This document shows, one piece after another, positions 1 through 64,000 of a stretch of 64,000 nucleotides of DNA. The position numbers and the translations under genes were made by a program. Source of the DNA: Pacificibacter maritimus. GTDB taxonomy: Bacteria > Pseudomonadota > Alphaproteobacteria > Rhodobacterales > Rhodobacteraceae. Under the pieces are notes generated by a model that saw only the letters and a list, made by a program, of their open reading frames with translations, searched no databases and had not been told where the DNA came from. Location: NCBI RefSeq assembly GCF_003814915.1, contig NZ_RKQK01000001.1:310001-374000 (forward strand). Direction: 5' to 3'. How positions within the stretch are numbered: the first letter of the stretch is position 1; every line of letters starts with the position of its first letter.

Positions 1-1144
1 GTGTTGGCACCCATGGGCGATCGTATTCTGGAGCTGATGAGGCAAGTGTCGACAAAGGCAAGTCACCTTTGACTTCGCCGTTATGCATGATCAAAAAGCG
101 ATCTTCTTCAAGGGTTTCACCAACGATGGCAAAATCCAGATCCCATTTTTCAAACACAGCGCGCGCTTCGGCTTCAAGTTCTGGTTTGAGCACCATCAAC
201 ATGCGTTCTTGAGATTCTGACAGCATCATTTCATAGGCGGTCATGTTGAGTTCGCGCTGCGGCACGTTTTCAAGATCAAGACGCACGCCCAATTTGCCTT
301 TGTCCCCCATTTCAACGGCAGAACAGGTCAATCCAGCGGCGCCCATGTCTTGGATCGAAATCACAGCGCCTGTGGCCATCAATTCCAATGTGGCTTCCAT
401 CAAGCGCTTTTCGGTGAAGGGGTCACCGACTTGCACTGTGGGGCGTTTTTCTTCGATTGTGTCGTCGAATTCAGCTGAGGCCATAGTTGCCCCGCCCACG
501 CCATCACGACCTGTTTTCGCGCCCAAGTAGACTACAGGCATGCCCACACCAGAAGCGGCTGAGTAGAAAATCTTGTCGGTGTCCGCCAAGCCAGCTGCAA
601 AAGCGTTCACAAGGCAGTTGCCATTGTAAGCAGAGTGGAAACGCACTTCGCCGCCAACAGTCGGCACGCCGAAACAGTTGCCGTAGCCGCCCACACCTTC
701 GACAACACCGTGAACCAACTGCTTAGTTTTGTGGTGCTCTTTGACGCCAAAGGACAATGAGTTCATCGCCGCGATCGGACGCGCGCCCATGGTAAACACA
801 TCGCGCAAAATGCCGCCAACGCCAGTCGCAGCACCTTGGTATGGTTCAATGTAAGAGGGGTGGTTGTGGCTTTCCATTTTGAACACAACGCATTGACCAT
901 CGCCGATATCAACGATGCCTGCGTTTTCGCCTGGACCGCAGATCACTTGGGGGCCATCGACAGGCAGGCCGCGCAGATGTTTCTTGGAGGATTTGTAGGA
1001 ACAATGTTCATTCCACATGGCCGAGAAAATGCCGAGCTCGGTGTAGGTCGGCTCGCGGCCCATGATTTCTAAGATTCGCGCATATTCTTCGCCGTTCAGG
1101 CCATGTGCGGCAATCAAATCATCGGTAATTTTCGGATCGGTCAT
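1..1144 (-). CDS. purL: Phosphoribosylformylglycinamidine synthase subunit PurL (partial)
   Basis: About 381 N-terminal codons are visible; the rest runs off the left edge. PurL converts FGAR, glutamine-derived ammonia and ATP to FGAM in purine synthesis. The translation starts [20 protein letters not shown] and contains the conserved stretch [14 protein letters not shown] near residues 33-46, then [15 protein letters not shown] and KMESHNHPS, all typical of the small bacterial PurL that works with separate PurS and PurQ. The ATG at 1144 is preceded on the minus strand by a purine-rich GGGGGAC stretch. A terminator and likely small RNA lie about 240 bp upstream, so purL probably has its own promoter between 1145 and 1380. 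Identification is secure. Confidence 0.96.
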
Positions 1145-1380
1145 GGAAAGTCCCCCAAAAGGTGATCAGAGCCTTGCGCAGTGCATCACTTGTACTTGCG
1201 CTAAAGCATGTCTCAGTCAGGCGTTCTCTTAGGCTATCGCTGGCCTTTGGGAAAGAGGGCAGATGCAGGGAATCTGCCTGAAGCGATGCATTTTACGCCT
1301 ATATGAAAGATAATCGCGCGAATCTGCGGCTAGGGCGCTTTGAGCGGAGAGGAATTCGGCAGGGGTGCATACATCAAGTG

Positions 1381-1408
1381 AAAAAAAAGGCCGAGCATAA
1401 GCTCGGCC
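1381..1408 (-). terminator. Rho-independent terminator
   Basis: Perfect 8 bp inverted repeat GGCCGAGC-ATAA-GCTCGGCC followed on the minus strand by eight T residues (A run 1381-1388 on plus). It ends the candidate small RNA, or less likely the LysR transcript, and isolates purL from upstream transcription. Confidence 0.9.
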
Positions 1409-1470
1409 CAAGTCCAACAGGGAGGTGAAGCTGCTAAGAGTTTCCTCTATCAGCCGCTTCGATGACTGAT
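1381..1470 (-). ncRNA. Candidate trans-acting small RNA (AbcR/anti-SD type)
   Basis: No convincing ORF fills this stretch. Read on the minus strand it shows a 5 bp stem (ATCAG/CTGAT, 1449-1470), a small AGAG-GAAA-CTCT tetraloop hairpin, a single-stranded pyrimidine segment containing CACCTCCC (complement of 1420-1427), then an 8 bp GC-rich terminator stem and eight T residues. A possible promoter upstream is TTGAAG-N17-TAAATC. This is the usual form of an Hfq-dependent small RNA that masks Shine-Dalgarno sequences. It lies downstream of a VtlR/LsrB-type LysR gene on the same strand; in rhizobia and Brucella such genes sit beside the AbcR small RNAs and VtlR activates abcR2. The exact 5' end is not known and the AbcR assignment is inference. 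Confidence 0.55.
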
Positions 1471-1657
1471 TTATGTGCGCTTTGTGAATCCTTCAAGGGC
1501 GAACTGTTAAAATAGGCGCAAAGCCGCTATGCGCATATTGCATATCGGTGGCGGTATATAGTGAGATTCGAATGACAAGGCGCGCCACGCGTCTTTGTGT
1601 ATCGCGCGGGTGGCGCGGCACTTAATCTATTTGCAAAACGTCAAGCTGGGGCGCTTG

Positions 1658-2557
1658 CTAGCTGTCATCACGCAAGCGGCGACGATAATCTGTGATTTCT
1701 GAGGTTACGAAATCGCGGAACACTTCGATACGCTTAGAATGGCGCAGCTCTTCGGGGTAGGCCAAGAAAACAGGTACTTCGTTGCTTTCTACATCCTCCA
1801 AGATACGCACCAACCGTGGCGCGCTATCGACCAAGTAATCTGGCAAAACACCGATTCCAAGATCATTGAGCACTGCTTGCAAGACGCCAAAGTAGTTGTT
1901 TACGAACAAACGTGATTTGGCAGTGTGTTCGGTTAGTTCGTGCGTCAAGCTTGCGCCTGCTGCCACTTGTGCGGATGAAGGGTTTTGCGAGATCAGGCGG
2001 TGGTCGCCCAAATCGTCAAGATCTTTTGGTGTGCCGTATTTATCCAAATAGCTTTGTGTGGCGAACATACGCATACGAATGTTCATCAAGCGTTTGCGGA
2101 TCAAATCTGCTTGTGACGGCTCTTTCATGCGGATGGCCACATCGGCTTCGCGCATAGGCAAATCCAACACGCGTTCTTCTAGCATGAGATCAATCGTTAG
2201 GTCTGGATATTTATCGTAAAGCTTGCTCAGGCGTGGTGCCAGCCAAAGCGTGCCAAACCCCGTGGCGGTTGTGACGCGCAGTTCGCCGTAGACTTCTTCT
2301 TCGCTGTCTTTAATGCGGGCTGCGGCTGCATCAAGGCGCTTTGCCATGGCGCGGGTTGCGTCAAATAGCAATTCACCTTGTTCGGTTAGAATAAGACCAC
2401 GCGCATGGCGGTGAAACAATGTCGTGCTAAGCGATTCTTCGAGCGCACGTATCTGGCGCGAAACGGCGGATTGACTTAGGTGCAGCGTATCGCCTGCATG
2501 TGTGAGTGATCCTGCATCTGCAACTGCATGAAAAATGCGTAACTTGTCCCAATCCAT
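1658..2557 (-). CDS. LysR-family regulator, VtlR/LsrB type
   Basis: 299-residue LysR-type regulator. The N-terminal winged HTH starts MDWDKLRIFHAVADAGSLTH and continues with AGDTLHLSQSAVSRQIRALE and LFHRHARGLILTEQGELL, closely matching what I recall of rhizobial LsrB and Brucella VtlR. The rest is a LysR substrate-binding domain. I chose ATG 2557 over the longer frame because this is where family similarity begins and AGAGGAAAAAGG lies just upstream. VtlR proteins control small RNAs of the AbcR family, envelope functions and host interaction; in Roseobacters the role is less clear. A likely small RNA with an anti-Shine-Dalgarno loop lies 190 bp downstream on the same strand, which supports the subfamily call. 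Confidence 0.85.
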   Translation of the reverse strand: MDWDKLRIFHAVADAGSLTHAGDTLHLSQSAVSRQIRALEESLSTTLFHRHARGLILTEQGELLFDATRAMAKRLDAAAARIKDSEEEVYGELRVTTATGFGTLWLAPRLSKLYDKYPDLTIDLMLEERVLDLPMREADVAIRMKEPSQADLIRKRLMNIRMRMFATQSYLDKYGTPKDLDDLGDHRLISQNPSSAQVAAGASLTHELTEHTAKSRLFVNNYFGVLQAVLNDLGIGVLPDYLVDSAPRLVRILEDVESNEVPVFLAYPEELRHSKRIEVFRDFVTSEITDYRRRLRDDS

Positions 2558-2905
2558 ACCCGAAACCTTTTTCCTCTTCCTCTGACAATATAAGTGCAAC
2601 TCACCTAAAAGCGAGGATTTTGCGCTCTGTGACGGGTTTTGCACGGGATGCGCAAGGGAAGAATGGCATATTTGCATAGGTTTCACTAAGATTTTTCTGA
2701 TTTGATCGATCCTTGCGCGTTTTGCTGCCTTTAGCGCTGAAATGACCTGTCAAAATCATTGAAATTGGGGGCGTTTTTCCTGTCACAATCGCGATGCATG
2801 TCGCCGCACCCCCTTGACGAAGGCGGTCAAGGAGATGACGTTGTCACGCAGATATAACAAAAGCGAAGACAGCTTCGCGCAGGGGTCTAAAGGACCAGTT
2901 TTGAT
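2558..2905. other. Divergent intergenic region, LysR gene / murI
   Basis: 348 bp between two divergently transcribed genes. It must hold both promoters and probably the LysR autoregulatory site. I see no -35/-10 pair with good spacing, no hairpin terminator and no supported small ORF. A TTGACG (2814-2819) and a TATAAC (2853-2858) are present but wrongly spaced for one promoter. Confidence 0.4.
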
Positions 2906-3718
2906 ATGGCAGTTGGTATTTTTGACAGTGGTCTTGGTGGTTTAACGGTTTATGACGCGGTAAATAAGCGCTTGCCCGATGTGCCATTGGTCTATTTCGG
3001 CGATAACGCACATGCCCCATATGGTGTGCGCGATGCGGATGACATTTACGAGCTCACAACGAAAGCTGTCGAACGCCTTTGGGACGCGGGCTGTGATTTG
3101 GTGATTTTGGCGTGCAATACTGCCTCAGCTGCGGCTTTACGTCGGATGCAGGAAAGCTGGATTCCGAATGACAAGCGCGTCTTGGGCGTTTTCGTGCCGC
3201 TGATCGAAGCCCTGACTGAACGCAATTGGGGTGACAATTCGCCCCCCACTGAGGTGGCTGTTAAATCCGTTGCTTTGTTTGCCACACCTGCCACCGTGGC
3301 ATCGCGTGCGTTTCAGCGCGAATTGGCCTTTCGGGCAATCGGTGTCGATGTCGAAGCGCAAGCCTGCGGCGGGGTCGTGGATGCGATCGAAGATGGCGAT
3401 ATGATTTTGGCCGATGCATTGGTGCGCAGCCATGTCGATGCACTCAAACGCAAGTTGCCCAAACCTGATGCGGCGATTTTGGGCTGCACGCATTACCCTA
3501 TTATGGAAAGCGAATTCCAAGACGCTTTGGGCGCGGATGTAAAAGTATTCTCACAGGCCAATCTGGTTGCCGAAAGCTTGGCCGACTATCTGGACCGACG
3601 CCCCGAAATGGTTGGGAAAGGCACGCAGCGTTTGTTTTTGACCACGGGAGACCCTGCAAAAGTCAGCCGCGGTGCGACGCGTTTTTTGAAGCGCAAGGTT
3701 GAATTTCAAAACGCGTGA
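2906..3718 (+). CDS. murI: Glutamate racemase
   Basis: 270 residues, normal for MurI, which makes D-glutamate for peptidoglycan. The family signatures are all visible: [12 protein letters not shown] at residues 4-15 (catalytic Asp7), [10 protein letters not shown] at 31-40, the first catalytic cysteine in ACNTAS (Cys70) and the second in GCTHYP (Cys194). ATG 2906 follows AAAGGA. It is separated by about 100 bp from argC on the same strand. The call is secure. Confidence 0.97.
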
Positions 3719-3820
3719 TCAAAGTGACGCGTGGCCCGCAATTGCGCTTTGCTGTGACTGTCCTTACATAGGGCGCATTGGCATAAGGCTGGGCCTTATA
3801 TTGGATCAAAGAGAGACCAC

Positions 3821-4849
3821 ATGACCTATAAAATCGCTATTCTCGGTGCCTCTGGCTATACGGGTGCTGAACTTGTTCGTTTGATTTCCACCCATCCTAT
3901 GATGGATATCGTGGCCCTGTCTGGCGACCGCAAAGCGGGCATGGCGATGTCTGAGGTCTATCCGCATCTGCGTCATCTTGATTTGCCTGCGCTTTGTAAA
4001 ATTGACGATATCAACTTTGCAGATGTTGATCTGGCTTTTTGTGCCTTGCCCCATGCCACATCACAGGCTGTTATTTCGAAACTGCCAACAGATTTGAAAA
4101 TCGTCGATCTGTCGGCTGATTTCCGTCTGCGTGACCCTGAAAGCTATGCGAAATGGTATGGGCAGCCCCATTCTGCCATAGAGATGCAAAAAGAAGCTGT
4201 ATATGGCCTGACCGAATTTTACCGCGACGAAATCAAATCAGCGCGGCTTGTGGCTGGGACTGGCTGCAACGCTGCGACAGGTCAATTCATCCTACGTCCG
4301 CTTATCGGCGCGGATGTGATTGATCTTGATGACATTATTTTGGATCTCAAAGTCGGTGTCTCTGGCGCAGGGCGGTCATTGAAAGAACCTTTTTTGTTTG
4401 GCGAATTGCACGACAATGCCTTTGGCTATTCTGTTGGAGGCAAACACCGTCACTTGGGCGAGTTTGATCAAGAGTTTTCCAAAATTGCGGGGCGCCCTGT
4501 TGAAATTCAATTCACACCGCATTTGATTCCCGCCACGCACGGTATTTTGGCCACGGCCTATGTCAAAGGCGATGCGCAAGTGATCCATGAGACTTTGGTG
4601 GCGCAATATAAAGACGAATCTTTCATCGAAGTGCTGCCCATGGGGGAAGTGCCTGCGCTGAAACATGTGCGCGCCTCCAATTACTGCCATATCGGAGTGG
4701 TCGCAGATCGTCGCACTGGACGCGCTATTGTGATAGCCGCTTTGGACAATTTGACCAAAGGATCATCAGGCCAAGCGCTGCAAAATGCCAATTTGATGTT
4801 GGGCTTGGATGAAGTCACAGGGCTGACTTTGGCACCTGTCTATCCGTAA
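3821..4849 (+). CDS. argC: N-acetyl-gamma-glutamyl-phosphate reductase
   Basis: 342 residues. ArgC reduces N-acetylglutamyl-phosphate to the semialdehyde with NADPH, the third step of arginine synthesis. The N-terminal dinucleotide-binding motif [15 protein letters not shown] (7-21) and the catalytic cysteine in GTGCNAATG (Cys149) are present, followed by the dimerisation segment with GKHRHLGEF. The start has a weak purine-rich site (AGAGAGA). CcmE follows after 29 bp, so the two may be cotranscribed although their functions are unrelated. Confidence 0.97.
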
Positions 4850-4878
4850 ATCTTGCGCGTAATTGTCGAGGGTCTCCA

Positions 4879-5328
4879 ATGAAAAGTTTGAAAAAACAAC
4901 GTCGCATTCAGATCATTTCCGTGGCTGTCGTGGCGCTTGTGCTTGCGACTGCTTTGATTGGTTTTGCCTTTAAAGATGGAATCAACCTCTTTAGATCCCC
5001 CACGCAAGTTGTGGAAGATCCGCCCCGCAAAGGCGAGGTGTTTCGCATTGGCGGCTTGGTGCTTGAGGGCAGTTTGGTCCGTGGAACGGGCACTGCTGTA
5101 ACCTTTAGCGTGACCGATACAACCACAGATATACCCGTGAGATTTACGGGGGTTTTGCCTGATTTATTTGAAGAAAATCAAGGCATGATCGGCACAGGCA
5201 CACTGCAAGATGGTGTCTTTGTTGCCTCAGAAATTTTGGCCAAACATGACGAAACTTACATGCCAAAAGAAGTCGTGGATGCGCTGAAAGACCAAGGGGT
5301 TTTTCAACCCTCAGCTGATCCTGAATAG
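4879..5328 (+). CDS. ccmE: Cytochrome c maturation heme chaperone CcmE
   Basis: 149 residues. CcmE is a membrane-anchored periplasmic protein that carries heme from CcmC to CcmF/H. One N-terminal transmembrane helix (about residues 11-30) is followed by an OB-fold domain with GEVFRIGGLVLEGS and VRFTGVLPDLF. The heme-binding motif is HDETYMP, giving His123 as the covalent heme ligand and Tyr127 as the iron ligand. A hairpin directly after the stop probably ends this transcript, leaving the lysis genes downstream with a separate promoter. Its partners ccmF/ccmH are at 7.6-10 kb and ccmABCDG at 58-61 kb. Confidence 0.97.
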   Translation: MKSLKKQRRIQIISVAVVALVLATALIGFAFKDGINLFRSPTQVVEDPPRKGEVFRIGGLVLEGSLVRGTGTAVTFSVTDTTTDIPVRFTGVLPDLFEENQGMIGTGTLQDGVFVASEILAKHDETYMPKEVVDALKDQGVFQPSADPE

Positions 5329-5330
5329 AG

Positions 5331-5368
5331 CGCTGCCGAACGCTCTGGTCCGGCAGCGTTAACTATTT
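5331..5368 (+). terminator. Probable terminator after ccmE
   Basis: Perfect 8 bp inverted repeat CGCTGCCG (5331-5338) / CGGCAGCG (5351-5358) with a 12-base loop, followed by TTAACTATTTT. The T run is interrupted, so efficiency is uncertain. It starts two bases after the ccmE stop codon. Confidence 0.55.
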
Positions 5369-5408
5369 TCAGTCAGCCTGAACTCATCAAATTGGTGGGT
5401 TTGGGCAT

Positions 5409-6020
5409 ATGAAAACGATACAAGACATAGCGAATGAAATTATCGCTCGTGAGGGCGGTTACGTTGATGATCCTGATGATCTGGGCGGGGCAACCAAATT
5501 TGGTGTCACGATTGGCACCTTGCGCAGGCTAGGCATCGACAATGATGGTGACGGCCGTGTTACCTCAGCGGATGTGCGGCTGATCAGCAAAGAACAAGCT
5601 TGCGACATCTTTGTGGACCATTATTTCAATGGACCACGCATTGATGAATTACCGAAAGTTCTGCACGCCAGCGTGTTTGATATGTATGTGAATGCAGGAT
5701 CGAATGCGGTGCGCATTTTGCAACGGCTTTTGGTCGATATGGGGCAACGCATCGTGGTCGATGGCGTCATTGGCCAGCAGACCATTGAAGCCTGCATGAT
5801 TGCGCAATCCCTTGCACCCGATCACCTGAATGACGCCTTTGGCATTGCACGGCGCAATTATTACTACGCTTTGGCGGATAAGCGCCCCAAAAGTCGCAAA
5901 TATGCGCGCCGCCGCGATGGGGGCAAAGGTGGCTGGATTACGCGGGCCGAAGAATTCATCTCTCGCCGCTATCATTTAACCGATGCGGAACATGCAGCGC
6001 GGGTGGCGTCATGGGGATAG
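5409..6020 (+). CDS. GH108-type N-acetylmuramidase (holin-associated endolysin)
   Basis: 203-residue peptidoglycan hydrolase without a signal peptide. The N-terminal glycoside hydrolase 108 domain carries the probable catalytic Glu15 in REGGYVDDPDDLGG followed by ATKFGVT. Residues 44-55 (DNDGDGRVTSAD) form an EF-hand/dockerin-like calcium loop. The C-terminal half (about 95-170) looks like the PG_binding_3 domain of this family, with DMYVNAGSN and VVDGVIGQQT. It overlaps the holin gene by 10 bp. Lack of an export signal with a linked holin is the standard phage lysis arrangement. As I recall, Rhodobacter capsulatus gene transfer agents are released by a similar endolysin-holin pair (rcc00555/rcc00556). 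Enzyme class is secure; the GTA link is inference. Confidence 0.88.
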   Translation: MKTIQDIANEIIAREGGYVDDPDDLGGATKFGVTIGTLRRLGIDNDGDGRVTSADVRLISKEQACDIFVDHYFNGPRIDELPKVLHASVFDMYVNAGSNAVRILQRLLVDMGQRIVVDGVIGQQTIEACMIAQSLAPDHLNDAFGIARRNYYYALADKRPKSRKYARRRDGGKGGWITRAEEFISRRYHLTDAEHAARVASWG

Positions 6021-6637
6021 TTTCTTCACTGGCACAGCTTGTATTCGGCGGTTCGCGAAATGTGATCAAAGAAACAGCTGAAGTGTTTTTAGAAAATGCG
6101 GAAAATGGGTCTGCACGCGAAACCCAGTTGCGCGCTGCTGCAATGGATCAATTCGCCAAAGAATTCGCCATTGCACGCACAGGGCGCTTTGATCGGTTTA
6201 TGGATGGTCTCAACCGCATTCCGCGCCCTTTGATGGCCTTTGGCACCATCGGGCTTTGCGTCACGGCGATGGTCAATCCGATCTGGTTTGCCAGCCGTAT
6301 GCAAGGGATCGCGCTGATCCCAGAACCCTTGTGGTGGCTCATGGGGGCGATTGTCAGCTTTTATTTCGGTGCGCGCTATCAGGCCTCTGGGCAAGATTTT
6401 CAACGCTCTATTGCAGCAACCGTTGCTCAAGCGCCAATCGTGACGGCGAATATCCGATCCTTGGAGGCCCTGCGCGCCTTAGAAGCGGGCGCATCGGCAC
6501 AAGCCAAACCGATTGGCCAAAGCCCCTATGTGGCGGGGCCATCGAGCTCGCTTAGGCAGATGGCTGACAGTGATGTTCTTGGCTTTGATGCAGAAAATCC
6601 AGCACTGATGGCATGGAGGGGTAAACATGATGAGTGA
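6011..6637 (+). CDS. Holin family membrane protein (3TM_holin-like)
   Basis: 208 residues. Two clear hydrophobic segments are visible, about 73-93 (PLMAFGTIGLCVTAMVNPIW) and 104-121 (PEPLWWLMGAIVSFYFGARY), ending in the GARYQ motif seen after the last helix of 3TM_holin proteins. The N-terminal part is amphipathic and may be the third, weaker membrane element. The tail is soluble and rich in Ala, Pro and Ser. It overlaps the endolysin by 10 bp and the next small gene by 11 bp, so the genes are translationally coupled. The presumed role is pore formation in the inner membrane to let the endolysin out. Confidence 0.82.
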   Translation: MGIVSSLAQLVFGGSRNVIKETAEVFLENAENGSARETQLRAAAMDQFAKEFAIARTGRFDRFMDGLNRIPRPLMAFGTIGLCVTAMVNPIWFASRMQGIALIPEPLWWLMGAIVSFYFGARYQASGQDFQRSIAATVAQAPIVTANIRSLEALRALEAGASAQAKPIGQSPYVAGPSSSLRQMADSDVLGFDAENPALMAWRGKHDE

Positions 6638-6809
6638 CGCGCTGATCAATGCTCTGTCGGATCACGGGCCTTGGGCTATCATGGTTTTTTTCCTTTTATA
6701 CAGAGACTTACAAAAAGATCAGGCCACACGGGCTGTTCTGGACAAAAATTCGCAGATCTTGATCGAGATGACGACGATGATCCGCGAACGCTTGCCGCGA
6801 GGGGTGTGA
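6627..6809 (+). CDS. Small membrane protein of the lysis cassette (BhlA-like layout)
   Basis: 60 residues from ATG 6627 (ATG 6630 is also possible); GGAGGGG precedes it. It has one hydrophobic segment near residues 14-24 (GPWAIMVFFLLY) followed by a charged helix with RDLQKDQATRAVLDKNSQI. This layout of one membrane span plus a short charged amphipathic tail resembles the BhlA/UviB bacteriocin-holin peptides, but I cannot show sequence homology. It overlaps the holin gene, so it probably belongs to the lysis unit, perhaps as a second pore or pinholin/antiholin component. Confidence 0.6.
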   Translation: MMSDALINALSDHGPWAIMVFFLLYRDLQKDQATRAVLDKNSQILIEMTTMIRERLPRGV

Positions 6810-6814
6810 AACTC

Positions 6815-6964
6815 ATGATCACATGTCTGAAAAAACATATGACAGCCTGCAAAACTGCGCTGCTGGATTTCCTTGCAGGGAATGCGTTGGCACGGGCTGT
6901 AAGTCGCAACCAAGACGCAGCGCAAGCCTTGGATGCGGCCGTTAAGGAGATGTTGAAACAATGA
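6815..6964 (+). CDS. Small conserved-position hypothetical protein
   Basis: 49 residues from ATG 6815, five bases after the stop of the previous small gene; its stop overlaps the start of the next gene (ATGA at 6961-6964). No known domain. The sequence has two cysteines near the N terminus (MITCLKKHMTACKTALL) and a helical, Ala-rich C-terminal half. Tight packing between two real-looking genes supports translation. A longer in-frame reading from 6671 overlaps the preceding gene and is less likely. Function unknown. Confidence 0.45.
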   Translation: MITCLKKHMTACKTALLDFLAGNALARAVSRNQDAAQALDAAVKEMLKQ

Positions 6965-7383
6965 AACAAGCACTGACTTTATACAGCGTGATCTTGATCA
7001 TCGCCCTTGCTGGCATGCTGTCCTTGGGGCCCGCGCAAATGGTTTTGGTAGGCCACGGGGCAGTGTCTATCTTGGCTTTATTAATCTCAGGCACTTTTCT
7101 GTGGCTTTGGCAAGTGCGCGCCACGCCTTTGGCTTTGGGCATGTCCTTTAGTTGGGCGGGGCTGGGCCTGACACTTGGCTGGTGGTGGGCCATACAGCTG
7201 CGCATGAGCGTTGACTGGGGGCTTGAAGCTGCGGTTTTGTTTTTCTTCCTGTCTTTGCTCATGGCTGGCGCAGTGTTGCATTTCGCTGTGATCCAAGGGT
7301 CATTTGGCTTTCATGGAATGAGCTTTTTGGTGCCAGTTTTGGGCGCAGTAATGCTGTCTCTAGGGGTTCTTTTGGTGCTGTGA
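6961..7383 (+). CDS. Four-helix integral membrane protein, unknown function
   Basis: 140 residues, almost entirely hydrophobic with about four membrane spans: 4-24, 28-50, 57-80 and a long region 89-139. Trp is frequent in the third span (TLGWWWAIQL). There is no cleavable signal and no recognised family motif. Its start overlaps the previous gene by 4 bp. It is the last gene before a 184 bp gap and ccmF, so it could belong either to the lysis cassette or to cytochrome c biogenesis; the overlap favours the former. Confidence 0.65.
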   Translation: MKQALTLYSVILIIALAGMLSLGPAQMVLVGHGAVSILALLISGTFLWLWQVRATPLALGMSFSWAGLGLTLGWWWAIQLRMSVDWGLEAAVLFFFLSLLMAGAVLHFAVIQGSFGFHGMSFLVPVLGAVMLSLGVLLVL

Positions 7384-7413
7384 CACCCGTATAGCACAGT
7401 ACCAAAAGATGGG

Positions 7414-7468
7414 GTGAGGCAGTGAGAAAGGGGGCAATTGGCCTCCTTTCTTGCATGTTTGGCCTCAC
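7414..7468 (+). other. Nested inverted repeats before ccmF
   Basis: An outer stem GTGAGGC (7414-7420) / GCCTCAC (7462-7468) encloses an inner near-palindrome of 25 bp (7426-7450) with GAAAGG...CCTTTC arms. It may act as the terminator of the lysis cassette (a T-rich stretch follows weakly) or as a leader structure for ccmF. Function is not established. Confidence 0.4.
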
Positions 7469-7567
7469 TTCTTTGCGACATGGTAGCGCATCCCATTGGC
7501 GCGCTGCGCCAAGCAGGGTACAACTCTCAAAACAGCCGCTGTGGCTGCAGTTTGGGGAGAACCTTGC

Positions 7568-9538
7568 ATGTTGGTCGAACTTGGACATTTTGCACTCATA
7601 TTGGCGTTTTTCGTCGCAATTGTTCAGACTGTTGTCCCTTTGATTGGGGCGCAATCTGGTCGACGCGTTTTGATGGATTTCGCTGCTCCTGCGGCTTTGG
7701 TGCAATTTGTGCTGGTCTCCTTTTCCTTTGCCGCGCTGACCTATGCTTTTGTTTTGTCAGATTTTTCTGTGAAACTCGTGGTTGAAAATTCGCACACCCT
7801 GAAACCGATGCTGTATAAAATCGCAGGCGTTTGGGGCAATCACGAAGGGTCTATGCTGCTTTGGATTTTGATCTTGGCGCTGTTTGGTGCGGCCGCTGCC
7901 GTTTATGGCGGCAATCTGCCCAGCACCTTGAAAGCGCGCGTTATCGCAATCCAAGGATCAATCGGCGTTGCCTTTTTGGCCTTTACCCTTTTCACATCGA
8001 ACCCGTTCACGCGTTTGGCGCGCCCGCCTATGGACGGCCAAGATTTGAACCCCTTGCTGCAAGATCCTGGCCTCGCGTTTCATCCGCCGTTTTTGTACTT
8101 GGGGTATGTGGGCCTTTCCATGACCTTTTCCTTCGCCGTTGCCGCCCTTCTAGAAGGCCGTGTTGATGCGGCATGGGGGCGCTGGGTGCGCCCTTGGACA
8201 TTGGCCGCTTGGGTCTTTTTGACAATCGGCATCGCTCTTGGGTCTTGGTGGGCCTATTATGAACTCGGCTGGGGCGGTTTTTGGTTTTGGGATCCCGTTG
8301 AAAACGCATCCTTTATGCCATGGCTGTTTGCCGCCGCCTTGCTGCATTCTGCGATCGTGGTGGAAAAGCGCGAAACCTTGAAATCTTGGACGATCTTATT
8401 GGCGATCCTTGCCTTTGGCTTTTCCTTGATCGGCACATTCTTGGTGCGCTCTGGCGTGATCACTTCGGTTCATGCCTTTGCGAATGATCCCGAACGCGGG
8501 CTGTTCATCTTGATGATCCTTGGCGTGTTCATGGGCGGGGCCTTGATCTTGTTTTCCTTGCGTGCTGCCGCGATGGAAGCCAAAGGCGTTTTTGCCCTCG
8601 CATCGCGTGAAACTGCACTGATTATCAATAACATCTTGCTGGCAGTGGCCGCTTTCGTGGTCTTTATCGGTACCATTTGGCCGTTGATTGCCGAAGCCTT
8701 TTGGGATCGTAAGCTCTCTGTCGGCCCGCCATTTTTTGACGCGGCTTTCACTCCATTTTTCACAGCCCTCGCAGTTATCCTGCCTATCGGTGCGATGATG
8801 CCATGGAAGCGCGCCAAAATCGGAACTGCACTGCGCAAACTCTTACCATCCGTGATTTTATCTGTGGCGATCTTAGCGCTTATCTATGTGATTCAGACTG
8901 GCAAATCTTTGCTGGGGCCAATTGGTCTGAGCTTGGGTGTTTGGCTGGTTGCAGGTGCCACACAAGACATTTTATCCAAACTTGGTAAAACCCGAGATTG
9001 GTCGCGATTGTTGCGTTTGCCGCGTGCTGATTGGGGGCGCTTGTTGGCCCATGGCGGCTTGGGCATCACCATCGCGGGCATCGCGGGTCTGACGGCTTGG
9101 ACCATCGAAGATATCCGCGTCATGAAGATCGGCGAAAGCTTTGAAATCGCAGGTTATAACCTTGTCTTGGACAATGTGTCCCGCAAACAGGGGCCAAATT
9201 ACATTACGACCATGGCCGATATTTCGCTGTTTAAAGACGAAACGAAACTCGCAACGCTTCATCCCGAAAAGCGTAACTATCCCGTTGCACAGATGCCCAC
9301 CACTGAAGCAGGGATCGATTCTGGGTTTTTGCGCGATGTTTATGTGGTGATCGGCGATGTGCAAGACGGCGGAGGTTGGGCTGTGCGCACCTATATCAAA
9401 CCTCTGGCCAACTGGATTTGGGGCGGCACCATCATCATGGCGCTCGGTGGTTTGATGTCTTTGACAGACCGCAGATACCGCGTGGCCGCAGGCGCGCGCC
9501 GCGCGAAGCGCCCTCTCAAAGGAGTGCCTGCCGAATGA
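7568..9538 (+). CDS. ccmF: Heme lyase subunit CcmF
   Basis: 656 residues from ATG 7568 (MLVELGHFALILAFF), chosen because CcmF proteins begin this way and GGGAGA precedes it. CcmF is a polytopic inner-membrane protein that takes heme from CcmE and ligates it to apocytochrome c with CcmH/I. The periplasmic WWD domain is near residues 227-246 (WWAYYELGWGGFWFWDPVEN); conserved histidines occur in NHEGSM and HPPFLYLGY. The stop overlaps the ccmH start (ATGA), indicating coupling. Confidence 0.97.
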   Translation: MLVELGHFALILAFFVAIVQTVVPLIGAQSGRRVLMDFAAPAALVQFVLVSFSFAALTYAFVLSDFSVKLVVENSHTLKPMLYKIAGVWGNHEGSMLLWILILALFGAAAAVYGGNLPSTLKARVIAIQGSIGVAFLAFTLFTSNPFTRLARPPMDGQDLNPLLQDPGLAFHPPFLYLGYVGLSMTFSFAVAALLEGRVDAAWGRWVRPWTLAAWVFLTIGIALGSWWAYYELGWGGFWFWDPVENASFMPWLFAAALLHSAIVVEKRETLKSWTILLAILAFGFSLIGTFLVRSGVITSVHAFANDPERGLFILMILGVFMGGALILFSLRAAAMEAKGVFALASRETALIINNILLAVAAFVVFIGTIWPLIAEAFWDRKLSVGPPFFDAAFTPFFTALAVILPIGAMMPWKRAKIGTALRKLLPSVILSVAILALIYVIQTGKSLLGPIGLSLGVWLVAGATQDILSKLGKTRDWSRLLRLPRADWGRLLAHGGLGITIAGIAGLTAWTIEDIRVMKIGESFEIAGYNLVLDNVSRKQGPNYITTMADISLFKDETKLATLHPEKRNYPVAQMPTTEAGIDSGFLRDVYVVIGDVQDGGGWAVRTYIKPLANWIWGGTIIMALGGLMSLTDRRYRVAAGARRAKRPLKGVPAE

Positions 9539-9984
9539 GATACTTTGGCCTGATCCTAGCTTTCATTTGCGCTTTACCCGCTTATGCCGTGCAACCCAGC
9601 GAGGTGTTAAATGATCCTGTGCTTGAGGGGCGCGCGCGTGAAATTTCCAAAGACCTGCGCTGTTTGGTCTGTCGCAATGAGAATATCGACGAATCTAATG
9701 CGCTATTGGCACAAGACCTGCGTATTTTGGTGCGCGAACGCCTTGTTGCAGGAGATACGGATGCTGAGGTGATCGACTTTGTGGTCGCCCGCTATGGCGA
9801 ATATGTTTTGCTAAATCCAACGGTTTTGGGCGCAAATCGTTTGTTATGGATCGCTGGGCCTGTCATGTTGTTCACCGCCCTTGGACTGGTGGCCGTGTTC
9901 ATTCGTCGACGTCAAACCGAAGATGCGTTGGATGAGCTCTCTGACCAAGAAATCAAGCGTCTTGAAAAGATTTTAAAGCAATAA
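9535..9984 (+). CDS. ccmH: Cytochrome c biogenesis thioreductase CcmH
   Basis: 149 residues. A signal peptide (MRYFGLILAFICALPAYA) precedes a helical domain with the redox motif LRCLVC (Cys43, Cys46), which reduces the heme-binding cysteines of apocytochrome c. One C-terminal transmembrane helix at about 103-123. This is the short CcmH (CcmL) form without the TPR part; a CcmI gene is not seen nearby. Four-base overlap with ccmF. Confidence 0.96.
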   Translation: MRYFGLILAFICALPAYAVQPSEVLNDPVLEGRAREISKDLRCLVCRNENIDESNALLAQDLRILVRERLVAGDTDAEVIDFVVARYGEYVLLNPTVLGANRLLWIAGPVMLFTALGLVAVFIRRRQTEDALDELSDQEIKRLEKILKQ

Positions 9985-10080
9985 AACACGCCAGCGCCGA
10001 AGTCACATCAGATCAGACTTTCCTTGATGCGATAGATGCGTAAGCTATGAGCACCCTAGAACATTTTGAAAGACGCGCCG

Positions 10081-10857
10081 ATGCAATATGATGCCATTCA
10101 CTATACCGAAGACAAGGCGATCGCGGTGGTCACTTTGGATCGGCCCAAGGTCAAAAATGCCTTAAATACTGTTATGCGCGCCGAAATAACCCATGCTATT
10201 CGCATCGCGCAAAAGTCGGCGCGGGTCTTGGTGATTACGGGCAAAGGGGATGCGTTTTGTTCGGGGCAGGACTTGGGCGATGGCGTCAATGCGGGCACTG
10301 CTGATTTGGAACGCACCCTGCGCGATGAATATGAACCGCTGATGATGGCGCTGCACAGCTGCAAAATTCCCACCATCGCCGCTGTGAATGGCGTGGCTGC
10401 GGGGGCGGGCGCTTCGCTTGCTTTGGCTGCTGATGTCGTTATCGCAACTGAGAGGGCCTTTTTTATCCAAGCCTTTACTCGGATTGGTTTGATGCCTGAT
10501 GCAGGCGGAACCTATGCTTTGCCGCGCCAAATTGGTATGGCGCGAGCTATGGGGGCATCCTTGTTCGGCGATGCTATTTCTGCCGATAAAGCCGCGGCAT
10601 GGGGCATGATTTACGAGAGCGTTGAAGACGATCTTTTCGCAGCACATTGGCAAGCGCGTGCTGCGCATTTGGCCCAAGGTCCGACGGCGGCCTATCAAGC
10701 GACGAAAGAGGCGCTGCATGCCTCAGCAGGCAACACATATGCCCAACAGCTAGCACTAGAGGCCAAATTACAGGGCCGCTGCGGCCAGACCCGCGACTTT
10801 CGCGAAGGCGTTGTGGCCTTTACCGCCAAGCGTGCCCCTAAATTCGAAGGCCGCTAA
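10081..10857 (+). CDS. Enoyl-CoA hydratase/isomerase, PaaG-like
   Basis: 258 residues from ATG 10081; an upstream in-frame TTG is less likely because GAAAG sits correctly before the ATG. It is a crotonase-fold protein with FCSGQDL (59-65) and GVAAGAGASLALAADVV forming the oxyanion hole. The segment RIGLMPDAGGTYALPR (Asp140) is very close to the PaaG subgroup, the ring-epoxide isomerase of phenylacetate degradation, in which this Asp is catalytic. No other paa genes are present here, so the substrate could be another acyl-CoA. It ends tail to tail with the sulfotransferase gene, overlapping by 3 bp. Confidence 0.85.
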   Translation: MQYDAIHYTEDKAIAVVTLDRPKVKNALNTVMRAEITHAIRIAQKSARVLVITGKGDAFCSGQDLGDGVNAGTADLERTLRDEYEPLMMALHSCKIPTIAAVNGVAAGAGASLALAADVVIATERAFFIQAFTRIGLMPDAGGTYALPRQIGMARAMGASLFGDAISADKAAAWGMIYESVEDDLFAAHWQARAAHLAQGPTAAYQATKEALHASAGNTYAQQLALEAKLQGRCGQTRDFREGVVAFTAKRAPKFEGR

Positions 10858-12464
10858 GGGATCACATATCCTTCAGGCAAATCGTGGAAATTTCCTGTGA
10901 TATAAGGCGCATATGCGCGCCATTTGTCTGAACTTTGCGCATATATTTTTTGGCGCACTTGTACGGCAGAGGCTGTGGTCATTGCGCCTTGATCGTCATG
11001 CGGACGCAAACAGGCACTTTGCATTTCAAGCCCCAAAGCTGAGATCAACATGGGGATTTGCCGATCGGGATCGATCGTGAGCGCATCGTAGTCTAGCGCG
11101 ATGATGCGATCTGGAAACTCACGCATCCAACGCTGCATCAAGTTGGTATAGTCTTTATAATAGGCCGTGATATCGTTTAAATCATAGCAATATTGCAAGC
11201 CTGTACTGGAAAAGAACTGTTTGTAATTCGACCAACAGGTCGCTTTGGCATCGCGGGTCGTGTGAATGATTATGGCCTCGGGGATGGCTTTGATGATGAG
11301 GGCCAAGAGATTGAAATTCTGCGGCATTTTATCAACGACATAGGCAGCCCCTTGGGCATGCGCGGCTATGGATGTCAGGTAGTTATCGCGAAACTCTTGC
11401 ACAGCTTCGGGCGTGACATCACGCCGCCCAAAAACCAGATCAGAGCCATAGCGCGCCGCATAGGGCAATTCGCCAGCGCCTGAAATTTCGCTATGGCCCG
11501 CCAAAATACGCTGGGTCAAGCTGGTGCCTGAGCGCGGCATTCCGACGACAAAAATTGGTGTCACCTCGGCCCGCTGTTCAGGGGGGCGCAGGGGGATGTC
11601 TTGCAACAGGTCCGCAGATTTATGCAGCGCGTCAAATCTTTGCCTGTCATGGCTGGGATCATACCCCAATTCGGATTTACGCAGGGCATTGGCTTGATGC
11701 AGCAAGATAAAAGCGGTTTCAAAAGCGCCCAAGGTTTCAAACACACGCGCCAATGCAAAGCTGAGATCACGTTTGGCCGTTGCTGTGCTGGCGTGTTGCA
11801 GCAAATAGACCATGGTTTCCAAATGTGGATCATCGGCAGTGTAGTGATGCACCGTGCTGAGACCGAGGTGCGCAGGGGTGAAATCAGGGGTTAGGGTGAG
11901 GGCTTGCACATAGCTCTGCTCGGCTTTTTCCAATTGGCCAAGACTGCGATATGCATCGCCAAGATGGGTCCATGTCGTCGGGCAGGGGGCATGATCATTG
12001 GCACGCAGATAGGCCTCTATGGCCGCTGGGATGTTTTGGGCAGCGCTTTGCGCCAATCCCAAAAGACGCTGCGATGCGGCTAAGGTTTCGGCGGTCTGGG
12101 CAGCTATGCGCGTGGCCTGTTGGGCCGCGAAAACCGCCGCAGGGGCGTCTTTCAGTTTCAAACAGGTTTTCGCAAGATTCATCGCTGCCAAATGGTTTTG
12201 CGGATCTTGCGCCAGCGTCATCTCGAAACTGAGACGTGCGGATTGAAAGTGACCTTGGCCAAATTGCGCAACGCCCAAGCAACTTAAGATAAAGGCGTTC
12301 TGCGGATGATCTGCCAGCAGGTCGTTACACCGCGATTGAAGCCTGTCCCATTGCGCTTGATCGACCAAATCCCTGAGGTTTGATTTTATGGTTGTCAAAG
12401 ACACATCGGGCATCTGTGCTGTGTCAAAGGGCTGGGCCAGCGGAAAAAGTGGAGCATTCATCAT
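10854..12464 (-). CDS. TPR-repeat sulfotransferase family protein
   Basis: 536 residues. Residues about 40-260 form tetratricopeptide repeats (for example CLGVAQFGQGHFQSARLSFE and HLGDAYRSLGQLEKAEQSYV). The C-terminal half is a Sulfotransferase_3-type domain with the PAPS phosphate-binding loop VVGMPRSGTSLTQRIL at 306-321 and VDKMPQNF further on. Such fusions are common in Alphaproteobacteria and are expected to sulfate a carbohydrate or peptide, but the acceptor cannot be told from the sequence. No signal peptide. It stands alone, convergent with the PaaG-like gene. Confidence 0.9.
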   Translation of the reverse strand: MMNAPLFPLAQPFDTAQMPDVSLTTIKSNLRDLVDQAQWDRLQSRCNDLLADHPQNAFILSCLGVAQFGQGHFQSARLSFEMTLAQDPQNHLAAMNLAKTCLKLKDAPAAVFAAQQATRIAAQTAETLAASQRLLGLAQSAAQNIPAAIEAYLRANDHAPCPTTWTHLGDAYRSLGQLEKAEQSYVQALTLTPDFTPAHLGLSTVHHYTADDPHLETMVYLLQHASTATAKRDLSFALARVFETLGAFETAFILLHQANALRKSELGYDPSHDRQRFDALHKSADLLQDIPLRPPEQRAEVTPIFVVGMPRSGTSLTQRILAGHSEISGAGELPYAARYGSDLVFGRRDVTPEAVQEFRDNYLTSIAAHAQGAAYVVDKMPQNFNLLALIIKAIPEAIIIHTTRDAKATCWSNYKQFFSSTGLQYCYDLNDITAYYKDYTNLMQRWMREFPDRIIALDYDALTIDPDRQIPMLISALGLEMQSACLRPHDDQGAMTTASAVQVRQKIYAQSSDKWRAYAPYITGNFHDLPEGYVIP

Positions 12465-12550
12465 TCTGAGACCTGATTGGGCGTTTGCCTAAATCTGTCT
12501 CAAATATCTGCACATTCAGTTAACCGAGATCTGCTATCAGGGGGCAGCAC

Positions 12551-12580
12551 AAAAAAAGACCGCCCAAAGAGCGGTCTTTT
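12551..12580 (-). terminator. Rho-independent terminator of gltA
   Basis: Inverted repeat AAGACCGC / GCGGTCTT with a 7-base loop; on the minus strand it is followed by a run of seven T residues. It lies 26 bp after the gltA stop codon. Confidence 0.92.
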
Positions 12581-12605
12581 GAATTTTTTGCCAAAAAGAA
12601 AGCGA

Positions 12606-13904
12606 TCAATCGCGGTCTTCGACGTTGGTGTAGTCGCGCTGAGTGGCGCCCGTGTACAGCTGACGTGGGCGACCGATTTTCATCGCTGGGTCTTCGATCA
12701 TCTCTTTCCACTGTGAAATCCAGCCAACTGTGCGGGACAGAGCAAAGATAGGTGTGAACATAGATGTTGGGAAACCCATCGCTTCTAGGATGATACCTGA
12801 GTAGAAATCGACATTTGGGAACAATTTCTTTTCAGCGAAATATGGATCAGCCAAGGCCGCTTTTTCCAGTTCTTTCGCAACTTGCAAGATTGGTTTGTCT
12901 TCGACGCCAAGCAAATCAAGAACTTCGTCAGCAGACTGTTTCATAACAGTCGCGCGTGGATCGAAGTTTTTGTAAACGCGGTGGCCAAAGCCCATCAAGC
13001 GGAACGGATCGTTTTTGTCTTTCGCGCGGGCGATGTATTCAGGAATACGGTCAACAGTACCGATTTCTTGCAACATTTCCAAACAAGCTTGGTTTGCACC
13101 ACCGTGTGATGGGCCCCAAAGACAGGCGATACCAGCTGCGATACAAGCGAATGGATTCGCGCCAGAAGAAGATGCAAGACGCACCGTTGACGTCGATGCA
13201 TTTTGTTCGTGGTCAGCGTGAAGCGTGAAAATACGATCCATAGCGCGCGCCAAGATCGGATTTACTTCGTATTCTTCAGCAGGCACAGCGAAACACATGC
13301 GCAAGAAGTTCGCAGCGTAATCCAGATCATTGCGTGGGTACACGAATGGCTGACCCGTGGTGTATTTGAAGGCCATAGCAGCGATTGTTGGCATTTTCGC
13401 GATCAAACGGATGGTCGCAACTTCGCGTTGGTGCGGATCAGAAATGTCAGTGGAATCGTGGTAAAACGCGGACATAGCGCCCACGACACCAACCATAATC
13501 GCCATCGGGTGCGCATCGCGGCGGAAACCTGAGAAGAACTTGTGCATCTGTTCGTGAACCATCGTGTGGTTGGTCACAAGGCTTTCAAATTTTTCCATCT
13601 CAGCCGCTGTTGGCAATTCGCCATTCAGCAATAGGTAGCAAACCTCAAGGTAGTGTGACTTTTCAGCCAATTCACCAATCGCGTAACCACGGTGCAAAAG
13701 CACGCCTTCGCCACCATCAATATAGGTGATCGCACTGTCGCAAGCGGCAGTAGAGGTAAAGCCTGGATCGTATGTGAACACACCTGCTTGGCTGTAAAGC
13801 TTGCGGATATCAACAACATCAGGGCCTTCGGTCGGGGTATGAACTGGAAGCTCATAGGACTTGCCGTCAAGCGTTAAGGTCGCTGTCTTTTGTGTTTCTG
13901 ACAT
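12606..13904 (-). CDS. gltA: Citrate synthase
   Basis: 432 residues from ATG 13904 ([12 protein letters not shown]), preceded by GAAGGAACGACC; a longer frame upstream is rejected for lack of family similarity. It condenses oxaloacetate and acetyl-CoA to start the TCA cycle. The type II (Gram-negative hexameric) signatures are visible: [22 protein letters not shown] near the N terminus, [24 protein letters not shown] and the active-site segment [14 protein letters not shown]. It has its own terminator and lies downstream of gltX on the same strand with a 239 bp gap. Confidence 0.98.
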
Positions 13905-14103
13905 GGTCGTTCCTTCGTTAGGCAGCGGACCATTTCTGGCACCACTGGGGGTCGGGGAGGCGCACAAAAATGTTCGAGCGCCTGTTTGTTGCTAAGAGGG
14001 CCGTTGCCCATCTTGTGGTATGGCTTTGCCGTTGTTTACAGCGGCCATGTTACCGGCTTGTGAAATATGCCGGTCTATCGTGACTTGGCCCTAAAACACT
14101 GAC

Positions 14104-14128
14104 CAAGGTTCCCTTTGCGCGCAACCTT
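14104..14128 (-). terminator. Possible weak terminator of gltX
   Basis: Inverted repeat CAAGGTT / AACCTTG with a 12-base loop just beyond the gltX stop; on the minus strand it is followed by GTCAGTGTTTT, which has only a short T run. Low certainty. Confidence 0.35.
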
Positions 14129-14143
14129 GCTGCGCCCTTTGGG

Positions 14144-15568
14144 CTATTCTTGTAATGCGTCCGCCAATCGGGCGAGCGTTTCATCGCGCCCCAAAACGAA
14201 CATCATATCTAATACGCTCGGTGTTTGGGTGCGTCCTGCAAGAGCTGCGCGTAGCGGTCCTGCAACTTTACCAAAGCCGATGTCTTGCGCTTCCATGACG
14301 CGGCCAACAGCCGCCTCTAATGCGTCGCGGTCCCAGCTAGCACTTTGCAGGTGCGGCGTCAATTCGTTCAGTATACCATTGGATACATCGCCCAAATGTT
14401 TCTGAGCTTTCTCATCCACGTCAACAGGGCGGGCATTGAGGGCAAAACGTGCTTTTTCAATAAGTTGTGGGTAATTTTTGGCAGAACCCTTCAGGCAGTA
14501 TAACGCAGCGCTCAAGCGGTCACGCTGTGCGTTTGTCAACGGATCTTGTGCAGATGCAGCAAGGTAGCCTTCGATTTCGCTTAAGATTTGGGCATCTTCC
14601 ATCACAGCCAAATGCTGCCCACAGATGTTGTCCAGCTTTTTCGTGTCAAAGCGTGCGGGGGCCTTGTTGATTCCATCCAGATCAAACCATTCCATCGCTT
14701 GCGCGTCAGAGAAAAATTCATCATCACCATGCGACCAGCCCAAACGTGCCAAGTAATTGCGCATTCCTTGGGCGGGGTATCCCATGGCTTGGTATTCTTT
14801 CACACCAGTCGCGCCATGACGTTTTGACATCTTTTTGCCGTCTGGGCCGAAAATCAACGGAATATGCGCGTAGACAGGCAAATCCCATCCCATTGCTTCA
14901 TAAACCATCATCTGGCGCGCTGAGTTGGCCAAGTGATCGTCGCCGCGAATGACATGGGTCACGCCCATATCGTGATCATCCACAACCACCGCAAGCATAT
15001 AGGTCGGTGTGCCGTCCGAGCGCAAAACGATCATATCGTCGATCTGGTCATTCTGGATCGTCACATCGCCTTGCACCTGATCGCGGATCACAGTCGCGCC
15101 CGTGCGGGGGGCTTTCATGCGGATCACATAAGGCGCATCAGGATGACTGGCTGCATCTGCATCACGCCAAGGCGATTGGTACAGGGTACTGGTCTTGTTG
15201 GCGCGGGCCGTTTCGCGAAAGGTTTCGATCTCGTCTTGGGTGGCAAAACATTTATAGGCTTTCCCTGCGGCCAACATTTGCTGGGCCACCTCGACATGGC
15301 GCGGAGCTTGTTCGAACTGGCTGACAGCCTCGCCGTCATAATCCAAACCAAGCCATTTCATGCCATCCAAAATGCCTTGGGTCGCATCCGCGCTTGAGCG
15401 CGCGCGATCCGTGTCTTCGATACGCAGCAAGAATTTTCCGCCACGGGCGCGGGCGTAAAGCCAGCTGAACAAAGCCGTGCGGGCTGTGCCGATGTGCATA
15501 TCGCCCGTGGGCGAGGGCGCGATGCGAGTGACGACAGGTTTGTGAGCGGTGTTGGCAGCGTTTGACAT
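14144..15568 (-). CDS. gltX: Glutamate--tRNA ligase
   Basis: 474 residues, class I aminoacyl-tRNA synthetase that charges tRNA-Glu. The HIGH-like motif is [13 protein letters not shown] near residues 18-30, and the KMSKS-like motif is KKMSKRHG near 248-255. FLLRIEDTD follows the first motif as expected. The C-terminal helical anticodon-binding domain is complete. It is divergent from comEC with a 140 bp intergenic region. Confidence 0.98.
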
Positions 15569-15708
15569 GGGGAAATTAACCCTTTGGTAACCATGGTGGC
15601 GGTAGTTTCAAGACGATGATGTTGGCGCAGGTCTAAAACATTTCGCAGCAAAGTGGAAATCGCTTTTAGCTCCATTCACGCACAGCAAGTTTGCAACCTG
15701 TCAAGCCT

Positions 15709-17910
15709 ATGGCAATTGACACCCTAAATTTGGTTAAGGAAGCCCCCGTGCGGATCGCCTACACCCTTGTTTACGGGTTCTTTGACATCTTTGACCGACA
15801 ACACGGGCAAATGTTTTTGTGGATGCCTGTTATGCTGGGCCTTGGGATTTCGCTGTATTTCGCAGCCCCGCTTGAACCGCAAATGTTTAGCTACATATGC
15901 GCGGCCTGCGTCGCGGCGGTCTGTTTTGCGCTGTTGCTTGTGGTGTCTGATTATTATGCGCCCCCTGTGGCCATTCTGGCCATGGTCGCGCTCGGATTCT
16001 TGGTGGCGGGCTACCGTGCACATAGCCTGTCTGCGCCAGTCCTACCCTATCGATATTATGGACCTGTTGAGGGGCGTATCGTCAAAGTCGATCGCTCCGC
16101 CAGCGATGCAGTACGCCTCACCTTGGATCAGGTGCGTTTGCGTGGTTTCGCGCGCGAAGACACGCCCGCGCGCGTGCGAATATCCTTATACGGCGACCAA
16201 GCCTATATCGATCCCGAACCTGGATTGCCCGTGGCCATAACCGCAAGCCTGTCGCCCCCCGCCAGTGCCGCCGATCCAGGCGGATTTAATTTTCAACGCA
16301 TGGCATGGTTCGATCAATTGGGGGCGGTTGGCTATACGCGCATCCCCGTGTTGCGCCTTGGGCCTACCGATCCTGATCTGCGATTGTTTGTGCATAAATT
16401 GCGCCAAAAACTGTCACTGGCGATCCAGAATAGCCTGTCTGGGCAAGCAGGGGCCTTTGCCGCTGCCATTTTGACAGGCGACAGATCCGCGATTTCTGCG
16501 CAAACGGTCGAAAACCTGCGCGCCAGCAATCTATCGCATCTTTTGGCCATATCGGGTCTGCATATGGGCCTGCTTACAGGGGTCATCTTCAGTACGTTGC
16601 GCGGCATCCTAGCTCTTATTCCCTATACGTTTTATCACTGGCCCAACAAAAAAATCGCAGCCGTTGCTGCCTTGATTGGGGGAGCGTGCTATCTGGCTTT
16701 ATCTGGCTGGAATGTCGCCACAGAGCGCGCATATATCATGGTCTCTATGATGTTCATCGCAGTCCTGCTCGACAGGCAGGCCATCACGCTGCGTGCTGTC
16801 GCCATGGCCGCGATGTTGATCTTATTGCTGCGGCCCGAAGTTCTGCCCGAACCAGGCTTTCAGATGTCATTCGCTGCCACAACTGCGCTTGTCGCTGTGT
16901 TTTCAATTCTGCGTGGCTTTAAAGTTATGTACAAATGGCCGCGCTTTTTAACTGGCGCGTTCACCGTGGTTTTGTCATCTGCTGTGGCAGGCGTGGCAAC
17001 AGCGCCCGTGGCGGCAGCGCATTTTAACCGCATCGCAGACCTCGGCCTGATTGCCAATGTCATATCAGTTCCCGTGATGGGCGCCGTGGTTATGCCCGCT
17101 GCAGTCATCGCGGCGGTGCTTGCGCCTTTCGGGTTGCAACACTGGGCCTTTGCGGTGATGGAACCTGCGATCCGCTGGCTGCTCTATGTGGCCGACCGTG
17201 TGGCCCAGATCGAAGGGGCTGTGACTTGGATCAAATCCCCGCCGACCGCCACATTGCCACTCATTGCCTTAGGCGGGCTGTTTGTTTTGTTGTGGAAAGG
17301 GCGCTCGCAGTTTTTGGGGCTCTTGCCTGTTATCTTGGGATTCTTGTTTTGGGCAGGGGGCGATAGGCCCAGTCTTTTGGTTTCGTCAGATGGCGGATTG
17401 ATCGGACGAATGACGGCCGAAGGGCGTGCCTTGAACAAAGACACTGGGGGCAGTTTTGCGGCCTCATCTTGGTTGGAAAACGATGGCGATTTTCCCAGTC
17501 AGACAAAGGCCGCCGCGCGGTATATGCCGCCATTGGGGCTTTCAGGTATTTCAATTGCGCATGTGTCAGGCCGTGGCTGGCAAGCACGCGCCGACGCTGC
17601 ATGTAAAAGCTATGATATTGTAATTTTGAATCAAGATTTGGATTTTTCCGCCGAATTGCCCTGTTTAATGTTGGATTTGTCCTATTTGGAACGCAGCGGT
17701 TCACTGGCCTTTTTCGCAGATCCTGACGGCATCCAAATTCAAACCGCACATGGGGCGTCTGGCATAAGACTTTGGACTGCGCCTGACATAAGCATCGGGC
17801 GTTATGGTCGCGCGCCTGTCTCGCCAATGGTTTACCGCGACAGTCAGACCCGTCCGATATTCGGTCTGCGCGTCACGCGAAACGGGCAAAGAGTGCCGCT
17901 TGCGCCATAG
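15709..17910 (+). CDS. comEC: ComEC/Rec2 family DNA uptake channel protein
   Basis: 733 residues from ATG 15709 (an in-frame TTG at 15691 is possible). The N-terminal part has two or three membrane helices and an OB-like domain (DUF4131: GRIVKVDRSASDAVRLTLDQ). The central Competence domain has the typical LLAISGLHMGLLTG segment and many membrane helices. The C-terminal soluble part (about 555-733) has no HxHxDH metal motif, so the metallo-beta-lactamase domain of canonical ComEC is absent or degenerate, as in many alphaproteobacteria. The expected role is transport of single-stranded DNA across the inner membrane. It is convergent with lexA. Confidence 0.9.
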   Translation: MAIDTLNLVKEAPVRIAYTLVYGFFDIFDRQHGQMFLWMPVMLGLGISLYFAAPLEPQMFSYICAACVAAVCFALLLVVSDYYAPPVAILAMVALGFLVAGYRAHSLSAPVLPYRYYGPVEGRIVKVDRSASDAVRLTLDQVRLRGFAREDTPARVRISLYGDQAYIDPEPGLPVAITASLSPPASAADPGGFNFQRMAWFDQLGAVGYTRIPVLRLGPTDPDLRLFVHKLRQKLSLAIQNSLSGQAGAFAAAILTGDRSAISAQTVENLRASNLSHLLAISGLHMGLLTGVIFSTLRGILALIPYTFYHWPNKKIAAVAALIGGACYLALSGWNVATERAYIMVSMMFIAVLLDRQAITLRAVAMAAMLILLLRPEVLPEPGFQMSFAATTALVAVFSILRGFKVMYKWPRFLTGAFTVVLSSAVAGVATAPVAAAHFNRIADLGLIANVISVPVMGAVVMPAAVIAAVLAPFGLQHWAFAVMEPAIRWLLYVADRVAQIEGAVTWIKSPPTATLPLIALGGLFVLLWKGRSQFLGLLPVILGFLFWAGGDRPSLLVSSDGGLIGRMTAEGRALNKDTGGSFAASSWLENDGDFPSQTKAAARYMPPLGLSGISIAHVSGRGWQARADAACKSYDIVILNQDLDFSAELPCLMLDLSYLERSGSLAFFADPDGIQIQTAHGASGIRLWTAPDISIGRYGRAPVSPMVYRDSQTRPIFGLRVTRNGQRVPLAP

Positions 17911-17987
17911 AATGAGCGGCTGAGTTTAAGGCGTGATCAGAATGGTCGATATTCAACACGGCTGTTGCATCCAAAACCCACGCGCCA

Positions 17988-18026
17988 CCAAAAAGCCCGC
18001 ACCAAGATATGATCAAGGGCGGGCTT
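17988..18026 (-). terminator. Probable terminator of lexA
   Basis: Inverted repeat AAGCCCGC (17993-18000) / GCGGGCTT (18019-18026); read on the minus strand the second arm is followed by TTTTGG. It lies 27 bp after the lexA stop, between the convergent comEC and lexA genes. Confidence 0.7.
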
Positions 18027-18052
18027 AGATTTAAAAAAAAACGTCTTCAGCA

Positions 18053-18763
18053 CTAATAGCTGCGGATCAGGCCCACCAACTTGCCTTGCACTTCGATTTG
18101 ATCAGCTGCGAAAACGCGGGTTTCAAAGGCAGGATTGGCTGCTTCCAAGGCAATTGAATCGCCCTTGCGCATGTAGCGTTTCAAAGTTGTCTCATACCCT
18201 TCGACCATCGCCACAACGATATCACCGTTTGAAGCCTGCGCGGTCTCGCGTATCACAACGATGTCACCATCGTTGATACCCGCTTCGATCATGGATTCGC
18301 CTTTGACTTCCAGCGCGTAATGGTTGCCACGCCCTGACAGCATTGAGCCAGGCACAGCGACATTCAAAGCGCCATCTTCAACAGCTTCGATCGGTACACC
18401 GGCAGCTATTTTGCCCATGATCGGTAGATTAAATGCGGAAACAGCCACTTCCATCGCTTGCGCGGGCGGCGGCGTGTTGGGGCGGTCGCCTTCGATCACG
18501 CGGGGTTCAAATCCAGCCATAGTTGGCGCTGTGGGTTGTCCGCCTAGACTTTCGGGGAGTTTTACAATTTCGATGGCTCGGGCGCGGTGGGCGAGACGGC
18601 GGATAAACCCGCGTTCTTCCAAAGCTGTGATCAAACGGTGGATGCCTGACTTTGAGCGCAGATCAAGCGCTTCTTTCATTTCATCAAAAGACGGTGGCAC
18701 GCCATCTTTATGCATGCGTGTGTTGATGAATTCTAATAAAAGTAGCTGCTTTTTCGTCAGCAT
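18053..18763 (-). CDS. lexA: SOS repressor LexA
   Basis: 236 residues. The N-terminal winged HTH (residues 1-68) contains [21 protein letters not shown] and [20 protein letters not shown]. The C-terminal S24 autoprotease domain has the Ala121-Gly122 cleavage site ([10 protein letters not shown]), catalytic Ser157 in [10 protein letters not shown] and Lys195 in [12 protein letters not shown] precedes ATG 18763. It represses SOS genes and self-cleaves with RecA filaments. A consensus-like promoter overlapped by three GTTC half-sites lies about 260 bp upstream (19009-19048), implying autoregulation and a leader of about 250 nt. In this window uvrA carries the matching box. Confidence 0.97.
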
Positions 18764-19008
18764 TTTTGTGCTCCCGCCGCTTAAAAATTACCCTAGGCGA
18801 ATTGCTCGCGCCAGATCGATGTGTAACACCTAAGCAATCTCGCGGGTCGGGTTGGCCCGTGATGTATGTAAGGCAACGGGTCGACCAAAACTGCGGTTTT
18901 CGGACTGGTGCGGCGGTTGGGGCAGGCTGCGCGGTGCAATGTTTTGCGTGCTTTTAAATGCCACAGGTCCACCTTGATCAATCCGATTCCAGATCACTTG
19001 GGTGTTGT
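18764..19008 (-). other. Long untranslated leader of lexA
   Basis: If the promoter at 19020-19048 is the lexA promoter, about 250 nt lie between transcription start and the lexA ATG. Reading frames here begin only with TTG codons and overlap promoter elements, so none is supported. I see no classical riboswitch or attenuator. Confidence 0.4.
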
Positions 19009-19048
19009 GTTCGTTTAATGTTCTATCGGCGTTCTCGTAATGTGTCAA
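19009..19048 (-). promoter_or_regulatory. lexA promoter with triple LexA half-sites
   Basis: On the minus strand TTGACA (19048-19043), a 17 bp spacer and TAGAAC (19025-19020) form a strong sigma70-type promoter. On the plus strand GTTC occurs at 19009, 19020 and 19031, each separated by exactly 7 bp, giving two overlapping copies of the alphaproteobacterial SOS box GTTC-N7-GTTC. The middle half-site is part of the -10 element and another lies in the spacer, so LexA binding would block polymerase. It is the only such box between moeA and lexA. Confidence 0.85.
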
Positions 19049-19055
19049 CGCTGTT

Positions 19056-19100
19056 CTCCTGAGCTTGACAGGGCCGCTCTGTCAGGCCCTATCTCAGGAT
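19056..19100 (-). other. Strong nested hairpin between moeA and lexA
   Basis: CCTGAG (19058-19063) pairs with CTCAGG (19093-19098), enclosing AGGGCC / GGCCCT. No T run follows on the minus strand, so this may be a factor-dependent end of the moeA transcript just upstream of the lexA promoter. Function inferred from position only. Confidence 0.4.
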
Positions 19101-19193
19101 CTATGTGAAGCGGATTTGCCTAAGCTTTGGTTAATGCGCTGCAAAAAGGTTTATGTTTTAGGACTTTAGGTCGCGAACATGTCACCAAATTAA

Positions 19194-20378
19194 TTACAGC
19201 AGGATCACATCCACCGTATCACCTGTTGAACTGGCTGGGGCAAAAGGCGGCCGCACGATAAGCGCGTTGGCATCAGACAGAATGCGCAAAAGAGCGCTGT
19301 CTTGGCTGTCAAAGGGGGTGACTTGACCCATGTCAATCTGTGCGCGCATGTAGTGGGCGCGGGGGCCGTTTGCGGGTAAATCTTGTGTGAGCCGCGCGGG
19401 GTGCAGCGCCACAGGTGTTTCGCCCAAGCCCAACATTTTGTTTAAAGCGGGCAACATAAACAGATGCGCAGTGACCAAGGCTGATACAGGGTTGCCAGGG
19501 AGGCCCAGCATCATGGCATCGCCAAGTCTGCCTGCCATCAAAGGTTTGCCAGGGCGCATGGCGACTTTGTAAAAAGCGCGCAAGAGGCCCATCTTTGTGG
19601 CCACCTGTCCGACAATATCATGATCGCCAACAGAGGCCCCGCCAATGGTCACGATCATATCGGCATCGCTGGCAAGGCCCAGCACATGTTTCAGCGCGCT
19701 TTCTGTGTCGCGGGCAATCGGCAACATGCGCGGGGTGGCGCCTGCGGCTTCGACCATTGCAGCCAGTCCAAACCCGTTTGAGGCAATGATCTGTGCATCA
19801 TCTGGGGTTTCTCCAGGCATGACCAATTCATCACCTGTGGCGATCAGGGCCACAACAGGTTTGCGCGTGACCGTGATTGTATCGATGTTCATTGCAGCCA
19901 AAAGCGCCAGATCGCGCGGCGTAAGCCTGCGCGGGGCTTTTAGCAGATCGCCTGCTTTAAAATCTGCGCCGATCTCGCGAATATTGGTGGTGCGTGAGAC
20001 AGCGGTTTGGGTGATTTGATCACCTTTGCGCGTCACGTTTTCTTGCATCAAGACCCGCGAGGCACCGCTGGGCAGGGGCGCGCCAGTGAAAATGCGCACG
20101 GCTTGGCCTGCGTTAAGTGTCGCATCAAATCTGTGCCCTGCTGCGGCTTCGCCAATCACAGTAAAGGTCGCGCCGATATGGCTTTCGCTGTCTTTTACCG
20201 CATAGCCATCCATAATTGAGGCAGAAAAAGGCGGTTGATTGCGGCTGGCTATGGCATATTTGGCCAAAACACGGTTGAGACCTGCACGCAGGGGGATCAC
20301 TTCGCTTTCAAGGTGAGAGCACAGCGAAAAGACGTGATCCAGCGCCTCAGGAACCGAAATCAAGGGCGCGGAAGTCAT
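19194..20378 (-). CDS. moeA: Molybdopterin molybdotransferase MoeA
   Basis: 394 residues. MoeA inserts molybdate into adenylylated molybdopterin to finish the molybdenum cofactor. The MoeA N-terminal domain shows [18 protein letters not shown]; the MoCF/MogA-like domain has [10 protein letters not shown] and [13 protein letters not shown]; the C-terminal MoeA_C domain has [13 protein letters not shown] followed by [11 protein letters not shown]. The start overlaps the moaC stop by 4 bp. This moaC-moeA-lexA order is common in Rhodobacteraceae. Confidence 0.97.
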
Positions 20379-20860
20379 CGTGCTTTGTCCGCCGTATAGA
20401 CGCCAGATTTGCCGCCTTCTTTGCGCACCAATTGGATGTTGACGATCTGCATGCCTTTTTCAGAGGCTTTCAACATATCGTAGATGGTCAAGGCAGCGGT
20501 GGAGGCGGCTGTGAGCGCTTCCATTTCCACACCTGTTTGGCCTGATGTTTTGACCGTGGCTGTGATGCGCACACCGGGCAATGTGTCATCGGGGGTCAGA
20601 TCAAGCGTGACTTTCGTGATCGGCAAAGGGTGGCACAGGGGAATAAGATCGGATGTTTTCTTGGCCCCCATGATGCCAGCAAGGCGCGCCACGCCGAGAA
20701 CATCGCCCTTTTTGGCGGTGCCTTGGGTGATATGCCCCAAGGTTTCAGGCTGCATTTTGATCGCGGCCTCTGCCACGGCCAAACGGTCTGTCACAGCTTT
20801 GCCTGACACATCGACCATATGCGCGTTGCCTGCTTCATCGAAATGGGTCAAATCAGCCAT
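20375..20860 (-). CDS. moaC: Cyclic pyranopterin monophosphate synthase MoaC
   Basis: 161 residues. MoaC converts the MoaA product to cyclic pyranopterin monophosphate. The active-site segments [14 protein letters not shown] and [14 protein letters not shown] are intact, and the N-terminal [18 protein letters not shown] is typical. It overlaps moeA by 4 bp and follows trpC after 21 bp, consistent with one trpC-moaC-moeA transcript. Confidence 0.97.
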
Positions 20861-20881
20861 GAGACATCCTTTGTCGTCTTG

Positions 20882-21682
20882 TTATGCGGGCACAGGGTTG
20901 GCCAACAGCGTTTTTGTGGCTTGTGTCACATCCTCTTGGCGCATCAGGCTTTCGCCGATCAAGAAGGTGCGCGCGCCATATTCGGCCATATCCGCCAGAT
21001 CTTTCGCATCCGTGAGACCACTTTCGCAGACCAAAAGCTTGCCCTTTGGGGTCAGTTTTGACAGGTGGCGGGTGGTGTCCAGCGTGGTTTCAAAGGTTTT
21101 CAGGTTGCGGTTGTTCACGCCAAGCAGGGGCGATTTCAACGCAAGAGCGCGGTGCAATTCATCTGCGTCATGCACTTCGACCAGCACATCCATACCCATG
21201 TCAAAGGCTGCGGCTTCGAGTTCTTGCGCTTGGACATCAGACACAGATGCCATGATGATTAAAATCGCATCCGCGCCCCAAGCACGGGCCTCAGCCACTT
21301 GGTAAGTGTCATACATAAAATCTTTGCGCAGCACTGGCAGGGATACGGCCGCACGCGCTTGCACTAAAAATTCTGGAGCGCCTTGAAATGATGGTCTGTC
21401 TGTGAGCACAGACAAGCAGGTAGCGCCGCCGTCCTCATAGGCTTTTGCCAAGACAGGCGGGTTGAAATCTGCGCGGATCAAACCCTTTGACGGAGACGCC
21501 TTTTTCACTTCCGCAATCAGACCATAGCCTGTGGCGCTGGCTTTATGCAAAGCCTCAGAAAACCCGCGCGGGGCGGATTGCGCGCCAGCTTGCGCTTCAA
21601 GATCGGCGAGGGACACAGACTGTTTGGCTGCGGCCACTTCTTCCAACTTATAGGCTTTGATCTTATCGAGCACTGTGGCCAT
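20882..21682 (-). CDS. trpC: Indole-3-glycerol phosphate synthase
   Basis: 266 residues, single-function TrpC without a fused TrpF. It closes the indole ring from CdRP in tryptophan synthesis. The TIM-barrel active-site segments are intact: [46 protein letters not shown] and LVCESGL. In related genomes trpC usually follows trpD directly; here trpD ends about 8 kb away at 29745, with a P450 gene 48 bp upstream of trpC instead. Confidence 0.97.
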
Positions 21683-21730
21683 CGCGGTTTTCCCATTCTC
21701 AGTCTTGTGTTTGAAAGCCTTGTTAGAGGC

Positions 21731-22927
21731 TTATCTGCACATCATCAATGTCTTGAGCCCATGAAAATGCCAAGTGTCTGCATAGAGCGGCTGTTCCGTG
21801 AGAGCCAAGTCAGGGCAGCGGTCAAACAAGACAGACAGCGCGATCTTCATTTCGAGCCGCGCAAGGGGGGCCCCCACACAAAAATGGATACCGCCGCCAA
21901 AGGCTGTGTTTTGTTTCACCCGCCGTGTGGAGTCAAAGCGATCGGGGCGATCCCATGCGTCATGGTCACGGTTGGCCGCGCCCAGCAAAAGCCCGATTTT
22001 GTCACCGCGTTTGAAGTCATGGCCCAAAAAGGTTGTATCCTCATTCACCCAGCGCTGAAACAGGTGCAAAGGCGGGTCATAGCGCAGGATTTCTTCGATC
22101 GTGCCATCAACGGTATCGTCCCGCAGCCTGTCTTGAGCCGTCTCAAGGGGCGTTTGATGTTCGATCAAGGTTTTCACCCCAAGGCCGATAGAATGCACTG
22201 TGGCTTCATGCCCAGCGTTGAGCAATAAGATGCAGGTGGAAATCAGTTCAGGCGTGGACAGCTTTTCACCGTCTTCTTCGGCTGCAATCAAATGGGTGAT
22301 CAGATCATCCGCAGGGGATAGGCGGCGTTTGTCGATATAGCTGCGCATGAAATCCGCAAATTCTGTGGCGGCTGTGGCAGCTTTTGTTTGGGTCTGAATA
22401 TCACATAAGGGCGTGTAGACCGCGACCATGGCATTGGACCATGCCAGCAATTGATCGCCCATATCCTCAGGAACCCCTAAAAGCCGTGAAATAACGCGGA
22501 TGGGAATGGGCGTTGCATAGGCCGTCAAGAGATCAAAAGGCGCATCCTTGGGAAAGGCATCAATCTGCGCATGGCAGATTTCGGTGATTTCAGGCGCGAG
22601 TTCTTTGATTCTGCGTGATGTAAAAGCGCGCAGCACCAAAGACCGCAAGCGTCTGTGACGATCACCTTCGAGTTCCAGCATTGAATGATCATCCACATCG
22701 TAAAAGGGACGCAGATGATCTGGAACGACTGGTTTAAACCCGACAGGTGCCTCACGCCCAAAACGGCGATCTTTCAAACCCATCTGTACCCCGTCATAGG
22801 AAGATACCACAGCCAGATCCAAATCCTGCCAATAGGCGATAGGGCCCAAAGCGCGCAATTTGTCATAGGTTTCATAGGGATTTTGCACAAAGGCGGGGTT
22901 TTTTGGATTTTGGGATAGGGTTTTCAT
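21731..22927 (-). CDS. Cytochrome P450
   Basis: 398 residues, a soluble bacterial P450. The oxygen-activation motif in helix I is LLNAGHEAT (235-243), the ExxR pair is EEILR (Glu279/Arg282), and the heme loop is FGGGIHFCVGAPLAR with thiolate ligand Cys350. The acid/alcohol pair of helix I is Glu-Ala-Thr rather than Asp/Glu-Thr, but the threonine is kept. No ferredoxin or ferredoxin reductase gene is adjacent. The substrate cannot be predicted. It is divergent from dctB and 48 bp upstream of trpC on the same strand, so read-through into trpC is possible. Confidence 0.93.
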   Translation of the reverse strand: MKTLSQNPKNPAFVQNPYETYDKLRALGPIAYWQDLDLAVVSSYDGVQMGLKDRRFGREAPVGFKPVVPDHLRPFYDVDDHSMLELEGDRHRRLRSLVLRAFTSRRIKELAPEITEICHAQIDAFPKDAPFDLLTAYATPIPIRVISRLLGVPEDMGDQLLAWSNAMVAVYTPLCDIQTQTKAATAATEFADFMRSYIDKRRLSPADDLITHLIAAEEDGEKLSTPELISTCILLLNAGHEATVHSIGLGVKTLIEHQTPLETAQDRLRDDTVDGTIEEILRYDPPLHLFQRWVNEDTTFLGHDFKRGDKIGLLLGAANRDHDAWDRPDRFDSTRRVKQNTAFGGGIHFCVGAPLARLEMKIALSVLFDRCPDLALTEQPLYADTWHFHGLKTLMMCR

Positions 22928-23061
22928 CTAGGGCTTCGCTCGGGTTTGCTGTCGCGCGTGTCTGGGGATGGAACAGGTCGCGCTGTTGTTATTTTGAAAT
23001 TACTGGCAAAGGGTGGCGCTTGGTGCTTTGCTTTGCAAGCCCGAGTTTCTAAACTGCACAG

Positions 23062-24840
23062 ATGAGCCAAGATCAAAACCACCCACAAAGCACAAAAGCA
23101 CAGGTCACACAGGCTGCGCAGATTGGTTTGCCCCAAAGCGCGCTGAGGCGGCGTTTGATTGAGGCGCTGATCTTGGTGTTTTGTGTGGGGGTCATAGGAC
23201 TTGGTACCTATGCTTTGGCCTTTCGTGCTGAATTAGACCAAGCTGCTGAACGGGCAGGGGCCGATTTGGCGCTGTCTTCTGACCGCTTACGCGCTGGGCT
23301 GGAACGCTACCGTGAACTTTCGGTTATTCTTGCAGACCATCCGATTATTATGGATCTGGTCACAGCCCGTGCCGCGCCCCCAGCCGGCCTGCAAGCCGCT
23401 ACATCGCAATTGTTGCAAGCTATGGCGGATCAAACTGGGTCGCATTCTATGATGGTTGTTACGCGCTCAGGCCAAGTGCTTGCGGCGACGGATCGTTTTG
23501 CAGCCCCCAAAGGGGTCACTCCCGCCATTCAAAGAGCAATGAACGGTGCGCTTGGCTCTGCGCATTTTGTCGATGATCAAGGTCAGCGCCGCTTTGTCTA
23601 TGCGGCCCCTGTGTTTCTGAAAGGCGCAGGCGCCCAAGGTGCGATTTTGGTGCATGTGGATTTGGAAACCATTGAGTGGGGCTGGCCTGTTGATCCTTTC
23701 GCGGTCTATTTCACGGATGCTTCGGATGTGATCTTTGTCTCAAACCGTACGGAATTGATCTTAGCTGGAGGGGGCGATAAAGCTTTCCCCGCCCAATCCA
23801 AACAGGTCATCGCGGGCCATGATGTCTGGACGATGACCGCAGGACCTTACATTCCTCCGCGTGTGTTGCATATCGAGCGGCCTTTGCCGATTGTTGATAT
23901 GACTGCGGAATTGTTATTCGATCTGCGCCCAGTTATGAATTTGGCTGCGCTGCAAGCGGGTATTGTGGCGGCGATTGCTTTGGCCTTTGGTGCCTTTGTG
24001 GTGCTGGCCACCGAACGCAGACGCACATTGTTTGACGCCAACACGCGATTAGAGGCGCGTGTGGCTGAACGCACCCAAGATTTAGAACAACTCAACCGCG
24101 ATCTTAAACGTGCCCAAGCAGATCTGGTGCAAGCAGGCAAACTGTCGGCGCTGGGCGAAATGTCTGCGGGGATATCGCATGAATTGAACCAGCCTTTGAT
24201 GGCGATCAGATCCTATTCCGAAAATGCGCAATTGTTCTTAGAGCGGCAAAATCCTGACAAAGCGGCGAAAAATTTGGATCATATCGCCGATCTTGCGCGG
24301 CGCATGGGGCGGATCATCAAAAATCTACGCGCTTTCGCCCGACAAGAAAACGAAGCCATTTCCGATGTCGATCTGAGTGCCGTGGTCGATGCGGCTTTGG
24401 ATATGACCATGGGAAAAATTTCTGGCGCGGGCGTGACCCTGCATTGGCAGCCCGAACCCAATATGATGGTGCGCGGTGGCGAAGTGCGCTTGCAGCAAGT
24501 GGTCATCAACCTGATTTCAAATGCCGTGGATGCAATGGCGCAAAGTCCTGAAAAACATATATTTATCGCGCTGGGCGCGTCACCTGTTTCGGGGCCTGAT
24601 ACCCCTGATATGCTGCGCTTGTCTTTGCGTGATACAGGCTCTGGTATCGCCGATCCTGATAAGATGTTTGAACCTTTCTACACCACCAAAGACGTGGGCA
24701 CAGCCCAAGGCATGGGGCTGGGGCTCTCGATCTCTTACGGGCTGATCCAAAGCTTTAGCGGCAGTATTCGCGGTCGCAACATCAGCCAAGGCGGGGCTGA
24801 ATTTATCATTGACCTGCCGCGCGCTAAAACTCACACCTAA
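23062..24840 (+). CDS. dctB: C4-dicarboxylate sensor histidine kinase DctB
   Basis: 592 residues. Two membrane helices (about 32-52 and 293-316) enclose a periplasmic sensor of about 240 residues with the double-PAS-like arrangement of DctB. A coiled segment (325-360) leads to the phosphoacceptor box AGISHELNQPLMAIRSYSENA (His373) and the ATP-binding motifs NLISNAVDAM, DTGSGI and GMGLGLSISYGL. It should phosphorylate DctD encoded 36 bp downstream, in response to succinate, malate or fumarate. dctPQM follows the pair. Confidence 0.93.
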   Translation: MSQDQNHPQSTKAQVTQAAQIGLPQSALRRRLIEALILVFCVGVIGLGTYALAFRAELDQAAERAGADLALSSDRLRAGLERYRELSVILADHPIIMDLVTARAAPPAGLQAATSQLLQAMADQTGSHSMMVVTRSGQVLAATDRFAAPKGVTPAIQRAMNGALGSAHFVDDQGQRRFVYAAPVFLKGAGAQGAILVHVDLETIEWGWPVDPFAVYFTDASDVIFVSNRTELILAGGGDKAFPAQSKQVIAGHDVWTMTAGPYIPPRVLHIERPLPIVDMTAELLFDLRPVMNLAALQAGIVAAIALAFGAFVVLATERRRTLFDANTRLEARVAERTQDLEQLNRDLKRAQADLVQAGKLSALGEMSAGISHELNQPLMAIRSYSENAQLFLERQNPDKAAKNLDHIADLARRMGRIIKNLRAFARQENEAISDVDLSAVVDAALDMTMGKISGAGVTLHWQPEPNMMVRGGEVRLQQVVINLISNAVDAMAQSPEKHIFIALGASPVSGPDTPDMLRLSLRDTGSGIADPDKMFEPFYTTKDVGTAQGMGLGLSISYGLIQSFSGSIRGRNISQGGAEFIIDLPRAKTHT

Positions 24841-24876
24841 CGTGCAAGATGCTATCAGATCGCAAGAGGCTGCCCA

Positions 24877-26118
24877 ATGAAACGAACCACCGCTGTTGAT
24901 CGTGTGCTTTTGGTCGATGATGATGCCGCTGTGCGTGATGCTTTGGGGCAAACCCTTGAATTGGCCGATCTCACGCCGACCTTGGCTGGCACCTATATCG
25001 AAGCCAAAGATCACATATCGCGTGATTTCGCTGGGATCGTCATCACCGATATTCGTATGCCGGGCAAAGATGGGTTTGCCTTGCTGGATTATGCCCAGTC
25101 CGTCGACCCCGAATTGCCTGTGATTTTACTGACGGGCGAGGGGGATATCCCAATGGCTGTAAAAGGGATTTCTGGCGGGGCTTTTGATTTCATCGAAAAA
25201 CCTTGTTCCGCCAAAGAACTCTTGGCTGTGGTTGAAAAAGCCCTACGCGCGCGGGTTTTGGTGCTGGAAAACCGTCGTTTGAAACGCCAAGTCGAACAGG
25301 GCGATGCCGCCGCGCGCCTGTTGCGCGGCACATCTGATCTTTCTAAACGCCTGCGCGAAGATGTGCGGGTTGTGGCGCGCTCTGCGGCTGATGTTTTGGT
25401 CACGGGCGAACCTGGTGTTGGCACAGCCAAAATGGCCGAAGTCCTGCATCTGTTGTCTGCTGGATCATTGGCACCGTTTTTGAAACTTTCTAGCGCAGAT
25501 ATGACGCCCGAAGCCTTGGTCAAAGCCTTTAAGGATGCACAAGGCGGATCTGTCTTTTTAGATGAAGTGGCCGCTTTGCCGCTCAATGTGCAGTTTGCCA
25601 TGTTGGATGTGTTGGAAACCCATGATCGCCCGCGTTTGATTGCGGGCTCCTATGCGGATCTAGCAAGCTTGGCCAAATCGGGCGCATTCTCTGCGGATTT
25701 GTTTTATCGGCTTGAGGCAGCAGTGATCCGCATTCCGCCGTTGCGTGCGCGCCCCGAAGACATCCCCGTTTTGTTTCGCCACTATGTCGATATTGCCTGC
25801 GAACAAACCAACTTGCCGCTGCCTGACATTACCCCCGATATTATCGCCACTTTGATGGCGCAAGATTGGCCTGGCAATGCGCGCAGTTTGATGAATGCGG
25901 CCATGCGATTTGTCATGGGACTCTCAAATGGAGGCACACCTGAGGGAGAGTTGGGGCTGAGTGAACAGATGGCGCAGGTCGAACGCTCACTGTTGATCTC
26001 TGCCTTACAGCGTCACAAGGGCAATGCGACAGAGGCCGCACGCGGTCTAAAGCTGCCGCGCAAAACATTCTACGACAAGTTGGCGCGTCATATGATCAAA
26101 GCGGAATTGTACCGTTAA
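24877..26118 (+). CDS. dctD: DctD-family response regulator lacking sigma54-activation motifs
   Basis: 413 residues: receiver domain 1-125 with phosphoacceptor Asp58 (ITDIRMPGKDG) and Lys108; a degenerate AAA+ domain about 150-345; a Fis-type HTH at the C terminus (GNATEAARGLKLPRKTFYDK). The Walker A position reads GEPGVGTAK instead of GxxGxGK, so the lysine is displaced. The GAFTGA loop that contacts sigma54 is missing: SSADMTPEALVKAFKDAQGG runs straight into Walker B (SVFLDEV). The arginine-finger region DLFYRL is kept. It therefore should bind DNA and respond to DctB but not drive sigma54 open-complex formation. Its likely sites are the palindromes just downstream of the gene. Confidence 0.93.
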   Translation: MKRTTAVDRVLLVDDDAAVRDALGQTLELADLTPTLAGTYIEAKDHISRDFAGIVITDIRMPGKDGFALLDYAQSVDPELPVILLTGEGDIPMAVKGISGGAFDFIEKPCSAKELLAVVEKALRARVLVLENRRLKRQVEQGDAAARLLRGTSDLSKRLREDVRVVARSAADVLVTGEPGVGTAKMAEVLHLLSAGSLAPFLKLSSADMTPEALVKAFKDAQGGSVFLDEVAALPLNVQFAMLDVLETHDRPRLIAGSYADLASLAKSGAFSADLFYRLEAAVIRIPPLRARPEDIPVLFRHYVDIACEQTNLPLPDITPDIIATLMAQDWPGNARSLMNAAMRFVMGLSNGGTPEGELGLSEQMAQVERSLLISALQRHKGNATEAARGLKLPRKTFYDKLARHMIKAELYR

Positions 26119-26150
26119 CTTTTGGTGGCGCCATGGTGGTGTCTTGCATC

Positions 26151-26168
26151 TGTGCGAAAAACCGCACA
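26151..26168. promoter_or_regulatory. Operator 1 upstream of dctP (DctD-type site)
   Basis: Perfect inverted repeat TGTGCG-N6-CGCACA. The same half-sites recur 33 bp further on. The pattern fits DctD upstream activating sites as I recall them from Rhizobium. Confidence 0.8.
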
Positions 26169-26183
26169 GTGAGCGCTGGTGGG

Positions 26184-26201
26184 TGTGCGATGATCCGCAC
26201 A
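26184..26201. promoter_or_regulatory. Operator 2 upstream of dctP (DctD-type site)
   Basis: Second perfect TGTGCG-N6-CGCACA palindrome with a different 6 bp centre. Start-to-start distance to operator 1 is 33 bp, about three helical turns, so two dimers would sit on the same face of the DNA. Confidence 0.8.
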
Positions 26202-26250
26202 TTTGTTTTTGTCTGTCTGAGTTAATATGTAAAGATGCCTGTGCATCATG

Positions 26251-26280
26251 TTGAAATTGTTGTGTTTATAAAAATATAAC
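26251..26280 (+). promoter_or_regulatory. Candidate sigma70-type promoter of dctPQM
   Basis: TTGAAA (26251-26256), 18 bp, TATAAC (26275-26280), about 50 bp downstream of operator 2. No GG-N10-GC element of a sigma54 promoter was found between the operators and dctP; a near match at 26134-26145 has the wrong spacing and lies upstream of the operators. Confidence 0.5.
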
Positions 26281-26404
26281 GCGGGTTAAAATCTTCCCCT
26301 TGCTGCCCCGTTCACAAGCTTGTCATCTTAGCCACGAGCCAAATGTCGCTTATCGAAAGCGCAAAGAGGCCAAAGATTTTGACATCTTGTCTGGGAGGAC
26401 ACCT

Positions 26405-27406
26405 ATGAAATTTCTCGCAACTGCAGCCACTGCACTCGCTCTTGCTGTCACTGGCACCTCTGCCATGGCGGCCTGTGATGACGGCGAAATGGTTATTAAA
26501 TTTAGCCACGTCACCAACACTGACAAACACCCCAAAGGCATCGCGGCCTCTTTGTTCATGGAGCGTGTGAACGCTGAAATGGACGGTAAAGTCTGTGTCG
26601 AAGTTTACCCAAACTCCACGCTCTACAACGATGACCAAGTTTTGGAAGCCATGTTGCAAGGCGATGTTCAAATGGCGGCACCAAGCCTGTCAAAATTTGA
26701 AACATTCACCAAAATCTACCGCATCTTCGATTTGCCTTTCATGTTCAAAAACATGGATGCCGTGGAAGAATTCCAACAGTCCGAAGTGGGCCAAGATATG
26801 AAAGAAGCCATGGTGCGCCGTGGTCTTTTGGGTCTTGGGTTCTGGCACAATGGTCTAAAACAATTCTCAGCCAACAAACCTCTTGTCGCGCCAACAGATG
26901 CGGCGGGTCTGAAATTCCGCGTTCAACCATCTGACGTTTTGGTCGCGCAGATGGAAGCACTTGATGCCTCGCCTCAGCCGATGTCATTCTCGGAAGTTTA
27001 CGGCGCGTTGCAAACTGGCGTTGTGGACGGTCAAGAAAACACTTGGTCCAATATTTACGGCCAGAAATTCTTTGAAGTTCAAGACGGTATCACAGAAACA
27101 AACCACGGTCTTTTGGACTACATGGTTGTGACATCTGTTGACTGGTGGGAAGGTCTCGACGCGGACATCCGCGAGCAACTGTCCACAATCATGTCAGAGG
27201 TCACAACAGAACGTAACGCGGCCATCGCTGAGGTTGACATGGAGAACCGTCAGGCTGTTTTGGATGCAGGCGGCGTGATCCGTGAACTGGATGCAGAGCA
27301 ACGCCAAGCTTGGGTTGATGTGATGAAACCTGTTTGGGCGCAGTTCGAAGGTGACGTGGGCGCAGATAACATCGCCGCGGCACAAGAGATCAACGCAAAG
27401 CACTAA
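26405..27406 (+). CDS. dctP: TRAP transporter C4-dicarboxylate binding protein DctP
   Basis: 333 residues from ATG 26405, preceded by GGGAGG. A clear signal peptide MKFLATAATALALAVTGTSAMA directs it to the periplasm. The mature protein starts with CDDGEMVIKFSHVTNTDKHPKG, followed by FRVQPSDV and GALQTGVVDGQENTWSNIY, the signatures of the DctP family, which captures succinate, malate or fumarate and passes it to DctQM. Upstream tandem operators and the adjacent dctBD indicate induction by C4-dicarboxylates. A hairpin after the gene probably lets it be made in excess over dctQM. Confidence 0.96.
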   Translation: MKFLATAATALALAVTGTSAMAACDDGEMVIKFSHVTNTDKHPKGIAASLFMERVNAEMDGKVCVEVYPNSTLYNDDQVLEAMLQGDVQMAAPSLSKFETFTKIYRIFDLPFMFKNMDAVEEFQQSEVGQDMKEAMVRRGLLGLGFWHNGLKQFSANKPLVAPTDAAGLKFRVQPSDVLVAQMEALDASPQPMSFSEVYGALQTGVVDGQENTWSNIYGQKFFEVQDGITETNHGLLDYMVVTSVDWWEGLDADIREQLSTIMSEVTTERNAAIAEVDMENRQAVLDAGGVIRELDAEQRQAWVDVMKPVWAQFEGDVGADNIAAAQEINAKH

Positions 27407-27423
27407 GTCTTTGACATAAAATA

Positions 27424-27463
27424 AAAATGGCCCCTCTTTTAATCATGATGAGGGGCCATTTTC
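27424..27463 (+). terminator. Intercistronic hairpin dctP/dctQ
   Basis: AAAATGGCCCCTC / GAGGGGCCATTTT, a 13 bp perfect stem, with only a four-T tail. Position between dctP and dctQ suggests partial termination or mRNA stabilisation so that the binding protein exceeds the membrane subunits. Confidence 0.8.
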
Positions 27464-27535
27464 GACCCTGTGATCCAGTGTTTGCCGCGCAGCTTTCGGG
27501 TCACCCCAAACCTCAAAATAACAAGGGATAAAGAC

Positions 27536-28225
27536 ATGTCACTTCCTGATGACAGTCAAGGCACGGCCTTGGGGCGCTTTTTTGACAGCGTCGAAGAAAA
27601 CCTGATCGCAGCGATACTTGGGGTGATGACCCTGATCACATTTGCCAATGTGGTGCTGCGCTACGTGTTCAATGAATCGCTGATTTGGGGCCTTGAAGTG
27701 GTGCTGATCTTGTTTGCTTGGCTGGTGATGTTGGGCATTTCATACGGGTTCAAAAAGACCACACATTTGGGTGTGGACGCCGTGACAAACCTGTTGCCGT
27801 CGCGCGGTCAACGTGTGGCAGCGCTTTTGTCGGCTGCGGCGTGTTTCGCCTATGCCGCTTTGCTTATGAAAGGCGCATGGGATTACTGGGCGCCCTTTGC
27901 TGCACTGCAACCTACCGAAGGCCGCTGGTTTCCGCTCGGTTTTACCGAAAACACCCGTGATCGTGCCTTCTACATGACAGATCAGGTGCCGATGTTGGGG
28001 ATTTTGCGTTGGCTTGAAGACGCGATCAATTATGGCGACAGCTACGATAAATTGCCCCGTGTTGTGCCCTATTTCATTATCCCCTTTGGCTCTGCCTTGA
28101 TCTTGTTGCGCGTTGTGCAGGCATCGATCCGCATCATCAAAGGCGAACAAGCCAGCTTGATTGTCTCGCATGAGGCCGAAGAAGACGTTGAGCGCGTTGC
28201 CGCGCAAAACGCACAAGAGGAGTAA
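27536..28225 (+). CDS. dctQ: TRAP transporter small membrane subunit DctQ
   Basis: 229 residues from ATG 27536. Four membrane helices (about 26-46, 49-68, 90-112, 170-190) with the DctQ signature FANVVLRYVFNESLIWGLEV. There is an extended loop between helices 3 and 4 (about 115-165), which makes it longer than the usual 160-190 residues, and an acidic C-terminal tail. It forms the membrane complex with DctM, whose gene starts 5 bp downstream. Confidence 0.94.
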   Translation: MSLPDDSQGTALGRFFDSVEENLIAAILGVMTLITFANVVLRYVFNESLIWGLEVVLILFAWLVMLGISYGFKKTTHLGVDAVTNLLPSRGQRVAALLSAAACFAYAALLMKGAWDYWAPFAALQPTEGRWFPLGFTENTRDRAFYMTDQVPMLGILRWLEDAINYGDSYDKLPRVVPYFIIPFGSALILLRVVQASIRIIKGEQASLIVSHEAEEDVERVAAQNAQEE

Positions 28226-28230
28226 CCCCC

Positions 28231-29619
28231 GTGGAAGTCATTCTATTATTCGTGATGGTGCTGGGGCTTTTGCTCATTGGTGTGCCTATCGCTGTGTCCT
28301 TGGGCCTGTCGTCCATGATCTTTTTACTCGCCTTTTCAGATACTTCACTGGCTTCAGTGGCACAGTCCTTGTATCAGGCTATGGCGGGTCACTATACGCT
28401 TTTGGCGATCCCGTTTTTCATTCTGGCCTCTAGTTTTATGTCTACTGGCGGTGTGGCGACGCGCATTGTGCGCTTTTCCATCGCCTGTGTGGGTCACATG
28501 CATGGCGGCTTGGCCATCGCGGGTGTTTTTGCCTGCATGATCTTTGCAGCCCTGTCTGGATCTAGCCCTGCGACGGTTGTTGCTATTGGTACAATCGTGA
28601 TCGCTGCGATGAAAAAAGTCGGTTATTCCAAAGACTTCGCCGCTGGCGTGATCTGTAACGCGGGCACATTGGGGATTTTGATCCCGCCTTCCATCGTTAT
28701 GGTTGTTTACGCTTCTGCGACGGATGTTTCTGTTGGGCGTATGTTCTTGGCAGGGGTCATTCCTGGCCTTTTGGCTGGCACGATGTTGATGTTGGCGATT
28801 TACATCATCGCACGCATCAAAAAACTGCCAAAAGGCGAATGGGCAGGCTGGGGCGAGATTTGGAATTCTTTCAAAGATGCGTTTTGGGGCTTGATGCTGA
28901 TCGTCATCATTATGGTTGGTATCTACGGTATTCCAGGCATCACGGGCGCGATCTTTACCCCGACTGAAGCGGCGGCTGTGGCCTCTGTCTACGCCTTCTT
29001 TGTGGCATCCTTTATCTACCGCGATATGGGGCCGCTGAGAAATTCCGACGAGCGTATTTCACTGCTGCGCAAACCGCAGGCCGTTGTGACAGCCTTCTTC
29101 CACAAAGATACGCGCGCCACCTTGTTTGATGCGGGTAAGTTGACCATCATGTTGATGTTCATCATCGCCAACGCATTAATATTAAAGCATGTTTTGACCG
29201 ATGAACAAATCCCACAACAGATCGCCAACGCGATGCTTTCAGCGGGCTTTGGTAAGATCATGTTCCTTGTGATGGTCAATGTGATCTTGCTGATCGGCGG
29301 GCAATTCATGGAGCCCTCAGGCTTGATCGTGATCGTAGCACCGCTGGTATTCCCAATCGCGATTGAACTGGGCGTGGACCCGATCCACCTTGGAATTATC
29401 ATGGTGGTGAATATGGAAATCGGCATGATCACACCGCCTGTTGGCCTGAACCTGTTCGTGACCTCTGGGGTTGCTGGCATGCCTATGATGGCCGTTGTGC
29501 GCGCTGCTGCACCTTTCTTGGCGATCTTGTTTGTCTTCTTGATCTTGATCACCTACGTGCCGATCATTTCGACCTATCTTCCGACCAGTTTGATGGGGCC
29601 TGAGATCATAACCAATTAG
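28231..29619 (+). CDS. dctM: TRAP transporter large membrane subunit DctM
   Basis: 462 residues starting at GTG 28231. About 12 membrane helices; the Na+-coupled transport core shows AALSGSSPATVVAIG, GILIPPSIVMVVYA and GMITPPVGLNLFV. A cytoplasmic insert of about 40 residues (around 265-305, containing RNSDERISLLRKPQ) makes it longer than the typical 425-435. With DctP and DctQ it imports C4-dicarboxylates. A terminator follows. Confidence 0.95.
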   Translation: MEVILLFVMVLGLLLIGVPIAVSLGLSSMIFLLAFSDTSLASVAQSLYQAMAGHYTLLAIPFFILASSFMSTGGVATRIVRFSIACVGHMHGGLAIAGVFACMIFAALSGSSPATVVAIGTIVIAAMKKVGYSKDFAAGVICNAGTLGILIPPSIVMVVYASATDVSVGRMFLAGVIPGLLAGTMLMLAIYIIARIKKLPKGEWAGWGEIWNSFKDAFWGLMLIVIIMVGIYGIPGITGAIFTPTEAAAVASVYAFFVASFIYRDMGPLRNSDERISLLRKPQAVVTAFFHKDTRATLFDAGKLTIMLMFIIANALILKHVLTDEQIPQQIANAMLSAGFGKIMFLVMVNVILLIGGQFMEPSGLIVIVAPLVFPIAIELGVDPIHLGIIMVVNMEIGMITPPVGLNLFVTSGVAGMPMMAVVRAAAPFLAILFVFLILITYVPIISTYLPTSLMGPEIITN

Positions 29620-29644
29620 CGATGATCCCATACGACCCAATGAT

Positions 29645-29673
29645 AAAGGGCCCTCAGACATGGGGGCCCTTTT
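29645..29673 (+). terminator. Rho-independent terminator of dctPQM
   Basis: AAAGGGCCC / GGGGCCCTTTT hairpin 26 bp after the dctM stop, with a four-T tail; located between convergent dctM and trpD. Confidence 0.8.
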
Positions 29674-29710
29674 GCTATTGATCCTGTGTTGCGGGTTTTG
29701 CGGAAAAACG

Positions 29711-29750
29711 CGCCTTTGGCAGATTTAATCCGCCTTTGGCAGATTTAACC
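29711..29750. repeat. 20 bp tandem duplication at the 3' end of trpD
   Basis: CGCCTTTGGCAGATTTAATC at 29711-29730 is repeated with one change at 29731-29750. The second copy contains the trpD stop codon (29745-29747), so the first copy is a duplication of the gene end. It marks the border between trpD and the dct region. Confidence 0.85.
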
Positions 29751-30779
29751 CGCTGAGGTCAGCTTGGCCAAAGCATCCAATTTGGCCAAAGCCGCACCGC
29801 TGTCGATGCTCTGCGCGGCCATTTCAACACCCTCTTTCAAGGTCGCAACCTTATCGGCCACGATCAACGCAGCCGCCGCGTTAAACAATACAGCATCGCG
29901 GTAGGCTCCGCGTTCGCCTGACAGCATTGAGCGCATCGCAGAGGCGTTTTCAACAGGGGTTCCGCCCAAAATATCGCGCAAAGGATGCACAGGCAGGCCT
30001 GCGTCTTCAGGATGGATTTCCAGTGATGTGATCGCGCCATTGGCCAAAGCCGCCACAGTGGTCGGGCCAGAAATCGACACTTCGTCCAAGCCCTCGTGAC
30101 CATGCACCAGCCAAGCCTTTTCACTGCCCAGCGTCAGCAAAGTTTCCGCCATTGGGTGCAACAAATCAGGGGCAAACGCCCCCGTCATTTGGCGTTTCAC
30201 GCCCGCAGGGTTTGTCAAAGGACCAAGGATATTGAAAATCGTTTTGCAGCCCAATTCTTGGCGGACAGGCATCACATGTTTCATCGCAACATGGTGCATC
30301 GGGGCCATCATAAACCCGATGCCGACCTCATTGATGGCGCGTTCCACCACGTCGATCCCGACCATCACATCAACACCAGAGGCGCCAAGCGCATCAGCCG
30401 AGCCAGATTTAGACGACAGATTGCGGTTGCCATGTTTGGCGACAGTCACGCCTGCGCCAGCCACGACAAAAGCCGTTCCCGTGGAAATGTTCAGCGTGCC
30501 CAAATTGTCGCCCCCTGTGCCCACGATATCCATCGCGTCCTCTGGGGCTTTGACGGCAAGGCATTTGGCACGCATGGTGGCCGCTGCTGCGGCATATTCC
30601 GACACGGCTTCGCCGCGGGCACGCATGGCCATGAGCAACCCGCCGATCTGTGCGTCGGTGGCTTGACCTTCGAACAAAATCTCAAAGGCTTCGGTGGCTT
30701 GTGAGCGGCTCATCGGGCCTTCTGATGCTGAAAAAATCAGGGCTTTCATGGCTTTGGCAGGATCATACTCTTGGCTCAT
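29745..30779 (-). CDS. trpD: Anthranilate phosphoribosyltransferase
   Basis: 344 residues. It joins anthranilate and PRPP. The PRPP-binding [14 protein letters not shown] and the segments [17 protein letters not shown] and [12 protein letters not shown] are intact. The start codon overlaps the trpG stop by one base (TAATG), showing translational coupling. The expected next gene, trpC, lies about 8 kb downstream past the dct genes and the P450. The stop codon sits in a 20 bp tandem duplication. Confidence 0.97.
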
Positions 30780-31369
30780 TACGCAACCTCTTTGGTATTG
30801 GCGAATTGGTTTAGGAATGTGCGCAGCATGTCGTGGCCATGTTCGGACCGGATACTTTCAGGGTGAAATTGCACGCCTTCGATGGGCAAGGTCTTGTGAC
30901 GCAGACCCATGATCGTGCCGTCTGCCAATTCTGCGGTGATTTCCAAACAATCGGGCAGGCTGGCAGGGTCCACGACCAATGAGTGATAGCGCGTGGCGGC
31001 AAGGGGCGAGGGCAGGCCCGCGAAAACGCCTTTACCTTGGTGCAAGATGGCCCCCATTTTTCCGTGCACAATCTCATGGCAGCGCACCACTTGACCGCCA
31101 AAGGCGTGACCGATGGACTGGTGCCCCAGACAGACACCAAACAGCGGAATCTTGTGATCGGCGGCCGCTTTGACCAGATCCAAACAAATGCCTGCATCCT
31201 TGGGTGTCTTCGGACCAGGTGACAGCAAAATCCCGCTGGGCTTCAAAGCAAGGGCTTCCTCAACGGTTAGGTCATCATTGCGCACCACTTTGGCCGTGAC
31301 ACCCAGCTCGCCGATATAATGGACAAGGTTATAGGTGAAACTATCGTAATTATCGATCAAGAGCAGCAT
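30779..31369 (-). CDS. trpG: Anthranilate synthase glutamine amidotransferase subunit TrpG
   Basis: 196 residues from ATG 31369 ([14 protein letters not shown]), where the family begins and a GGAAAG site precedes; a longer frame upstream has no similarity. It supplies ammonia to TrpE. The catalytic triad is visible: cysteine in GVCLGHQ, and His/Glu in VQFHPESI. It could also serve as PabA. TrpE is not in this window. One-base overlap with trpD. No Trp-rich leader peptide was found upstream. Confidence 0.96.
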
Positions 31370-31649
31370 GTGATGTCTTTCCAATCCAGTCCCCAGAGTC
31401 ATGGCGAAATCTATGACCCGAGATGTATAAAATGTAGCCGATAAGCGGGCATCGGGCTTTGCATGTGCAAAAGGGGATGAACCCCGCGCAAGCACGCGCT
31501 ATACATGTCCACGAAGGCAGGCGTAGGGTCAAGAGTGGCTCTTGATTTTCATCCTCACAAACGGGACTTTGCGAGGACTGCGCCGTGTAAAATGAAAGAT
31601 AAGCCAATAAAAATTGGCGTTTTTGTATAAGGCTGAGGGGTGTCGCGCT

Positions 31650-33110
31650 ATGGGACGTGGAATTTTAACAGGACTGGCTTGGGGAACGGTCGTTTGCGTT
31701 GGGATCGTCACAGTTGCCAATCAGGTGGTTGATTCCGTCTCCGTAGCGTCGATTTCGCCGCCTATGACAACAAGCGAGACCACACCACCCATCGATAGCG
31801 ATATTTCTGATGCGCCTTTGGCGGTCGAAACAGAGACGGGGCGTGATGAAAATCAAGCCGCTGATCCTGCGGTTTCTGATGACACTGCTGATGCCGCCGC
31901 TGGTGCTGATACGGCGCAAAACGATGCGACAGATGACGCGACCACGCCTGATCCCTTAGATACCGAAATGACGGATGAAACCGCTCGACCAAGTGATGTG
32001 GATCTTGCTGCACAAGGCGCCATAGCACAAGAAACAGCGCAAGAAACAGCACAGGAAGACATCGCTGCGCCGCGCGATTTTAATGAAACCCCACCGCAGA
32101 CACAGGTTGACGCGCCCGCATTGGCTCAAACGCCAATGCCGCAAGACAGTGCTGTCCCGAATGTTGAAAGCGATACACCTGTGCTGGGCACACCGCAGGG
32201 GCAAGAACTGGCCGCACCCGCGCCAAGTTTAGCTGACGCGGATCAACCGCAAACAAACACCGATATGGCGGCTGAATCCTCGATGGCCGCACCTGTCAAA
32301 AAGATCCAACCCCAAGGGCAAAAGACACTGGGCACCAAAGTGGGCAGTTTCACAGATCGTACGGATTCACTTAAATCTGAGCGTTTGCCCTCGGTCGCGC
32401 TGGAGGATGCGCCCGTTGTCGTTGCAGAAGATCTGCCAGCGATTGTGGCCCATGCCGCGCCCTTTAGCAAATTGGGGTCCGCGCCCAATATGTCGATTGT
32501 TTTGGTCGATATCGGCGATATAGATCCGACAGAGCCCCAGCTCAAAGACCTCCCGTTCCCTGTGACCTTTGCTGTTGATGCTCTTGCGCCAGGGGCGACA
32601 GCGCGGGCGCAATTGTACCGAGATGCAGGTCTAGAAGTCATGGCATTGATCGGCCTGCCTGATGGCGCTTCAGCCCAAGATGTTGCTCAAACATTGTCCC
32701 AAGCTGCGCAACTGGTTCCGACATCAATCGGCTTTTTGGATGTGCCTTCAGCAAGTTTTCAAACCTCACGCGAAATCGCAGCACAGGTCGTTGCTTCATC
32801 TGGCCAATCGGGCCATGGCATTGTGACATTTCCCAGTGGTTTGAATGCTTTAATGCAAGAATCCCAACGCGCTCAACAGCCCGCTGCCACGGTATTTCGT
32901 GATTTTGATGGCAAGGATCAGAACGTTGCCGCCATGAAACGCTTTTTAGATCAGGCTGCATTTCGCGCGGGCATCGACGAAGAAATCGTTTTGGTCGGAC
33001 GGTCAAAGCCCGACACCCTACAGGCTTTGGTCGAATGGTCCTTGGGCAATCGCGCGGCCACTGTCGAGATGGTGCCAGTCTCGTTTTTGCTGACCTCGCC
33101 CGCGCCTTAA
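31650..33110 (+). CDS. Divergent polysaccharide deacetylase family protein (YibQ-like)
   Basis: 486 residues from ATG 31650, preceded by GAGGGG; an upstream TTG start is less likely. An N-terminal membrane anchor (about 7-27) is followed by roughly 200 residues of low-complexity sequence rich in Ala, Asp, Thr, Pro and Gln, including QETAQETAQE. The C-terminal domain (about 290-480) starts near NMSIVLVDIGD and matches the Polysacc_deac_2 (YibQ) family. As I recall, yibQ lies between trpE and trpG in Rhodobacter sphaeroides; here it is divergent from trpG. Deacetylase activity is unproven for this family; it is probably periplasmic. Confidence 0.85.
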   Translation: MGRGILTGLAWGTVVCVGIVTVANQVVDSVSVASISPPMTTSETTPPIDSDISDAPLAVETETGRDENQAADPAVSDDTADAAAGADTAQNDATDDATTPDPLDTEMTDETARPSDVDLAAQGAIAQETAQETAQEDIAAPRDFNETPPQTQVDAPALAQTPMPQDSAVPNVESDTPVLGTPQGQELAAPAPSLADADQPQTNTDMAAESSMAAPVKKIQPQGQKTLGTKVGSFTDRTDSLKSERLPSVALEDAPVVVAEDLPAIVAHAAPFSKLGSAPNMSIVLVDIGDIDPTEPQLKDLPFPVTFAVDALAPGATARAQLYRDAGLEVMALIGLPDGASAQDVAQTLSQAAQLVPTSIGFLDVPSASFQTSREIAAQVVASSGQSGHGIVTFPSGLNALMQESQRAQQPAATVFRDFDGKDQNVAAMKRFLDQAAFRAGIDEEIVLVGRSKPDTLQALVEWSLGNRAATVEMVPVSFLLTSPAP

Positions 33111-33259
33111 AGTCGCCGTTACGATGGTCGCATTTTAACCCTGTTTTTATTCGCCCTGCTTTCAGGGGCGGCCTATTGGAATGGCATTTTGCGTAGAACC
33201 GCCCTCCGTCATGCGGTCTGCTGACAGGCCACGTGTCATCTGTGTTGGTGCATTTTGGT

Positions 33260-34147
33260 TTAGCGGCCTTTGCGAGCTGTCAGCATGAGTGCCAGACCAG
33301 ACAGGACAATCACAGCTCCGCCCGTCAGTTCCAATGGATCGGGGCGCTCATTAAAGATAAGGGCGGCTAAGATCATGGCGAAGAGCAAGCGCGAATAGCG
33401 AAAGGGCGTGACCACAGAAACCTCTCCCAAGCGCATCGCCATCGTCAGCGCTGTATAGGCCGCAACGCCCACAAAGGTGGCGCAGGCAAGCGTTAGGGTT
33501 TCCGCGCCAGTGGGGCGCAGCATTTCACCACGCCATGCCAGTAGAATGACACCTGAGACCACCAGCATCGCAAAGCCATACACTCCAAGTTGCGCATAGC
33601 TCAAACCCTTGGGGGCAGCGCGTGTTGCCAGATCGCGCCCTGCAAATCCGATCATGCCAAGCACGGCCAAGATCGACAGGCTGGAAAACCCATCCAAGCC
33701 TGGACGTAAAACCAACAGCACGCCAACAAAGCCCAACCCGATCAAGCTCCAGCGCAACCCGTTGATCTTTTCGCGAAAAATCACGGCACTGGCTGCGGCC
33801 ACCAAAAGCGGTGTGGCTTGTAAAATGGCGGAGGTGGTTGAAAGCGCTGTGAGCGCCAAGGAAAGGGTGAAAAACAAACGCCCCAAAACTTCGAACACTG
33901 CGCGGATCAAGAGGGCAGGATGTTTCAGGTCTTTGTTGAATATGCGTTCGCCGCGCTGCCATGTGAGACAGGCAAAAATGAATGTACCGCCAAGGCCGAA
34001 TAAAATCAAAATCTGTGAGACAGGTAAGCGCTGCGACACGTGTTTTAACAGCGTATCTTCCACCGCGAAAAGTGCCATTGCGGCGACCATTGACATGGCC
34101 CCCATGAGGTTGCCTGCAGCCCCAGTTTTATCAAGTGAATCGGGCAT
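33260..34147 (-). CDS. EamA/DMT family transporter
   Basis: 295 residues from ATG 34147, chosen because AAGGA lies nine bases upstream; the upstream in-frame ATG at 34216 has no ribosome binding site. Ten hydrophobic helices arranged as two EamA repeats, with FREKINGLRWSLIGLGFVGVLL ending the first half and FNERPDPLELTGGAVIVLSGL ending the second. Such proteins export amino acids, nucleosides or other metabolites; the substrate is unknown. It sits downstream of the bactofilin terminator with its own start region. Confidence 0.88.
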   Translation of the reverse strand: MPDSLDKTGAAGNLMGAMSMVAAMALFAVEDTLLKHVSQRLPVSQILILFGLGGTFIFACLTWQRGERIFNKDLKHPALLIRAVFEVLGRLFFTLSLALTALSTTSAILQATPLLVAAASAVIFREKINGLRWSLIGLGFVGVLLVLRPGLDGFSSLSILAVLGMIGFAGRDLATRAAPKGLSYAQLGVYGFAMLVVSGVILLAWRGEMLRPTGAETLTLACATFVGVAAYTALTMAMRLGEVSVVTPFRYSRLLFAMILAALIFNERPDPLELTGGAVIVLSGLALMLTARKGR

Positions 34148-34218
34148 GTGCAGATCCTTATGGTTTGGCGCAGATTGGCGGGAAAGGCCGTGTTGATCAA
34201 TTGAAAAGGCAGACAAAA

Positions 34219-34254
34219 GAAAAACGGCCCGTGATTTGCATCAGGGCCGCTTTT
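34219..34254 (-). terminator. Rho-independent terminator of the M23/bactofilin unit
   Basis: GCGGCCC / GGGCCGT hairpin with a 13-base loop, followed on the minus strand by TTTTTC. It lies 23 bp after the bactofilin stop and overlaps the unused upstream start of the DMT gene. Confidence 0.8.
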
Positions 34255-34276
34255 GATCTTGGGGAAAGTATCGCGT

Positions 34277-34810
34277 TTACTTCGCGTCTTTATCCTTGGC
34301 TGGGGCGGCTTTTGCAGGTGCTGCACCAGCGACTTTGTTTTGTGAATTGGTTGTCAAAGGATCATCAGCACGCTGAACGGACCCTTCAAAATGCGCGCCA
34401 CTCTCGATGGCGATGGTTTTGTGAATGATGTCGCCTTCGACTTTTGCAGCCGATGTCAGACGTACTTTCAAACCACGCACGCGACCAATAATGCGACCGT
34501 TGATCACAACATCATCAGCCATCACTTCACCGCGGACAGTCGCAGTTTCGCCGATTGTCAAAAGGTGGGCACGAATGTCGCCTTCGACAGTCCCTTCGAT
34601 TTGGATATCGCCTGTGGTTTTGAGATTGCCCACAACCGTCAGGTCAGAGGACAGCACAGAGGCCGGCGGTTTGGCCTTTGGCGCAGTCGGTGTGAAATCC
34701 TTGGCCTTTTGAGGCGCAGGATTTTTTGGGGCCGCAGCCGCATCAGTTGGAGTCACGTCGTCGGTTCCTTTAGCTGGGCCCGGCTCGTTGATTCTGCTTT
34801 TAGAAAACAT
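34277..34810 (-). CDS. Bactofilin
   Basis: 177 residues. The central polymer-forming beta-helix (about 52-150) shows the repeated pattern of bactofilins: LTVVGNLKTTGDIQIEGTVEGDI, ATVRGEVMADDVVINGRIIG and KVEGDIIHKTIAIESGAHFEG. Both tails are disordered and rich in Pro, Ala and Lys. Bactofilins form membrane-associated filaments that position cell wall enzymes. The start lies inside the end of the M23 peptidase gene (11 bp overlap), a pairing also seen in the csd/ccmA cell-shape genes of Helicobacter. Confidence 0.94.
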   Translation of the reverse strand: MFSKSRINEPGPAKGTDDVTPTDAAAAPKNPAPQKAKDFTPTAPKAKPPASVLSSDLTVVGNLKTTGDIQIEGTVEGDIRAHLLTIGETATVRGEVMADDVVINGRIIGRVRGLKVRLTSAAKVEGDIIHKTIAIESGAHFEGSVQRADDPLTTNSQNKVAGAAPAKAAPAKDKDAK

Positions 34811-36113
34811 CGTTGGCAGCCTTAATATAGGTCATCGGGTTAACGGCCTTACCACCTACGCGGATTTCGTAGTGGAGATGAGTACCAGTGGAGCGGCCAG
34901 AATTCCCCATAGCACCGATTTGCTGACCACGCGAGACCCTTTGCCCAACTTTGACCATAAGTTGAGATTGGTGCGCGTAACGTGTCTCAATTCCGAACTC
35001 GTGTTGGATCTTGACCAGACGGCCATATCCGTTGGACCAGCCCGCAAATGTGACAACGCCGTCAGCAGTAGAGTAAATTGGTGAGCCGTAGGCTGCGGCA
35101 AAGTCGGTGCCTTCATGCATGCGGCCCCAGCGCGGGCCAAAGCCCGATGTATAACGGAACGCGTTTTTCAGCGGCAAGGCAAAAGGCGCTTTTTGCGCCG
35201 CAATGCGGTACAGGTTCAAACGATCCATTTTTTCGATAATATCATTGGCGCGCAGACTGTCAGGGTCTGGAATGCCGCCTTTGGTTGAAAACGTGATCGG
35301 CGTCATTGGGCCACCTTGGCCAGACAGCCCTGAACGTACTGTTTTCAAAAGGTTTGTGGTGGATAGGCCAGCTGCGGCAAACATTTTGTCGAGCGGCTCA
35401 ACAGACACAACAACTGCATCTTCAAGCTGTGAGAAAATACGATCGTTTTTCTCTTCCATCATGCGCAGGTCGATTTTCAAATCATCCGCGACGCTTTCGG
35501 CTTGGTTGGCCAAAACGACCATAGAATCGCGTTGAACGGCCGTGGCATTCAGGGCTTCGGCCAGCATATCGACGGTGGCGCCCACTTCGGCAGGGTCGAT
35601 CCCGCCCAAGCTGTCATCCGTGCCTTCGATTTTCGCCAGCAAGGCTTGAGCCTCGTCGCGGGCTTCGTCGCGGTCTTTCATCGTGCGGCGCAAAGTGTCT
35701 TGCACCACTGTCATGCCTTTGCCCAATTCACGCACACGTTCTTCTGACGCCAAAAGTTCAGATTGCATGGTAGAAATCTGGGCGAGGGCCGTATTGAAGC
35801 GTTCTTGCGCTGCGGCGGCTTCGGCGGCACGCATGTCGCGTTCTTCAGCCAATTCGTTCACACGGCTTTCAAACAGCGCCAAATCGCGCGAGGCCTGATC
35901 CCGTAGATTGCCCGAACCGATGCTGTCCATCAATACAATCGCAGAGGCGATGATCAACCAACCTGCTAAGATCGTGCTGCCCGTAAAGCCCAAAAGCTGG
36001 GTGACTGGCGTCAAACGTACATAGCGGGTTTCGCGGTCTGAGCGAAGAAAGACGCGTTGCTCAGGGAAACTGCGCTCAAGCATGCTGTTGAGTCTCTGGA
36101 TTGGATGTCTCAA
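34800..36113 (-). CDS. M23 family metallopeptidase (LytM domain)
   Basis: 437 residues from TTG 36113, chosen because GAGG lies upstream and the N-terminal RLNSMLERSFPEQRVFLRSD fits relatives as I recall them; ATG 36083 is the alternative. A membrane helix (about 40-62) is followed by a long coiled coil (about 75-170) and a C-terminal LytM domain (about 325-430) with zinc ligands in HEGTDFAA and HLHYEIRV. Both metal motifs are intact, so it should be an active peptidoglycan endopeptidase, not a degenerate EnvC-like activator. It overlaps the bactofilin gene by 11 bp, so the filament probably localises it. Confidence 0.92.
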   Translation of the reverse strand: MRHPIQRLNSMLERSFPEQRVFLRSDRETRYVRLTPVTQLLGFTGSTILAGWLIIASAIVLMDSIGSGNLRDQASRDLALFESRVNELAEERDMRAAEAAAAQERFNTALAQISTMQSELLASEERVRELGKGMTVVQDTLRRTMKDRDEARDEAQALLAKIEGTDDSLGGIDPAEVGATVDMLAEALNATAVQRDSMVVLANQAESVADDLKIDLRMMEEKNDRIFSQLEDAVVVSVEPLDKMFAAAGLSTTNLLKTVRSGLSGQGGPMTPITFSTKGGIPDPDSLRANDIIEKMDRLNLYRIAAQKAPFALPLKNAFRYTSGFGPRWGRMHEGTDFAAAYGSPIYSTADGVVTFAGWSNGYGRLVKIQHEFGIETRYAHQSQLMVKVGQRVSRGQQIGAMGNSGRSTGTHLHYEIRVGGKAVNPMTYIKAANDVF

Positions 36114-36435
36114 AAAGAACCGTCCTCATGTCGTGTATACTTCGCTTTTTACGAAACCTTAATGTCCCTCAGGTTTCAGCGATTGGCACTGTGTTACAAA
36201 ACGATTCTATTTGGGGCAATCCCTAGGGGGCATTTCATCATTTATTCGCTCGAAATTGCTGTTTTTTGGCGGTTTTCTGCCTAATTGCCTTGCCTTATGG
36301 AACTTTGAAACTAGTGCGCCCGCGCCCAGCTCTGCCTTTCACTTGCGTTGGAAGCGAGCTGCACCACTAGATATGGTATTCTTGCTAAAGCTGTGGACCA
36401 TAGCTTTGAGAGGCGCAGGTCGCGGTGCAGTTCTA
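36114..36435. other. Intergenic region between DUF455 gene and M23 gene
   Basis: 322 bp holding the M23 promoter region and the 3' end of the DUF455 unit (both minus strand). I see no convincing hairpin terminator, no well-spaced promoter and no supported ORF. The sequence is AT-richer than its surroundings. Confidence 0.4.
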
Positions 36436-37284
36436 TTATTTGTGCTTTTTGGCGGGAATTTCATCGGCCAAAGGCCAATAGAAATCAGGCGGAATGCCTG
36501 CCTCCGCGCGTTTTTCATCGTTAAACGGCGGTTTCAACCCGCCGTGAAAATACTTGGTGACAAGCTGATGAAACAACGGTTTTGGATCAATATTGTCGCG
36601 CCCACATAGAAAATGAAACCACTTCGATCCGTAAGACACATGCCCGACTTCTTCGGCATAGATCACATCCAGCGCTGCGACAGTGTCTTTGTCTTTCGCT
36701 TGTTGGAACAGTTTGATCATGCCTGGCGTCACATCTAGCCCGCGTGCTTCCAGCACCATCGGCACCACCGCCAAGCGGCCCATGATATCGTCGACTGTTT
36801 CTTCTGCGGCTTGCCACATGCCTGCATGGGCGGGCAGGGCGCCGTAAAAGCTGCCGTAGTCTTCTAACCTGTCACACATTAAATTGTAGTGTTTGGATTC
36901 TTCATCTGCAGCACGCACCCAATCGTCAAAAAAGCCTATCGGGAATGGCACATGAGAAAAGCGTGCGATCAGATCCCAATGCAGATCCACCGCATTCAAT
37001 TCGATATGCGCGATGGCGTGCAAAATCGCGATGCGCCCCTCGGGACTGCCAGGTTTGCGTTTTGGCACATCTCTGGGCGATAGCAATTCGGGCTTTTCGG
37101 GGCGCGCGGGGCGCAGGGGCGGATTGGCTGTGCCGATCTCGATCGGGGTCGCGCCGTCTTCACGGCTGGCACGCCAAAGGGCTGCGTAAGAATGTGACAA
37201 AGCGGTTTTCGCCCGCCCATCTGCTGTTTGCAAGACATTCGTGGCCATCTGCGCCAGTGTCAGCGCGCTGTCTTGCGATGTCAT
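36436..37284 (-). CDS. DUF455 family ferritin-like protein
   Basis: 282 residues. A ferritin-like four-helix domain is suggested by HAIAHIELNAVDLHWD, AADEESKHYNLM and YAEEVGHVSYG, which supply the Glu/His pattern of a di-iron or metal site. The family is common in proteobacteria but its function is not established. The ATG overlaps the bcp stop by 4 bp, so the two are cotranscribed; a role in metal or peroxide handling is plausible but not shown. Confidence 0.88.
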   Translation of the reverse strand: MTSQDSALTLAQMATNVLQTADGRAKTALSHSYAALWRASREDGATPIEIGTANPPLRPARPEKPELLSPRDVPKRKPGSPEGRIAILHAIAHIELNAVDLHWDLIARFSHVPFPIGFFDDWVRAADEESKHYNLMCDRLEDYGSFYGALPAHAGMWQAAEETVDDIMGRLAVVPMVLEARGLDVTPGMIKLFQQAKDKDTVAALDVIYAEEVGHVSYGSKWFHFLCGRDNIDPKPLFHQLVTKYFHGGLKPPFNDEKRAEAGIPPDFYWPLADEIPAKKHK

Positions 37285-37739
37285 GCTGTCAACGCGTCCA
37301 AGACGGCTTGCGCATGGCCTTTGACTTTCACCTTGGGCCAGACATGCGTAATTTTACCTTGTTCATCAATTGCATAGGTTGTTCTGTTGATGCCCATATA
37401 TGTTTTGCCATACATGGATTTTTCTGCCCAGACACCGTAATCTTCGCACATTGTGCCATCGGCATCAGACAGTAAGGGAATGCTCAAATCGTGCTTTTTG
37501 CAAAAGTTCTCGTGCTTTTTGACGCTGTCTTTAGAAATCCCAATCACAGTGATATTGGCCTGTGTGAATTGATCTTTAAGTGCCGTAAAATCCAGCGCTT
37601 CTGTGGTGCAGCCTGGTGTGTTGTCTTTGGGATAGAAATACAAAACCACCTTTTGTCCAAGCAAATCAGAAAGTGACAGATCCGTCCCCCCATCACGCGG
37701 CAAAGTAAAATCGGGAGCGGGGGTTCCAAGCTCAAGCAT
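37281..37739 (-). CDS. bcp: Thioredoxin-dependent peroxiredoxin (Bcp type)
   Basis: 152 residues from ATG 37739, which has GAAAGG at the right distance; a GTG three codons upstream is possible. It reduces H2O2 and organic hydroperoxides. The peroxidatic cysteine lies in FYPKDNTPGCTTEALDF; the usual second cysteine of the CxxxxC Bcp pattern is replaced by leucine or another residue, so it may act with an external thiol or as a 1-Cys/atypical form. It is the first gene of a two-gene unit with DUF455 and is divergent from the AsmA-like gene. Confidence 0.93.
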   Translation of the reverse strand: MLELGTPAPDFTLPRDGGTDLSLSDLLGQKVVLYFYPKDNTPGCTTEALDFTALKDQFTQANITVIGISKDSVKKHENFCKKHDLSIPLLSDADGTMCEDYGVWAEKSMYGKTYMGINRTTYAIDEQGKITHVWPKVKVKGHAQAVLDALTA

Positions 37740-37953
37740 AGGGGGCACCTTTCAAGGGTCTTTTCGTCGTTCAGTCAGATTATGGCCAAGTCTTGCGCAT
37801 GATATCGCGCATTTATCGGCTTTGCCGTTTAAAATGGCCGCTTTGACCATTGCAACTCTATAGACTTCAGTTTTAAGCCCAATTGCGGCAAGTTCAACCG
37901 CAAGCCCATTCGTGCGCAGAGCGCCGCTGACAAGAAAGACCTACCGAAGCGCT

Positions 37954-40900
37954 ATGAGCGATACACACGTTTCCAAACCCAACGATCAAGACCCTGTACC
38001 TGAAAAGGATGCAAAGGCGGATGCCGTTGAGGGAGGTAAGGATGTGCAAGACAGTGACGCGCCTGATCGTGATGCGCCCACTTCCAAGGCTCAAGACGGT
38101 GACGCGCCAGAAAGCGCAAGGTCAGAAAACAAAGACCCAACATCACCCAAACAGCCCAAACGCAGACATATGCGCAGATTTGCGATTTGGATGGGCTCTC
38201 TAAGTTTTCTCATCGCATTTTTGGTCGCTCTGACGATTTTGGCCCTGACGGGGCGCGATATCGTTTTGCCCTCAAAATTGAGCACATATTTCGAAGAAAA
38301 AATCAGTCGCGACCTTGGGGATGCTAAGGTCAACATCGGTCAAGTCGTTGTCAATGTTGATAAAGACTTCATACCACATATCCGCGCGCGCAATGTAAGT
38401 ATCATCGATCCAACGGGATCAGAATTGGCGCGCCTGAATGAATTGCAGGCGCAGTTTTCTTTTTCACAGTTAAAAACAAGGCAGTTTACGCCGCGCAGAT
38501 TGTTGGTGTCCGGCGCGCAAATCGTGCTGCGCCGCCGCGTAGATGGGAGTTTCGCATTGGATTTTGGCGGGGCGGCAGGCACCGTTGGCTCGTCTGAACA
38601 GGTTTTGCAAGCCATCGATACAGTCTTTTCCACTGCGCCATTTAATGCGGTGGAAAGCGTTCAAGCGCGAGAGCTCACCATTTCACTTGAAGATGCACGG
38701 TCAAATCGCATTTGGTCTGGCACCAACGCCTCAGTGACTCTACGCAACACATCGGATTCCATTGATATTTCGACAGATTTAGACGTGTTCAATGGCACGG
38801 AAAACTTGGCAGAATTGCAAGTGAGCATGGTCACGCGCAAGCGCAGCTTGGCCACGACCATTTCCCTTAATATGTCAGATGTGCCCGCGCTGGATGTGGC
38901 ACAACAAAGCCCCGCTTTGTCGTTTTTATCCGTCCTTGATGCCCCGATTTCCGCGGCCATGCGTGCCAAAGTAAACGGGTCTGGTATTTTAACCAGCTAT
39001 GCAGGCACCCTTGAAATCGGGTCAGGGCAATTGGTGGCAGGCGATGAAGCGCAGCCTTTGAATTTTGATGGGGCAAAGGGGTATTTTTCCTATGATCCCA
39101 TCGCTGAACGCCTGTCATTCTCTGAAGTATCCTTGCGCACAGATGCCTATGACGTGGCAGGAACGGGCCATATTTTGCTGCGCGACTTCGACGGTATTTT
39201 CCCTTCGAAATTCGAGGGACAATTTTCCATTGACCGATTGTCAGCCGATCCCCGCGATGTCTTTGCTGCACCGATTGTGTTTGACCAAGGCGCGGTTGAT
39301 TTACAGCTGCAGCTCAATCCTTTTTCCATCGATGTTGGTCAGATCGCTTTGCGCCGTGGCGATCTGTGGCTGCGCGGGGCGGGGCGTGGGAATGTGACCG
39401 ATCAGGGGTGGAATGCGGCTTTTGATGCGCAGATCGATCAGATGCACGTTGACGATTTGATGTCGCTTTGGCCTGAGGCGGTGATCCCGAAAACACGGGT
39501 TTGGATCAAAGAAAACATCACCGAAGCCAAGTTTGAAAACGTTAATCTGGCCCTGCGCCTTCCAGCGGGGGCGACCCAGCCACAAACTCATTTGGCATGG
39601 GAATTTGACGATGCCAACGTGCGCTTCATGAAAACTTTGCCACCCGTCGAAAACGGCGCAGGCTATGGCGAAATATCGGGAAATGCACTGACAGTCGTGG
39701 TGCAAGACGGGGCGGTGACCGCTGCGACAGGGGGGGCGGTTGATGTCACAGATACCGTGCTGCGCATCCCGCAGCTTGATATAAAACCCGCCACTTTGGA
39801 TGTGCAAATTCAGACCAGTTCAACGGTTGAGGCCGCTTTGTCTTTGGTGGAACAAAAACCGTTTTTTGCCCTCAAAAACGCAGCCTTTGGTCCTGATGTG
39901 TCCCAAGGGCAAGCGCAGTTATACGGGCAAATAAGCCTGCCTTTGATTAAAAAACTGACTTTGGAAGATGTGGATTTCAACATTTCGGGTGATTTGACGG
40001 ATTTGAAGTCAGACCAACTGATGAAGGGGCAGGAATTGCGGTCGCCGCGCATGGTTTTGGCATTGGACAGCACGGGCCTGTCTTTGACAGGGCGGGTCGA
40101 TGTGGATCAAGCACGCGCTCAGGCTGAATGGCGCAAAGATTTTGGCGCTGACAATCGTGGTCGGTCACGGATTTCGGGCGAAGTGACCATCAACCAAGCT
40201 TTGCTGGATGTTTTTGGCATTAGCTTGCCGCGTGACACGATTGACGGTGCAGCCCAAGGTCGTATGGATGTGGCTTTGCAGCTTGGCCAAGATCCCGCCT
40301 TTGATATTTCGTCGGATTTGGAGGGGCTCAGTTTATCTTTGCCTGCTATCGGGTATTCTAAATTAAAAGACTGGAGCGGTGATTTTCGTATCACGGGCAC
40401 AGCGGGGGCCCAGCCGAAGGTCACGGATTTGTCGCTCTCCTTCGCGGGGCTTTCTGCCGAAAACGGGTCTGTGACGCTAAAGCCTGATGGCGGCTTGGAT
40501 CGCTTGCGGTTTGATGATGTGCAAGTCGGCGCATGGTTGGACAGTTCCGTCACCTTGCTGGGGCGCGGGAAGGGCAAACCTGTGAGCGTACAAGTGAAAG
40601 GTGGGCGATTGAGTTTGCATAAATCACCCCTCGCTCAGGTTAGCGGAGGTGCATCGACGCAAAGCTCAGGCCCGATTGAAATCGTGCTAGACCAGTTGGA
40701 TGTTACAAAAGACCTCAGCCTGAAGGGGTTTCAGGCGCAATTGAGTGATCAAAACGGCCTTGCTGGCAGCTATTCAGGGCGGCTCAACGGAACAGCCCCC
40801 GTGACAGGCACAGTGACAACAGGCCCAGATGGTCCGATCATTACAGTGAAAGCCAAAGACGCGGGCAAAGTGGTTGTAGCGGCCAAACTGCTGGAAGAAG

Positions 40901-41424
40901 CCAGCGGAGGCACTTTTGACATGACCTTAACAGCGCTACCTGCGCCGCAATCCTATAGCGGTTTTGCGCGGATCAAAGATATCAAAATACAATCCGCACC
41001 AGAATTGGCAGAGCTGTTATCCTTGGTCTCAGTTGTTGGCTTGTTGGAACAAATGTCGGGGCCTGGGATTGGATTTTCTGAAATCGAAAGCGCCTTTACC
41101 ATCACACCCAAGAGTATTTTGATCGGGACCACCAATGCGCAAGGGCCCTCTTTGGGCATCACAGCCGAAGGCCGTTACCAGATTGCGAGCCAAGTGATTG
41201 ATTTGCAAGGCGTCATCTCGCCGATCTATTTCCTCAACGGGATCGGGCAAATCTTTTCGCGCAAAGGCGAAGGGCTGTTTGGTTTTAATTTCAGTCTGCG
41301 CGGACCGATTGACAATCCTGCGATTGGGGTTAATCCGCTGTCTATCTTAACGCCAGGGGCGTTGCGCGGGATTTTCCGTGCCTCCCCTCAACCTGCGCCC
41401 GCACCGGCCGCGCCCACCAATTAA
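37954..41424 (+). CDS. Large AsmA-like/DUF3971 envelope protein
   Basis: 1156 residues from ATG 37954 (a GTG at 37912 is possible). The N-terminal 75 residues are charged and probably cytoplasmic, followed by one membrane helix (WMGSLSFLIAFLVALTILAL) and more than 1000 residues of predicted beta-rich periplasmic protein. The C-terminal portion, including FDMTLTALPAPQSYSGFARI and GEGLFGFNFSLRGPIDNPAIGVNPLSIL, is typical of the AsmA-like C-terminal region of DUF3971/YhdP-type proteins. These are thought to form long grooves for phospholipid transport between membranes; the substrate here is not shown. queA follows after 16 bp. Confidence 0.88.
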   Translation: MSDTHVSKPNDQDPVPEKDAKADAVEGGKDVQDSDAPDRDAPTSKAQDGDAPESARSENKDPTSPKQPKRRHMRRFAIWMGSLSFLIAFLVALTILALTGRDIVLPSKLSTYFEEKISRDLGDAKVNIGQVVVNVDKDFIPHIRARNVSIIDPTGSELARLNELQAQFSFSQLKTRQFTPRRLLVSGAQIVLRRRVDGSFALDFGGAAGTVGSSEQVLQAIDTVFSTAPFNAVESVQARELTISLEDARSNRIWSGTNASVTLRNTSDSIDISTDLDVFNGTENLAELQVSMVTRKRSLATTISLNMSDVPALDVAQQSPALSFLSVLDAPISAAMRAKVNGSGILTSYAGTLEIGSGQLVAGDEAQPLNFDGAKGYFSYDPIAERLSFSEVSLRTDAYDVAGTGHILLRDFDGIFPSKFEGQFSIDRLSADPRDVFAAPIVFDQGAVDLQLQLNPFSIDVGQIALRRGDLWLRGAGRGNVTDQGWNAAFDAQIDQMHVDDLMSLWPEAVIPKTRVWIKENITEAKFENVNLALRLPAGATQPQTHLAWEFDDANVRFMKTLPPVENGAGYGEISGNALTVVVQDGAVTAATGGAVDVTDTVLRIPQLDIKPATLDVQIQTSSTVEAALSLVEQKPFFALKNAAFGPDVSQGQAQLYGQISLPLIKKLTLEDVDFNISGDLTDLKSDQLMKGQELRSPRMVLALDSTGLSLTGRVDVDQARAQAEWRKDFGADNRGRSRISGEVTINQALLDVFGISLPRDTIDGAAQGRMDVALQLGQDPAFDISSDLEGLSLSLPAIGYSKLKDWSGDFRITGTAGAQPKVTDLSLSFAGLSAENGSVTLKPDGGLDRLRFDDVQVGAWLDSSVTLLGRGKGKPVSVQVKGGRLSLHKSPLAQVSGGASTQSSGPIEIVLDQLDVTKDLSLKGFQAQLSDQNGLAGSYSGRLNGTAPVTGTVTTGPDGPIITVKAKDAGKVVVAAKLLEEASGGTFDMTLTALPAPQSYSGFARIKDIKIQSAPELAELLSLVSVVGLLEQMSGPGIGFSEIESAFTITPKSILIGTTNAQGPSLGITAEGRYQIASQVIDLQGVISPIYFLNGIGQIFSRKGEGLFGFNFSLRGPIDNPAIGVNPLSILTPGALRGIFRASPQPAPAPAAPTN

Positions 41425-41440
41425 ACTTCGATGAGGCCCC

Positions 41441-42502
41441 ATGCAGCTCAGTGATTTTGATTTTGATCTTCCCAATGACTTGATCGCGACACGCCCTGCA
41501 AAACCACGCTCTTCTGCACGGCTTTTGGTGGCCACACCCACACGGCTGGTCGATGGGCATGTGGGGGATTTACTGGACTGGTTTCAGGCGGGGGATCGCT
41601 TGGTTTTGAATGATACCAAAGTGCTGCCTGCGCGTTTATCTGGGCTGCGCGGGCGTGACACGGCACAGGGCTATCAAGAGGCCAAGGTCGAAGTCACTTT
41701 GCTCGACCCCCAAGCCACACAGGGCCAATGGCGTGCCCTTGTGAAGCCGTTGAAAAAGGTCAAAGAAGGCGAGGTCGTCACCTTTTCTGATCGCCTGAGG
41801 GCCACGCTAGACAGCAAACAAGATGGCACGGCATTGCTGACATTTAATCTAACAGGCGACGATTTTGACCATGCGCTGAATGAAGCAGGGGCCATGCCTT
41901 TGCCGCCCTATATCGAAGCATTGCGCAAGGCGGATGCGCAAGACAAAGAAGATTACCAAACCGTTTGGGCCAAAAATCTGGGCGCCGTCGCAGCACCTAC
42001 GGCGTCTTTGCATTTTGATGAAAAGCTTTTGGCTGATTTGCGCGCCAAAGGGGTTGAGTTCACTTATGTCACTTTGCATGTGGGCGCTGGTACGTTTTTG
42101 CCAGTCAAAGTCGATAATGTGGATGACCATAAAATGCACGCCGAATGGGGCGAAGTGTCCGCCGATGCCGCAACCGAAATCGCTGCCACAAAGGCTGCTG
42201 GCGGTCGCGTGATCCCTGTGGGCACGACGGCCCTGCGTTTGATCGAAACTGCGGCCCGCGAAACGGGACAGATTGCACCTTTTGTCTCAGACACTGATAT
42301 TTTTATTCGCCCCGGCTTTACCTTTCATGTGGCGGATGCCTTGATGACGAACTTTCACCTGCCTAAATCCACTTTGATGATGTTGGTTTCGGCTGTCTTG
42401 GGGCAAGATCGTATCAAGCAGGTCTACGATCATGCCATTGCGCAAAAATATCGGTTTTTCTCTTACGGCGATGCTTCGCTGCTTTTGCCCAAGGAGAGGT
42501 AA
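41441..42502 (+). CDS. queA: tRNA preQ1(34) S-adenosylmethionine ribosyltransferase-isomerase
   Basis: 353 residues. QueA transfers the ribosyl moiety of SAM to preQ1 in tRNA to make epoxyqueuosine. Family segments are intact: [22 protein letters not shown] at the N terminus, [28 protein letters not shown] and [15 protein letters not shown]. It starts 16 bp after the AsmA-like gene on the same strand. Confidence 0.97.
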
Positions 42503-42614
42503 CCCCTAGCCATATGGGGGCGTGCTGGTTAACCCTGCTGTATCACCGACGTGATAGATCCGATTCTATTGCTACATGCGTCAAAATATATCGATCTATC
42601 AAAGGGTTTCTACC

Positions 42615-43901
42615 ATGGGTCAGGTTCTCGCCTCTTCATCCGCACTCTTGCTTGGTATGCTGTTCTTAATGATTGGCAATGGGCTGCAAGGCTCACTGTT
42701 GGGCGTACGCGGTGATATTGAAGGCTTTTCTACCCTCTCCATTTCTATCGTGATGTCTGGATATTTCTTGGGCTTTCTGGGTGGGTCGCAAATTGCACCG
42801 CGCCTGATTAAACGTGTCGGCCATGTGCGGGTCTTTGCTGCGCTGGCCTCATTTATTTCTGCTGCTCTTATCATCTTTCCGACATTCGCTGACCCTTGGG
42901 TCTGGACAATCTTGCGCATTATTTTGGGGTTTTGTTTTTCGGGCGTGTATGTGACCGCCGAAAGCTGGCTCAACAACACGTCAACCAATGAACAGCGTGG
43001 CAAAACCCTTTCGGCCTATATGTTGGTGCAGATGGTTGGCATGGTGATCGCGCAGGGCATTTTGGCCTTTGGCGAACCTTCTGGCTATATCTTGTTCATC
43101 ATTCCCTCAGTCTTGGTTTCGATCTCATTCGCTCCGATTTTGCTGTCGGTTTCGCCGATGCCCCCCTTTGAAACATCCAAACCCATGACGTTGCGCCAAT
43201 TGTTTGTGATTTCACCTCTTGGCTGCGTTGGGATGTTTCTGATTGGTGGTATTTTTTCGGCGCAGATGGGCATGGCGTCAGTCTATGCCATCCAAACAGG
43301 GTTTTCTTTGGCTGAAGTGTCGAGTTTGATCGCAGCCTTGTTTGTTGGGGCCGTGGTGTTTCAAATTCCAATCGGCTGGCTGTCTGATCGCCTTGATCGC
43401 CGTCTTGTGATTTCATGCGTGGCAGGGGTGGGCGGTTTCGTCTGTTTGATCGGGACTATATTTGGGGCCAATCAATACATGGCCTTGGGCGTGGCGTTTC
43501 TTGCGGGCGGCATGGTGAACCCGCTCTATTCTTTGATGATCGCCCATACGAATGATTACCTAGAACCCGAAGACATGGCCGCCTCATCGGGCGGGCTGAT
43601 CTTTATCAACGGGGTTGGTGCTGTTGGCGGGCCTATCATTGCAGGTTGGCTGATGAGTGTCTTTGGCACGCCCGCATATTGGGTTTTGCAAGCCGTTTTG
43701 CTTATGGGAATCGCCTCTTATGCGGGGTGGCGTATGACCCGCCGTGAAGCGATCGCGGTTGAAGATACATCGGCCTATGTCGCGGTTATGGCCTCTGCGA
43801 CTCCTGTGGCCTCTGAGGTCGCGCAGGAATGGGCGATTGAGCAGGCGGCCGATGAAGCTTTGGAAAATGCTGAAGCAGAAGCCCAAGCAGGTGGGTCATG
43901 A
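42615..43901 (+). CDS. MFS transporter (YcaD-type)
   Basis: 428 residues from ATG 42615, preceded by AAAGGG; an ATG at 42576 has no ribosome binding site. Twelve membrane helices; the loop 2-3 motif is GGSQIAPRLIKRVGHVRVF and VTAESWLNN follows helix 4, as in the YcaD-like MFS subgroup. The C-terminal tail of about 45 residues is cytoplasmic, acidic and Ala-rich. Substrate unknown. Confidence 0.88.
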   Translation: MGQVLASSSALLLGMLFLMIGNGLQGSLLGVRGDIEGFSTLSISIVMSGYFLGFLGGSQIAPRLIKRVGHVRVFAALASFISAALIIFPTFADPWVWTILRIILGFCFSGVYVTAESWLNNTSTNEQRGKTLSAYMLVQMVGMVIAQGILAFGEPSGYILFIIPSVLVSISFAPILLSVSPMPPFETSKPMTLRQLFVISPLGCVGMFLIGGIFSAQMGMASVYAIQTGFSLAEVSSLIAALFVGAVVFQIPIGWLSDRLDRRLVISCVAGVGGFVCLIGTIFGANQYMALGVAFLAGGMVNPLYSLMIAHTNDYLEPEDMAASSGGLIFINGVGAVGGPIIAGWLMSVFGTPAYWVLQAVLLMGIASYAGWRMTRREAIAVEDTSAYVAVMASATPVASEVAQEWAIEQAADEALENAEAEAQAGGS

Positions 43902-43920
43902 TAGCGGTAACCTGACGTAA

Positions 43921-43938
43921 TTGCGCAACATTGCGCAA
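43921..43938. repeat. Two adjacent TTGCGCAA palindromes
   Basis: TTGCGCAA at 43921-43928 and 43931-43938, each self-complementary, start to start 10 bp. They lie between the MFS stop and the DUF924 start (about 90 bp upstream of it) and could be a protein-binding site. No known regulator is assigned. Confidence 0.5.
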
Positions 43939-44028
43939 GATGCAGCTGGTTTCGCACTGATCTGGTTGCGTCAAATTTATAGCGTTGTAACGATTTTATG
44001 AAACGGCACGCCATAACGGAGAGAACCA

Positions 44029-44634
44029 ATGGCCCAATCGCAACCGACGCCTGAAACGATGACCCCAGAAAACGTATTGTCTTTCTGGTTAGATGAGTTG
44101 ACGCCACAACAGTGGTATAGCGTCGATGAAAATTTGGATGCGCGCATCCGTGATAAATTTTTGGCAACTTGGGAAAAGGCCCAGCAGGGCGCATTTTCCT
44201 TGTGGCTAACCCATGCGTCAGGGGCTTTGGCTTATATCATTTTGAATGATCAAATGCCGCGCAATATGTTCCGTGGATCGGGGAAAAGCTTTGCCTCTGA
44301 TCGGATTGCTCTGGCGGCCGCAAAGGCTGCGATTTCCAAGGGCTGGGATCTTAAAATCGATGCGCCCGCGCGTCAGTTTTTCTACCTGCCTTTGATGCAT
44401 TCTGAGTGTCTGACCGATCAAGAACGCAACATTTGTTTGTTCAAAGAACGCATGGGCAGTACGGGCGATAATTTGGCCCACGCAAAGGCACATCGCAACA
44501 TCATTCGTGACTTTGGCCGCTTTCCCTACCGCAACGAGGCTTTGAAACGGGCAACAACAGTGGCGGAAGCAAAGTTTTTAGAACGTGGTGGATATAGGTC
44601 TGCTTTAGAACATGTGTCGCAAAAAGCGGCGTAA
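44029..44634 (+). CDS. DUF924 family protein
   Basis: 201 residues with the DUF924 hallmarks: VLSFWLDELTPQQWYSVDENLDARIRDKF near the N terminus, ALAYIILNDQMPRNMFRGS, and FFYLPLMHSE. The predicted fold is all-helical and TPR-like. The biochemical role is not established. A strong GC hairpin follows the gene. Upstream lie two TTGCGCAA palindromes. Confidence 0.88.
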   Translation: MAQSQPTPETMTPENVLSFWLDELTPQQWYSVDENLDARIRDKFLATWEKAQQGAFSLWLTHASGALAYIILNDQMPRNMFRGSGKSFASDRIALAAAKAAISKGWDLKIDAPARQFFYLPLMHSECLTDQERNICLFKERMGSTGDNLAHAKAHRNIIRDFGRFPYRNEALKRATTVAEAKFLERGGYRSALEHVSQKAA

Positions 44635-44670
44635 CACCCTGTAATAAAAATAAAAGTTGGAAAAAATCCC

Positions 44671-44710
44671 CATCCCGCGCGAGCCATGCAGTGCGCGGGA
44701 TGCAGCTTTT
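44671..44710 (+). terminator. Probable terminator after the DUF924 gene
   Basis: Perfect 10 bp stem CATCCCGCGC (44671-44680) / GCGCGGGATG (44693-44702), followed by CAGCTTTT. The T run is short. Confidence 0.65.
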
Positions 44711-44749
44711 CACGCGCAAAGGCACCTCCAGCCGTTGCTCGAATTTCAG

Positions 44750-44773
44750 ATATAGTTTAGTATCAAACTAAAT
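44750..44773. promoter_or_regulatory. AT-rich palindrome upstream of lpdA
   Basis: Imperfect inverted repeat ATATAGTTT-AGTATC-AAACTAAAT, 20 bp before the lpdA start codon and just before its GGGAGG ribosome binding site. Position suggests an operator or a site overlapping the transcription start. The binding protein is unknown. Confidence 0.5.
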
Positions 44774-44793
44774 ATGGTTTCGGGAGGATCCCC

Positions 44794-46188
44794 ATGGCAG
44801 ATAAATCTTTTGATCTCGTTGTAATTGGTGCAGGACCAGGCGGTTATGTTGCCGCTATTCGCGCGGCTCAGCTTGGCCTTTCAGTGGCCTGTATTGAGCG
44901 CGAAAACTTGGGCGGCATTTGTTTGAACTGGGGTTGTATCCCAACCAAAGCATTGTTGCGCTCGGCTGAAGTTTACCACCAAATGGAACGCGCTAAAGAT
45001 TACGGTCTGGCGGCTGAAAAGATCAGTTTTGATTTGGATGCTATCGTCAAGCGTTCGCGCGGCGTGGCCAAGCAAATGAACGCAGGCATCAAAGGTCTGT
45101 TCAAGAAAAACAAAGTCACCTCAATCATGGGCGAGGCCAAATTGGCAGGCAACGGCAAAGTCGTTGTGAAAACCGATGCGGGCGAAGAAACCCTTGTGGG
45201 CAAAAACATCATCGTGGCCACTGGCGCGCGGGCCCGTGAATTGCCAGGTCTTGAGGCCGACGGCGATCTGGTTTGGGCTTACCGCCAAGCGCTTGTGCCA
45301 ACACGGATGCCGAAAAAGCTTTTGGTGATCGGATCTGGTGCCATCGGTATCGAATTTGCGTCCTTCTACAACACGCTTGGCGCTGACACGACTGTGGTCG
45401 AAGTCATGGACCGCGTGCTGCCTGTCGAAGACAAAGACATCTCAGCCTTTGCGAAAAAGCAATTCGTGAAACAGGGCATGACCATTTTGGAAAAATCAGG
45501 CGTGAAACAGCTTGATCGTGGCAATGGTAAAGTTGTCGCCCATATCGAAATCAACGGCAAAATCGAAAAGCAAGAATTCGACACTGTGATTTCTGCTGTC
45601 GGTATTGTTGGTAATGTCGAAGGTTTGGGGCTGGAAGATCTCGGCGTCAAAGTCGACCGCACCCATATTGTCACCGACGAATTCTGCCGCACGGGCGTGG
45701 AGGGTGTCTTTGCCATCGGTGATGTCGCAGGCGCACCTTGGTTGGCACATAAGGCATCGCACGAAGGCGTGATGGTTGCGGAATTGATTGCAGGCGAAAA
45801 AGCCCATCCGATCAAGCCAAATTCCATCGCTGGCTGCACATATTGTCATCCGCAAGTGGCGTCCGTTGGCTTGACCGAAGCAAAAGCGGTCGAGGCTGGC
45901 TATAAAGTCAAAGTCGGTAAATTCCCGTTCATTGGCAATGGTAAAGCTGTTGCAATGGGCGAGGCTGAAGGTCTGGTGAAAACCGTGTTTGACGCGGCAA
46001 CTGGCGAATTGTTGGGCGCACATATGGTTGGCGCAGAAGTCACTGAAATGATCCAAGGCTATGTGATCGGGCGTCAGCTTGAAACCACAGAAGAAGACCT
46101 GATGCAGACTGTCTTCCCGCATCCAACCATGTCTGAAATGATGCATGAATCTGTGCTAGATGCTTACGGGCGCGCGATCCACATTTAA
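44794..46188 (+). CDS. lpdA: Dihydrolipoyl dehydrogenase
   Basis: 464 residues. E3 flavoenzyme that reoxidises lipoyl groups of 2-oxoacid dehydrogenase complexes. FAD-binding VVIGAGPGGYVAA (9-21), the redox disulfide in GGICLNWGCIPTK (Cys43/Cys48), NAD-binding VIGSGAIGIEFASFY and the C-terminal active-site HPTMSEMMHE are all present. A GGGAGG precedes the ATG. It is monocistronic here, with a palindrome upstream and a terminator downstream; the E1 and E2 genes are not in the window. Confidence 0.97.
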   Translation: MADKSFDLVVIGAGPGGYVAAIRAAQLGLSVACIERENLGGICLNWGCIPTKALLRSAEVYHQMERAKDYGLAAEKISFDLDAIVKRSRGVAKQMNAGIKGLFKKNKVTSIMGEAKLAGNGKVVVKTDAGEETLVGKNIIVATGARARELPGLEADGDLVWAYRQALVPTRMPKKLLVIGSGAIGIEFASFYNTLGADTTVVEVMDRVLPVEDKDISAFAKKQFVKQGMTILEKSGVKQLDRGNGKVVAHIEINGKIEKQEFDTVISAVGIVGNVEGLGLEDLGVKVDRTHIVTDEFCRTGVEGVFAIGDVAGAPWLAHKASHEGVMVAELIAGEKAHPIKPNSIAGCTYCHPQVASVGLTEAKAVEAGYKVKVGKFPFIGNGKAVAMGEAEGLVKTVFDAATGELLGAHMVGAEVTEMIQGYVIGRQLETTEEDLMQTVFPHPTMSEMMHESVLDAYGRAIHI

Positions 46189-46209
46189 TCTGATCAAAAT
46201 GCAATGCTG

Positions 46210-46234
46210 CGCCGCCCCTAGAGGGCGGCGTTTT
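46210..46234 (+). terminator. Rho-independent terminator of lpdA
   Basis: CGCCGCCC / GGGCGGCG hairpin followed by TTTTG and a second T-rich stretch, about 20 bp after the lpdA stop. Confidence 0.88.
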
Positions 46235-46327
46235 GCGTTTTTGATCTTTGTTTACAAACTTGTGCACAGATCATTCATTTATGCGCGTGGCCTTGTGCAT
46301 CTTTGAGCAGAAAGATACGATGCCCGC

Positions 46328-47296
46328 ATGACTGATTGGGATTCCTTGCGATATATTTTGGCCGTGGCCCGCGAAGGCGGATTGTCTGGCGCTGCGCGGG
46401 TTTTAGGCGTCAATCACGCCACTGTGTCGCGCCAATTGTCACGCGCTGAAGAGGCCGCAGGGGTGCGGTTTTTCACACGTCTTGCGTCAGGATTACAAGC
46501 GACTGAAGCAGGGAAAGTCGCCATCGGCCACGCCGAAGAAGTCGAAGCGCGCATGGTCGCGCTGGATATTGCATTGGCCGCACGTGATGAAACTGAAGAA
46601 GGCGAGTTGACCATCACCATTCCGCCTCTTGTGGCCGATGATCTGTTTGCAGAAGATCTAAAAGAATTCAAACGGTTGCACCCAAATATTGACCTGAAAA
46701 TTCATGGCGCGGTCAAGGTGTTGAACCTGCACAAACGCGAAGCTGACATCGCCATTCGGGTCAGCAATTCCCCCGAAGAAAGCCTGTGGGGGCGGATGAT
46801 GGCACCGCAGCGCGCAGGCTGGTTTGCCTCGCCTGCATTTTTGGAAGAATACGCCGATGTGTTGACAGGCAAGGACACAGAAACGCCGCTGCCCTACATC
46901 GGGTTCACCGCATGGGACAATGTCTGTCCGCCGACACTTTTTGCCAATATGCCCAGCTGCAAACTGGCCTTGAAAACCGATGATATGATGTCGGCTATTT
47001 CTGCGGCTCATCTTGGGATTGGGATCATGCGCTGCACGCATTTGGTGGGCAGTCGTGATCCAAAATTGGTACGCATCCCGCAATTTGCCCTTGATGATCA
47101 CTTTCCGATTTGGATTTTAACCCATCCTGATCTGCGCCATGTGCCGCGTGTCACCGAGTTTATGCGCTTTATCGCAGGGCGTTTTTCCGCGCGTCGTGAT
47201 GTGTATTTTGGGCCAGATGAACCCAATGCGGGCGGTCAGATGGCAGTGAATGAACAGGCCACTTTTGATGGCACCGCGACTGAGGCTGCGCAATAA
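46328..47296 (+). CDS. LysR-family transcriptional regulator
   Basis: 322 residues. The N-terminal HTH is clear: WDSLRYILAVAREGGLSGAARVLGVNHATVSRQLSRAE. The rest is a LysR substrate-binding domain, which begins around residue 90 (EGELTITIPPLVADDL). The motif HATVSRQLSRAE rather than QSAVSRQI places it in a different LysR subgroup from the one at 1658. The target is not evident; it lies between lpdA and uvrA, and LysR targets are often adjacent. A short acidic C-terminal tail extends beyond the usual length. Confidence 0.9.
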   Translation: MTDWDSLRYILAVAREGGLSGAARVLGVNHATVSRQLSRAEEAAGVRFFTRLASGLQATEAGKVAIGHAEEVEARMVALDIALAARDETEEGELTITIPPLVADDLFAEDLKEFKRLHPNIDLKIHGAVKVLNLHKREADIAIRVSNSPEESLWGRMMAPQRAGWFASPAFLEEYADVLTGKDTETPLPYIGFTAWDNVCPPTLFANMPSCKLALKTDDMMSAISAAHLGIGIMRCTHLVGSRDPKLVRIPQFALDDHFPIWILTHPDLRHVPRVTEFMRFIAGRFSARRDVYFGPDEPNAGGQMAVNEQATFDGTATEAAQ

Positions 47297-47405
47297 CACT
47301 TAGGCGGATGTGCGGGCTTGGTTTCGCGAAATCTATTTTGGGTGATGTAGCGGGTCTTGTGCACAGGCGCGGGGTCAGGCGAGGCTTCCTATATATTTCC
47401 CGCAT

Positions 47406-47420
47406 GTTCGCTTAATGTTC
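47406..47420 (+). promoter_or_regulatory. LexA box upstream of uvrA
   Basis: GTTC-N7-GTTC, the alphaproteobacterial SOS operator, 87 bp before the uvrA start. Its core GTTCGCTTAATGTTC differs by one base from the first lexA box at 19009-19023. Confidence 0.85.
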
Positions 47421-47507
47421 TTATTTTTTTGTTGGAACCTCAGGCAGACACAGCTAGATATGACCAAAGCCTCGGGCTTTGGGTGAAATTACACGGGTGT
47501 TGGGCAG

Positions 47508-50390
47508 ATGGCAGAACTGAAATCAATCGAAGTCAGAGGTGCGCGCGAGCACAATCTCAAGAATATAGATGTGGATATCCCACGCGACCAGCTTGTGGTC
47601 ATCACGGGCCTCTCAGGGTCGGGGAAATCGTCACTGGCTTTTGATACAATCTATGCCGAAGGTCAGCGCCGCTATGTGGAATCTTTGAGCGCCTATGCGC
47701 GGCAATTCCTTGATATGATGGGCAAACCTGATGTGGATCACATCTCAGGCCTTAGTCCTGCGATCTCGATTGAACAAAAAACCACATCGAAAAACCCGCG
47801 CTCAACCGTGGGCACTGTGACCGAGATTTACGACTACATGCGTTTGCTTTTTGCGCGCGCTGGAACGCCCTATAGCCCTGCGACAGGCGACCCGATTGAA
47901 GCGCAACAGGTCCAAGATATGGTTGATATCGTCATGGCGCTGCCTGAAAGCACACGCGGCTTTTTGCTGGCGCCCATCGTGCGCGACCGTAAAGGGGAAT
48001 ACCGCAAAGAGTTTTTAGAACTGCGCAAACAGGGCTTTCAACGGGTAAAGGTGGATGGCGAATTCTACGAATTGGATGAGCCGCCCACATTGGATAAAAA
48101 ATACCGCCATAACATTGATGTGGTGGTGGACCGTATTGTGGTGCGCGAAGGTTTGGAAACCCGTTTGGCGGATTCCCTGCGTACAGCGCTTGATCTGGCC
48201 GATGGGATCGCGATTTTGGAAACCGCGCCGCGCGAAGGCGAGGGCGAGGCAGAGCGCATCACATTTTCTGAAAACTTCGCCTGTCCTGTCTCTGGCTTTA
48301 CCATCCCTGAAATCGAGCCACGCTTGTTTTCTTTCAACACGCCTTTTGGCGCTTGTCCGAAATGTGACGGGCTGGGGGCTGAGTTGTTTTTCGACGAACG
48401 TCTTGTGGTGCCTGACGCGACGCTGAAAGTCTATGACGGCGCGATTGCCCCATGGCGCAAAGGCAAGTCACCCTATTTCCGCCAAACCATCGAAGCCATC
48501 GCCAAACACTACGGGTTCAAAGAATCGAGTCCATGGAAAGACCTGCCTGAGGCCATCCAACAGGTGTTTTTGCGTGGCTCTGGCGATGAAGAAATCAAAT
48601 TTCGCTACGACGAAGGCGGCCGCGTTTACGAAGTCACGCGCAGCTTCGAAGGTGTGATCCCCAATATGGAACGCCGCTACCGCGAGACCGATTCCAACTG
48701 GATTCGCGAAGAATTCGAACGCTACCAAAACAACCGCCCCTGCGGCACGTGTGGCGGCTATCGTCTGCGCCCCGAAGCACTGGCCGTCAAAATCGGGCCT
48801 GAAAGCAACCGCATGCATGCAGGCGAGGTGGTGCAATTGTCGATCAAGGATGCCTTTGATTGGGTCGACGGCATAGACGCGCACCTGAGCCCGCAAAAAC
48901 AAGAAATTGCGCGTGCCATCATCAAAGAAATCCGCGAACGCCTTGGGTTTTTGAACAATGTTGGTTTGGATTACCTGTCCTTGTCGCGCAACTCAGGCAC
49001 GCTGTCTGGCGGGGAAAGCCAACGCATCCGCTTGGCGTCTCAAATCGGGTCTGGGCTGCAGGGCGTTTTATACGTGCTCGACGAACCTTCAATCGGCCTG
49101 CACCAACGCGACAATGACCGTCTGATCGGCACGCTGAAAAAGCTGCGCAATCAAGGCAATACAGTGATTGTTGTGGAACATGACGAGGACATGATCCGCG
49201 AAGCTGACTATGTTTTCGACATCGGGCCAGGTGCGGGCGTTCATGGCGGGCAAGTTGTTGCCAAGGGCACGCCCGCCGAAATAGAGACCGCAAAAGGGTC
49301 GATTACAGGCGAATATCTGACAGGCAAACGTGAAATTCCCGTGCCTGAAAAGCGCCGCAAGGGGAATAAGAAAAAGATCAAGGTGGTCAATGCCACGGGC
49401 AACAATCTGAAAAATGTCACAGCCGATTTTCCCTTGGGACAATTCGTTGTGGTTTCTGGTGTGTCGGGGGGCGGCAAGTCAACGCTGACCTTGGAAACTC
49501 TGTTTAAAACCGCCTCAACCCGCTTGAATGGTGCACGTCAAACGCCTGCGCCTTGCGATGAAATTCGCGGGCTTGAGCATTTGGACAAGGTCATCGATAT
49601 CGACCAACGCCCGATCGGGCGCACGCCGCGATCCAATCCCGCCACTTACACTGGGGCCTTCACGCCGATCCGTGAATGGTTCGCAGGGCTCCCTGAATCC
49701 AAAGCGCGCGGCTATAAACCTGGACGCTTTAGTTTCAACGTCAAAGGCGGGCGCTGTGAGGCCTGCCAAGGCGATGGTGTGATCAAGATCGAAATGCACT
49801 TTTTGCCTGATGTTTACGTTGAATGTGAGACCTGCAAAGGGGCACGTTACAACCGCGAAACTTTGGAAGTTCAGTTTAAAGGCAAGAGCATAGCCGATGT
49901 TCTTGATATGACTGTTGAAGACGCGCAAGAATTTTTCAAAGCTGTGCCAAGCATCCGTGACAAGATGGATGCGCTGATGCGGGTGGGGCTTGGCTATATC
50001 AAAGTCGGGCAACAGGCGACGACCCTATCAGGCGGTGAAGCGCAGCGGGTCAAACTGTCGAAAGAGCTGGCCAAGCGCTCTACGGGGCGCACGCTCTATA
50101 TCCTTGATGAGCCAACAACGGGCCTGCATTTTGAAGACGTTAAAAAACTGCTCGAAGTGCTGCACGAGCTGGTCGATCAGGGCAATTCCATGATCGTGAT
50201 TGAGCATAATCTGGATGTCATCAAAACCGCCGACCACATCATCGATATCGGCCCTGAGGGCGGCGATGGCGGCGGTATGATCGTGGCCACAGGCACGCCA
50301 GAACAAGTGGCCGAGGTCGAGGCCTCGCATACGGGGCGCTATCTCAAGCCGATGTTGGAAAAGATCGCAGCGCGCAAGGCCGCCGAGTGA
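47508..50390 (+). CDS. uvrA: Excinuclease ABC subunit A
   Basis: 960 residues. UvrA dimer finds bulky DNA lesions and loads UvrB. Two ABC ATPase modules are present: Walker [13 protein letters not shown] near the N terminus and [13 protein letters not shown] in the second half, signatures [16 protein letters not shown] and [15 protein letters not shown], and Walker [13 protein letters not shown] and [11 protein letters not shown]. Zinc-finger cysteines occur in [17 protein letters not shown] and CEACQGDG...[10 protein letters not shown] LexA box upstream indicates SOS induction. The stop overlaps the NUDIX gene start by 4 bp. Confidence 0.98.
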
Positions 50391-50845
50391 CCCACAGGTC
50401 GCCCAAACTTGGCGCGCTGGCGGTGGTGATCCGCGACGATCACGCGCTTTTGGTGCAGCGTAAGAACCCGCCAGATGCTGGCACTTGGGGCTATGCGGGT
50501 GGGCATGTGGAGTTCGGCGAAAGTTTTGCCGAGGCCGCTGTGCGTGAATTGCATGAGGAAACGGGGGTCATCGCCAAACCTGTGCAACTTATTGACACCG
50601 CTGAATTTATCCACCGCGATGACCACGGCGACGGGCAAGGGAATGTGACCCATCATTTCGTGCTTGGCGCTGTGCTTTGTGAATACGTCTCAGGCGAACC
50701 TGTCGCGGATGATGATGCACTGGATGCCGCTTGGGTGCCGCTGAAAGATATCTACGCCAAACGCCTGCCCATGTCAGATAAGGTTGATGACGTGGCGCGC
50801 GCCGCCCTGCATCTGCTGCGGGATAAATCGGGGCGGCGCGGCTAA
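50387..50845 (+). CDS. NUDIX hydrolase
   Basis: 152 residues starting at GTG 50387, overlapping the uvrA stop (GTGA). The Nudix box is [23 protein letters not shown] (Gx5Ex7REUxEExGU pattern). The overall sequence resembles small NTP/ADP-ribose pyrophosphatases of the MutT-like NUDT15 type ([19 protein letters not shown]). Coupling to uvrA suggests cotranscription under SOS control and a possible nucleotide-sanitising role; substrate not shown. Confidence 0.9.
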
Positions 50846-50848
50846 AAT

Positions 50849-51574
50849 TTAAATTGGGCGCTCAAGATCTGCTTCCAATTTGAACGCGCGCAGGCTCATG
50901 ATCACGAGGGCAAAAGCACCAAGACTGGCCAGCCCAACAAGTCCCCAATGGTGGTCCCAGTTTTTGGCGGCGATCGCGATCAGCGCCCATGCCACGCCCA
51001 AGGTGTAAAACGGCGCGTCAGGGCGCAGTTTACGCCCCCAAAGGGCCAGAGCAAAGGCCGCGATCAAACACAGATAAGCCCAGCCCAATTCGCCCAAAAC
51101 CATGCCGTAGCCTGCGCCAAGCAATCCCAGCCCCGCGAAACTTGCCGCCGTCAACCAGCCTGCATAAAGCGCCACAGGGGCGCGGGCCAGCCAAGGGTCC
51201 AAAACAGGCGCACGCTTCATGGCGATCAGGGCAAAGCCTAGCATGATAAAAATCATCAGTTGGGCCCAAACTGGTGAGACCTCCGCCACCGATAACCAGC
51301 CCGCACCCACCAGCAATGACCAAAACAAAGGCATCCGCATCGGGGCCCAGTCTTGGGCATCATGACGTTTGAACAGGCTCATCCCTGCGTGGACCAGTAA
51401 CCAAAGATAGATCACGCCCCATAGGGCAAAGGCATAGCCAGCAGGCTGCACAGGCGGGTCAATTTGCGGATAGGGGTAAAGCGCGGGGTCGAACCCGCCA
51501 AACTGGGGCACCAAAAACGGACCAGCAACAAAGGCGAGGGTGGCACATGCAAGAAGAATGGCTTGAAATCGCAT
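50849..51574 (-). CDS. TspO/MBR-related tryptophan-rich membrane protein
   Basis: 241 residues from ATG 51574, preceded by AAAGGAC; the longer frame is rejected. About seven membrane helices. The segment PPVQPAGYAFALWGVIYLWLLVHA resembles the PxGxxF-P...W region of TspO-type and related Trp-rich proteins, and Trp is frequent (WAPMRMPLFWSLLVGAGWLS). It is longer than classical TspO (about 160 residues, five helices), so it belongs to a related group of unknown ligand. Convergent with the NUDIX gene, 3 bp apart. Confidence 0.65.
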   Translation of the reverse strand: MRFQAILLACATLAFVAGPFLVPQFGGFDPALYPYPQIDPPVQPAGYAFALWGVIYLWLLVHAGMSLFKRHDAQDWAPMRMPLFWSLLVGAGWLSVAEVSPVWAQLMIFIMLGFALIAMKRAPVLDPWLARAPVALYAGWLTAASFAGLGLLGAGYGMVLGELGWAYLCLIAAFALALWGRKLRPDAPFYTLGVAWALIAIAAKNWDHHWGLVGLASLGAFALVIMSLRAFKLEADLERPI

Positions 51575-51645
51575 AAAATGTCCTTTCTTTTTATTGATAA
51601 CGCGCCGAATGGCGCTTTGGTTCAATAAAATACTGACGTGAAACG

Positions 51646-51696
51646 AAAAAAGCGGACCCATTGATCAAACCTGTGATCACATAGGCCCGCTTTTGA
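51646..51696 (-). terminator. Terminator of serS
   Basis: Long stem AAGCGGGCC.../...GGTCCGCTT with an inner TGATCA pairing; on the minus strand it is followed by TTTTTT. It lies about 25 bp after the serS stop. Confidence 0.75.
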
Positions 51697-51720
51697 TCGC
51701 GTATCATGCAATTTTAGACG

Positions 51721-53013
51721 TTACGCCAAAGTGCCCTCGAGTGTCAGCGTGGTTTTTCCGCCCAAATAAGGTGCCAAGACCGCTGGCAATGTCACAGTGC
51801 CGTCCGCGTTTTGACCGTTTTCCAGCACAGCAATCAAGGTGCGCCCGACAGCCAAGCCAGAGCCATTGAGCGTGTGCACGAACTCGGGCTTGCCGCCATC
51901 GGCTGGCTTAAACCGTGCGTTCATACGGCGCGCTTGGAAATCGCCCGTGGTGGAGACTGATGAAATTTCGCGATAGGCATTTTGACCTGGTAACCAAGCT
52001 TCGATATCAAATGTACGCCGCGCGCCAAAGCCCATGTCGCCTGTGCACAAATCAACGGTGCGGTAGGCCACGCCAAGCTTTTCCAAAATACCTTCGGCAC
52101 AGCCCAACATCCGCGCTTGTTCCGCGTCAGAGTCGTCTGGATGGGTGATCGACACCATTTCGACCTTTTCAAACTGGTGTTGGCGCAACATGCCCGATGT
52201 ATCGCGACCTGCAGAACCCGCTTCTGAACGGAAACACAAAGAATGCGCTGTCATGCGGATCGGCAACTGCGCCGCGTCCAAAACATCCCCCGCGACAGAA
52301 TAGGTCAGCGGCACTTCGGATGTCGGGATCAACCACCAGCCGTTTGTGGTCTGATAGCTGTCGTCACCGAATTTTGGCAATTTATCTGTGCCATACATGG
52401 CCTCGTCGCGCACCATGACGGGCGTGTTCACTTCTGTGAGCCCGTTTTCGTCCACATGGGTGTCGATCATGAACTGCGCCAAAGCGCGGTGAATGCGCGC
52501 CACGCCGCCTTTTAGCACCACAAAACGCGTGCCAGATAACTTGGCGCCCGTTTCGAAATCCATCGACGCCTGCACAGAGGCAATTTCATAATGCTCCTTT
52601 GGCTCGAAATCGAAAGACGGCACATCGCCCCATGTTTTGACTTCGACGTTGTCATCTTCGTCTTTGCCCTCAGGTGCGGCCTCGGCAGGCAAGTTCGGAA
52701 TACGCGCCAGCGCATCTGTCAGCTCTGCGTCTTTGGCCTTTGCATCTTCGTTCAACTGCGCAACTTCGGCCTTTTTCTCAGCCACAAGCGCACGCAGGCG
52801 TTCAAATTCTGCCTCATCCCCACGGGCTTTGGCGGCCCCCACTTCTTTAGAGGCTTTGTTCTGCGCGGCTTTGGCCTCTTCGGCGGCGACAATCATCGCG
52901 CGGCGTGCGGAATCGATGGCCAAAATGTCAGCCGACATCCCATCCAACCCACGGCGCGCAAGGCTCGCGTCAAAAGCATCAGGATTTTCGCGAATGGATT
53001 TGATGTCATGCAT
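51721..53013 (-). CDS. serS: Serine--tRNA ligase
   Basis: 430 residues, class II synthetase. The N-terminal antiparallel coiled coil (about 25-110, rich in Ala, Glu and Lys) binds the long variable arm of tRNA-Ser. Motif 2 ([26 protein letters not shown]) and motif 3 ([17 protein letters not shown]) are intact. It has its own terminator. Start ATG 53013 has AGGAG upstream. Confidence 0.98.
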
Positions 53014-53131
53014 CTGAGGAGTCCTTGGATTGGAAATCTGTTGTGCTGCTTATGCAATAGGGCGAGGGCGGGATCAAGCGGGCACGGCCCGCCGCGGGCG
53101 GGTGCGGCCTGTAGCGGTTAGGGGCGTGATG

Positions 53132-54343
53132 CTATTCTTTGCGAAGTTGAGGCGGGATATAGGCGTCGGGATCTTTTTTGAAAAGCGCCCACTCCTTTAG
53201 GTATTCTTTATAGTTTAGCGCGCTGGTTGGCCACTTGTCTTTGACCAAGGGTTTGATGTCGTCGGGCAGCATCACAGTAGCATCACCAAAAGCTGATGTG
53301 ACAAGATCACCTAAGTTAGGGACGTCTTTTAAATTGACAGACCTCAGGGTCGCACCCGTTGCATGCACGGCCCTGAGGTCTGTTTTTTCATTGAAACTTG
53401 CATAGCCTAGATCTGCCGCCTCGAGACTTACGCCCATTAAATTCGCCCCGTCGAGAGTAGCAGATCGCATTTCTGCCTCGACGAGCTTCGCTCTGTGGAG
53501 GCTTGCATTCACGAGTGTCGCATAGTTAAGTTGTGCTCGGGTGAAATTCGCAAAGAGAATTTTAGCCCCATCCAGTGCTGAATTGTTCATCTTAGCGTGC
53601 TCGAAATTTAGTCCGTCGAGTTGCATCGCTTGTAGATTGACGCCTGTCAGGTCAATGGCCAATTCGGTGGCAGGCACCTTTGTCTGCTCGTGCAAACGGC
53701 CCAAGACCTGCGCTGCTGTTTCCATGTCAGAGCGTTTGACTTCAAGATCATTGGCCCATTTCCGAAGTTCAAAACCTTCCAGGCCTTGGGGCATTTTTTC
53801 GGCAGGATAGTCTCGCGTCATTTCGCGCAGGTATACGCAGAGCATCCGTGCAATGCGCGGGGCCATGGCGGGGCGTTCAATTGCTAGGGCTTCTAGCCGA
53901 TCGATTGCGCCATTGCGGCGGATGATGTCGTCTTTCCAGACATCCACATAGCGGTCCTCTTGCTTTTCGCTGGTCTGATAGCGCGCATGCAGGTCATTGT
54001 TGGCGTCGTTTAATTTCTCGTTGAACATCACATCTTCATTATGCCTGTTCTGTTCGGTGGTGAGCTTGAGGCGATAGATTGTAAAGGGCAGGGCGACGAG
54101 GGCAACGACCAGTAAGCCAATGTTGCGAATAGCCTCTGATGCATCTTTGGCCTGATCTCCACCAGCGGCATAAAGATAGAGCGCTTTGCTAAGGCCAAAA
54201 ATGGCGAACAATCCTATCAGAAGCGTCACGAAGGCCAAGCACATCAGGGCAAACCCAATAAAAACGCCCAGTGTTTTTGATTTGCCCCAATCAGGGATAG
54301 ATTTCAGTCCAAGCCAGTTCAAAAATCCGTTTTTCTCGCTCAT
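53132..54343 (-). CDS. Membrane-anchored pentapeptide-repeat protein
   Basis: 403 residues from ATG 54343; an in-frame TTG at 54358 is possible. Two membrane helices (about 27-52 and 72-90) precede a charged cytoplasmic helical region (about 95-215) and a run of roughly 17-20 pentapeptide repeats (about 230-325) with the A(N/D)Lxx pattern, for example LDGLNFEHAKMNNSALDGAK and LDGANLMGVSLEAADLGYAS. Repeats fold as a right-handed square beta-helix. The C-terminal 80 residues are non-repetitive. Function unknown; the arrangement suggests a membrane-tethered scaffold. It lies alone between serS and yajC. Confidence 0.85.
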   Translation of the reverse strand: MSEKNGFLNWLGLKSIPDWGKSKTLGVFIGFALMCLAFVTLLIGLFAIFGLSKALYLYAAGGDQAKDASEAIRNIGLLVVALVALPFTIYRLKLTTEQNRHNEDVMFNEKLNDANNDLHARYQTSEKQEDRYVDVWKDDIIRRNGAIDRLEALAIERPAMAPRIARMLCVYLREMTRDYPAEKMPQGLEGFELRKWANDLEVKRSDMETAAQVLGRLHEQTKVPATELAIDLTGVNLQAMQLDGLNFEHAKMNNSALDGAKILFANFTRAQLNYATLVNASLHRAKLVEAEMRSATLDGANLMGVSLEAADLGYASFNEKTDLRAVHATGATLRSVNLKDVPNLGDLVTSAFGDATVMLPDDIKPLVKDKWPTSALNYKEYLKEWALFKKDPDAYIPPQLRKE

Positions 54344-54577
54344 TTTTCGGCCAATCAAATTTAAATTCTCAAAATCCTCCCTATATCAACGGCAACGGGC
54401 GCGGATGTCACGCTTGAAACGCGACAAAGCTGTTGTTTATTTGGCCCAAGGGTCGCTTGCCAAGCCCTGCGCAGGCGCTTAGGGTGCGCGTCGACTTGGG
54501 GGGTGGAATCTGCCTCTTGCTTTGTAATTTTAGCACGAAGGGATGGCCTTTCGTGCAGCTACCAAAAGGACGACTTA

Positions 54578-54901
54578 ATGTTCGTAACTCCAGCATATGC
54601 ACAAGCCGCAGGCGGCGCAGGCGGCAACCCTATCATGCAATTCGTGCCGCTTATTGCGATTTTCGCGATCATGTATTTCCTCATGATCCGTCCACAGCAA
54701 AAGAAAGCCAAAGAGCACAAAGCAATGATCGAAGCGGTACGTCGCGGCGATCAGGTTGTGACTGCTGGCGGTTTGTTGGGCAAAGTGACCAAGGTTAAAG
54801 AAGACGGCGAATTGGAAGTTGAATTGGCAGAAGGCGTAAAAGTACGCGTGCTCAAAGGCACATTGGCCAATGTCATTTCCAAGACAGAGCCAGCGGCCTA
54901 A
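54578..54901 (+). CDS. yajC: Preprotein translocase subunit YajC
   Basis: 107 residues from ATG 54578 (MFVTPAYAQAAGG), preceded by AAAGGACG. One membrane helix (about 24-42) with the YajC motif IMYFLMIRPQQKKAKEHKAM, then a small cytoplasmic domain (RRGDQVVTAGGLLGKVTKV). YajC joins SecDF and YidC in the holotranslocon. A terminator follows before secDF. Confidence 0.97.
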   Translation: MFVTPAYAQAAGGAGGNPIMQFVPLIAIFAIMYFLMIRPQQKKAKEHKAMIEAVRRGDQVVTAGGLLGKVTKVKEDGELEVELAEGVKVRVLKGTLANVISKTEPAA

Positions 54902-54920
54902 GGCCCTAAGAACCAGTCAT

Positions 54921-54950
54921 AAAAGGCTCGCGAGGTTTTGCGGGCCTTTT
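54921..54950 (+). terminator. Rho-independent terminator of yajC
   Basis: AAAAGGCTCGC / GCGGGCCTTTT hairpin (one G-U pair) with an 8-base loop; a four-T tail follows. About 20 bp after the yajC stop, so secDF probably has its own promoter or depends on read-through. Confidence 0.75.
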
Positions 54951-55049
54951 GGACATTTAAGACCCATGATGTTTCTAGTCCGCGCGTGATGCGGCGAAAT
55001 ATATCCGACTAACCCCGCGCAGTCGCGCGCCTTGCTGATAGGCCCATTC

Positions 55050-57677
55050 ATGCTGAACTTCCCCCTTTGGAAACGGATCGTTATTTGGGGCCTTGTCGCC
55101 CTTGGTCTTTATGCGGCGCTGCCCAACGCATTTTACGGGCGCGTTGAAAGTCACAATGACGCTTTGGTGACGATTGAAACATCGGGAGAAACGGAAATTC
55201 TAGCGGCAGAGCGCGATGCTTGGCCCAGTTGGATGGCGGAAAATCTGGTCAACCTTGGTCTTGATTTGCGCGGCGGGGCGCATTTGCTGGGCGAAGTGAA
55301 TGTGGCAGAAGTTTATGCCACGCGTATGGATGGATATTGGCCAAGCATTCGCGATGTTTTGCGTGACGAGCGCGCAACAATCGGCACAATTCGCCGTGTG
55401 GATGCCCCAGAGGGCGTTTTGCGCGTGCGTATTTCCAATGCGGATCAGATGGAAACAGCTTTGAAAGCCGTGCGCAGTTTGGCCACACCAGTGGTCTCTT
55501 TGACAGCAGCGGGTCAAAACGACATCGCGGTGAGTGCCAATAATGACGTGATCACTGTGCAATTGTCTGAGGCTGAAAAGGCCGCAACAGATGATCGCAC
55601 GATGCAGCAATCATTGGAAATCATTCGCCGCCGTGTGGATGAGGTCGGCACACGCGAACCAACGATCCAACGTCAAGGCGAAGACCGTATTTTGATCCAA
55701 GTGCCTGGTATTGGCTCAGCGTCGGAGTTGAAGTCCCTGATCGGCACAACGGCAAAACTGACCTTTCATGCCGTTGTAAGCCAGACGAGCAATCCAGACC
55801 AAGCGCCAGGCGCGCGGAATTTTATTGCGCCTGATATTTCGGGCAATGGTGTGTATTACATTTTGGAAAGTACTCCCGTTGTGACAGGCGACGAGTTGAC
55901 GGATAGCCAACCTGCCTTTGATCAAAACGGTGGACCCGCTGTCACGTTCCGCTTTAATGCCACGGGGGCGCGTAAGTTTGGTGATTACACGGCGGCGAAT
56001 GTAGGGCGTCCATTTGCGATTGTTTTGGACAACGAAGTAATTTCCGCCCCACGTATTAACGAAGCCATCCGTGGCGGGTCAGGCCAGATTTCGGGCAACT
56101 TCACCATTGAGGAATCCACCGAATTGGCTGTGCTTTTGCGCGCAGGCGCTTTGCCTGCCAAGATCAATTTCCTAGAAGAACGCACCATCGGGCCAGAACT
56201 GGGCGCGGATTCAATCGCAGCTGGTAAGATTGCGACCCTTGTCGCTTTTGCGGCTGTCTTGGTCTTTATGGGGCTGGCATACGGGCTGTTCGGTATCTTT
56301 GCCAATATTGCTTTGATCATCAACGTGGCTTTGCTGTTTGGCTTTTTGTCTGCCATCGGTGCCACACTGACCTTGCCAGGTATTGCGGGGATTGTTTTGA
56401 CCGTAGGTATGGCTGTGGACGCCAATGTGTTGATTTTCGAACGCATTCGTGAAGAATTGAAAACCTCGAAAGGGGTGGGGCGTGCGATTGAGCTTGGCTA
56501 TGAAAAAGCCCTCTCCGCGATTATCGACGCCAATATCACTACATTCATCACGGCAGCGATCCTGTTCATCATGGGCTCTGGTCCTGTCAAAGGTTTTGCC
56601 GTAACCTTGGCTTTGGGGATCTTGACCTCGGTATTCACCGCGATCTACGTCACGCGCGCGATTGTCGCGATGTGGTTCCACCGCAAGAACCGCAAAGGCT
56701 GGACCCTTAAAGGTGTGCGTTTGGTCAAGGACGACACAAAAGTCGATTTCTTTAAACGGGCGAAGTTTACCTTTGGTATCTCTGCTTCCGCTGTTGTTGC
56801 CGCCTTGATCGCATTTGCTGTCTTGGGGCTCAATTTCGGCATTGATTTCCGTGGTGGAACAACCATCCGCACCCAATCTGAAAGCGCTGTCAGCGTGGCT
56901 GATTACCGTGCAGCGATGGAACCTTTGGGCTTGGGCGATATTTCGATTACCGAAGTGTTCGATCCCAATTTTGACGAAAACCAACATGTCGCTATGGTGC
57001 GGATCGAAGCACAGGACGATGTTGAATCTGTCACACCCGAAACCATCGCGATTGTCGAAGAAGCTCTACAATTGGTTGACCCAAGCATCACCTTTCCATC
57101 CGTTGAATCCGTGGGGCCAAAGGTCTCGGGCGAGCTGATCAAAACTGCTGTTATGGCTGTCGCGGCCGCGATTGGCGCTGTGCTGTTCTACATCTGGCTG
57201 CGCTTTGAGTGGCAATTTGCCCTTGGGGCCGTGGCCGCGCTTGTGCATGATGTTGCCATTACGATCGGCATCTTTGCGCTGTTTAGAATTCAGTTCGACC
57301 TGACGATCATCGCAGCGCTATTGACCATTGTGGGCTATTCTTTGAACGATACGGTGGTTGTGTTCGACCGCGTGCGTGAAAACCTGCGTAAGTATAAAAA
57401 GATGGACCTTGACGGTGTGTTGAACCTGTCGATTAACGAAACTTTGGCGCGCACCATCATGACGTCGGGCACCACTTTGATCGCCTTGATCGCTTTGCTG
57501 GTCTTGGGCGGTGATGTGATCCGTGGGTTTGTCTTCGCGATGACTTTGGGTGTGGTTGTCGGCACGTGGTCTTCGGTCTTTGTGGCGTCTAAATTCCTGC
57601 TTTGGCTTGGGGTGAAACGCGATTGGGATAAAAAAGACCCAACGCCAGGTATCCAAACCGACGGCAGCGCGGTTTAA
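55050..57677 (+). CDS. secDF: Fused protein translocase subunit SecDF
   Basis: 875 residues from ATG 55050 (MLNFPLWKRIVIWG); an in-frame TTG at 55032 is less likely. The first 555 residues are SecD: membrane helix 1, a large periplasmic P1 domain (GLDLRGGAHLL, VDEVGTREPTIQRQG) and helices containing GMAVDANVLIFERIREEL. From about residue 565 a complete SecF follows in the same frame (GLNFGIDFRGGTTIRT, YSLNDTVVVFDRVRENLRK). The fusion is uninterrupted. SecDF uses the proton gradient to pull exported proteins through SecYEG. The Mth938-like gene follows after 14 bp. Confidence 0.97.
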   Translation: MLNFPLWKRIVIWGLVALGLYAALPNAFYGRVESHNDALVTIETSGETEILAAERDAWPSWMAENLVNLGLDLRGGAHLLGEVNVAEVYATRMDGYWPSIRDVLRDERATIGTIRRVDAPEGVLRVRISNADQMETALKAVRSLATPVVSLTAAGQNDIAVSANNDVITVQLSEAEKAATDDRTMQQSLEIIRRRVDEVGTREPTIQRQGEDRILIQVPGIGSASELKSLIGTTAKLTFHAVVSQTSNPDQAPGARNFIAPDISGNGVYYILESTPVVTGDELTDSQPAFDQNGGPAVTFRFNATGARKFGDYTAANVGRPFAIVLDNEVISAPRINEAIRGGSGQISGNFTIEESTELAVLLRAGALPAKINFLEERTIGPELGADSIAAGKIATLVAFAAVLVFMGLAYGLFGIFANIALIINVALLFGFLSAIGATLTLPGIAGIVLTVGMAVDANVLIFERIREELKTSKGVGRAIELGYEKALSAIIDANITTFITAAILFIMGSGPVKGFAVTLALGILTSVFTAIYVTRAIVAMWFHRKNRKGWTLKGVRLVKDDTKVDFFKRAKFTFGISASAVVAALIAFAVLGLNFGIDFRGGTTIRTQSESAVSVADYRAAMEPLGLGDISITEVFDPNFDENQHVAMVRIEAQDDVESVTPETIAIVEEALQLVDPSITFPSVESVGPKVSGELIKTAVMAVAAAIGAVLFYIWLRFEWQFALGAVAALVHDVAITIGIFALFRIQFDLTIIAALLTIVGYSLNDTVVVFDRVRENLRKYKKMDLDGVLNLSINETLARTIMTSGTTLIALIALLVLGGDVIRGFVFAMTLGVVVGTWSSVFVASKFLLWLGVKRDWDKKDPTPGIQTDGSAV

Positions 57678-57691
57678 CTCAGGGGGCGGTT

Positions 57692-58045
57692 ATGCATATA
57701 AATGACATCGCTTTTGAAGGTGCTGTACCGATTGACAGCTACGGTCCGAATTTCTTTCGCGTTGAGGGCAAGGTCCACACAGGCCCTATGCTTTTGATCG
57801 AAGCAGAGACGCCAGAATGGGGCGGTTTTGATGACATAGCCCCGCTTTTGGCCCTCAAAGATCGGATTGATTTCATCGTGTTCGGTACGGGTGAAAGCTT
57901 GGCCTATTTGCCTAAACCCCTGCGCGACGCCTTGGATCAAGCAGGCATTGGAACCGAAGTTATGGCCACGCCTACAGCCTGCCGCAGTTACAATATTTTG
58001 GCATCAGAAGGCCGCCGCGTTGCTGTGGCACTCTTACCCGTTTGA
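57692..58045 (+). CDS. Mth938-like domain protein (DUF498)
   Basis: 117 residues. The Mth938/NDUFAF3-like fold is indicated by [44 protein letters not shown] and [20 protein letters not shown]. In this family conserved residues suggest a small-ligand or assembly-factor role; the function in bacteria is not established. It lies between secDF and ccmA, a conserved order in Rhodobacteraceae, 14 bp after secDF. Confidence 0.9.
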
Positions 58046-58076
58046 AACCCGCAGCTTTGCCTGTAGTCTCGCGCCT

Positions 58077-58721
58077 ATGAGCTTGCTTTCAACCACCAAT
58101 CTTAGCGTCACGCGCGGGGGGATCCCCGTGCTTGAGCGACTGACATTCACACTGTCCGCAGGCGAAGTTTTAGTGCTGCGCGGTCCGAATGGATCGGGTA
58201 AAACAACCTTGCTGCGCACCCTCGCTGGCTTGCAAACCCCCAGCCAAGGCCAAGTGCATGTTGATCCCGATCATATCGCATATGCTGCCCATGCTGACGG
58301 GTTGAAATCCACGCTGACAGTTAGCGAAAATCTGAAATTCTGGGCCGGCGTATACGGTCAAACAGATATCCAGCCTGCCTTGGCAGCTTTTGATCTGACG
58401 CGTCTGACGGGGCGCGCTGCGGGCAATTTATCGGCGGGGCAAAAGCGCCGCTTGGGCCTTGCGCGCTTATTGGTCACTGGGCGACCTTTGTGGATTTTGG
58501 ATGAACCGACTGTATCGCTCGATGCCTCCTCCGTCGCTTTGTTCGCGGCTGCGGTCCAACAGCATTTGGCCACAGGGGGCGCTATGATCGTGGCAACCCA
58601 TATTGATCTTGGATTCGAGGCGCAGGTCTTGGATGTGACACCGCATCGCGCAAAACTGGCATCGCAGTCTGGCGATTTTGCGACAGGCTTTGACTCCGAT
58701 GAAGACGGGGCTTTCCTATGA
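58077..58721 (+). CDS. ccmA: Heme exporter ATP-binding protein CcmA
   Basis: 214 residues from ATG 58077 ([15 protein letters not shown]), where similarity begins; a longer frame upstream overlaps the Mth938-like gene and is rejected. Walker A is [12 protein letters not shown], the ABC signature [16 protein letters not shown] and Walker B LWILDEPT. CcmA with CcmB and CcmC releases holo-CcmE in an ATP-dependent step. It overlaps ccmB by 4 bp. Confidence 0.96.
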
Positions 58722-59374
58722 TCCGCTTACTGCAACGTGACCTGATCTTGGCCTTGCGGGCAGGGGGCGGATTTGGCTTGGGACTTGGATTCTTTTTGAT
58801 CCTTGTGACACTTGTGCCCTTTGGTATCGGCCCGAATTCAGAACGGCTTGCGGCCATCGCGCCGGGCATCTTATGGCTTGGGGCTTTGCTGGCTTGCCTT
58901 TTGTCGCTCGACCGTATTTTCGCGCTCGACTACGAAGACGGATCGCTGGATTTACTGGCGACAGCCCCTGTGCCGCTCGAAGGGGTGGTCGCCATGAAAG
59001 CACTGGCTCATTGGATCACCACGGGCCTGCCTTTGGTCATAGCTGCGCCGATTTTAGGTGTGCTTTTGCACCTTGAAACAGCGGCTTACCTTTGGCTGAT
59101 TGTCACTTTGTTGATCGGCACACCCGCTTTGTCATTCATTGGAGCATTCGGGGCTGCGATCACGGTCGGGCTGAAACGCGGCGGTTTATTGATGAGCCTG
59201 CTGGTGTTGCCGTTATATATTCCCACCTTGATTTTTGGTGCTGAAGTGGTGCGTCGCGGGGCGCTTGGGTTTGAGGTGGCAACCCCTTTGATGATGCAGG
59301 CGGCGATCACGGCAGGGGCCATCGCCCTGCTGCCCTTTGCCGCAGCCGCAGCCATTCGCATAGCGCTGCGTTGA
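58718..59374 (+). CDS. ccmB: Heme exporter membrane protein CcmB
   Basis: 218 residues, six membrane helices. The family segments [25 protein letters not shown] (given here only in part: [16 protein letters not shown]) and [13 protein letters not shown] are intact. It is the permease partner of CcmA. ATGA overlap with ccmA; 65 bp gap to ccmC. Confidence 0.95.
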
Positions 59375-59439
59375 CACGAAGTTGAGTTGAGATTACCTGC
59401 GCTTACCCTTAAAGTGAGCGCGACATCAGGAGCAATCAC

Positions 59440-60174
59440 ATGGCATCACTTTGGGAATGGGCAAACCCGCACAAGTTCATGACTTGGACGGCAAAAGCAT
59501 TGCCGATCATTTCTATCGCGGCCGCGGTTGTGACCGTGATCGGATTGATCTGGGGCTTTTTCTTCACGCCTGATGATTACCGCCAAGGGGCGACAATCAA
59601 AATTTTCTACATTCATGTGCCGACTGCGATGATCGCGATCAATGCTTGGCTGATGATGCTGATCGCCTCCTTGATCTGGTTGATACGCCGTCACCATGTG
59701 TCCGTTCTCGCAGCCAAAGCCGCGGCCCCCGTGGGCCTGATCATGACGCTGATTGCTTTGGCCACTGGTGCGATTTGGGGCAAACCTATGTGGGGCACTT
59801 ATTGGGAATGGGATCCTCGCCTTACATCGTTTTTGATCTTATTCTTGTTTTATCTCGGCTATCTCGCCTTATGGGAAGCCATAGAAGACCCTGACACAGC
59901 TGCGGATCTCACATCCGTTTTATGCCTTGTTGGTTCCGTCTTTGCGCTTTTATCGCGCTATGCGGTGAACTTTTGGAACCAAGGTCTGCATCAAGGCGCG
60001 TCTTTGTCACTGGATAAGCAAGAAAACGTGGCGGATGTCTTTTGGTATCCTGCTTTGGTCGCCCTTTTCGGATTTGTCTTGATGTTTGTCGCCTTGGTAT
60101 TGCTGCGCACGCGCACAGAAATTCGCAAGCGTCGGGTACATGCCATTGAACTGCGCGAAAGGGTGCAAGGATAA
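59440..60174 (+). CDS. ccmC: Heme exporter/handling protein CcmC
   Basis: 244 residues, six membrane helices. The periplasmic tryptophan-rich WWD motif is WGKPMWGTYWEWDPRLTS, flanked by the conserved histidines in FYIHVPTAM and NQGLHQGASLS. CcmC attaches heme to the CcmE histidine (His123 of the CcmE encoded at 4879). The stop shares one base with the ccmD start. Confidence 0.96.
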   Translation: MASLWEWANPHKFMTWTAKALPIISIAAAVVTVIGLIWGFFFTPDDYRQGATIKIFYIHVPTAMIAINAWLMMLIASLIWLIRRHHVSVLAAKAAAPVGLIMTLIALATGAIWGKPMWGTYWEWDPRLTSFLILFLFYLGYLALWEAIEDPDTAADLTSVLCLVGSVFALLSRYAVNFWNQGLHQGASLSLDKQENVADVFWYPALVALFGFVLMFVALVLLRTRTEIRKRRVHAIELRERVQG

Positions 60175-60329
60175 TGCCAGATTTGGGAAAATACGCGAGC
60201 GATGTTTTGGCTGCCTACGGGATAACGGCAGCATTGTTATTGGGCTTGATTGCCCTATCTGTAGTCCAATCTAGCCGCGTCAAAAAACGCCTGAAAGCTG
60301 CTGAGGAGCGTCGTAAATCTGATGGCTAA
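60174..60329 (+). CDS. ccmD: Heme exporter small protein CcmD
   Basis: 51 residues, starting at the A of the ccmC stop (TAATG). One membrane helix (about 14-31, YGITAALLLGLIALSV) preceded by MPDLGKYASDVLAAYG and followed by a basic tail with RVKKRLKAAEERRK, exactly the CcmD layout. It aids release of holo-CcmE from CcmABC. It overlaps ccmG by 8 bp. It is short and easy to miss. Confidence 0.9.
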   Translation: MPDLGKYASDVLAAYGITAALLLGLIALSVVQSSRVKKRLKAAEERRKSDG

Positions 60330-60867
60330 ATTTTCTCCGTTGATGGCTGTGCCGCCACTGGTGTTTGCAGGTCTCGCAGGCTTGTTCTTGTTTGGTATGG
60401 GCCGTGATGCGCCCAATGAATTGCCCTCGACCTTTGTTGGTTCCCAAGCCCCTGCTTTGGATGTGGTCGCCCTTGAAGGCTACGACAGCTTTGACAGTGC
60501 GACTTTGCAAGACGGTGAAGTGAAGCTGGTAAATTTCTGGGCCAGCTGGTGTCCGCCTTGCCGCGCCGAGCATCCAAACCTGATGAAATTCGCGGCCGAA
60601 GGGCTGCCCGTTTACGGCGTGACCATTCGCGATCCGCATGATCAATCGATCCGTTTTTTGCAAGATTACGGCAATCCGTTTACAGGCATTGTCGCCGATA
60701 CAACGATGCGCCAAGCGATCAACTGGGGCGTTTCCGCGCCGCCTGAAACCTTTATCATCAACGGTGATGGTGAAGTTCTGTATCGTTTTACAGGCCCGCT
60801 TGTTGGCAGTGATTTAGAGCAGCGTTTTTTGCCCGAATTGGCAAAAGCAAGGGCTTTGCAAGATTAA
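60322..60867 (+). CDS. ccmG: Periplasmic thiol:disulfide oxidoreductase CcmG/DsbE
   Basis: 181 residues. One N-terminal membrane anchor (about 7-25) followed by a thioredoxin-like domain with active site WASWCPPCRAEHP and the cis-proline region SAPPETFIING. It keeps apocytochrome c or CcmH cysteines reduced. Last gene of the ccmABCDG unit, followed by a two-way terminator. Confidence 0.96.
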   Translation: MAKFSPLMAVPPLVFAGLAGLFLFGMGRDAPNELPSTFVGSQAPALDVVALEGYDSFDSATLQDGEVKLVNFWASWCPPCRAEHPNLMKFAAEGLPVYGVTIRDPHDQSIRFLQDYGNPFTGIVADTTMRQAINWGVSAPPETFIINGDGEVLYRFTGPLVGSDLEQRFLPELAKARALQD

Positions 60868-60888
60868 AATTCTTATGGGTCGCTCAAA

Positions 60889-60916
60889 GAAAAACCCGCC
60901 ATAACAGGCGGGTTTT
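60889..60916. terminator. Bidirectional terminator ccmG / metY
   Basis: AAAACCCGCC-ATAACA-GGCGGGTTTT, a perfect 10 bp stem with T runs in both directions, between the convergent ccmG and metY genes. Confidence 0.92.
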
Positions 60917-60960
60917 CGTGTTTTCGCGCTTCACTCCATACCTTCGAAAGGGATGATAAC

Positions 60961-62238
60961 CTATTGAATTGCTTGATCTAGGTCGGCGATAATATCTGCC
61001 ACATCTTCGATACCTATAGACAGACGTAGCACATTTGGCGATGCGCCAGCTTTCACTTGCTCTGCTTCAGATAATTGGCGGTGGGTTGTTGATGCTGGGT
61101 GGATCACAAGGCTGCGTGTGTCGCCTAAGTTAGCCACATGGCTGAACAATTCCATTTTATCGACAGTGGCAACGCAGGCGTCATAGCCGCCTTTGAGCGC
61201 CACCGTGAAGAGCGCGCCTGCGCCTTTCGGACAGATGCGTGCCATGCGATCTTTGTAAGGCGAGGAGTCCAAACCTGCGTAGGTTACGGCTTCAACGCGG
61301 TCGTCTTTTTCTAGCCATTCAGCCACTTTTACGGCGTTTTCAACATGGCGTTGCATGCGCAAAGAAAGGGTTTCTATCCCCATCAAAGTGTAATGCGCGC
61401 CTTGCGGGTTCATGGTCATTCCCAAATCGCGCAGGCCGATCGCGATACCGTGGAATGTGAATGCCATAGGCCCCAGAGCCGCGCCAAAACACAAGCCGTG
61501 ATAGGCGGGTTCTGGTTGGCTAAGGGATGGGAATTTGTCCGAGGCCATCCAGTCAAAGTTACCAGAATCGACCACACAACCGCCTGTCACAGTGCCGTTG
61601 CCTGTCATGTATTTCGTGGTTGAATGGACCACCAAAGTCGCGCCATGTTCAATCGGGCGACACAGGTAAGGCGTAGCTGTCGTATTGTCGACGATCAAGG
61701 GAATGCCTGCGTCTTTTGCGATCTCTGACAGGGCATCCAGATCGGTAATGTAACCCCCTGGGTTGGCAATGGTTTCACAGAAAATCGCGCGTGTGTCGTC
61801 ATCAATAGCCGCTTTGACTGCATCAAGATCATCGAAATCGACAAATGTGGCAGACCAGCCAAATCGTTTGAATGTCTGACTGAATTGGGTCAACGTACCG
61901 CCGTAAAGCCTTGTAGAGGCAACGATATTTGTGCCAGGCTGCATGAGCGGAAACAGCGCCATGATCTGCGCCGCGTGACCAGATGAACAGCATACTGCGC
62001 CAGCGCCCCCTTCGAGGGCTGTGATGCGGTTTTGCAACGCGCCGACGGTGGGATTGGTCAGGCGCGAATAGATGTATCCCACTTCTTCAAGGTTAAACAG
62101 TTTCGCCGCGTGATCCGCGTCGCGAAATTCATAGGCTGTTGTTTGGTAAATAGGCACTTGGCGTGCCCCTGTTGCGGGATCAGGGCCAGTCCCTGCATGC
62201 ACTTGTAATGTGTCAAACCCGTGTTTGCGCTCTGTCAT
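60961..62238 (-). CDS. metY: O-acetylhomoserine (thiol)-lyase/aminocarboxypropyltransferase
   Basis: 425 residues from ATG 62238, preceded by GGAGGAG. PLP enzyme of the Cys/Met metabolism family that makes homocysteine from O-acetylhomoserine and sulfide. The N-terminal HGFDTLQVHAG and YSRLTNPTVGALQNRITALEGG, the PLP lysine in VVHSTTKYMTGNGTVTGG, and the C-terminal LGDTRSLVIHPASTTH are characteristic. Some members accept methanethiol. Divergent from arsR with about 260 bp between. Confidence 0.94.
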   Translation of the reverse strand: MTERKHGFDTLQVHAGTGPDPATGARQVPIYQTTAYEFRDADHAAKLFNLEEVGYIYSRLTNPTVGALQNRITALEGGAGAVCCSSGHAAQIMALFPLMQPGTNIVASTRLYGGTLTQFSQTFKRFGWSATFVDFDDLDAVKAAIDDDTRAIFCETIANPGGYITDLDALSEIAKDAGIPLIVDNTTATPYLCRPIEHGATLVVHSTTKYMTGNGTVTGGCVVDSGNFDWMASDKFPSLSQPEPAYHGLCFGAALGPMAFTFHGIAIGLRDLGMTMNPQGAHYTLMGIETLSLRMQRHVENAVKVAEWLEKDDRVEAVTYAGLDSSPYKDRMARICPKGAGALFTVALKGGYDACVATVDKMELFSHVANLGDTRSLVIHPASTTHRQLSEAEQVKAGASPNVLRLSIGIEDVADIIADLDQAIQ

Positions 62239-62499
62239 TGTTTTCTCCTCCAAAACAGTTGTGCACAGCCTAGGCGCGGCTCAGAACGCTGGCAACCGTT
62301 TCAACTGTTTAGGATCAAAATCATCAAGACAGGCAGGCCGATCGAAAGTTCGGTCCATGGGAGGGGGAGTTTTGCGAACAGGTTTTTCATCTGCTCAGTC
62401 TAGTCGGCAAGATTTAACAAAAGCTGACGTCTCATGCGGATTGTGGAAAAAATCTACAAATAGCTTGATCCTTTATAACTATTCTATATTTCATGAAGT

Positions 62500-62853
62500 A
62501 TGGATTCTTCAGCAGCACTCACAGCCTTTGCCGCCCTCAGCCAGCCCCTGCGCTTGCGGGCCTTTCGTTTGTTGATCAAAGCGGGCCCCAAAGGCATGTC
62601 AGCGGGTGATATCGCCCAAGCGCTTGAGGCCAAGCCAAACACCAGTTCGCAAAACCTTGCGCATCTCGTGCATGCGGGGCTTATCACCAGCCAACGCGAG
62701 GGGCGCAGCATCATCTATTCGGCGAAAATGGAGGGGGTGAACGCCTTGCTTCGTTTCATGTTGCAAGATTGCTGTGGCGGGGATGACGCGAGCTGTAATG
62801 CCGCGATCGACGCTTTGACACCTTGCTGCGATCCTTCCCGTATTGACCTCTAA
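62500..62853 (+). CDS. arsR: ArsR-family arsenic-responsive repressor
   Basis: 117 residues, winged HTH repressor (LSQPLRLRAFRLLIKAGPKGMSAGDIAQALEA and NTSSQNLAHLVHAGLI). The classical CxC near the DNA-binding helix is absent. Instead cysteines cluster at the C terminus: Cys91, Cys92 and Cys99 (DCCGGDDASC), then Cys109-Cys110. This resembles the As(III) site of Acidithiobacillus-type ArsR (two adjacent cysteines and a third six residues on). arsC and arsH follow. The start codon is only nine bases from a TATATT element, so the transcript may be nearly leaderless. Confidence 0.88.
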   Translation: MDSSAALTAFAALSQPLRLRAFRLLIKAGPKGMSAGDIAQALEAKPNTSSQNLAHLVHAGLITSQREGRSIIYSAKMEGVNALLRFMLQDCCGGDDASCNAAIDALTPCCDPSRIDL

Positions 62854-62865
62854 GGAACTGAAATA

Positions 62866-63240
62866 ATGTCCATAATATATCATAACCCAAGATGCAGCAC
62901 ATCGCGTAAAGCCTTGGCTTTGCTGCAATCCGACGGCGCGCCTGTCGAAATCATCGAATACCTAAAAACGCCTTTGAGCCGCGCAGAGCTTGTGACGTTG
63001 ATACAGGCGGCAGGTGAAACCGCGCATTCCGTTTTGCGCCGCAAACAACCCCAAGCCAAAGACATGGGATTGCTGGCGGATGACATCACCGAAGATCAAA
63101 TCATTGATGCTATGGTGGATGAGCCAATTTTGATCAATCGCCCCATTGTGAGCACATCGAAAGGCACGGTGCTGTGCCGCCCCTTTGAGAATATTTTTTC
63201 GGTCTTGGAAAACCCTGTTGAGGGTGAGGGCAGCACATGA
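62866..63240 (+). CDS. arsC: Arsenate reductase (glutaredoxin-dependent) ArsC
   Basis: 124 residues. The catalytic cysteine lies in [15 protein letters not shown] (Cys10), and the family segments [26 protein letters not shown] and [19 protein letters not shown] follow. It reduces arsenate to arsenite using glutathione and glutaredoxin. It overlaps arsH by 4 bp and follows arsR after 12 bp. A related Spx/YffB protein is excluded by the HNPRCSTSR motif and the ars context. Confidence 0.93.
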
Positions 63241-63965
63241 CCCTAATCGCAACGGACAGTTTGCCCGCGATCGATGAGACTTTGCTCAAAGCTATTGATT
63301 GGCGCGATTATGCCAGTGCCAAAGACGACGGGCATGCGCCCAAAATATTGGTGCTTTATGGATCTTTGCGCGACAGGTCATTTTCACGTTTGGCCGCTGA
63401 AGAAGCTGCGCGTTTGCTGCGCTGGTATGGTTGCGAAGTGAAAATATTTGACCCCCGTGACCTTCCGTTGCCCGATGCCTGCGATCCCGACCACCCCAAA
63501 GTGGTTGAATTGCGCGCGCTGGCGGAATGGTCCGAAGGCATGGTTTGGTCTAGCCCCGAACGCCACGGCGCGATGACTGGTATTTTGAAATCACAAATTG
63601 ATTGGATTCCTTTGTCGGTGGGCGCTGTGCGGCCGACGCAGGGCAAAACATTGGCCGTGATGCAGGTCTGTGGAGGGTCGCAAAGTTTTAACGCGGTCAA
63701 CCAAATGCGCATTTTGGGACGTTGGATGCGTATGGTCACCATTCCCAATCAGTCGTCCATTGCCAAAGCTTGGTCCGAATTTGATGAGGCAGGGCGGATG
63801 AAACCGTCACCCTATCTCATGCGCATCTGCGATGTGATGGAAGAATTGGTAAAATTCACCTATATGAGCCGCAGTCGTCCCGAATTGACCGATCGCTATT
63901 CTGAACGGGTGGAAACGGCCGAAGAGCTTATGGGGCGGGTGAATTTGAAACAGGCGGCGGATTAG
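63237..63965 (+). CDS. arsH: Organoarsenical oxidase ArsH
   Basis: 242 residues, NADPH-dependent FMN reductase fold. [26 protein letters not shown] binds FMN phosphate; [21 protein letters not shown] and [24 protein letters not shown] are ArsH signatures. ArsH oxidises trivalent methylated arsenicals and related compounds. Start ATGA-overlaps arsC. No arsenite efflux gene (arsB or acr3) is visible before the right edge; it may follow outside the window. Confidence 0.95.
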
Positions 63966-64000
63966 CGGCACGATCTTGTGGTCCACGGGATCGCAATTCA

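Follow-up and report, generated by a model that had tools for sequence, protein, structure and literature searches.

The classic target of sigma54 and the response regulator DctD is dctA of Sinorhizobium meliloti. Sigma54 needs an ATP-driven activator and sigma70 does not, and how a regulator moves from one to the other is an open question in regulatory evolution. Regulators that lack the GAFTGA motif have been described: TyrR, DhaR, HupR, VpsR and YplP are named in the available part of PMC3162934, and the NtrC proteins of Caulobacter and Rhodobacter capsulatus, together with VpsR, are presented as GAFTGA-less regulators of sigma70 promoters (PMC10274813, in part). The R. capsulatus protein is described as working with the housekeeping sigma factor, RpoD (PMC10274813 and PMC6925177, both in part). 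For dctPQM of Rhodobacter sphaeroides, DctS/DctR is cited, by name a different regulator (PMC9430884, in part). No title or abstract on a GAFTGA-less DctD was found in the literature searched, a body that leaves out most subscription papers.

Here we describe a DctD-like regulator (P0001), a 413-amino-acid protein encoded between a DctB-like kinase gene and dctPQM in the window, the whole 64-kb stretch of DNA that was analysed (Table 1). It matches the Pfam domains Response_reg, Sigma54_activ_2, Sigma54_activat (in two separate stretches), AAA_lid_14 and HTH_8. Its receiver is identical to that of S. meliloti DctD at 60 of 114 residues, and D15, D58 and K108 are all present. An AlphaFold model built with 48 sequences and no ligand retains the REC, AAA+ and HTH folds (mean pLDDT 86), with the placement of the domains unsure because the pTM is 0.54; high among its PDB matches are Brucella NtrX, NtrC1, NtrC4, LuxO and VpsR (7v2b).

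Table 1. Features of the dct locus, in window coordinates
Feature	Position	Strand
dctB-like sensor kinase, 592 aa, HisKA and HATPase_c	23062..24840	+
DctD-like response regulator (P0001) without the Walker A Lys and the L1 (GAFTGA) loop	24877..26118	+
Receiver domain, residues 9-122, phospho-acceptor D58	24901..25242	+
Degenerate Walker A GEPGVGTAK, residues 177-185, K185 invariant	25405..25431	+
Junction of the missing L1/GAFTGA (19-20 residues), residues 217/218	25525..25530	+
Walker B VFLDE, residues 226-230, retained	25552..25566	+
L2 region, shortened, residues 247-253	25615..25635	+
Arginine finger region FSADLFYRL; first finger R to S, second R retained	25687..25713	+
Sensor II WPGNARSL, R336 invariant	25867..25890	+
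Fis-type helix-turn-helix; PRKTFYDKL stretch as in S. meliloti DctD	25963..26094	+
Putative DctD operator 1, TGTGCGAAAAACCGCACA	26151..26168	.
Putative DctD operator 2, TGTGCGATGATCCGCACA, 33 bp from operator 1	26184..26201	.
Weak IHF-like site, 2 mismatches, between operators and promoter	26244..26256	+
Predicted -35, TTGCTG	26300..26305	+
Predicted -10, TCATCT, 17 bp past the -35	26323..26328	+
dctP, TRAP solute-binding protein	26405..27406	+
dctQ, TRAP small permease; true start probably internal	27470..28225	+
dctM, TRAP large permease	28231..29619	+

We compared 81 loci, our own and the best 80 of 446 relatives, whose record titles are nearly all Rhodobacteraceae (Pacificibacter, Celeribacter, Marivivens, Defluviimonas, Actibacterium, Roseovarius, Octadecabacter and others). 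The Walker A Lys is absent throughout, its position being held by T in 64 loci, I in 8, N in 7 and M and V in one each. Walker A and Walker B lie 53 residues apart in all 81 loci, compared with 72 in three full-length DctDs (two with GAFTGA, one with GAFPGA); the L1 region is 19 residues shorter, and the string GA[FY][TS]G occurs in none of the 81. Walker B and sensor I are separated by 25 residues in 79 loci (24 and 29 in the others), compared with 37 in the full-length proteins, a difference of 12 that indicates a shortened L2. The first arginine finger is an Arg in no locus, and the second is R in 41, K in 39 and L in one. The same degenerate features recur in 27 of 27 loci of a set that overlaps the 81 (our own and 26 relatives). 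With L1 absent, L2 shortened and both the P-loop Lys and the first arginine finger gone, the ATPase activity of the protein has presumably been lost.

The sequence-only reading had pointed to the missing Walker A Lys and GAFTGA motif in the stretch up to Walker B, next to an intact receiver Asp58 and Fis helix-turn-helix, and the comparison bears this out: both losses are seen in the open reading frame and in 81 of 81 loci, D58 is as widespread, together with D15 and K108, and the helix-turn-helix is matched by HTH_8. A DctB homologue precedes dctD in all 81 loci, and the order dctB-dctD-dctP-dctQ-dctM is complete in 73. Of the other eight, three lack a dctP within reach, three lack dctQM although dctP is there, and in two the contig ends too early. 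An evenly drawn sample of 341 Rhodobacterales genomes was scored by E-value and not by motifs; 170 of them carry a close orthologue (best E < 1e-100 to P0001), and no genome falls between 6.0e-95 and 3.6e-121. No record above 60% identity was found in a plasmid collection. A search for a GAFTGA codon pattern across 61 genomes gave about as many control matches as real ones and was left out of the counts.

The AAA domain is under purifying selection. Median dN/dS is 0.136 for AAA (18 usable of 20 pairs), 0.087 for REC, 0.062 for the lid and 0.072 for the HTH, with one or two of the 20 pairs unusable in each domain. That the protein is a decaying relic, as the loss of several catalytic motifs might suggest, we consider scarcely credible given medians far below 1 in every domain, wide retention and conserved operators. 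The loss of the Walker A Lys and of GAFTGA is a trait of a large clade, neither a sequencing error nor decay. The earlier interpretation pointed in the right direction and was too narrow in scope; the change is not special to this genome.

The rest of the nucleotide pocket is well preserved. P-loop residues G177 and G180, the Walker B Glu (E230), the sensor II Arg (R336) and K185, a Lys two residues past the lost one, occur in 81 of 81 loci, and the Walker B Asp (D229) in 78. Strict conservation of the Walker B Glu, the sensor II Arg and K185 means that nucleotide binding may persist, and the protein could be a nucleotide-gated sigma70 activator in which K185, Walker B and sensor II form a modified pocket that binds ATP and does not hydrolyse it. 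For R. capsulatus NtrC the reported requirement is ATP binding and not hydrolysis, and for Caulobacter NtrC it is both (PMC10274813, in part). However, the P-loop Lys is found in 0 of 81 loci, and two related branches described below have broken the site differently (one with R and a broken Walker B, the other with the Lys and no Walker B), so that the pocket has not been kept as a unit in the clade as a whole. We regard nucleotide gating as unlikely, although worth keeping in view.

Two sites stand between dctD and dctP, both perfect TGTGCG-N6-CGCACA palindromes, and no other site with fewer than two mismatches occurs in the 64-kb window. The single further perfect site in the genome (C6:36371) lies within an open reading frame read as another TRAP binding protein, and was set aside as chance. 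Across relatives, operators were counted in 78 of the 81 loci (in L071, L085 and L105 no dctP lies within reach). The best single site has no mismatch in 47 gaps, one in 30 and two in one, compared with 0.15 loci with one mismatch and none with zero in 20 shuffles. When pairs were sought over the whole dctD-dctP gap at any spacing from 18 to 70 bp, the best pair had 0-6 mismatches of 24 (6-12 in shuffles) and was spaced by 33 bp in 59 gaps, 32 bp in 11 and 34 bp in 8; both sites have at most four mismatches in 76 of the 78. The pair lies 162-221 bp upstream of dctP. Eighteen of the 78 gaps exceed 400 bp, reaching 2.4 kb (L056-L062, L090, L127, L130 and others), presumably through inserted genes, and there the pair is near dctP, not behind dctD. 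Because the same site precedes dctA of S. meliloti (TGTGCGGAAATCCGCACA, one copy, no mismatch), and the HTH stretch PRKTFYDKL is shared, the paired sites are most likely DctD operators, to which the regulator would bind.

The dctP promoter seems to have changed class. Elements of the -24/-12 type are no more frequent in the 78 derived gaps than in shuffles. The derived gaps carry a TTTTTCTTG element at a median of 92 bp past site 2, and 50 of the 78 have a -35/-10-like TTG-17-TnnnnT element. Stacking these 50 loci gives TTG, 17 bp and a second hexamer with its first T in 64% and its last T in 68%; the other 28, below the score cut, were left out. The columns are not independent, because the motif was searched for in related sequences: those of the -35 are high by selection, and the second hexamer is the independent part, within the limits of related sequences. 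Use of sigma70 at dctP is a prediction, which the promoter comparison supports. Scanning the window for the consensus puts another weak box first, TTTATA-16-TAAAAT at 26265-26292 (9/12; 0.5 expected by shuffles). An IHF-like motif, YAANNNNTTGATW, is present with at most one mismatch in 24 of 78 gaps, compared with 4.4 expected (a search in the second orientation gave 11, with 3.9 expected), and in 17 of those 24 loci it lies 41-43 bp past site 2.

Could DctD instead repress, or relieve repression of, a sigma70 dctP promoter? Caulobacter NtrC, which lacks GAFTGA, both represses and activates (PMC10274813, in part). Here, however, about 98 bp separate the end of operator 2 from the predicted -35, close to the 95-97 bp that precede the -24/-12 elements in two relatives with GAFTGA (L140 and L141, below). 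Such a distance is unsuited to steric repression, and canonical DctD is generally known as an activator. We think a repressor or anti-repressor improbable. Fitness values for SPO2626, SPO2627, SPO2630 and SPOA0237 of Ruegeria pomeroyi, one of which may be this DctD, have an activator-like look in the available part of PMC10041152; we made no use of them.

The genome, which is 99.94% complete, has no match to the RpoN domains PF04552 and PF04963; the same search matched 4 of 14 well-known genomes, as expected. dctP cannot therefore be sigma54-dependent there, which upholds the earlier proposal that the protein is no normal sigma54 activator, and the sigma54-dependent dctP transcription named as its refutation does not hold. 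PF00158 matches occur at ten places, two of them in Clp ATPase-like proteins and eight in six NtrC-family regulators: P0001, those read as NtrC and NtrX, a second DctD-like protein, one with GAFPSA and one more. None of the six contains GAFTGA, and none of the NtrC-family regulators found in this genome can act as a sigma54 activator. An intact second DctD, the other proposed refutation, is likewise absent: in the second DctD-like protein, L004 (G000:C1:464484-465791), Walker A is retained and GAFTGA is missing. This protein belongs to a second DctB/DctD-like pair (G000:C1:462569-465807; L191, 2570-5807) with no TRAP gene seen adjoining and with matches of similar identity in many relatives. 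Searching for sigma54 consensus elements in the 64-kb window gave matches below chance (379, compared with 418.5 expected). Genome-wide, such a scan returned too many matches to be usable: 2612 -24/-12-like sequences with at most two mismatches (5 perfect), compared with 1361 for the reversed pattern and despite the lack of RpoN, an excess that we cannot explain beyond base composition.

Among the 170 genomes with a close orthologue, rpoN is present in 36 and not in 134. It was counted at E < 1e-20, which gives 85 of the 341 sampled Rhodobacterales genomes; ten weaker matches of 95 were set aside, and in eight of these ten cases the genome also carries a close orthologue. Orthologue and rpoN show no significant association (odds ratio 0.67, p 0.13), and loss of rpoN as the driver of the change in DctD was dropped for this reason. 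Kept with or without rpoN, the orthologue represents a state that is stable irrespective of sigma54. The 36 genomes with rpoN would allow a mixed ring, in which the protein acts on sigma54 together with an intact enhancer-binding protein. The present genome, however, has no RpoN match and no GAFTGA among its NtrC-family regulators, and the derived dctP gaps have no -24/-12 elements above chance; we attach almost no weight to a mixed ring, barring a divergent RpoN that escaped the search.

What the locus may have looked like before the change can be read from three relatives, L038 (G023), L140 (G169) and L141 (G283). Each has the same dctBDPQM operon, a DctD with the Walker A Lys and GAFTGA, a DctP 66-69% identical to ours and rpoN in its genome. 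All three have paired operators at 32 bp. L140 and L141 have a -24/-12 element, TGGCACGCATCTTGAA (one mismatch), 95-97 bp past site 2, and L038 has TGGCATGGATTCTGCA (two mismatches) at 51 bp. In L140 and L141 a CTTGC box precedes the CTTGAA of the sigma54 element by 19 bp, and the later -35 might have arisen from it. A fourth locus with the same operon, L039 (GAFPGA DctD), has neither the operators (nine mismatches) nor a -24/-12 element (four mismatches). By this comparison, the operon appears to survive in living Rhodobacteraceae both as it was before the change and as it became.

We built a maximum-likelihood tree of 58 proteins, including 24 of the 81 derived, 12 of 28 GAFxGA and 8 of 10 Walker-B-less sequences. 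The loop-deleted proteins form one clade (100/100) with the derived DctD within it (100/99), the bootstrap being not fully settled; the order of the three GAFTGA loci at the base is unsettled. Sister to the derived DctD (97/82), on a long branch, is L171, which adjoins dctPQM. There R replaces the Walker A Lys and Walker B is broken; the paired operators and a TTTTTTTCTTGAG box are present, and the genome has rpoN. A second loop-deleted branch (L170 and L172-L180, ten loci) has lost L1 and L2, keeps the Walker A Lys and has lost Walker B; its motif losses are the mirror image of those in P0001. By parsimony, L171 and the Walker-B-less branch suggest that the loops were lost once and that the ATP site failed later and differently, as expected once remodelling was no longer needed. 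Outside this clade of deletions are Rhodobacterales DctD paralogues with GAFPGA or a similar motif (Thr replaced) and intact Walker A (L142-L169, L039 and L194). In L194, which is borne on a plasmid, the paired operators recur at 32 bp in front of a TAXI-type TRAP gene, with no good match to a -24/-12 element (four mismatches at best).

We give roughly two chances in three to the reading that DctD moved from sigma54 to sigma70 control of dctPQM in one ancestral change that spared the enhancer and was followed by inactivation of the ATPase. The more specific claim, an ATP-independent, enhancer-type sigma70 activator derived from a sigma54 activator, with its enhancer in place, promoter class switched and ATP motor off, seems to us evenly balanced; activation, use of sigma70 and independence of ATP are what we infer for the protein. 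Conserved residues and gene order suggest that DctB would phosphorylate D58. The phosphorylated regulator would bind the two tandem sites, which were found by comparison, and from about 140 and 175 bp upstream of the predicted start it would activate the housekeeping polymerase at the -35/-10, probably assisted by DNA bending. DctD itself would do no ATP-driven remodelling of the polymerase, as the motif losses seen in the sequence imply. Tree and the three surviving loci point to a single change, from an ancestor whose DctD had GAFTGA and whose operon had these paired sites together with a -24/-12 promoter; the loops would have gone first and the ATP site afterwards, in different ways per branch.

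Several observations stand against this move from sigma54 to sigma70. At about -142 and -175, the operators lie far out for an activator of sigma70; the -35/-10 cut excludes 28 of 78 loci, and the window scan prefers another box. The ancestral state is seen in three loci only, at a base whose order is unsettled, S. meliloti has one site and not a pair, and L039 is without sites or -24/-12. The dN/dS of the AAA domain is 1.5- to 2-fold that elsewhere in the protein, and -24/-12-like matches are in excess in the genome. With both states of one operon and the same operators in related bacteria, loop loss, promoter switch and ATPase loss become separable, and to call this DctD a 'sigma-54 dependent transcriptional regulator', wherever that is done, would be mistaken.

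Compared with canonical sigma54-dependent DctD (group I), the protein has the receiver Asp, the Walker B DE, the sensor II Arg and a DctD operator upstream of a transporter, but lacks the Walker A Lys, GAFTGA, the first arginine finger, a -24/-12 element at its target and RpoN in its genome. S. meliloti DctD likewise has a receiver with its phospho-acceptor, the PRKTFYDKL Fis HTH, an adjoining sensor kinase and the operator. It differs in its Walker A Lys, GAFTGA and full L2, the loops and Lys being missing here, in its perfect TGGCAC-N5-TTGCT promoter with one operator found, and in its target, dctA instead of dctPQM. The GAFPGA-type and Walker-B-less Rhodobacterales paralogues are also DctD-family proteins with a DctB homologue upstream, but the former keep Walker A and the loop length and the latter keep the Walker A Lys; within the approximately 0.9-1.5 kb read downstream, only L039 has a dctP of our type. 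We know of no DctB-type partner of VpsR.

VpsR of Vibrio cholerae lacks GAFTGA, acts at sigma70 promoters reportedly without need of ATP (PMC10274813, in part) and is a structural match (7v2b), but binds c-di-GMP, according to the title of 7v2b. HupR, TyrR and DhaR are likewise sigma54-activator paralogues that have lost sigma54 contact (PMC3162934, in part), with other signals and operons. R. capsulatus and other Rhodobacterales NtrC proteins have deleted the GAFTGA loop as here, but the former is reported to need ATP binding (PMC10274813, in part), and the protein read as NtrC in the present genome keeps the Walker A Lys (GESGTGK), which P0001 does not. The sequence-only reading had suggested that this DctD would count as a 'second, independent rewiring' after Rhodobacter NtrC; that count is superseded by TyrR, DhaR, HupR, VpsR and YplP (PMC3162934, in part) and by Caulobacter NtrC (PMC10274813, in part), all already published. 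The protein would work as R. capsulatus NtrC or VpsR does, having descended from DctD, and on our best reading it adds a variant to the known GAFTGA-less regulators R. capsulatus NtrC, HupR, VpsR and TyrR.
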